Positions 1 through 20,390 of a stretch of 20,390 nt of DNA are shown here, in pieces. The translations under genes were made by a program, and so were the position numbers. The stretch's first letter is position 1. The number at the start of each line of letters is the position of its first letter. The notes beneath the pieces are model-generated. The model saw nothing but the letters and a program-made list of their open reading frames with translations, made no database searches and was not told where the DNA came from. This DNA is from a virus: the IMG/VR virus record IMGVR_UViG_3300044695_005601, positions 1 to 20,390 of that record; one strand, given 5' to 3'.

Positions 1-9
1 TGGCGGCCA

Positions 10-426
10 TCACTTGATGAACACATGCGCCGGCCGTGGGGCCTGACGCATGAACTCCCACAATGCCCGCATGCTGTAAGGCATATCGGCATCCCATATC
101 TCCAGCGTGCCGTCTCCCGGCCACTGGCCGAAGTCGTAGGTCACTCCATGCTTCGTCACTTTGAAGAAGTATGAGCACCTACTGTCTGTCGGGTCTTTGA
201 CTTCGACCGTGAAGTATGGTTCTTCCTTCGGGTCGTAGTCTTTGGCCTTTGGTTGTGGTCCGGCGGACATTCCGCAGATCACGTCGTCAAACGGTAGTAG
301 GCTGGCCCGTTGCTCGATGAGACTGGGGCAGAACTCCTTGACGAATGCGAGAGGGTCGTGCCCCTCGTCGCTGGTCCATTGTTTCGGTTGCTGTTTCTTG
401 GCTTTAGGTTTTGCTGTCTTTTTCAT
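10..426 (-). CDS. Hypothetical early phage protein, 138 aa
   Basis: I do not recognise this protein. It has a lysine-rich N-terminus (about residues 1-16), then a soluble alpha/beta-looking body rich in aromatic residues (about 65-130). No membrane segment or catalytic motif is visible. The ATG at 424-426 is well supported: AAAGGAG lies at 431-437 on the minus strand, inside the AAGGAGACACA leader shared with other leftward genes. It is the last complete gene of the leftward cluster. Immediately after its stop codon the sequence again reads TGATGGCCGCCA, the element seen before other genes of this cluster, so another gene probably follows beyond the window edge. A role as an early accessory protein is inferred only from position and size. 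Confidence 0.75.
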   Translation of the reverse strand: MKKTAKPKAKKQQPKQWTSDEGHDPLAFVKEFCPSLIEQRASLLPFDDVICGMSAGPQPKAKDYDPKEEPYFTVEVKDPTDSRCSYFFKVTKHGVTYDFGQWPGDGTLEIWDADMPYSMRALWEFMRQAPRPAHVFIK

Positions 427-467
427 GTGTCTCCTTTGTTGTTGGTTTCTGTGCTTGTGGCGGCCAT
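423..467 (-). CDS. Possible 14-residue leader peptide
   Basis: Between the gene ending at 472 and the one starting at 426, the minus strand reads GTGATGGCCGCC, then a short open frame encoding MAATSTETNNKGDT. Its TGA overlaps the next ATG as ATGA. The frame runs through the SD site of the following gene. It has no SD of its own. It could be a translated leader that couples translation, or a chance frame through a repeated leader. At the equivalent place before 672 the frame stays in phase with the gene, so the arrangement is not conserved. Confidence 0.25.
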   Translation of the reverse strand: MAATSTETNNKGDT

Positions 468-471
468 CACG

Positions 472-672
472 CTACTTTGAATAGCCATAGTCTTCTGGGT
501 TTAGCCCCTCGGCCGCGAATGCCTCCGCGACTGCTTGCTCAATGGACGGCTCGGCGCTGCCCTCCGATCCATTGGGCGTGGCCCAACACCATCCATTTTC
601 CTTTGATTGCCAAACGCGCAAGACCCCTTGCCCGCCGGTTTTAATTTCCATAACTGTTGTGTCTTCGTTCAT
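472..672 (-). CDS. Small hypothetical protein, 66 aa
   Basis: An unrecognised small acidic protein. A beta-rich first half (about residues 6-32, three tryptophans) is followed by a helical stretch around 42-55. I chose the ATG at 670-672 because AAAGGAG lies at 677-683 on the minus strand, within the same AAGGAGACACA leader used at 426, 1927 and 2415. The frame stays open upstream to 885, but that part overlaps another gene and a hairpin and reads as low-quality sequence, so the extension is rejected. A 10-codon in-frame extension from the repeated GTGATGGCCGC element is possible but would place the SD inside the gene. Confidence 0.7.
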   Translation of the reverse strand: MNEDTTVMEIKTGGQGVLRVWQSKENGWCWATPNGSEGSAEPSIEQAVAEAFAAEGLNPEDYGYSK

Positions 673-730
673 GTGTCTCCTTTGTTTAGATGGTGCGGCC
701 ATCACCGGGAAAGCATGTTTGCCGTCCGTT

Positions 731-761
731 CCGGCCTCTGCCCCCATTGGACAAAGGCCGG
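731..761. repeat. Inverted repeat between two leftward genes
   Basis: Arms CCGGCCT (731-737) and AGGCCGG (755-761) are perfect complements around a 17-base centre. It sits in the roughly 100-base gap between the genes at 771-929 and 472-672. No T-tract follows on either strand, so a simple intrinsic terminator is unlikely. It may be an RNA processing or stability hairpin, or a protein site. Confidence 0.4.
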
Positions 762-770
762 TGTCGGGCG

Positions 771-929
771 TCAAGCGGCGTTGCGGTTCTTGTGTGTCAT
801 CATTTGCCTGACCTTGGCAGCCATCACCGCCCACCAGGGCCGCGTTTCGGTGGCCTTGGCGGCCAGCAGCTGCCAGTAAGCGCACCAGTTGACCAGCGGC
901 CGGTTGTGGTAGTGGTCTCCGGCGCTCAT
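771..929 (-). CDS. Small hypothetical protein, 52 aa
   Basis: An unrecognised 52-residue protein beginning MSAGDHYHNRPLVNW. It is rich in Trp and His in the first half and basic at the C-terminus (about residues 39-52), which could suit nucleic-acid binding, but no family is evident. The start at 927-929 is supported by GAGGAGG about 7 bases upstream and by an ATGA overlap with the end of the preceding gene (926-1078), the usual junction type in this cluster. Its stop is the tca at 771-773 read on the minus strand. Confidence 0.65.
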   Translation of the reverse strand: MSAGDHYHNRPLVNWCAYWQLLAAKATETRPWWAVMAAKVRQMMTHKNRNAA

Positions 930-1078
930 TCGGTGGCCTCCTCGATCCTCGCCAGCGCTTCGCGCGCTTGCTGCTCGGCCGCTTCGCAGTCTTCGCGGGT
1001 GCGGCCGTCCTGGCCGCAGTATGCGCCGAGCATGGCGCGCAGGGCGGCGGCTAGGGTTTCGGTGTGTGTGGCGCTCAT
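926..1078 (-). CDS. Small helical hypothetical protein, 50 aa
   Basis: An unrecognised, alanine- and glutamate-rich protein, probably mostly helical, with a cysteine pair near residues 21 and 31. Both ends are ATGA overlaps (with the genes at 1075-1311 and 771-929), which is the main evidence that it is translated as part of a coupled leftward operon. The last codons contain the SD of the next gene (GAGGAGG). No function can be proposed. Confidence 0.65.
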   Translation of the reverse strand: MSATHTETLAAALRAMLGAYCGQDGRTREDCEAAEQQAREALARIEEATE

Positions 1079-1311
1079 TCTTGGCCGGTCCTTTCTGCTT
1101 CGTAATGCTCGGCGGCCATAAACATGCGACCCTCTACCGCTTCGCGGCCCATCAGGTGCATGAAGTCTGCGAGCATGTCGCAGAGCATGGTTTCGTCGTC
1201 TTCGCCTATATCGGTAATCTCGGCGTATGCTTCTAGCGTTTGGCGCGCATGAGCGGCGCGGGCGGCGTTTTCTCGCCTCTGCTTTGCTGTCAATTTGGGC
1301 GCGGTCTTCAT
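1075..1311 (-). CDS. Small hypothetical protein, 78 aa
   Basis: An unrecognised protein. The first 25 residues are basic and helical (Lys/Arg/Ala-rich), and the remainder is acidic with many methionines (DDETMLCDMLADFMHLMG, about residues 38-55). ATGA overlaps at 1308-1311 and 1075-1078 tie it to both neighbours, so translation is probably coupled. The charge-split layout is typical of small phage accessory proteins that bind a partner, but that is an inference. Confidence 0.7.
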   Translation of the reverse strand: MKTAPKLTAKQRRENAARAAHARQTLEAYAEITDIGEDDETMLCDMLADFMHLMGREAVEGRMFMAAEHYEAERTGQE

Positions 1312-1478
1312 TGTGCGCCCTCCGTCCGTGCGATTACTTCGCGCGCAATCTCTACCATGCGCTCGGGATCGGTGTTCCCGGCCGCTATCGTTTTGAGAGC
1401 GTCGAAAAGGATTTCCCGCTGCCGATAGACGTTGTCAGCGGTGCATGAGTAGTCTTCGCTCGGTTTTGGCGCCTTCAT
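1308..1478 (-). CDS. Small hypothetical protein, 56 aa
   Basis: An unrecognised helical protein (predicted helices about residues 14-32 and 38-52). The ATG at 1476-1478 is preferred over an upstream in-frame ATG at 1514: AAAGGAGG sits directly upstream (about 1483-1490), and this start overlaps the end of the gene at 1475-1927 as ATGA. Its own end overlaps the next gene the same way. Confidence 0.7.
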   Translation of the reverse strand: MKAPKPSEDYSCTADNVYRQREILFDALKTIAAGNTDPERMVEIAREVIARTEGAQ

Positions 1479-1927
1479 GCTGCCTCCTTTCCGGCCAGCG
1501 CCGTCTTGATCCAATGCGCCTCGGTTTGGAGCCGGTGCGCGTATTCGCTCAACGCCTTGGACGTGTGCGCCTCCGCGTCAAACTCGGCGAGGAAATCCTC
1601 GGCCGCTTTGCGCGCCTGATCTGTCGTCGCAAACCATTCTTCGCGGTTGTTGACGACCGTCCCGAGAACGTCGAAGACCACAAAGCGCTTGTTGCGTTTG
1701 GTGTCTTCCGGCTTGCTGCTGACGCTCTCGACGATCAGGAACAGCAGACCGTCCGCGCGGTGTCCGGCGCGATTGATGCGCGCCCCGAAATAGCGCAGCG
1801 TGTCGGCGTCCGCGTAATGCGTGCGGCCCGCAAGGTTTTGCTGCGCGTTGCTCTTTTCGTAACTGCTCTTGCATGTGAACAGTGACAGACCGGCGGCCCG
1901 CACTGCTTTCTCGATGTTGCTTCTCAT
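1475..1927 (-). CDS. Hypothetical protein, 150 aa
   Basis: An unrecognised soluble protein. The middle (about residues 35-95) looks beta-rich, with the stretch RFVVFDVLGTVVNNREEWFATT. The C-terminal third is a long helix with many Ala and Glu (about 96-150). The start at 1925-1927 has the AAAGGAG...ACACACA leader at 1928-1941. The frame extends upstream to 2200, but that part runs antisense-like through an intergenic region and the next gene's end and lacks a good start site. It may belong to the same accessory set as the other leftward genes. Confidence 0.75.
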   Translation of the reverse strand: MRSNIEKAVRAAGLSLFTCKSSYEKSNAQQNLAGRTHYADADTLRYFGARINRAGHRADGLLFLIVESVSSKPEDTKRNKRFVVFDVLGTVVNNREEWFATTDQARKAAEDFLAEFDAEAHTSKALSEYAHRLQTEAHWIKTALAGKEAA

Positions 1928-2016
1928 TGTGTGTCTCCTTTGGTTTTGTTGTTGTTGATTGGTGGCCGGTTGGCGCACCGTGCCGCACCCGGCGAACCGG
2001 GAACGGTGTCGGTGGG

Positions 2017-2415
2017 TCAGTTGTTGGCAGATTCTTTGATGCGTCCCATGTTTTCGCGGGCCTGCCGTATTGCTTCCCTCACCATGTCGGAGAAATAGCT
2101 TCCAACGTGTGCGGGTTTGCCCAATTCGGACGACAGCTTGCGCTCGTAATTGCGCAAGCCGACATTGTCGCGGAATGCCCTTGTCGATTCGTATATGCAC
2201 CCGCCCAAGTAATCTGCGCCCAACTCAATGTCGGAACCGAATCCGCCAGTGAACAGGACGCGCGCCTCAACTTGAAACGCAACCAGTTCGCCGGATTCAA
2301 GATCGCGCGCTATGCGTCCGTCCTCGTCAAACGACATATCAATGTCGTTGTCCTCAAACGCGCGGACCTCAACAGTGAATCGCGGCGTCTTGAACTTGTA
2401 GATTTTCTTGTTCAT
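2017..2415 (-). CDS. Hypothetical protein, 132 aa
   Basis: An unrecognised acidic protein. The N-terminal half contains alternating beta-like segments (KFKTPRFTVEVRAFEDNDIDMSF, then LVAFQVEARVLFTGGFG). The C-terminal 40 residues look helical (about 90-128). The start at 2413-2415 has AAGGAGACACACA directly upstream, preceded by a G-poor CA-rich leader on the minus strand (2416-2457). No signal peptide or membrane segment is seen. Confidence 0.75.
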   Translation of the reverse strand: MNKKIYKFKTPRFTVEVRAFEDNDIDMSFDEDGRIARDLESGELVAFQVEARVLFTGGFGSDIELGADYLGGCIYESTRAFRDNVGLRNYERKLSSELGKPAHVGSYFSDMVREAIRQARENMGRIKESANN

Positions 2416-2457
2416 TTGTGTGTCTCCTTGTGTGTGTGCTTGTTGTGTGTTGTGTGC

Positions 2458-2529
2458 TTACAGCGCCAGCAGCAGGAAGCCGGTGGCGAAGATCAATAAA
2501 ACGGTGAGGATTTCAGCGGCGGTTTGCAT
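2458..2529 (-). CDS. 23-residue single-pass membrane miniprotein
   Basis: A 23-residue frame encodes MQTAAEILTVLLIFATG then FLLLAL: one hydrophobic segment covering nearly the whole protein. The ATG at 2527-2529 has AAAGGAGG at a normal distance and starts one base after the stop of the gene at 2531. Phages often encode such one-helix peptides to perturb host membrane proteins, but here that is inference. A long extension of the frame to 2685 would overlap the neighbour entirely and is not preferred. Confidence 0.55.
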   Translation of the reverse strand: MQTAAEILTVLLIFATGFLLLAL

Positions 2530-2530
2530 G

Positions 2531-2803
2531 TTAGGCGGCCTCCTTTGCTGGCCATTGAACGCCAAACGTCCCGCGCGCAGCGTCAAAGATGGGCAGATGC
2601 CCGCCGAGGCCCTGCTGGATTGCAACGGACCGGGCGCGCTCAAATGTTGTCGGGTTGCACAATGGCATTCCGCCCACGAAGACAATCATACTGCCGTCTT
2701 CGCAAAGCGTGAAATGCGCATAAGGATTAAGCGCGGCGGAATCCCCGCGCCCGTTCGTGTGTGTGTCTCTCATAACGTGGGCAGCTTCGTGCGGTTTGCA
2801 CAC
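2531..2803 (-). CDS. Hypothetical protein, about 80-90 aa, start uncertain
   Basis: The coding frame is clear in its second half (SMIVFVGGMPLCNPTTFERAR and onwards). It resembles small phage proteins with a beta-hairpin followed by a helix, but I cannot name it. The start is uncertain: GTG at 2801-2803 (90 aa) or ATG at 2771-2773 (80 aa). Neither has a convincing SD. The ATG is followed by GAGAGACACACACAC, which looks like a degenerate copy of the cluster's leader. It is the first gene of the leftward operon, so its promoter should lie between 2804 and 2881. Confidence 0.6.
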   Translation of the reverse strand: MCKPHEAAHVMRDTHTNGRGDSAALNPYAHFTLCEDGSMIVFVGGMPLCNPTTFERARSVAIQQGLGGHLPIFDAARGTFGVQWPAKEAA

Positions 2804-2840
2804 AAGCGCAAGAAAAAAAGAGCATAGTGGGTCAATTATT

Positions 2841-2867
2841 TTCGCTTTACTCTGTAAATTTAGCGAA
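2841..2867. promoter_or_regulatory. Inverted repeat upstream of leftward operon, possible operator
   Basis: TTCGCT (2841-2846) and AGCGAA (2862-2867) are perfect inverted arms 15 bases apart. They lie in an AT-rich stretch between the end of the ribbon-helix-helix gene and the first leftward gene, where that operon's promoter is expected. I cannot assign confident -35/-10 boxes. Confidence 0.35.
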
Positions 2868-2881
2868 GATTAAACGGTCGT

Positions 2882-3193
2882 TTAAGCCCTTTTCTTGTAG
2901 GTCACAGCGGCCCGCGCGCCGGACAAATGGCCGGATGCTGGCTGCTCTACTGCCTCACGGACGCGGCCGGACATAGCGCGAGCCTGAGCAAGAATCGCGT
3001 CCCGTTCTAGGCTACTCAATAACCGATTGCCTGCCGCCGTGTAAAGCGCCAGGTAGATTGCCACCGCTTCCCGTATGGCGTCCGACATGCCTATGCCCTC
3101 GGACTGACACAGGCGGTCAACGGCCGCGCGCATGTCTTCCGTCACTCTTGTGTTCACGGCAATGTCATTTGCCTGTTTTGTCTGCTTTCTCAT
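2882..3193 (-). CDS. Ribbon-helix-helix transcriptional regulator, 103 aa
   Basis: Residues about 11-50 fit the ribbon-helix-helix (CopG/Arc/MetJ) fold: a short strand (IAVNTRV, 11-17), helix A (EDMRAAVDRLCQSEG), a turn with G and S, and helix B (DAIREAVAIYLALY). Such proteins dimerise, insert the paired strands into the major groove and usually repress their own promoter. The C-terminal half (about 55-103) is a helical extension without an obvious family. The ATG at 3191-3193 is the first methionine before the fold; no strong SD precedes it. It faces away from the HTH gene at 3317, giving a switch-like divergent arrangement. A GCACACAC copy lies 16 bases upstream of its start (3209-3216), matching the motif in three rightward promoters, so it is a candidate binder of that motif. 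Confidence 0.8.
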   Translation of the reverse strand: MRKQTKQANDIAVNTRVTEDMRAAVDRLCQSEGIGMSDAIREAVAIYLALYTAAGNRLLSSLERDAILAQARAMSGRVREAVEQPASGHLSGARAAVTYKKRA

Positions 3194-3278
3194 AACAAGC
3201 GAACAAGAGCACACACCTAGACACGGCGCAAAGGAAATCGCTCGTAGGTGTTCGCCCCATATGGCCCAATATTGACTG

Positions 3279-3307
3279 TTGACAAGTTGCACACATTCGC
3301 ACAAGAT
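3279..3307 (+). promoter_or_regulatory. Rightward promoter P1 with GCACACAT motif
   Basis: A -35 box TTGACA (3279-3284), a 17-base spacer and a weak -10 CAAGAT (3302-3307). GCACACAT (3289-3296) lies in the spacer. The expected transcription start, about 3313-3315, is only a few bases before the ATG at 3317, so the transcript may be leaderless. On the other strand the same bases give TTGTCA, which could serve the leftward regulator gene. Confidence 0.55.
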
Positions 3308-3316
3308 CGCCGCAAC

Positions 3317-3520
3317 ATGGTTGAATACCTAAGGCCGCGCGAAGTTTGTGAACGTCTAGGCATTGGCCGGACGACCTTCGTCCGCTGGGTAAAGCAGGGG
3401 AAAATCCGCGTCTCTCGCCCTACGCTGCGGACCACCTACGTTTCGACGGCCGAGCTTGCCAGATTCTACAACGCTAACGCGCAGCCGGTTCCCGGTGCGA
3501 ACAACCGCGCGGCTGCCTAA
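3317..3520 (+). CDS. Small helix-turn-helix (excisionase/MerR-like) DNA-binding protein, 67 aa
   Basis: Residues 4-52 match the small winged-HTH fold of excisionase/MerR-like proteins (HTH_17 type): LRPREVCERLGIGRTTFVRW is the HTH, followed by a QGKIRV wing and YVSTAELARF, the usual closing helix. Members bind DNA as Xis-like architectural factors or regulators. The ATG at 3317 is the first in-frame ATG after a promoter-like sequence (P1) and starts exactly at the domain; upstream in-frame codons overlap the promoter. No integrase is present in the window, so a regulator role fits better than excision. It ends by overlapping the next gene (TAATG at 3518-3522). Confidence 0.75.
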   Translation: MVEYLRPREVCERLGIGRTTFVRWVKQGKIRVSRPTLRTTYVSTAELARFYNANAQPVPGANNRAAA

Positions 3521-4290
3521 TGCCTAAGACTGCCACCGGAAGACCGAGGAAGATTGCCAAGGCCGCCGCGCCCAAGGTTGACGCGCAACCGGCCGCGCCA
3601 CTCCCCCAGCCGGTGCGCGTGAACAATGGTTCAACCGGCTTAAACTTGCCAGAGGAGAAGCAGGAAGCGATTGCCCGCATGCATGCCGCCGGGGTTCCTG
3701 TCACTCGGATTGCAGCAGAGGTTGGCGTGTCTTATCACTCCGTGGCCGGTCTGATCCGCAACCGGCCGGACCTGCTCGAAGCGGCGCGAGACATTACGTC
3801 GAAGAATTGGCGCACCCTGGCCGCCTTGGGAACCGCCCAACTGGTTGACCGGCTGCCCGAGATGAAGGACCAAGCCTTGAGCGTCCTTGCCGCCATCGCA
3901 ACCGAGAAGGCGGAGCTTTTGTCGGGCGGTGCAACCAGCCGTGTCGAGATAGTGTCCGCGCCTTCAGCGGATGAATGGATGGACGTTGTGGATGGTGTAG
4001 TGATTGAGTCCGCGCCCCTGCCAACCGGTAACACCGGCCAGACGCGCGCCCCAAAAGCACACAACCGCACACACTCGCCCCGCCTGGAGGCCCCAGACGG
4101 TGAACAACCGCTTGTTTCCGAGTGTTCCGTCTCTGTAGATGCTGCCGGTGTGTCAGTTTTTGAGCCAGACGAGACCCGTTTTTTGCCGCCCCCTCCCCCC
4201 ACCGACACCGGGGGGGCGGGGGTTCGTCCTTCTTCTAGATCATCATACCCCGATTCAACCGATGACGAAAAATTTTTCACTAAAAGATAA
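3520..4290 (+). CDS. HTH protein with AT-hook-like N-terminus, 256 aa
   Basis: Three parts are visible. Residues 1-20 are basic with GRPRK (7-11), an AT-hook core. Residues about 44-82 form a homeodomain-like HTH (EEKQEAIARMHAAGVPVTRIAAEVGVSYHSVAGLI) as in resolvase or transposase HTHs and some small terminase subunits. The part after about 140 is low-complexity, rich in Ser/Thr/Pro, and probably disordered. It could be a regulator or an unconventional DNA-packaging partner, but the terminase lies 11 kb away. The start overlaps the stop of the preceding HTH gene. Near the 3' end, runs of C and G encode a proline stretch and a glycine-rich stretch, which is a slippage-prone place. Confidence 0.65.
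   Translation: MPKTATGRPRKIAKAAAPKVDAQPAAPLPQPVRVNNGSTGLNLPEEKQEAIARMHAAGVPVTRIAAEVGVSYHSVAGLIRNRPDLLEAARDITSKNWRTLAALGTAQLVDRLPEMKDQALSVLAAIATEKAELLSGGATSRVEIVSAPSADEWMDVVDGVVIESAPLPTGNTGQTRAPKAHNRTHSPRLEAPDGEQPLVSECSVSVDAAGVSVFEPDETRFLPPPPPTDTGGAGVRPSSRSSYPDSTDDEKFFTKR
4189..4222. repeat. C-run/G-run inverted repeat inside a coding region
   Basis: C5-T-C6 (4189-4200) faces G7-C-G5 (4210-4222) across a 9-base loop. It can form a very GC-rich hairpin in RNA or DNA with one mismatch. No T-tract follows. The homopolymers are likely to slip during replication and sequencing, so the reading frame after this point in the 3520-4290 gene deserves care. Confidence 0.5.
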
Positions 4291-4329
4291 CCCCCGCACC
4301 CATAAACCCACCCGAATAGACCCGAACCC

Positions 4330-4770
4330 ATGCCCCAAGACCTCCTCTCCAAGCTACGCCGCATCGGCCGCAAGCTAGAACCGACCACTACTGTATCAGA
4401 ATCTACTGACCAGCAGCCCCCAGCCCCCCCCGTAATTGCGCTGGAAGGCCCCTCAGAGGCGCCGGCCGTGGTCAGTGAGCACACGACCGCACCCGAAGTG
4501 GCCAAGGTCAACACGGTTGCCGGCTTTAAGAAGTATGAGGAGTATGCCGCATCAGTGTCGGTGAAGGAGGCGGGGCGCGGAAAGCAGGAGAACGCCAACC
4601 GCATGTGGGTCAAGGTCGAGGACTACGACGGCGACTGCCTCTGTGAAGTGGCCAACCGCCACAAGTGGCGCCCCCATGAGCGGCTAACGGTAATCTTCAG
4701 CGGAACGATGGTCGGCCCTTGGCCGGTGTTTGGCCACAAGTTTGGGGCGGGAGACGCCAAGCGGAGGTAG
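4330..4770 (+). CDS. Hypothetical phage protein, 146 aa
   Basis: I do not recognise it. Residues 1-60 are low-complexity, rich in Pro/Ser/Thr/Ala. Residues about 65-146 look like a compact beta-rich domain (RMWVKVEDYDGDCLCEVANRH, then RLTVIFSGTMVGPWPVFGHKF). The ATG at 4330 has no SD; its leader (4291-4329) is C/A-rich with repeated ACCC. The end lies 3 bases before the lipoprotein gene, and GGAGG inside the last codons serves that gene. Confidence 0.6.
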   Translation: MPQDLLSKLRRIGRKLEPTTTVSESTDQQPPAPPVIALEGPSEAPAVVSEHTTAPEVAKVNTVAGFKKYEEYAASVSVKEAGRGKQENANRMWVKVEDYDGDCLCEVANRHKWRPHERLTVIFSGTMVGPWPVFGHKFGAGDAKRR

Positions 4771-4773
4771 CCG

Positions 4774-5013
4774 ATGACCAAGCTCGCCGCAAGTCTCGCC
4801 CTCTGTGCGCTTTGCGCCGGCTGCACCGCCAAGAGCTGGCAGCACACGGCCCCCTGGAACTCGCCCGAGGCGTGGGAGTTTAACAGCAAGATGGAGGGCT
4901 GGCAGTCGCTGGTCGCCGGCTACCGTCAACTAGGGGCGCCCAAGGGGTTTATCTGGGACGATCTGACGCAAACCTATCAGCAGGATTTATCTTATGAGCG
5001 CACAAGCCACTAG
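4774..5013 (+). CDS. Small phage lipoprotein, 79 aa
   Basis: The N-terminus is a lipoprotein signal peptide: K3, a hydrophobic stretch LAASLALCAL, then the lipobox LCAGC with Cys at 17. The mature protein (about 62 residues) is hydrophilic and Trp-rich, with no second membrane segment. It should be lipidated and anchored in a membrane, probably facing the periplasm. Phage lipoproteins this size act in superinfection exclusion or as outer-membrane spanins; the place between regulators and the replication initiator favours an early exclusion-type role, which is inference. GGAGG precedes the ATG by 7 bases. Its last 20 bases overlap the initiator gene in another frame. Confidence 0.65.
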   Translation: MTKLAASLALCALCAGCTAKSWQHTAPWNSPEAWEFNSKMEGWQSLVAGYRQLGAPKGFIWDDLTQTYQQDLSYERTSH

Positions 5014-5755
5014 TTGGACATGGAATCACAGTGAGGCCAAGGGACCGGCGTTTGCCGTGCTGCTGGCCATGGCCGATTGGGCGATGGATGGCGACAGGTG
5101 TTTCGCCTCTTATCGCCGGCTGGCCGCCAAGGCGAGGGTCAGCGTCTCGACGGTGAGGCGGGCGTTGAGGGAGCTGGAGGAGTTGGGCGAGATCCGTCAG
5201 TTGGCCCCCGGAGACTTCGGCACACACGCCGAAAGGAAGCATGCAAGTGATTGGGTTCTCCCAAAAGTTTCATGTGTTCACAGTGACCATGTGGTCAGAG
5301 AGAACACATGCCATGTGTTCAGAGAGAACACATCATGTGTTCAGAGAGAACACTCAACTATAGTAAACTATTCTATTCCTTCTTCTACTACTACAGAAGA
5401 AAAGACAAAGACAACTGCAATACCATTCTCAAACAAATCCCTTAACCAACCCCTTCTTTCTAACGGTAAAGAAAAAGTGCCGCCGCGAGAAAGCGTTCTC
5501 GGAAAGGGCATGTCTGACGAAGACTGGCTGGACCATCTCGCCACCTTACCGCAATACGCTGGCGTCAACGTCCGCGCCAAGTTCGACCACCTGCTCAAGT
5601 GGTGCGCCGACAAGGGCGAGACGCCCACCCGCCAACGGCTGAAGGTCTGGCTGGACAAGGACGCCAAGCAGCAACGCATGGCACCCCCTGCCCCGAAGAT
5701 CGTGAAGATCGTGCGGGATGACTTCTCGGAACTCATGCAGGAGCTGGCGGTATGA
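4994..5755 (+). CDS. Replication initiator-like protein with internal origin (lambda O-like organisation), 253 aa
   Basis: The N-terminal domain (about 8-90) is a winged helix of the HTH_36/phage replication type: AVLLAMADWAMDGDRCFASYRRLAAKARVSVSTVRRALRELEELGEI has the helices and recognition helix, followed by a wing. Residues about 93-170 are a low-complexity linker encoded by four repeats and an AT-rich tract. The C-terminal domain (about 172-253, MSDEDWLDHLATLPQYAGVN onwards) is helical and could recruit helicase. This is the layout of lambda O: DNA-binding head, origin encoded in the linker, helicase-contact tail. DnaB, an SSB-like protein and nucleases follow downstream. The ATG at 4994 has AGGA 8 bases upstream and overlaps the lipoprotein gene. 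It ends in ATGA with the nuclease gene. Confidence 0.75.
   Translation: MSAQATSWTWNHSEAKGPAFAVLLAMADWAMDGDRCFASYRRLAAKARVSVSTVRRALRELEELGEIRQLAPGDFGTHAERKHASDWVLPKVSCVHSDHVVRENTCHVFRENTSCVQREHSTIVNYSIPSSTTTEEKTKTTAIPFSNKSLNQPLLSNGKEKVPPRESVLGKGMSDEDWLDHLATLPQYAGVNVRAKFDHLLKWCADKGETPTRQRLKVWLDKDAKQQRMAPPAPKIVKIVRDDFSELMQELAV
5271..5355. repeat. Iterons: four copies of a CATGTG(T/G)TC repeat, three palindromic
   Basis: Copies begin at 5271, 5288, 5312 and 5334. Copies 2-4 read CATGTGKTC-AGAGA-GAACAC, so each is itself an inverted repeat (CATGTGTTC against GAACACATG with a 5-base centre). Copy 1 is partial: CATGTGTTCACAGTGAC. Spacings are 17, 24 and 22 bases. Because 22 is not a multiple of three, the encoded peptide changes frame between copies (HVFRENTS, then CVQREHS). 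The repetition is therefore conserved as DNA rather than as protein. Confidence 0.85.
5271..5480. other. Putative phage replication origin inside the initiator gene
   Basis: Four iterons (5271-5355) are followed at once by a stretch much richer in A/T than the surrounding GC-rich DNA (about 5356-5480). That stretch includes the palindrome ACTATAGT at about 5357 and an inverted repeat TTCTTCT/AGAAGAA (5380-5386 and 5395-5401). Iterons beside an AT-rich melting region, inside the linker-coding part of the initiator gene, is the lambda ori arrangement. It is inferred from layout; no binding data are implied. Confidence 0.7.
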
Positions 5756-6144
5756 ACTCGTCCCAGAAAGGCAACCACGCCGAACTCCTGTTCTGCGCCG
5801 AGGCCGGCGCTCGGGGCTACGGCATCTACGCCCCGTGGGGGGGCGACCAAAAAGTTGACGTATGCTTGTCTAGCCCCAATGGCGGCTACATCGGCGTCCA
5901 GGTCAAGCGCGCCTGCATCCGCGCGTCCAACCCTGACTTCTACCAAGTCAACACCAGCAGCCGCAGTTCCGGCCTCTACGCCGGCGGGGCCTTTGACGTG
6001 TTGGCCGCCTACCTGCCCGACCGCAACGAGTTCGTCTTCTGGCACATCGACGAGATCCGGCAATACGGCCAGATCAGCTATTCGCCCAAGAAGCACCGCA
6101 AGCCCGGCAACTGGCAGCTTTTGGAAGAACTAGTCACCACATGA
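5752..6144 (+). CDS. PD-(D/E)XK nuclease-like protein (resolvase/PDDEXK type), 130 aa
   Basis: The protein has the small PD-(D/E)XK layout: E11 in the first helix (GNHAELLFCAEAGARG), D36 (QKVDVCL) and Q50-V-K52 (YIGVQVKRA). In this superfamily these residues co-ordinate Mg2+ for phosphodiester cleavage, with E/Q variation at the third position. The length suits archaeal Holliday-junction-resolvase-like or intron-type PDDEXK endonucleases. Its N-terminus MNSSQKG...EL resembles that of the nuclease at 9649 (MNSRQKG...EL), so the two may be distant paralogues. It follows the initiator with an ATGA overlap and AGGAG 8 bases upstream, suggesting a job in replication or recombination intermediates. 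The exact substrate is unknown. Confidence 0.65.
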   Translation: MNSSQKGNHAELLFCAEAGARGYGIYAPWGGDQKVDVCLSSPNGGYIGVQVKRACIRASNPDFYQVNTSSRSSGLYAGGAFDVLAAYLPDRNEFVFWHIDEIRQYGQISYSPKKHRKPGNWQLLEELVTT

Positions 6145-6350
6145 AAACAGAACCCACCTACACCGTAGGAAGCGTCGGCTTCGGAACGAACTTCGGCGCC
6201 TACAACGAAATCGCCCTCGAAGACCGTGTCCGCGAGCTGATCCGCAGCAACAACCGGCTCATCCGCGTCCTCGGGCGATGCGTGAAACCCAGCAACGAAA
6301 TCGCCTCTGAGGCGCATGACGCCGTTGAGGAAGCGATGGCCCTGCGATGA
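6141..6350 (+). CDS. Small hypothetical protein, 69 aa
   Basis: Not recognised. The first 22 residues are Gly/Thr-rich and probably extended; residues about 25-68 form one or two helices (LEDRVRELIRSNNRLIRVLGR, then a second). Both ends are ATGA overlaps (6141-6144 and 6347-6350), which supports real translation in the operon. No motif suggests a function. Confidence 0.65.
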   Translation: MKTEPTYTVGSVGFGTNFGAYNEIALEDRVRELIRSNNRLIRVLGRCVKPSNEIASEAHDAVEEAMALR

Positions 6351-6604
6351 GCCTGCCCAGCGAACAGGCCCGCGCTCTGGCCGTAGCCCGCCACTTCATT
6401 GTGGGCATTTGCAGCCGCAAGACCAAGCGCATCCCCACGGCCGTGCGCCAAGAGGCCCGCCGCTGCTTGAAGCACTTCCCGATGAGCTACGACCTGCCCG
6501 GCATTGTGGGCGACGAGTTGGCCATGGAGCACATGGAGCAGATGGAAGAGCATTATCGCAAGCAGTTCTGGGAAGAATGTGGCGTGAAGCGGGAGGCCCC
6601 ATGA
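6347..6604 (+). CDS. Small hypothetical protein, 85 aa
   Basis: A helical protein with a basic centre (SRKTKRIPTAVRQEARRCLKHFP, about 23-45) and a methionine- and glutamate-rich tail. I do not recognise it. It may bind nucleic acid through the basic part, but that is speculation. It overlaps both neighbours as ATGA (6347-6350 and 6601-6604), and GGGAGG in its last codons serves the next gene. Confidence 0.65.
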   Translation: MSLPSEQARALAVARHFIVGICSRKTKRIPTAVRQEARRCLKHFPMSYDLPGIVGDELAMEHMEQMEEHYRKQFWEECGVKREAP

Positions 6605-6864
6605 GCGCCGGCAAGGGAGACGCCCCTCGCCCCGTAGCCGGCGAAGCCTACCGCGCCAACTACGATGCGATCTTCAGCAAGGGCAAGCCCTACCCCTGGT
6701 GGATCTGCCGTCCCTGCGGCTTCGCCTACGGCCGATTCCCCTGCCAAGACCGCGTCAGCACCTACCACACCGACACCTGCGGCATCTGCGGCGAAGTGAC
6801 CGCATGCAGCGAACCCCGCGACTACGGCCACCTCCGAGCCTGGCCACTGTCAACTGCCAACTGA
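6601..6864 (+). CDS. Zinc-ribbon protein A, paralogue of 7646-7897, 87 aa
   Basis: Two cysteine pairs, CRPC (about 36-39) and CGIC (about 60-63), are set out as a treble-clef or zinc-ribbon site. Family-defining stretches shared with the protein at 7646 are GKGDAPRPV, YRANYDAIFSKGKPYPWWIC, and SEPRDYGHLRAWP. The role is unknown; such small zinc proteins in phages often bind host factors or nucleic acids. It starts in an ATGA overlap after a strong GGGAGG site. Four tandem 7-base repeats begin at its 3' end. Confidence 0.7.
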   Translation: MSAGKGDAPRPVAGEAYRANYDAIFSKGKPYPWWICRPCGFAYGRFPCQDRVSTYHTDTCGICGEVTACSEPRDYGHLRAWPLSTAN

Positions 6865-6876
6865 AAACTGCCAACT
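6849..6876 (+). repeat. Four tandem 7-base repeats (GNNAACT)
   Basis: GTCAACT, GCCAACT, GAAAACT, GCCAACT follow with exact 7-base period, spanning the end of zinc-ribbon gene A and the leader of the next gene (ATG 6885, no SD). Four comparable heptamers of a different sequence occur at 7613-7640. They resemble the short tandem heptanucleotide repeats known from cyanobacteria and some other bacteria. Confidence 0.75.
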
Positions 6877-6884
6877 CTGCCCTT

Positions 6885-7439
6885 ATGTCCTACATCCAAA
6901 AACCCAACACCTGCCCGAAATGCGGTTCGCCGCAAGAATCACCAGAACTGGACGGAACCACAGCGCGTATTTGGTTTACCTGCGGGAGCTACGGCTACGC
7001 AGACGAACCAGAACAACTCGTCTACAGGTCAGACAAATGCCTCGTCAGAGAGGAAATTAACACCCTGCAGCGCAAGGTCGAGGAACTGCAGATCGAGTTG
7101 GATTTCGCCAACGAAGCCATCGATCAGCGGGAGCGTTCTCGCAAAGAGACCGAAACACGACTTTGCGAGATCCAAGCTGCACAGGATTATTGGCATAGCA
7201 AATGGAAAGATGCGTGTGACCTCCAAGCCTCCACGATCCACAGTTGCGGGGACTCCTGCAGTCGCCCCATGTGTGTGTTGCGGAGGGAGAGGGATGCTTA
7301 CAAGGAGGCGTTGCAGATGTGTGTTTTTTGGGCTGAATCCATCAGCCGTAGAGTCACCGAGGACAGAGACAGCATAAATTGGACGGGACTGCAGATAGCT
7401 CGCAAGGCTCTGGCAGACATCCAAAAGGAGGCGAAATGA
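6885..7439 (+). CDS. Zinc-finger and coiled-coil protein, 184 aa
   Basis: The N-terminus holds CPKCG (about 10-14) with a later cysteine (CGSYG, about 33) and C47, consistent with a small zinc-binding fold. Residues about 50-100 form a coiled coil (REEINTLQRKVEELQIELDFANEAIDQRERSRKETETRLCEIQAAQ). The rest is helical with several cysteines (HSCGDSCSRPMCVLRRERDAYKEAL). I do not know the family; Lar-type restriction-alleviation and similar phage zinc proteins start in this way. Base use is less GC-rich than its neighbours. The ATG at 6885 has no SD. It ends in ATGA with the next gene. Confidence 0.6.
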   Translation: MSYIQKPNTCPKCGSPQESPELDGTTARIWFTCGSYGYADEPEQLVYRSDKCLVREEINTLQRKVEELQIELDFANEAIDQRERSRKETETRLCEIQAAQDYWHSKWKDACDLQASTIHSCGDSCSRPMCVLRRERDAYKEALQMCVFWAESISRRVTEDRDSINWTGLQIARKALADIQKEAK

Positions 7440-7594
7440 CCAGCGCAGAAATCAACATCGCCATCGCGCAAGCGTGTGGGTGGACGGATTGGGAGCTATC
7501 GCGCCAGCGGGGTAATATGCTCCATGCGCTGCATGAGATTAGCGCGGCGGTGAAGCGGGGGATGAAGCAGGGGGGCGCAACAAAAACCAAGTGA
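7436..7594 (+). CDS. Small hypothetical protein, 52 aa
   Basis: Begins MTSAEINIAIAQACGWTDWE, which resembles the start of short phage proteins of the 'IAEACGW' kind (an N-terminal helix followed by a tryptophan-containing loop), but no function is known. The C-terminus is basic (KRGMKQGGATKTK). AAAAGGAGG 5-6 bases upstream and an ATGA overlap with the preceding gene fix the start. Confidence 0.65.
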   Translation: MTSAEINIAIAQACGWTDWELSRQRGNMLHALHEISAAVKRGMKQGGATKTK

Positions 7595-7612
7595 CCTCAG
7601 CCATCTGAACAC

Positions 7613-7640
7613 GTCACTCGTCACAAGTCACACGTCACAC
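7613..7640 (+). repeat. Four tandem 7-base repeats (GTCACNN)
   Basis: GTCACTC, GTCACAA, GTCACAC, GTCACAC with exact 7-base period in the 51-base gap before zinc-ribbon gene B. CTCCT and the ATG at 7646 follow, so there is no SD. With the array at 6849-6876 it brackets the two genes lying between the zinc-ribbon paralogues. Confidence 0.75.
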
Positions 7641-7645
7641 CTCCT

Positions 7646-7897
7646 ATGGCCGGCAAAGGCAGCAAACCCAGACCCGTGAACCCGCAGCGATACGCCGCGA
7701 ACTACGACGCCATCTTCCGCAAGACCCCGCCATATCCCGATTGGATATGCGCCCCGTGCGGACAGACCCACGGCCGCGGCATGCCCGCTGGGCACATCGC
7801 CACGTGGCACGAAGGCATCTGCGACATCTGCCGCCAATCCGCCAGCGTCAGCGAACCCCGCGACTTTGGTCATCTCCGCGAGTGGCCCATCAAATGA
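7646..7897 (+). CDS. Zinc-ribbon protein B, paralogue of 6601-6864, 83 aa
   Basis: The cysteine pairs CAPC (about 34-37) and CDIC (about 58-61) align with those of the protein at 6601. So do GKGSKPRPV, YAANYDAIFRKTPPYPDWIC and SEPRDFGHLREWP. The similarity is also visible in the DNA, so this is probably an old tandem duplication with two genes in between. The leader is unusual, made of heptamer repeats with no SD. The function is unknown. It ends in ATGA with the next gene. Confidence 0.7.
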   Translation: MAGKGSKPRPVNPQRYAANYDAIFRKTPPYPDWICAPCGQTHGRGMPAGHIATWHEGICDICRQSASVSEPRDFGHLREWPIK

Positions 7898-8127
7898 TCT
7901 CGCCCGAGCAGTTTAGCGAGTTCTTCGACAAGGGGGCCAAGCGCATGAACCGCGAGGTTCTGCACTACCGCATCGAGGCGGCCGAACCGCAGTGGCCCTC
8001 GGACGCCGACTTGAAGGCCGTGGGCGAAGCATGCGACCGCTGGCTGGCGCAGCGCAAACTCCTGCGCGGGCCGTGGAAAAACCACGACTTTTTGTTCCCC
8101 CAAAATTCCCCAAAAAAAGACTGTTGA
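7894..8127 (+). CDS. Hypothetical protein, 77 aa
   Basis: An unrecognised, mostly helical protein (helices about 4-28 and 38-56). The ATGA overlap with zinc-ribbon gene B supports the start. Its stop codon (8125-8127) lies inside the -35 box of the next promoter (8124-8129), so this operon segment ends exactly where the helicase module begins. Confidence 0.6.
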   Translation: MISPEQFSEFFDKGAKRMNREVLHYRIEAAEPQWPSDADLKAVGEACDRWLAQRKLLRGPWKNHDFLFPQNSPKKDC

Positions 8128-8152
8128 CACACCGCACACATCCGCCTACAAC
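8124..8152 (+). promoter_or_regulatory. Promoter P2 of the helicase module with GCACACAT motif
   Basis: TTGACA (8124-8129), a 17-base spacer, and TACAAC (8147-8152, 4 of 6 matches to TATAAT). GCACACAT lies in the spacer at 8134-8141, ten bases after the first base of the -35, the same offset as in P1. The predicted start (about 8159) is only some five bases from the ATG at 8164, giving a nearly leaderless transcript. Confidence 0.65.
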
Positions 8153-8163
8153 TCACCACAGTT

Positions 8164-8262
8164 ATGAACGACATTGAAATGAGCGCCCTCGTTTTAATCT
8201 TCGCAATTCTCGGAACCATCGCCGTTTTACTCAGCGACGACGACGACCCGCGCTTCCCATGA
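8164..8262 (+). CDS. 32-residue membrane miniprotein upstream of helicase
   Basis: A 32-residue frame encodes MNDIEM, one hydrophobic segment (about residues 7-23, ALVLIFAILGTIAVLL) and an acidic tail SDDDDPRFP. It directly follows promoter P2 and ends in an ATGA overlap with the DnaB-like gene, so helicase translation is probably coupled to it. No SD is seen, in keeping with a nearly leaderless mRNA. It might anchor something at the membrane or simply act as a translated leader. The function is unknown. Confidence 0.6.
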   Translation: MNDIEMSALVLIFAILGTIAVLLSDDDDPRFP

Positions 8263-9656
8263 AAAAGCAACAAGCCATTCCCCACGACACGCAAGCCGAG
8301 CAGTGCGTCCTTGGCGGACTCATGTGCTACGGCGACTTGATCGACGAGTGGAACGAGTTGACCGGCGAGCATTTCTTCACGCCCGCCAACGCCACGATCC
8401 TCGACACGATCAAGGCCATCCGCGCCGAGGCCGGACAGCCCGACCTTATCTCGGTCACGCAGCATCTCTCCTCGCAGGGCAAGCTGGAGAATGTCGGCGG
8501 CGCCGGGGCCTTGGCCGAAATCTATTCCATGGCCGGTCCCCGCGACTTGTCCTACTACGTCAACATCCTGCGCGAGCATGTCGCCCGCCGCCGCATGGTC
8601 GAGGCCGGTGTGCGTATGGCCGCTGCCGGACGCGACATCGCGCAGAACGTCAGCGAAGTGGTGGCCGAGGCCGGTGAGAGCATCCTGTCCATCAACCTCG
8701 ACGGCCCCAGCCAAGGCAGCGTGCATGTCGGCAGCGTGGTCAGCGATGCCGCTGCCGAGATCGAGCAAGCCATGGCCAGCAAGGGCCAGCCCCGAGGACT
8801 GTCTACCGGCTACCGCGAGCTGGACGTGCTGACCGGCGGCTTGCGCGAGGGTCAGTTGATCGTTGTCGGTGGCCGACCCGGTATGGGCAAGAGTGCCCTG
8901 CTCATCAACATGTGCGACCGAATGGCCGCCGCTGGAAGTCCTGTGCTGCTGTTCTCCCTAGAAATGCCAGCCAAGAGCATCGCCAACCGCATCGTCATGG
9001 CCAGAGCGAGGGCCAACAGTGCCCGCGTCCGCTTGGGGGCGATCAGCGCCAGCGAGGCCAAGACCTTGGGCAACCACTTCTTCAAGCTGGCCGACCAACC
9101 GCTCTACATCGACGAGGCGCGCGGGGCCAACATCATGGACATCCGTGGCCGTGCCCGCCGCGACCTTCGCCGCCACGGCATCAAGGCCGTCTTCGTGGAC
9201 TACGCCCAGCTCTTGGAAGCCAAGGGCTACAATACCAGCTACGAGCGGGTCAGCGCCGTCAGTCGCGGCCTCAAGGCCATGGCGCTGGAGTTGGGGGTGC
9301 CGGTCATCGCCGCCGCCCAAGTCGGCCGCAAAGCCGACGAGCGCAGCGACACCCGGCCGAAGATGAGCGACTTGAAAGACTCCGGTTCCTTGGAGCAGGA
9401 CGCCGACATCATCATCCTTCTTCACCGCGAAGGCTACTACGAGGCCGGCAGTGGCGCCGACAGCACGGACAACCAGGATGCCGAGATGATCGTGGCCAAG
9501 CACCGCGAGGGCCAGACCCGCAGCTTCCCCATGGTCTGGTCGCCGAGCTGCACCCGCTTTGACCACGCCAACATCAGCCGCATGACCGACGAGGCCCCGC
9601 ACAAGTATGGCGAGCAACCCGACCTCCACACCATTAACGCCGTCCTCAATGAATAG
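8259..9656 (+). CDS. dnaB: Replicative DNA helicase, DnaB-like, 465 aa
   Basis: A ring helicase that unwinds duplex DNA 5' to 3' ahead of the replication fork using ATP. The N-terminal DnaB domain spans about 7-110 (IPHDTQAEQCVLGGLM is its typical opening). The RecA-like C-terminal domain begins near 180 (GLSTGYRELDVLTGGLREGQL). Walker A is GRPGMGKS (205-212), catalytic E235 lies in SLEMP, Walker B is VFVDYAQ with D314, motif H4-like is SGSLEQDADIIILLHR (375-390), and the arginine-finger region is AKHREGQTR (413-421). Length and motifs are complete. Phages with their own DnaB usually load it with their own initiator or a loader; no separate loader is evident, so the C-terminal domain of the 4994 initiator is the candidate. 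Confidence 0.95.
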   Translation: MKKQQAIPHDTQAEQCVLGGLMCYGDLIDEWNELTGEHFFTPANATILDTIKAIRAEAGQPDLISVTQHLSSQGKLENVGGAGALAEIYSMAGPRDLSYYVNILREHVARRRMVEAGVRMAAAGRDIAQNVSEVVAEAGESILSINLDGPSQGSVHVGSVVSDAAAEIEQAMASKGQPRGLSTGYRELDVLTGGLREGQLIVVGGRPGMGKSALLINMCDRMAAAGSPVLLFSLEMPAKSIANRIVMARARANSARVRLGAISASEAKTLGNHFFKLADQPLYIDEARGANIMDIRGRARRDLRRHGIKAVFVDYAQLLEAKGYNTSYERVSAVSRGLKAMALELGVPVIAAAQVGRKADERSDTRPKMSDLKDSGSLEQDADIIILLHREGYYEAGSGADSTDNQDAEMIVAKHREGQTRSFPMVWSPSCTRFDHANISRMTDEAPHKYGEQPDLHTINAVLNE

Positions 9657-9978
9657 CCGCCAAAAAGGAAAACGCGGGGAACTGGAAGCCGCCAAGTTCC
9701 TCACCGCCGAAGGCTTCCCCGCCCGCCGCAGCCAGCAGTATTGCGGCGACACGAAGGGCGACAGCAGTGATGTCCTCTGCGAGTGCCTGCCCAAGCTGCA
9801 CTTCGAGGTCAAGCGCACTGAGAAAGGAAATCTTTACAACTGGATCGCCCAGGCCAAGCGCGATGCCGGCGAGAAACTGCCCGTAGTCATGCACCGCCGC
9901 AACGACAGTGAGTGGCTGGCCATCCTGCCGGCCGAGACCTTCCTCGTCATCCTGCGCAACTCCAATTTCGTCGAGTAG
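9649..9978 (+). CDS. Holliday-junction-resolvase-like PD-(D/E)XK nuclease, 109 aa
   Basis: The catalytic pattern is complete: E11 in the first helix (KGKRGELEAAKFL), D41 (GDSSDVLCE) and E53-V-K55 (LHFEVKRTE). This matches small Hjc-like resolvase or VRR-like PDDEXK nucleases of about 110 residues, which cut branched DNA with Mg2+. The ATG at 9649 lies inside the last codons of the helicase gene (8-base overlap); an upstream start would be inside the helicase. Placed between helicase and SSB-like genes, it probably resolves replication or recombination junctions before packaging. Its N-terminus resembles that of the nuclease at 5752. Confidence 0.75.
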   Translation: MNSRQKGKRGELEAAKFLTAEGFPARRSQQYCGDTKGDSSDVLCECLPKLHFEVKRTEKGNLYNWIAQAKRDAGEKLPVVMHRRNDSEWLAILPAETFLVILRNSNFVE

Positions 9979-10013
9979 TAAAACACAACAACAAACAAAC
10001 ACACACAAACAAC
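9979..10013 (+). promoter_or_regulatory. A/C-only SD-less leader of the SSB-like gene
   Basis: After one T, the 34 bases before the ATG contain only A and C (repeats such as AACAACAAACAAAC). There is no Shine-Dalgarno and almost no possible secondary structure. In this GC-rich genome it is conspicuous, and it probably serves efficient SD-independent initiation. Confidence 0.6.
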
Positions 10014-10502
10014 ATGGCTAAAATACCAGAAAACAAAACATCGGCACTCGCTAACCTCGGTGAGCCGCCGCCCAAAGGCACATACCTCGCGGTCTGCGTG
10101 GATGTGATCGACCAATACAACGTCGAACGCCAGAAGTATCAGAGCGAAGAGACGGAAATCGTCAACCTCACCCGGTTCGTCTTCGGCGTGAAATGTAAGG
10201 ATGGCTCGCTGCGCAAGATGCCCAGCAAGGCCATGAAGATCAGCAACCATGAGAACAGTGCCCTCCGCGCGTTCTTGGTGAGCTGGCTCGGCGAGGCCCC
10301 CAAGTCGGGCTTCGACACGGCATCCCTCAAGGGCAAAGGCGCACAGCTCACGCTCGTCGAGGACCAGAAAGGCGACAAGACCTACATCAACATCGGCACA
10401 TGCACCGAAGTGATGGAGGAACTGCTGAACAAAGTGCCCAAGGTCGAAGACTTCGGCGCCTCGGCCGACAACGACAACACCGGAGCGGAGATTCCGTTTT
10501 GA
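10014..10502 (+). CDS. Phage single-stranded-DNA-binding-like protein, 162 aa
   Basis: The sequence belongs to a widespread phage family, recognisable by GTYLAVCVDVID near the start, KAMKISNHENSALRAFLVSWLG in the middle and LKGKGAQLTLVEDQKGDKTYINI later. Its predicted fold is a beta barrel. The C-terminus is acidic and ends in AEIPF (NDNTGAEIPF), like the DDDIPF tip of bacterial SSB that recruits partner proteins. It likely coats single-stranded DNA at the phage fork. It sits between resolvase and RecB-like genes. The ATG at 10014 is the only reasonable start; it is preceded by an A/C-only leader. Confidence 0.7.
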   Translation: MAKIPENKTSALANLGEPPPKGTYLAVCVDVIDQYNVERQKYQSEETEIVNLTRFVFGVKCKDGSLRKMPSKAMKISNHENSALRAFLVSWLGEAPKSGFDTASLKGKGAQLTLVEDQKGDKTYINIGTCTEVMEELLNKVPKVEDFGASADNDNTGAEIPF

Positions 10503-10504
10503 TT

Positions 10505-10696
10505 ATGGCCGCCCGCAATCCCGCACTCTCCTGCGAAGGCTTTAGCTGCTTCGCCGGACCCTATCTGGCCAGTGAGGAACACATGATCCTTCCCGTCCTC
10601 TTGGATGCCGCGAAGGCCAACAAGGAAACCCGCGTGGACCGCAGCGAGTCCGGCGCGTGGATCTGGCAACGCAGCCGCAAGCGCAACGCGGCATAG
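10505..10696 (+). CDS. Small hypothetical protein, 63 aa
   Basis: Not recognised. It has two cysteines near the start (LSCEGFSCFAGPY), a central helix (EEHMILPVLLDAAKANKE, about 24-41) and a basic C-terminus (WQRSRKRNAA). The ATG lies two bases after the SSB-like gene's stop. No SD is present, so it may depend on re-initiation. Confidence 0.55.
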   Translation: MAARNPALSCEGFSCFAGPYLASEEHMILPVLLDAAKANKETRVDRSESGAWIWQRSRKRNAA

Positions 10697-10705
10697 GTGG
10701 CAACA

Positions 10706-10735
10706 GCGGGGGTCGGCCGCAACACCGGCCCCCGC
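10706..10735 (+). repeat. Strong GC hairpin between genes
   Basis: GCGGGGGTCGG (10706-10716) pairs with CCGGCCCCCGC (10725-10735): 11 pairs with one G-T wobble around an 8-base loop. It lies in the 55-base gap before the RecB-like gene. No T-tract follows, so it may mark RNA processing, a pause, or mRNA 3'-end stabilisation rather than a standard terminator. Confidence 0.5.
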
Positions 10736-10751
10736 ATCACCAACCAAAGTT

Positions 10752-11582
10752 ATGGCAATTCTATCCGAATCAAAATTCACAGACGGCGGCCACTGGTATA
10801 AGCCGGACGGCACCCCCTGCCACCAGCTTCCCAAGAAAGACGGCAGCGGACTCAAAGACACCACCTTGGCCGACGCCAAGAAGCTCCTGCTTCTACCGTC
10901 TGTCACCGGCTACACCGGCATCCTCGACAAGCCCGCCCTCTTGAACTGGAAGGCCACGCAAGTTGCGATAGCCGCCTTCAACACCCCACCCAAGCCCGAG
11001 GAAACCATCGAGTATTTCTGCGAGCGGGTCATTGGCGCCAGCAAGGCCCCGGTGGCAGCCGCCGCCGATCTCGGCAGCAAGGTGCATGACGCATTGGAAA
11101 AGCTGCTCATGGAAGGCCCGAGCGCTGTTCCCGAAGACATGTGGGCCTATGTCGCCCCGGTGATGGACTGGAAGCAGAAGAACAAGATCACCTACAGCGA
11201 CATCGAAGTTGTCCTGGTCAACCACGAATACGGCTACGCCGGCCGCTGCGATGCCCTCGGCACCGACAAGGACGGCAACCGCATGGTCATCGACTACAAG
11301 ACCCGCAAGACAAAGCCCAAGCAGAAGGTGGGGCCATACGACACCCAAGGCATGCAGCTCGCCGCTTATGCCGTGGCCAAGTGGGGCGAAGACCAGTTGC
11401 ACACCGTCCACGGTTACAACGTCTACATCAGCACCACCGAAGTCGGCCGCGTCGAACCCTACAAGCACGACAGCCTAGTCCCGCATTGGGAAGCGTTCAA
11501 AGCCGCCTGCGTCTTGTGGCGCCACGTCAAGGGCTACGACCCGAGGCAGCCGGCGTTCACGACCTTGGCCCAAGCCGCATGA
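10752..11582 (+). CDS. RecB-like PD-(D/E)XK exonuclease, 276 aa
   Basis: The RecB/Cas4 nuclease motifs appear in order: GSKVHDALEKLL with H112, YAGRCDALG with D167, MVIDYKT with D181 and K183, then QGMQLAAYA with Q202 and Y206 (the QhxxY motif). These residues bind metal and DNA and cut the phosphodiester backbone. The first 100 residues hold a conserved leader (LPSVTGYTGILDKPALLNWK) common in phage members. It could process DNA ends for recombination or degrade host DNA. The ATG at 10752 follows a GC hairpin; the frame is open further upstream but would overlap the previous gene. No SD is seen. It ends in ATGA with the metallopeptidase-like gene. Confidence 0.85.
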   Translation: MAILSESKFTDGGHWYKPDGTPCHQLPKKDGSGLKDTTLADAKKLLLLPSVTGYTGILDKPALLNWKATQVAIAAFNTPPKPEETIEYFCERVIGASKAPVAAAADLGSKVHDALEKLLMEGPSAVPEDMWAYVAPVMDWKQKNKITYSDIEVVLVNHEYGYAGRCDALGTDKDGNRMVIDYKTRKTKPKQKVGPYDTQGMQLAAYAVAKWGEDQLHTVHGYNVYISTTEVGRVEPYKHDSLVPHWEAFKAACVLWRHVKGYDPRQPAFTTLAQAA

Positions 11583-11938
11583 AAAAGCCCCGCCGCTTCA
11601 CCGTCAACGAGAACACCTTCGGGTTGCGCGTAGAGTTCTACGTCAGCACCCCGCAGGCGTTGGCGCTGAAGCGTTGTGCGGCCCTCATGGAGATGGACGC
11701 CAACGATCCCGAGAACGCCCCCGACGACTCAGCCGCCGCCTGGTGCATGAGCCACGGCAACTGGGCACTCATCTGGATCGAGAATCACCACGAAGACCAC
11801 GGCAGCTTGGTGCATGAGTTGTATCACGTTGTCAGCGACTTCCTGAGACACATCGAATCCAGCGACGAGGAGACCGGGGCCTACCTCATCGCCTACCTCT
11901 ACAAGCAGGCCCGCACAAAATTAGACAAAAAAGTATGA
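11579..11938 (+). CDS. Metallopeptidase-like protein with HExxH, 119 aa
   Basis: HELYH (79-83) inside a helix matches the zinc-binding HExxH motif of gluzincins, and E97/E98 in SDEETGAYLIAYL, 14-15 residues later, could supply the third ligand. The spacing resembles small ImmA/IrrE- or minigluzincin-type domains. The N-terminal half is a beta-rich region with W55, W62 and W66. It may cleave a host regulator or a phage protein, or only bind zinc. It sits between a nuclease and small phage proteins and overlaps both neighbours as ATGA. Confidence 0.65.
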   Translation: MKKPRRFTVNENTFGLRVEFYVSTPQALALKRCAALMEMDANDPENAPDDSAAAWCMSHGNWALIWIENHHEDHGSLVHELYHVVSDFLRHIESSDEETGAYLIAYLYKQARTKLDKKV

Positions 11939-12192
11939 GCATCAAATACCGAGGAGAAACCTTCTCCGGTTACAACAAACCCAAACGCACACCGGACGGC
12001 CCCAAGAAGTTTGCCGTGCTGGCCAAGTCGGGAGACCAGACCAAGTTGGTCCGCTTCGGCGATCCCAACATGTCGATCAAGAAGGATCAGCCCGCCCGCA
12101 AGGCCAGCTACTGCGCCCGCAGCGGCGGCATCAAGGGCACGGGAGACAAACTCTCGGCCAACTACTGGAGCCGCAAGGCATGGAGCTGCTAA
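11935..12192 (+). CDS. Conserved small phage protein (DUF6321-like), 85 aa
   Basis: Recognisable by FAVLAKSGDQTKLVRFGDPNMSIKKDQPARKASYCARSGG and the C-terminal KLSANYWSRKAWSC, a short domain seen in many phages as part of small proteins or as a protease/structural-protein domain. Its function is not established; the cysteines near 60 and 85 could bind metal. From memory the family is close to DUF6321, which I cannot verify here. It overlaps the gene before (ATGA) and after (TAATG). Confidence 0.65.
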   Translation: MSIKYRGETFSGYNKPKRTPDGPKKFAVLAKSGDQTKLVRFGDPNMSIKKDQPARKASYCARSGGIKGTGDKLSANYWSRKAWSC

Positions 12193-12326
12193 TGAAAAAA
12201 GGACTTTACGCAAATATCAACGCCCGCAAGGCCGCTGGCACCAGCCGGCCCAAGAGCAAGTCAACGGTCAGCCCGAAAGTCTACTCCGACATGAAGGCCA
12301 AGCGCGGAGGATTCAAGGCCAAGTGA
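12192..12326 (+). CDS. Small basic phage protein, 44 aa
   Basis: MKKGLYANINARKAAG followed by a Lys/Ser/Thr-rich tail matches a family of very short, strongly basic phage proteins that begin 'KKGLYANIHAKRKR' and often lie beside the DUF6321-like gene. The role is unknown; the charge suggests DNA or capsid-interior association. TAATG links it to the gene before and GTGA to the gene after. Confidence 0.65.
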   Translation: MKKGLYANINARKAAGTSRPKSKSTVSPKVYSDMKAKRGGFKAK

Positions 12327-12478
12327 CCAGCGCCGTCCTCATCGCCATCGTCGGCTTCATGTATTTCGCCGTGGCCATCGACCAATTTTGCATCCAACAC
12401 AACTTTTGGGCCGGTATCGTCTGGTTTGGCTACAGTGTCAGTCAAATTGGGCTATGGCACATGACCATCCGACCGTGA
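12323..12478 (+). CDS. Small two-helix membrane protein, 51 aa
   Basis: From a GTG at 12323 (GTGA overlap with the preceding stop) the frame encodes two hydrophobic segments (about 3-20 and 29-46) with a short polar loop containing IDQFCIQHN. The size and two-helix layout would fit a small membrane or holin-like protein, but no lysis enzymes are nearby, so I do not call it a holin. AAGG and AGGA stand 6-15 bases upstream. Confidence 0.5.
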   Translation: MTSAVLIAIVGFMYFAVAIDQFCIQHNFWAGIVWFGYSVSQIGLWHMTIRP

Positions 12479-12482
12479 ACTT

Positions 12483-12635
12483 ATGGAGAAGTACAAAATT
12501 ATGACGCCAGAGATCGAAGAGATCGACAAGACCATCACCCTACTCAAGAGCGAGCGGCAGAAGCTCGTCGCCGAAGCCGCCAAGCGCAAGGCCGACGCCT
12601 TGTGCGAGGAGATGAGGAAGCGCAAGGGCAAATGA
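12483..12635 (+). CDS. Small coiled-coil protein, 50 aa
   Basis: Almost the whole protein is one charged amphipathic helix (EIEEIDKTITLLKSERQKLVAEAAKRKADALCEEMRKRKG). It is probably an oligomerising or partner-binding coiled coil. It ends in an ATGA overlap with the next frame. The start ATG lies 4 bases after the previous stop, and a second in-frame ATG at residue 7 is possible. Confidence 0.6.
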   Translation: MEKYKIMTPEIEEIDKTITLLKSERQKLVAEAAKRKADALCEEMRKRKGK

Positions 12636-13003
12636 ATTTTTTAGCAGCAGACAACATAGTGGGCATTGATGCGGCATTAGCAGAACGACCAATGGCACAA
12701 GTCATAGTAGGGCACTCGCCCGCGCTTAACAGCAACGACAACGGCCATTGGTGGGAACTGCTTAGTTGGTCACATAACCGTCCGTTCCGTAACATCATAA
12801 AAGCGGAACCTGCTGCCCATTACTTTGTCGGGCAGCGCAGTAAACGAGGAGCACCGTATGGTGTGTCCTGTGGTCGGGAGAGGGATACGGCTTATCGGCC
12901 TGTGTCGGCCTATAACACGGCACCCCACTACCCTCGTCACCATGGCAACCCGTGCGCTGAAAAGGTGAGCGCTCACCGTTCCCGGCAAATCCTTTTTGTA
13001 TGA
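12632..13003 (+). CDS. Hypothetical protein of atypical composition, 123 aa
   Basis: Both ends are ATGA overlaps (12632-12635 and 13000-13003), the standard junction here, so it is probably translated. No family is evident. The N-terminal half looks like a folded domain (NIVGIDAALAERPMAQVIVGHSPALNS, then WWELLSWSHNRPFRNII), while the last 50 residues are rich in His, Arg and Pro and unlike normal coding sequence. Its DNA is less GC-rich than the neighbours and its codons differ, which suggests recent acquisition. A perfect palindrome lies near its 3' end. Confidence 0.45.
   Translation: MNFLAADNIVGIDAALAERPMAQVIVGHSPALNSNDNGHWWELLSWSHNRPFRNIIKAEPAAHYFVGQRSKRGAPYGVSCGRERDTAYRPVSAYNTAPHYPRHHGNPCAEKVSAHRSRQILFV
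12964..12977. promoter_or_regulatory. Perfect 14-base palindrome
   Basis: GGTGAGCGCTCACC is its own reverse complement. It lies about 23 bases before the start of the 70-residue gene and within the end of the atypical gene. It could be a protein-binding site. A run of five T soon after (CCTTTTTG) would also give a short hairpin with a weak T-tract. Confidence 0.4.
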
Positions 13004-13212
13004 TCGCCTTCTTCCCTGACCGCGAGCGCGTTTACGTCAAAGGCAAGGACTCCCCCTGCCGCACGCTCATCTACTGCAAGAACGGCGGCGGCGAGAACGA
13101 TTACGTCACCGTCATCCGCGAGGACAACGGCGAATGGCTCACCGTCCGCATCGACCAGATCGTCAGCGCGCCGAATCCGACTTTGGATATTGAGGAGGAG
13201 CCAAGTGAATGA
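13000..13212 (+). CDS. Small beta-rich hypothetical protein, 70 aa
   Basis: Strands are suggested by RVYVKGKDSPCRTLIYCK, NDYVTVIRED and EWLTVRIDQIV, so a small beta barrel or sandwich is likely. I do not recognise it. It starts in ATGA with the preceding gene. Its last codons hold GAGGAGGAG, the SD for both overlapping methyltransferase-locus starts (GTG 13205, ATG 13209). The ATG of the second frame overlaps its stop codon as ATGA. Confidence 0.65.
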   Translation: MIAFFPDRERVYVKGKDSPCRTLIYCKNGGGENDYVTVIREDNGEWLTVRIDQIVSAPNPTLDIEEEPSE

Positions 13213-13933
13213 GCTGGCTCTTTTCGCAGGCGCTGGTGGCGGAATACTCGGCGGCAAACTCCTCGGATGGCGCACCGTCTGCGCCGTCGAATACGACGCC
13301 TACGCCGCAAGCGTTCTTGTCGCGCGACAAAACGACGGATGCTTGGAGCCGTTTCCCATCTGGGATGACGTGCGAACCTTTGACGGAAAGCCGTGGCGAG
13401 GACTTGTTGACGTGGTTTCTGGCGGGTTTCCATGCACCGACATCAGCGTTGCCGGGAAAGGCGCGGGCATCGAAGGCGAAGAAAGCGGCCTCTGGTCCGA
13501 AATGGCCCGAATCATTGGCGAAGTGGGACCGCGATACGTCTTCGTGGAAAACAGCCCAGCGATTGTTGTTCGCGGACTCGGTCGAGTGCTTGGAGACCTT
13601 TCCGAGATGGGGTTTGATGCGCGCTGGGGAGTTATTGGCGCAGACGCCTGTGGATTTCAACATCACCGAGCCAGATTTTGGCTGGTTGCCCACGCCGACA
13701 GCAACAGACGGCAAGGGCGGAACGACGACTATTCGCAAGGATACTGGGAAGCAGCGAACGGATCAGCTTCGCCACTACGTCAAGATCCGCTTTGGCGTCA
13801 TCTATCCGAATCCGAACTGGCTCGACAAAGTTATGGGATTCCCGACCGGCTGGACCGCACTCGATGCGCTGGAAACGCCCAGGTGGCACCAGTGGCTGCG
13901 CTCGCATGGCGTCTTCTCGGCGGACCCCGATAG
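13205..13933 (+). CDS. DNA (cytosine-5) methyltransferase, 242 aa, overprinted by a second frame
   Basis: It transfers methyl from S-adenosylmethionine to C5 of cytosine in DNA. Motifs in order: I FAGAGGGIL (7-15), acidic E29 for SAM, IV GGFPCTDIS with catalytic C77, VI VENSP (E115), VIII QHHRARFWLVAHADS (152-166), a short target-recognition region (about 170-220), and X-like GNAQVAPVAALAWRLL (223-238). It is short for the family, but all core motifs except the exact ENV are present. I choose the GTG at 13205 because GAGGAGGAG is five bases upstream and the domain begins at once (VNELALFAGAGG). It may protect phage DNA from host restriction. The whole gene is also open in the +1 frame (13209-13958), which fits the operon junctions better. 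Confidence 0.85.
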   Translation: MNELALFAGAGGGILGGKLLGWRTVCAVEYDAYAASVLVARQNDGCLEPFPIWDDVRTFDGKPWRGLVDVVSGGFPCTDISVAGKGAGIEGEESGLWSEMARIIGEVGPRYVFVENSPAIVVRGLGRVLGDLSEMGFDARWGVIGADACGFQHHRARFWLVAHADSNRRQGRNDDYSQGYWEAANGSASPLRQDPLWRHLSESELARQSYGIPDRLDRTRCAGNAQVAPVAALAWRLLGGPR

Positions 13934-13958
13934 CACACAGCCGCACACACCCGAATGA
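13209..13958 (+). CDS. Overprinted 'MSWLFSQALV' protein in alternate frame of the methyltransferase gene, 249 aa
   Basis: This frame runs the full length of the methyltransferase gene, shifted by one base, and stays open for 249 codons. Its ends are ATGA overlaps with the genes before (13209-13212) and after (13955-13958), exactly the operon's junction style. The methyltransferase's own ends are not. From memory the sequence matches a common uncharacterised phage protein family: MSWLFSQALV at the start, SRFPSGMTCEPLTE (47-60), KWPESLAKWDRDTSSWKTA (98-116), LETFPRWGLMRAGE (128-141), GWLPTPTATDGKGG (158-171), WLDKVMGFPTGWTAL (204-218). The function is unknown. Composition is Ser/Thr/Pro/Trp-rich, as expected for a frame born by overprinting. 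Both frames share one SD. Confidence 0.6.
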   Translation: MSWLFSQALVAEYSAANSSDGAPSAPSNTTPTPQAFLSRDKTTDAWSRFPSGMTCEPLTESRGEDLLTWFLAGFHAPTSALPGKARASKAKKAASGPKWPESLAKWDRDTSSWKTAQRLLFADSVECLETFPRWGLMRAGELLAQTPVDFNITEPDFGWLPTPTATDGKGGTTTIRKDTGKQRTDQLRHYVKIRFGVIYPNPNWLDKVMGFPTGWTALDALETPRWHQWLRSHGVFSADPDSTQPHTPE

Positions 13959-14425
13959 AATCCGACCAGCAATTCCTCGGCGACTTGAGCGCCAGCCGGC
14001 GGGCGGTCAACGACTTTGCCGACAGGCTGCGGCAGACCGGCATGCAAGTCTGGCTGCCGCCGCAGCGCACCCGCCCCGACGCGACCGTGCGCGAGCAATA
14101 CGCCGACAACGGCGACTTGATGGTGCAAGGCCGCGTCGAGCACAAGGTCCGCACCAACCTGCATTTCACCAGCCGCGAGGATTATCCGTATCCCACCGTC
14201 ATCGTGGACGAGGCTTACAAGGTCGATGCCAAAGCCGACACGCCGGTCTTGGCCTATATCATCGAGAACGCCACCCGCACCGTAGCCGCCGTGGTCTATG
14301 GCTGGACCCGCAAGCACTGGCAGGTCGAGGAAGTCTACGACCCCAAGCAAGGCCGCAAGTGCCGCAACTATACGGTGCCCAAGCAGCATGTGCGGTTCTG
14401 TGAGCCGCAGGAGGCATTCGCGTGA
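13955..14425 (+). CDS. Possible PD-(D/E)XK nuclease-like protein, 156 aa
   Basis: The stretch NGDLMVQGRVEHKVRTNL gives D54 and E62-H-K64, the D...ExK core of the PD-(D/E)XK fold, preceded by a helix (ASRRAVNDFADRLRQTG) and followed by strands and a helix (TPVLAYIIENATRTVAAVVY). That would make a small nuclease or a restriction-type domain, next to a methyltransferase. The first acidic residue of the fold is not obvious, and no partner specificity domain is visible, so a restriction-modification pair is only a possibility. The start is the ATGA overlap with the overprinted frame. The end overlaps the next gene as GTGA. Confidence 0.5.
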   Translation: MKSDQQFLGDLSASRRAVNDFADRLRQTGMQVWLPPQRTRPDATVREQYADNGDLMVQGRVEHKVRTNLHFTSREDYPYPTVIVDEAYKVDAKADTPVLAYIIENATRTVAAVVYGWTRKHWQVEEVYDPKQGRKCRNYTVPKQHVRFCEPQEAFA

Positions 14426-14667
14426 AGGCCCGCCCCGCAAAGAAACCACGGAGCACGGCGGGTGGAACCTTCTGGATTATCCACAAGTCCGAGCTGGGGC
14501 CGATCATGGAATGCAAGGCGCGGAAGTCTGGCACCGGCTGGTCCGTCTTGGTGCGGCCGGAAGTCTACGACTGGGACTTCGCCGAAGAGATGTTCGACCG
14601 CGAGCCGCTTTCCGATCTCAAACTCGACCACACGCTCATCGAAGGCGAGTGGCCCGACGAACGATGA
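14422..14667 (+). CDS. Small hypothetical protein, 81 aa
   Basis: Not recognised. A basic N-terminus (about 1-12) precedes a beta-rich body (GTFWIIHKSELGPIMECKARKSGTGWSVLVRPEVYDW) and an acidic tail. The GTG start at 14422 has AGGAGG 7 bases upstream and overlaps the previous stop (GTGA). It lies two genes before the large terminase, where a small terminase might be expected, but it does not show an HTH typical of that role. Confidence 0.6.
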   Translation: MKARPAKKPRSTAGGTFWIIHKSELGPIMECKARKSGTGWSVLVRPEVYDWDFAEEMFDREPLSDLKLDHTLIEGEWPDER

Positions 14668-14801
14668 CTTTGCGCAAAGGACAACGGGCGGCAAGCAAGA
14701 GCACGACAAGAGGGTGTGCGACTGCTTGCGGCTGCCTGCCGATGCGCGGCGGGAAGCGGGCATCTTGGGGATTTTGCCCGCCCCCGCCATTTTTTAGATG
14801 A
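14664..14801 (+). CDS. Possible 45-residue protein coupling to terminase
   Basis: A short basic, Cys/Gly/Arg/Pro-rich frame bounded by ATGA overlaps at both ends (14664-14667 and 14798-14801). No family is evident and the composition is poor for a folded protein, ending in CPPPPFFR. Its value may be translational: the terminase ATG has no SD, so ribosomes ending here could re-initiate on terminase. The terminator-like hairpin at 14748-14795 lies inside it. Confidence 0.4.
   Translation: MTLRKGQRAASKSTTRGCATACGCLPMRGGKRASWGFCPPPPFFR
14748..14795 (+). terminator. Intrinsic terminator-like hairpin just before terminase
   Basis: GCGGGCA (14756-14762) pairs with TGCCCGC (14775-14781). An outer GGCGGG (14748-14753) can pair with CCCGCC (14783-14788), and six T follow (14790-14795). 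This is the cleanest intrinsic terminator in the window. It ends two bases before the terminase ATG (14798), with no promoter in between, so it would attenuate terminase unless read through. Confidence 0.6.
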
Positions 14802-16447
14802 GCGAAAAGAAATCCACCCCCCGCTCCCGCTTCACCCCGACACCGCATCCGGTGATGAAGCTGCCGCCCAAGGACGTGCTCTTGGCCATCGGGCCGGAGA
14901 AGGGCTGGGATCTGCTGCTCAAGCGGGAAGAGCTAATCTTAAAGGAAAAAGTAGATCCTTATAGATACGGCTACCGCCCGCCGATCTGGAACAAGGCCAG
15001 TCAGCTATTGGAAGACAACCGCGAGATCCTTGTCCTCGGCGGCAACCGCAGCGGCAAGACCGAATGGGCCGCGCGCGAAGTGATCCACAGATTGTATCAC
15101 AAAAAGCAATCTGTTGCGTGGTGCTTCCAAACGACGGCACCTAACTCGGTGGAAATGCAACAGCCCCGCGTCTTCAAATATATGCCAGCCGATTGGCGGC
15201 AGGCGCGCAAGAGCACCGTCACGAATATCACCTACTCGGTCAAAGGCGGCTTCACCGAAAACAAATTCGTCGCCCCCAATGGTGCCCAATGTATCTTCCG
15301 CAATTACAGTCAGGACATTTCCACCATTGAGGGCGGCGAGGTCGATGTCGTCTGGTGCGACGAATTGGTGCCCATAGATTTCTTGGAGACCTTGCGCTTC
15401 CGTCTGCTCGACCGCAACGGCGTGCTCATCGTCACGTTCACCCCCATCGAAGGCTACTCGCCCACGGTAAAAGACTACCTCACCGGCGCCCGCAACGTGG
15501 AGGAATGCGATGCGGAGTTGCTGCCCAAGTTTGAGGACAACAAGGGCGAGAAGGTCGTCGTCGGCTACGAGAAAGTGCCCATCGTCCAGACCGGACGCAA
15601 GGGCCGGCCGATCATTTACTTTCAGACCAAGGGAAATCCATGGGCTGGATGGGACCGCATGCAGCAGGAGCTACGCAACGAGACGCGGGAGAAGATCCTC
15701 TGCCGAGCGTATGGCGTCCCGACCCGCTCGATCAACAACCGCTTCCCGCTCTTCAACGACAAGGTTCACGTCATCAAGCATGAGTGGATTCCCAAGGAAG
15801 GCACCCGCTACCAATTCATAGACCCCTGCTCCGCGCGCAACTGGGCGATGATCTGGGCGCTGTTCGATAGTGCCAACCGTTGCTTCATCTACCGGGAATG
15901 GCCCTGCCCGAACGAGTATGTCGAAGGAGTCGGCTATCCAGGCATGTGGGCCGAGCCGGACGGCAAGAAGGCAGACGGACGCCAAGGCCCCGCGCAAAAG
16001 GACTTCGGCTTCGGGCTGGAGAGATACATCGAGGAAATCAAGAGCGTCGAAAAGGGCGAAAGGATTTTCGAGAGATGGATGGATTCGCGTTACGGCAATG
16101 CGCAGACCTTGGCCAAGGAACGGCCGACCACGCTGATCGAGGAGATGAGCGATCTCGGCATGGACTTCTCTGCCGCCCCCGGCGACACGATTGATGAAGG
16201 TGTCGGGCTTATCAACGACTGGCTGCACTACAACACGCAGAAGCCGATTGACGCCCTCAACCAGCCCAAGCTCTACATCAGCGAGCGGTGCCAGAATCTG
16301 ATCTGGTGCATGAAGGAATGGACCGGCGCTGACGGCAATAAGGGCAGCTCAAAAGATTTTCCTGATCTGGTTAGAATGCTTGTGCTCTCCGGCTGCAACA
16401 ACGTCGAAGGCGACATCCTTCGCCCGCGTGGAGGGGGGAGCTATTGA
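14798..16447 (+). CDS. terL: Terminase large subunit, 549 aa
   Basis: The DNA-packaging motor that pumps phage DNA into the prohead with ATP and cuts it into unit lengths. Walker A is GGNRSGKT (81-88), Walker B is VDVVWCDE (182-189, catalytic E189), the coupling motif is TFTP (213-216), and the RNase-H-like nuclease domain begins near 336 with D342 in QFIDPCSARNW. Further acidic residues such as D433/D452-region candidates follow. The length is normal and the protein intact. It follows the coupled small frame at 14664 and a terminator-like hairpin, without its own SD. No recognisable small subunit or portal gene adjoins it in this window. It ends by overlapping the next gene (TGATG). Confidence 0.95.
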   Translation: MSEKKSTPRSRFTPTPHPVMKLPPKDVLLAIGPEKGWDLLLKREELILKEKVDPYRYGYRPPIWNKASQLLEDNREILVLGGNRSGKTEWAAREVIHRLYHKKQSVAWCFQTTAPNSVEMQQPRVFKYMPADWRQARKSTVTNITYSVKGGFTENKFVAPNGAQCIFRNYSQDISTIEGGEVDVVWCDELVPIDFLETLRFRLLDRNGVLIVTFTPIEGYSPTVKDYLTGARNVEECDAELLPKFEDNKGEKVVVGYEKVPIVQTGRKGRPIIYFQTKGNPWAGWDRMQQELRNETREKILCRAYGVPTRSINNRFPLFNDKVHVIKHEWIPKEGTRYQFIDPCSARNWAMIWALFDSANRCFIYREWPCPNEYVEGVGYPGMWAEPDGKKADGRQGPAQKDFGFGLERYIEEIKSVEKGERIFERWMDSRYGNAQTLAKERPTTLIEEMSDLGMDFSAAPGDTIDEGVGLINDWLHYNTQKPIDALNQPKLYISERCQNLIWCMKEWTGADGNKGSSKDFPDLVRMLVLSGCNNVEGDILRPRGGGSY

Positions 16448-17337
16448 TGAGAAGTCGTAAGCCATTTGCCGAAGACGTTGCAGCGCGAGCCGTGCTGGCA
16501 AAAAGGCCGAAGCCGCCGATTGAAAAAATACTGGATCAAGCGACCGCAGAACCCCGCCCGCTAGTTGTTGCCTACGGTGGCGGAACCAACAGCACCGCCA
16601 TGCTTTGCGGTTTCCGAGAACGCGACATCTGCCCTGCGTTGATTCTGTTTGCCGACACGGGCGGCGAGTTGCCGCACACCTACGAGCATCTGCGCGTCAT
16701 GTCGGACAAGTGCCAAGAGTGGTTTGGCCTGCCGATTGAGACGGTCTTTAAGACTTACAAGGGAGAGTTTGAAGGGCTGGAAGGCGAGTGCAAACGCCGC
16801 CAACAGTTGCCGAGTCTTGCCTACGGATACAAAGCCTGCTCGCTGAAATACAAGCAAGAGCCGCAGCGTAAGCGCATCCGGCAATGGATGGACGCTAACG
16901 ACTGCAAGACGGTGACGCAAGCGGTTGGCTTTGACTTTGCCGAAGGCCACCGCGCCACCTATGTCGTTAGCAACGATCTGGCGAAGGGTCGCACGGCGGT
17001 CAACTGGTTCCCGCTGATTGAGTGGCAATGGGCGCGCAAAGAGTGTGTTGAGGCCATCGCCCGCCACGGCCTCCCGCAAGCAGGCAAATCCTCCTGCTTC
17101 TTCTGCCCCGCCATGAAGCTGCGCGAAATCCTGCGCCTCCGCGACCAAGAGCCGGAATACTACCAGCGGGCGGTCGCGCTGGAGGAGAACGTCAAGGTCA
17201 AGGGGCCGAAACAGGGGCTGGCATTCGGCACCAAGTGGACCGAGATCGTCAAAGCCGATGACGACCAACTCAAACTGTTCGACTGGCTCGACAAGCATGA
17301 CCCTCGCCATGTGCCGTGCGGCTGCTACGACGGATGA
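16447..17337 (+). CDS. PAPS-reductase-like (PP-loop ATPase family) protein, 296 aa
   Basis: The PP-loop fold of the adenine-nucleotide alpha-hydrolase/PAPS reductase superfamily is visible: LVVAYGGGTNST (39-50) is the PP-loop, variant of SGGxDS, and ILFADTGGELPHTYEHL (66-82) is the next conserved element. KACSLKYKQEP (129-139) corresponds to the C-x-x-K-x-K region. Later cysteines, SCFFCP (216-221) and PCGCYD at the end, could hold a metal or Fe-S cluster. Phage members are common, with roles in sulfur transfer or DNA modification (DndC is a relative) suspected but mostly untested. GGGGAG precedes the ATG at 16447 by six bases. Its place between terminase and structural genes makes it look like an inserted accessory gene. 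Confidence 0.8.
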   Translation: MRSRKPFAEDVAARAVLAKRPKPPIEKILDQATAEPRPLVVAYGGGTNSTAMLCGFRERDICPALILFADTGGELPHTYEHLRVMSDKCQEWFGLPIETVFKTYKGEFEGLEGECKRRQQLPSLAYGYKACSLKYKQEPQRKRIRQWMDANDCKTVTQAVGFDFAEGHRATYVVSNDLAKGRTAVNWFPLIEWQWARKECVEAIARHGLPQAGKSSCFFCPAMKLREILRLRDQEPEYYQRAVALEENVKVKGPKQGLAFGTKWTEIVKADDDQLKLFDWLDKHDPRHVPCGCYDG

Positions 17338-17540
17338 ACGCGAGCGGCACAGTCCCCCCACCCCCGCGCGTGCGCCCATGGCGAGGCCGCAGCAAGGAGC
17401 CGCCGCGCTGCGGTGTGTGTTCCAAGCAGCTTCGTATTGACGACATCCACGGAGTTGACGAACAGCTCGGCCCCATCTGCCGCGAGTGCGGCCCGCACGT
17501 CATCGTAGCCAACAAGCTCATGTATCCTTTCTGGATCTAA
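17334..17540 (+). CDS. Small zinc-ribbon protein, 68 aa
   Basis: CGVC (26-29) and CREC (50-53) make a classic four-cysteine zinc ribbon, with a Pro/Arg-rich N-terminus (about 1-24) that is probably flexible. It is unrelated in detail to the zinc ribbons at 6601 and 7646. The function is unknown; it may assist the PAPS-reductase-like enzyme, whose gene it overlaps as ATGA. Confidence 0.65.
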   Translation: MNASGTVPPPPRVRPWRGRSKEPPRCGVCSKQLRIDDIHGVDEQLGPICRECGPHVIVANKLMYPFWI

Positions 17541-17544
17541 CTTT

Positions 17545-17835
17545 ATGTTCACCAAAACGAAAACCATCCCCATCGACCGCTACCCCGTTGCCGAAGACGA
17601 AGAGTTCGACTTCAAAGGCGCCCTTGCCTTCACCCGCGACCAAGCCCCGCCCTGCTGGCGGGCCGTCATGGTCGCCCTGCAAGACCGCATCGCGGACGGC
17701 GTGGCCTTGGCCAGCAACATGGCCACCGCCAAAGACCCCGGCCTCCTCGCCCACGCCAACGGCCAGCTCAATGCGCTGGTGGAATTGTGGGACTACTTGG
17801 AAGCCACTAGGGCCGAGGCGGCAAAAGTCCAGTAG
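17545..17835 (+). CDS. Small conserved phage protein, 96 aa
   Basis: The C-terminal two thirds (CWRAVMVALQDRIADGVALASNMATA, then HANGQLNALVELWDYLEATRAEA) are two helices of a type often found in short phage proteins encoded near head genes. I cannot give a name or role. The N-terminus is charged and extended. The ATG follows the zinc-ribbon gene by four bases without an SD. It is the last gene before the 424-base regulatory gap. Confidence 0.65.
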   Translation: MFTKTKTIPIDRYPVAEDEEFDFKGALAFTRDQAPPCWRAVMVALQDRIADGVALASNMATAKDPGLLAHANGQLNALVELWDYLEATRAEAAKVQ

Positions 17836-17852
17836 ACGCATACAAATTGCGC

Positions 17853-17878
17853 AATAGTTCAAGCACGTTTGAACTATT
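17853..17878. repeat. Perfect 10-bp inverted repeat after the terminase gene group
   Basis: AATAGTTCAA and TTGAACTATT surround a six-base centre. It starts 18 bases after the stop codon of the 17545 gene. A terminator is possible by position, but the stem is AT-rich and no T-tract follows. A protein site is an alternative. Confidence 0.5.
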
Positions 17879-17889
17879 CGACAATATCG

Positions 17890-17970
17890 AAATGTTCCCG
17901 CTCGGCAACTCACAAGTATTTCTTACAGGTTGCCGTTCGCCGACACGGCAAAATGTTGCCGTTCGGCAAC
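17890..17970. repeat. Iterated GTTGCCG/CGGCAAC elements
   Basis: Two nearly identical 20-base units, 17890-17909 and 17951-17970, differ at two positions (AAATGTT[C/G]CCG[C/T]TCGGCAAC). A third diverged copy starts at about 17926 (AGGTTGCCGTTCGCCGACA). GTTGCCGTTCG is exact at 17929-17939 and 17955-17965. Each unit carries short self-complementary arms (GTTGCC...GGCAAC). They may be operators, iterons or an attachment or packaging site. Confidence 0.65.
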
Positions 17971-17980
17971 ACTACGCCGG

Positions 17981-18008
17981 CTTAATGTAGCGTGAAGCTG
18001 TCATTAAG
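17981..18008. repeat. Inverted repeat with nested stem
   Basis: CTTAATG (17981-17987) and CATTAAG (18002-18008) are perfect complements, with AGC (17989-17991) and GCT (17997-17999) nested inside. It forms a plausible small hairpin in RNA or a dyad for a protein. No T-tract follows. Confidence 0.45.
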
Positions 18009-18031
18009 TGACTGGTCGTTGCAAAAACACC

Positions 18032-18054
18032 GCACATTTTGTGACACAAAGTGC
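18032..18054. promoter_or_regulatory. Long dyad GCAC..TTTGTG-A-CACAAA-GTGC
   Basis: The inner arms TTTGTG (18038-18043) and CACAAA (18045-18050) are perfect around one A, and the outer GCAC (18032-18035) and GTGC (18051-18054) continue the symmetry with a two-base offset. It shares GCAC/GTG(T)GC-type ends with the promoter palindrome at 18149-18163 and may be a second operator for the same regulator. Confidence 0.5.
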
Positions 18055-18114
18055 AGTTACTTGTGAACAAGTCTATGCGATTCTATCCAAGTGTCGCCCC
18101 GAGACATAAGCGAA

Positions 18115-18131
18115 GTATCGTATAACGATAC
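18115..18131. promoter_or_regulatory. Perfect dyad directly upstream of promoter P3
   Basis: GTATCGT-ATA-ACGATAC is a perfect 7-3-7 inverted repeat ending nine bases before the -35 box at 18141. This is an activator-like position (about -46 to -62 relative to the expected start), so it may bind a late-gene activator. Confidence 0.55.
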
Positions 18132-18140
18132 AATCCCGTA

Positions 18141-18169
18141 TTGACACCGCACACATTGTGTGCTATGTG
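18141..18169 (+). promoter_or_regulatory. Promoter P3 of the scaffold/capsid operon with spacer palindrome
   Basis: TTGACA (18141-18146), a 17-base spacer and TATGTG (18164-18169), preceded by TGC (extended -10). The spacer contains GCACACATTGTGTGC (18149-18163), a perfect 7-1-7 palindrome whose left arm is the GCACACAT found in P1 and P2. A protein bound here would block RNA polymerase directly. Transcription should start near 18176. Confidence 0.7.
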
Positions 18170-18171
18170 TG

Positions 18172-18259
18172 AGGATAGAGAGGCGTATCGCGCTTCACTC
18201 CGGTTCTAACGTCCCGGTTCCCCCCAGACGTTTGGCGCACCTCTTAGGGGTTTTATCCT
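18172..18259 (+). promoter_or_regulatory. Structured 5' leader of the scaffold/capsid operon
   Basis: Three nested pairings are possible: AGGATA (18172-18177) with TATCCT (18254-18259, ending at the start codon), AGAGG (18179-18183) with CCTCT (18240-18244), and AACGTC (18208-18213) with GACGTT (18227-18232). CCGGTTC occurs twice. The outer stem would close next to the ATG and may control initiation. No known riboswitch class is recognised. Confidence 0.45.
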
Positions 18260-19309
18260 ATGGCGACAGACAATGTGGCCGCGACAGCGGCGGGAGCGGA
18301 CGATGTAGTTTCTATGGCACTAGCCGAGTTGGGCGTTGAACGCCCGACCGACGAACCCAAAGAAGAGTCCGCTGAAAAGACGATCTCTGACAACGCAGAC
18401 ACAGCAGAGGAGCCAGAGGAGAAATCTGAAGATTCCGCTGAAGATGTAGACAAGGAGGAGCCGGCGACTGAAGCCGATCCTGACGAAGAACCCGAGGATA
18501 GCGAGGACACCGCCGCAGAAGAACCTGCTGGCGAGGAGGTTACGAAGGACAAGGTTCAGCGCAGGATTGACAAGCTCGTTGCAAAACAACGGGAGGCCGA
18601 AGAAAAGGCCCAGGCTGCCACTAGTGAGCTAGAGCAACTAAAGACCGCCAAAGCGGACCTAGAAGCCCAGCTCAACCAGACCTCCCGCCCCGTTCTCTCC
18701 CCCACGGCCGACAACCCGTTGGCCGATGTGGACAGTGACGAGGCCCTTCAGCAGCGCATCCAGAATGCCCAAGCGGTTCGCCGATGGGCGCTTCAGAATA
18801 CGGACGGCGCCACGATCAAGCAGCCAGACGGCTCGGAGAAGTATATCGAGCCAGCCGAAGTAAAGGACTACTTGGTCAAGGCCGACGACATCCTGACCAT
18901 CCACGTTCCGGCAAGGAAAGAGTGGCTGGCCCAGCGTGAGCCGGCGGTGCAAGCCGCCAAGAGCGTGTTCCCCGATCTATTCAAGGAGGGCAGCCAGCTC
19001 AACCAGGCTTACAAGGCCACGATCAAGCAGGCCCCCGATCTCCTCAAGATCCCCCAGCACGAATACTGGGTCGGCCTCGCCCTCTACGGTGAGCAGGCGC
19101 TTATGCAAAAGCAGCAAGCCGAAGCCGCCAAAGACAAAGCGAAAAAGTCTGTGTCCGCTAAGAAAGAGAAAACCGTCACACCCGTCCAGCCCGTCAGCGC
19201 GCCCCGCTCTGCCACAAAAGGCAGCTCTACGGCTGCGAAAAATCGGTTCTTCAAATCAAGCGGGTCCATGTCGGACATCGAGGACTTGGTGGGGGAACTG
19301 ATCGGATAA
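18260..19309 (+). CDS. Scaffold-like protein, 349 aa
   Basis: Directly before the capsid gene, this acidic protein has the make-up of a head scaffold: a very acidic low-complexity N-terminus (about 28-95, mostly Glu/Asp/Ser/Ala), a coiled coil (about 96-141, KDKVQRRIDKLVAKQREAEEKAQAATSELEQLKTAKADLEAQLNQ), a folded middle (about 155-290), and a basic C-terminus (about 290-335, Lys/Ala/Ser-rich) that could contact the inner capsid surface. It would direct prohead assembly and then leave. It is expressed from promoter P3 behind a structured leader. AGGGG lies about 10 bases upstream of the ATG. Confidence 0.75.
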   Translation: MATDNVAATAAGADDVVSMALAELGVERPTDEPKEESAEKTISDNADTAEEPEEKSEDSAEDVDKEEPATEADPDEEPEDSEDTAAEEPAGEEVTKDKVQRRIDKLVAKQREAEEKAQAATSELEQLKTAKADLEAQLNQTSRPVLSPTADNPLADVDSDEALQQRIQNAQAVRRWALQNTDGATIKQPDGSEKYIEPAEVKDYLVKADDILTIHVPARKEWLAQREPAVQAAKSVFPDLFKEGSQLNQAYKATIKQAPDLLKIPQHEYWVGLALYGEQALMQKQQAEAAKDKAKKSVSAKKEKTVTPVQPVSAPRSATKGSSTAAKNRFFKSSGSMSDIEDLVGELIG

Positions 19310-19337
19310 ACCCCAACACTTAGAAAACTCACACAAT
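19310..19337 (+). promoter_or_regulatory. A/C-rich SD-less leader of the capsid gene
   Basis: The 28 bases between the scaffold stop and the capsid ATG are mostly A and C (ACCCCAACACTTAGAAAACT...), with no Shine-Dalgarno. This resembles the A/C-only leader of the SSB-like gene. The capsid must be made in great amount, so this is presumably an efficient initiation context in the host. Confidence 0.45.
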
Positions 19338-20342
19338 ATGTCTCAAGGACTTGTTCATCCGGCCACCGGACTGCGCGAAGACTTGGCTGACGTGATCTCG
19401 GTCATCGACCAGAAAAACACGCCCGTCACTTCCCGCATCAAAGCCGGCTCGGATCTCACCAATGGTTCTGTCTTTTCATGGCAGGCCGACAGCTACAATG
19501 ACCCGTCGTTCGACGGTGTCCTCACCAACGCCGACGTTACCACGTTCGACGATCCCGCCAAAAACCGCGTCCTCCTTTCCGGCCGCGCCCAGAAGTTCCG
19601 CCGTTCCATCAAGGTCGATGACTTTGCCCAGAACGTGGACAACATCGCTGGCGTTGGCAAGAAGAAGGAAATGGCTCGCGGCGTTTCCCGCGCCCTCATC
19701 GAACTGAAGCGCGACATGGAAAGCGCCTTCTGCTCCAGCAACGATTCGCAAGAGCAGAGCGGCACCAACCCGTATAAAACTCGCGGCCTCGGCTCCTGGA
19801 TTTCCAGCTCGGCCCAGACGGATCTCCCCGTCCCCGCGTCGTTCCGCACGCCGTCCGCTTCGATCAACACGACTGCTACCTCCTCTCTCACCGAGAGCGA
19901 TGTCGCCGCCGTTCTTCAGAGCGTCTACGAGCAGACCGGCACCATCGACACGATGGATCTGGTCACTGGCCCGAACCTCAAGAAGCGCTTCAGCGAGTTC
20001 ACCCGCTACTCCAGCGGCAGCAACACCGCTCTGAGCACCCGTCAATACACCGCCTCGCTCAATGACCGCACGGTCATCAGCACGGTGGACACCTACATCG
20101 GCGACTTCGGCACAATTAATCTGGTGCCGACCTTGTTCAATGCGAAGGACGCAGCCGCTGCCGTTCAGTCGGCCCGTGGCTACCTCCTCAACATGGACAT
20201 GCTGGAGTCCCGTTACGGCCGTCGCCCCCGCTTCCAAGAATTGGAAGACCAAGGTGGTGGACCGCGTGGCCTCGTTGATGCGATTGCCGCGTTGGTGTGC
20301 TGGAACCCGAAGGGCCTCGGCGAGTTCGCCGCGACTTCCTAG
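19338..20342 (+). CDS. Major capsid protein, SU10-like (DUF5309 family), 334 aa
   Basis: This is the head shell subunit, HK97 fold. The N-terminus GLVHPATGLREDLADVISVIDQKNTPVTSRI is the hallmark of the SU10-like/DUF5309 capsid family ('..R.DL.D.I..I.P..TP..S.I..'). It is followed by the E-loop region (WQADSYNDPSFDGVLTNADVTTFDDPAKNRVLLSGRAQKFRRSIKVDDFAQNVDNIAG, about 50-108), GKKKEMARGVSRALIELKRDMESAF (spine helix), the central P/A domains, and a C-terminus with LNMDMLESRYGRRPRFQELEDQGG. Length is normal for the family. It follows the scaffold gene and its stop is doubled (TAGTAG). Confidence 0.9.
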   Translation: MSQGLVHPATGLREDLADVISVIDQKNTPVTSRIKAGSDLTNGSVFSWQADSYNDPSFDGVLTNADVTTFDDPAKNRVLLSGRAQKFRRSIKVDDFAQNVDNIAGVGKKKEMARGVSRALIELKRDMESAFCSSNDSQEQSGTNPYKTRGLGSWISSSAQTDLPVPASFRTPSASINTTATSSLTESDVAAVLQSVYEQTGTIDTMDLVTGPNLKKRFSEFTRYSSGSNTALSTRQYTASLNDRTVISTVDTYIGDFGTINLVPTLFNAKDAAAAVQSARGYLLNMDMLESRYGRRPRFQELEDQGGGPRGLVDAIAALVCWNPKGLGEFAATS

Positions 20343-20374
20343 TAGCAACCTCAATTAAGGAATAATCGAAAACT

Positions 20375-20390
20375 ATGAAAGTCTACGAAC
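20375..20390 (+). CDS. Start of a further gene, cut by the window edge
   Basis: ATG at 20375 followed by codons for KVYE, with AAGGA about 13 bases upstream. It lies 32 bases after the capsid stop, where a head completion, portal or other structural gene would be expected. Too short to identify. Confidence 0.5.

Follow-up and report, generated by a model that had tools for sequence, protein, structure and literature searches.

Does the second reading frame that runs through a phage cytosine methyltransferase gene encode a protein and, if so, what is that protein? The question is raised by a 20-kb IMG/VR virus record, the whole 20,390 nucleotides of which are referred to here as the window, where two frames of the same strand are open across almost exactly the same bases. 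We propose, at a probability of about 0.84, that the locus specifies a heterodimeric C5-cytosine methyltransferase, one subunit in each frame, termed alpha (frame 0) and beta (+1 frame), and sequence comparison suggests that both would be expressed, form a complex and methylate DNA.

Layout and conservation of the two frames

The window encodes a DnaB helicase, a terminase and a SU10-type capsid protein, and the setting is therefore an ordinary tailed-phage context. It also contains three PD-(D/E)XK nuclease-like genes (5752–6144, 9607–9978 and 10605–11582), none of which adjoins the methyltransferase. All features described below are on the plus strand. The alpha gene (13205–13933) starts with GTG at 13205, ends with a TAG stop at 13933 and encodes a C5-cytosine methyltransferase of 242 residues, identified by PF00145, phrog_363 and an AF2 model searched with Foldseek. 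The beta gene (13209–13958) starts with ATG at 13209, ends with a TGA stop at 13958 and would encode an 'MSWLF' protein of 249 residues, identified by phrog_1008, phrog_26627, hhalign and stop avoidance. The beta start lies in an ATGA (13209–13212) over the stop of the upstream gene (13210–13212), and the beta stop lies in a second ATGA (13955–13958) over the ATG (13955) with which the downstream gene begins, an arrangement of the beta stop that is found in 50 of 214 loci. The alpha frame ends 21 bases 5' of the next gene. A Shine–Dalgarno-like sequence, GAGGAGGAG (13192–13200), precedes both starts, its end being 4 nt from the GTG and 8 nt from the ATG. The initial annotation had described two frames open for about 730 bases, a +1 start four bases after the first, ATGA overlaps on both sides and one Shine–Dalgarno sequence for both starts; the frames and overlaps are as it stated, and the position of GAGGAGGAG supports the shared site.

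Both frames were encoded in all 160 viral-contig loci fetched by either frame, with the +1 ATG at +4 in nearly all, and among 216 related loci, 206 have exactly 4 nt between alpha position 1 and the beta ATG. Stop avoidance was measured against a null model of synonymous-codon shuffling within each gene, which leaves the protein sequence and codon usage of alpha unchanged, and the unbiased form of the test used loci picked by the methyltransferase frame alone. For the window by itself, the probability of no internal +1 stop is ∼0.04, which is weak. Among 62 viral loci found via the methyltransferase frame there were no +1 stops versus 264 expected, and 75 bacterial-genome loci from a methyltransferase-frame search contained 4 versus 267 expected. 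When near duplicates were dropped, the 101 remaining loci, which share ancestry and are not independent, contained 4 stops versus ∼393 expected, and the +1 frame was stop-free in 99 of them versus 2.6 expected; for alphas at ∼55–60% identity, however, changes at synonymous sites should be close to saturation. By region, the 101 loci had 0 stops versus 275.7 expected over motifs I–VIII, 0 versus 60.7 in the variable region and 4 versus 56.6 over motifs IX–X. The depletion is present across GC contents of 0.45–0.65. The +2 frame of the 62 viral and 75 bacterial-genome loci shows no comparable depletion overall, and avoidance is absent from the controls, a terminase (842 stops versus 921 expected) and five single-chain methyltransferases (103 versus 108). 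The other genes of the window have +1 stops near expectation.

As support only, alpha-synonymous changes that create +1 stops occurred, relative to other synonymous changes, at 0.09 (transitions) and 0.01 (transversions), compared with 0.33 and 0.39 in the terminase. Beta-frame similarity exceeds that of synonymous shuffles (Z 7.2), with the +2 frame also raised (Z 4.4); the +2 frame is not neutral in this test because beta constrains alpha third positions. Frame-specific substitution classes gave NN/NS ratios of 0.26–0.40 at alpha first positions, and the terminase transversion ratio is similarly low (2 versus 25 changes). A comparable bias in the terminase, itself based on few counts, partly confounds this test, and it is not relied on.

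Given the first frame, the second is thus kept open beyond chance. The dual coding of the locus is real, conserved and largely unannotated, and the pattern of constraint points to translation of both frames. It had been suggested at the outset that a +1 frame whose homologues occur only with an intact methyltransferase, and which is under no selection, would speak against a second gene; the latter part of that pattern is contradicted by the near absence of +1 stops.

The two frames carry complementary motif sets

Alpha matches the Pfam family DNA_methylase (PF00145, E 2.4e-27) and phrog_363 (E 3.4e-58). Motifs I, IV (GGFPC), VI (ENS), VIII (RxR) and X (GNAQV) are present, and the catalytic cysteine of motif IV (residue 77; 13433–13435) is invariant in 106–110 alphas. 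The GN of motif X (13871–13885) is nearly invariant. The AF2 model has a pLDDT of 81, with residues 1–170 mostly above 90, residues 177–222 below 50 and motif X forming a confident helix (residues 228–237). Its top Foldseek match is M.HhaI (E 1.1e-14 over 167 columns), and M.HaeIII was also found. Alpha is alignable to canonical enzymes (Dcm and three phage enzymes) over motifs I–VIII only and to M.HhaI over 15–179, and the motif IX pattern occurs in none of 216 alphas. An assignment of alpha as a single-chain C5-methyltransferase of the Dcm and M.HhaI type, with motifs I–X in one polypeptide, was rejected since frame 0 lacks motif IX. Hence the earlier statement that frame 0 carries all core methyltransferase motifs through to GNAQV is correct for I, IV, VI, VIII and X and incorrect for IX.

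A segment resembling motif IX is present in beta. The consensus at the beta end is LNPxWxEWLMGWPxGWTDL, and the segment in the window, NPNWLDKVMGFPTGWT (13809–13856; NPxWxEWLMGFPxGWT), aligns with Dcm RRLTPRECARLMGFEAP and with the in-frame RLNPELPEWMMGWPAGW of a single-chain relative, L271, the latter with a probability of 96 and an E-value of 2.6e-9 by profile comparison. Direct profile comparison of betas with four canonical methyltransferases gave weak, low-probability matches (E 0.063 for the MSWLF clade and 0.0017 for other betas) that are placed exactly at motif IX. The motif X pattern is found in only 2 of 216 betas. One frame thus carries motifs I–VIII and X and the other the motif-IX-like segment. 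The window beta matches phrog_1008 (E 3.1e-19, residues 61–175), although the matched region overlies alpha motifs and is partly open to the caveat of a coding shadow, and phrog_26627 (E 7.7e-11). These matches bear out the initial proposal that the +1 product belongs to an abundant phage family, all five motifs quoted for it being there, while its description as a separate uncharacterised protein gives way to that of a probable beta subunit of the same enzyme. Known methyltransferases contain nothing equivalent to the N-terminal half of beta, which is conserved (MSWLFSQAL, GMTxxPLTE). The C-terminal half (LPTP...MGFPTGWT) has a match in single-chain enzymes, in their C-terminal part. The AF2 model of beta is of low confidence (pLDDT 64), the C-terminal third being its best part, and neither a sequence search of the PDB nor a fold search with this model returned anything. 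Scans of 141 betas with Pfam and NCBIfam returned nothing beyond scattered chance matches, with no Pfam family for beta, and a literature search on 'MSWLF' found no relevant text.

Information content crosses over between the frames. It is higher in alpha over motifs I–VIII and at motif X, higher in beta over LPTPTATDGK and NPxWxEWLM, and about equal at MGFPTGWT. The LPTPTATDGKGG segment of beta (13686–13721), in the variable or target-recognition region, has an information content of 2.07 versus 1.39 for alpha. This region is open in both frames, and conservation of its PTP part favours beta; alpha is variable and predicted to be disordered there and just after.

We propose that ribosomes recruited by the one Shine–Dalgarno sequence start at either GTG 13205 or ATG 13209 of a single message. 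Alpha would fold as the SAM-binding catalytic large domain (motifs I–VIII) with the motif X helix, joined by a poorly conserved linker between VIII and X, and beta would supply the missing part of the small domain, comprising the PTP-containing variable region and motif IX and probably serving in recognition. In single-chain enzymes motif IX organises target recognition. The two chains would then combine to form the active enzyme, with phage DNA as its substrate, and the methylation would most likely protect this DNA against host restriction.

Two-polypeptide enzymes of this kind are already known. Lee, Kam and Shaw are said to have described in 1995 two overlapping open reading frames for M.EcoHK31I, the small one being in another frame. 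In M.EcoHK31I (YGGCCR) the larger subunit contains motifs I–VIII, X and the TRD and the smaller contains motif IX (PMC3404938), and compared by this published description the window locus has a similar distribution of motifs. The phage beta differs in starting 4 nt after alpha and extending over the entire gene instead of an internal portion, and in having a conserved additional N-terminal half. Moreover, the TRD of M.EcoHK31I is assigned to its large subunit, whereas the better conserved variable region of the phage locus is in beta, and the window locus is carried by a phage, no neighbouring gene being recognised as a restriction enzyme. We read the locus as an extreme form of the M.EcoHK31I type, in which the subunit genes would be coextensive and share one ribosome-binding site. 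M.AquI (CYCGRG) is likewise divided between two polypeptides, the smaller of which carries motif IX. However, its small subunit holds both IX and X, and assignment of the window locus to the M.AquI type was rejected on the presence of motif X in alpha and its rarity in betas.

Profile comparison places MSWLF betas and the betas of other phages in one family (hhalign, E 8.9e-33). In mycobacteriophages Firecracker and Arturo, an alpha with motifs I–VIII is accompanied by a staggered +1 beta, and these two resemble M.AquI more than the window locus does. The Firecracker beta contains NPAFAEWMMGWPDGW followed by motif X (IGNGVCPQQA), and motifs IX and X are together in the +1 betas of Firecracker, Arturo and Orcanus. 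The Arturo beta matches the single-chain PHROG_116 at 409–489, downstream of the zone matched by alphas (205–378). Nested +1 betas with IX only occur in Leyra, Lc-Nu, Zerg and about a dozen enterobacterial loci, and the nested layout is also found in a Porphyromonas phage. A second, distant alpha group from enterobacterial genomes (L359–L377), with starts of the type MTAYYNEIDP..., has nested +1 betas with similar ends (22 residues, not shown). Paenibacillus phage Leyra is among the closest known systems, its nested gp61 and gp62, in frames 0 and +1, both being labelled 'DNA-cytosine methyltransferase' in GenBank. The Leyra beta differs in starting 184 nt into alpha and lacking the MSWLF half, and both Leyra frames are annotated, whereas MSWLF-type records usually show only one. 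L271 (L271:913-2892) has in a single frame alpha motifs I–VIII, LLPTP repeats, RLNPELPEWMMGWPAGW and GNGVVPQQ in a row. It matches PF00145, PHROG_363 and PHROG_1008 (E 2e-48) and is 41% identical to the Orcanus beta and 37% to the Arturo beta. Judged by its motif order (I–VIII, IX, X), L271 is a natural single-chain link between the split halves, and the clearest one, with alpha-like and beta-like parts fused.

Three single-chain methyltransferases of Gram-positive phages (L352:1163-1504, L353:1208-1690 and L357:1130-1636) have matches to the beta profile in their +1 frame over motifs IV–VIII (E 6e-8 to 6e-12), without motif IX, and these are probably a coding shadow. Because single-chain enzymes give such matches, the similarity within the beta family over the conserved motifs of alpha may be partly shadow as well; the motif IX end of betas is not so easily explained in this way. 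The +1 run of L353 additionally contains SLSDILEEEVDERYFLS, similar to RLVDILEKDVDESYYLS, which in L352 is in frame.

Alternative readings of the +1 frame

One alternative is programmed frameshifting, in which ribosomes would begin on the alpha frame and, once past motif VIII, move to +1, perhaps returning afterwards, to yield a single-chain enzyme with motif IX and no separate beta. The order of motifs across both frames is that of a complete enzyme and fused single-chain relatives such as L271 do exist. However, this mechanism requires neither an open +1 frame upstream of the shift, where no stops are seen versus 275.7 expected, nor a +1 ATG at the alpha start, which is conserved at 206 of 216 loci, and the betas of other phages have their own starts or staggered genes. 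We regard it as quite unlikely. A further reading takes beta to be an independent phage protein, for instance with a regulatory or anti-restriction function, whose gene only happens to overlap the methyltransferase; we regard this as very unlikely. The conserved N-terminal half, for which known methyltransferases offer no equivalent, would suit such a protein, but in each of the deep groups sampled alpha lacks motif IX and beta has it, alpha and beta are linked through fused and split relatives, and every GenBank beta match inspected sits on an alpha, no stand-alone beta being seen among them. That the +1 frame is untranslated, its openness and similarity being by-products of methyltransferase conservation and codon use, is extremely improbable and already strongly disfavoured: beta has no Pfam family and its profile also matches the +1 frame of L352, L353 and L357, but shuffles that keep alpha and its codon use predict ∼393 stops against the 4 observed, single-chain enzymes with the same motifs show no avoidance, the depletion holds from GC 0.45 to 0.65 with the beta ATG fixed at +4, and the PTP region is better conserved in beta than in alpha.

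Origin, spread and annotation of the paired frames

Older and newer frames can be proposed for each part of the locus. Over motifs I–VIII alpha would be the old frame and the N-terminal half of beta (13209–13685) the new, overprinted one, as suggested by the higher conservation of alpha in a region where beta is nevertheless stop-free in 101 loci. Single-chain enzymes and Firecracker-type betas have IX followed by X in one frame, but in this group the +1 frame carries IX and frame 0 carries X, and the C-terminal part of beta is therefore likely to be the old enzyme frame. As this half of beta matches the C-terminal part of single-chain enzymes, the frame-0 reading there is probably newer. Thus the alpha linker is probably the newer frame and the C-terminal half of beta the ancestral enzyme. 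The initial suggestion that the family arose by overprinting methyltransferase genes consequently suits the N-terminal half of beta and not its C-terminal half, which matches single-chain methyltransferases.

At least 575 relatives were found in one viral scan and 176 in bacterial genomes, including entries labelled Proteobacteria, Verrucomicrobia, Planctomycetes and Chloroflexi, and 26 of 398 genomes of one phylum have a beta match. It is possible, at rather less than even odds, that these represent a widespread class of self-complementing phage and prophage C5-methyltransferases with two coextensive frames, one Shine–Dalgarno sequence and obligate subunits, in which the first half of MSWLF-clade betas is a de novo overprinted domain with its own function in assembly, stoichiometry or regulation. 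No description of this split-frame generalisation was found in the open-access papers searched. Relatives from E. coli proved to be chromosomal copies that are close to a Kluyvera locus. In GenBank usually just one of the two frames is annotated, alpha in some records and beta in others. The window beta matches both PHROG_1008 and PHROG_26627, and the 'DNA methyltransferase' label of PHROG_1008 is silent on the overlap with the alpha gene (PHROG_363) and on the supply of motif IX.

If the proposal is correct, many phage and prophage records of a 'DNA cytosine methyltransferase' or a 'hypothetical protein' would be two enzyme halves of which one frame is recorded, and an annotated gene that is recoded (codon-optimised) for cloning would lose the partner frame and yield an inactive enzyme. 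The locus would extend the known two-polypeptide C5-methyltransferases to coextensive frames, with a function read from sequence. With ∼730 bases of same-strand dual coding, kept down to ∼50% alpha identity, it would also be an unusually clean natural system for the study of overprinting, because older and newer frames can be distinguished on each side.

Several relatives depart from the common layout. In L006:1997-2707 alpha has a stop near codon 203, with motif X beyond it and beta intact, through decay or sequencing error; as it could be the latter, no conclusion on independent selection is drawn from this locus. In L273:1096-2094 the alpha N-terminus continues into the beta frame as a single open frame, and the locus is therefore frameshifted or fused. 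In L342:1132-1891 and L263 (mycobacteriophage OfUltron-type) the alpha frame is broken into two annotated 'DNA methylase' genes and the beta-like motif IX frame is still there. Finally, L016, L031, L041, L166, L167 and others have TTA at alpha position 1, so that the usual start is lost with the beta ATG in place, and most of these have an in-frame ATG or GTG 9–21 nt upstream of that position.
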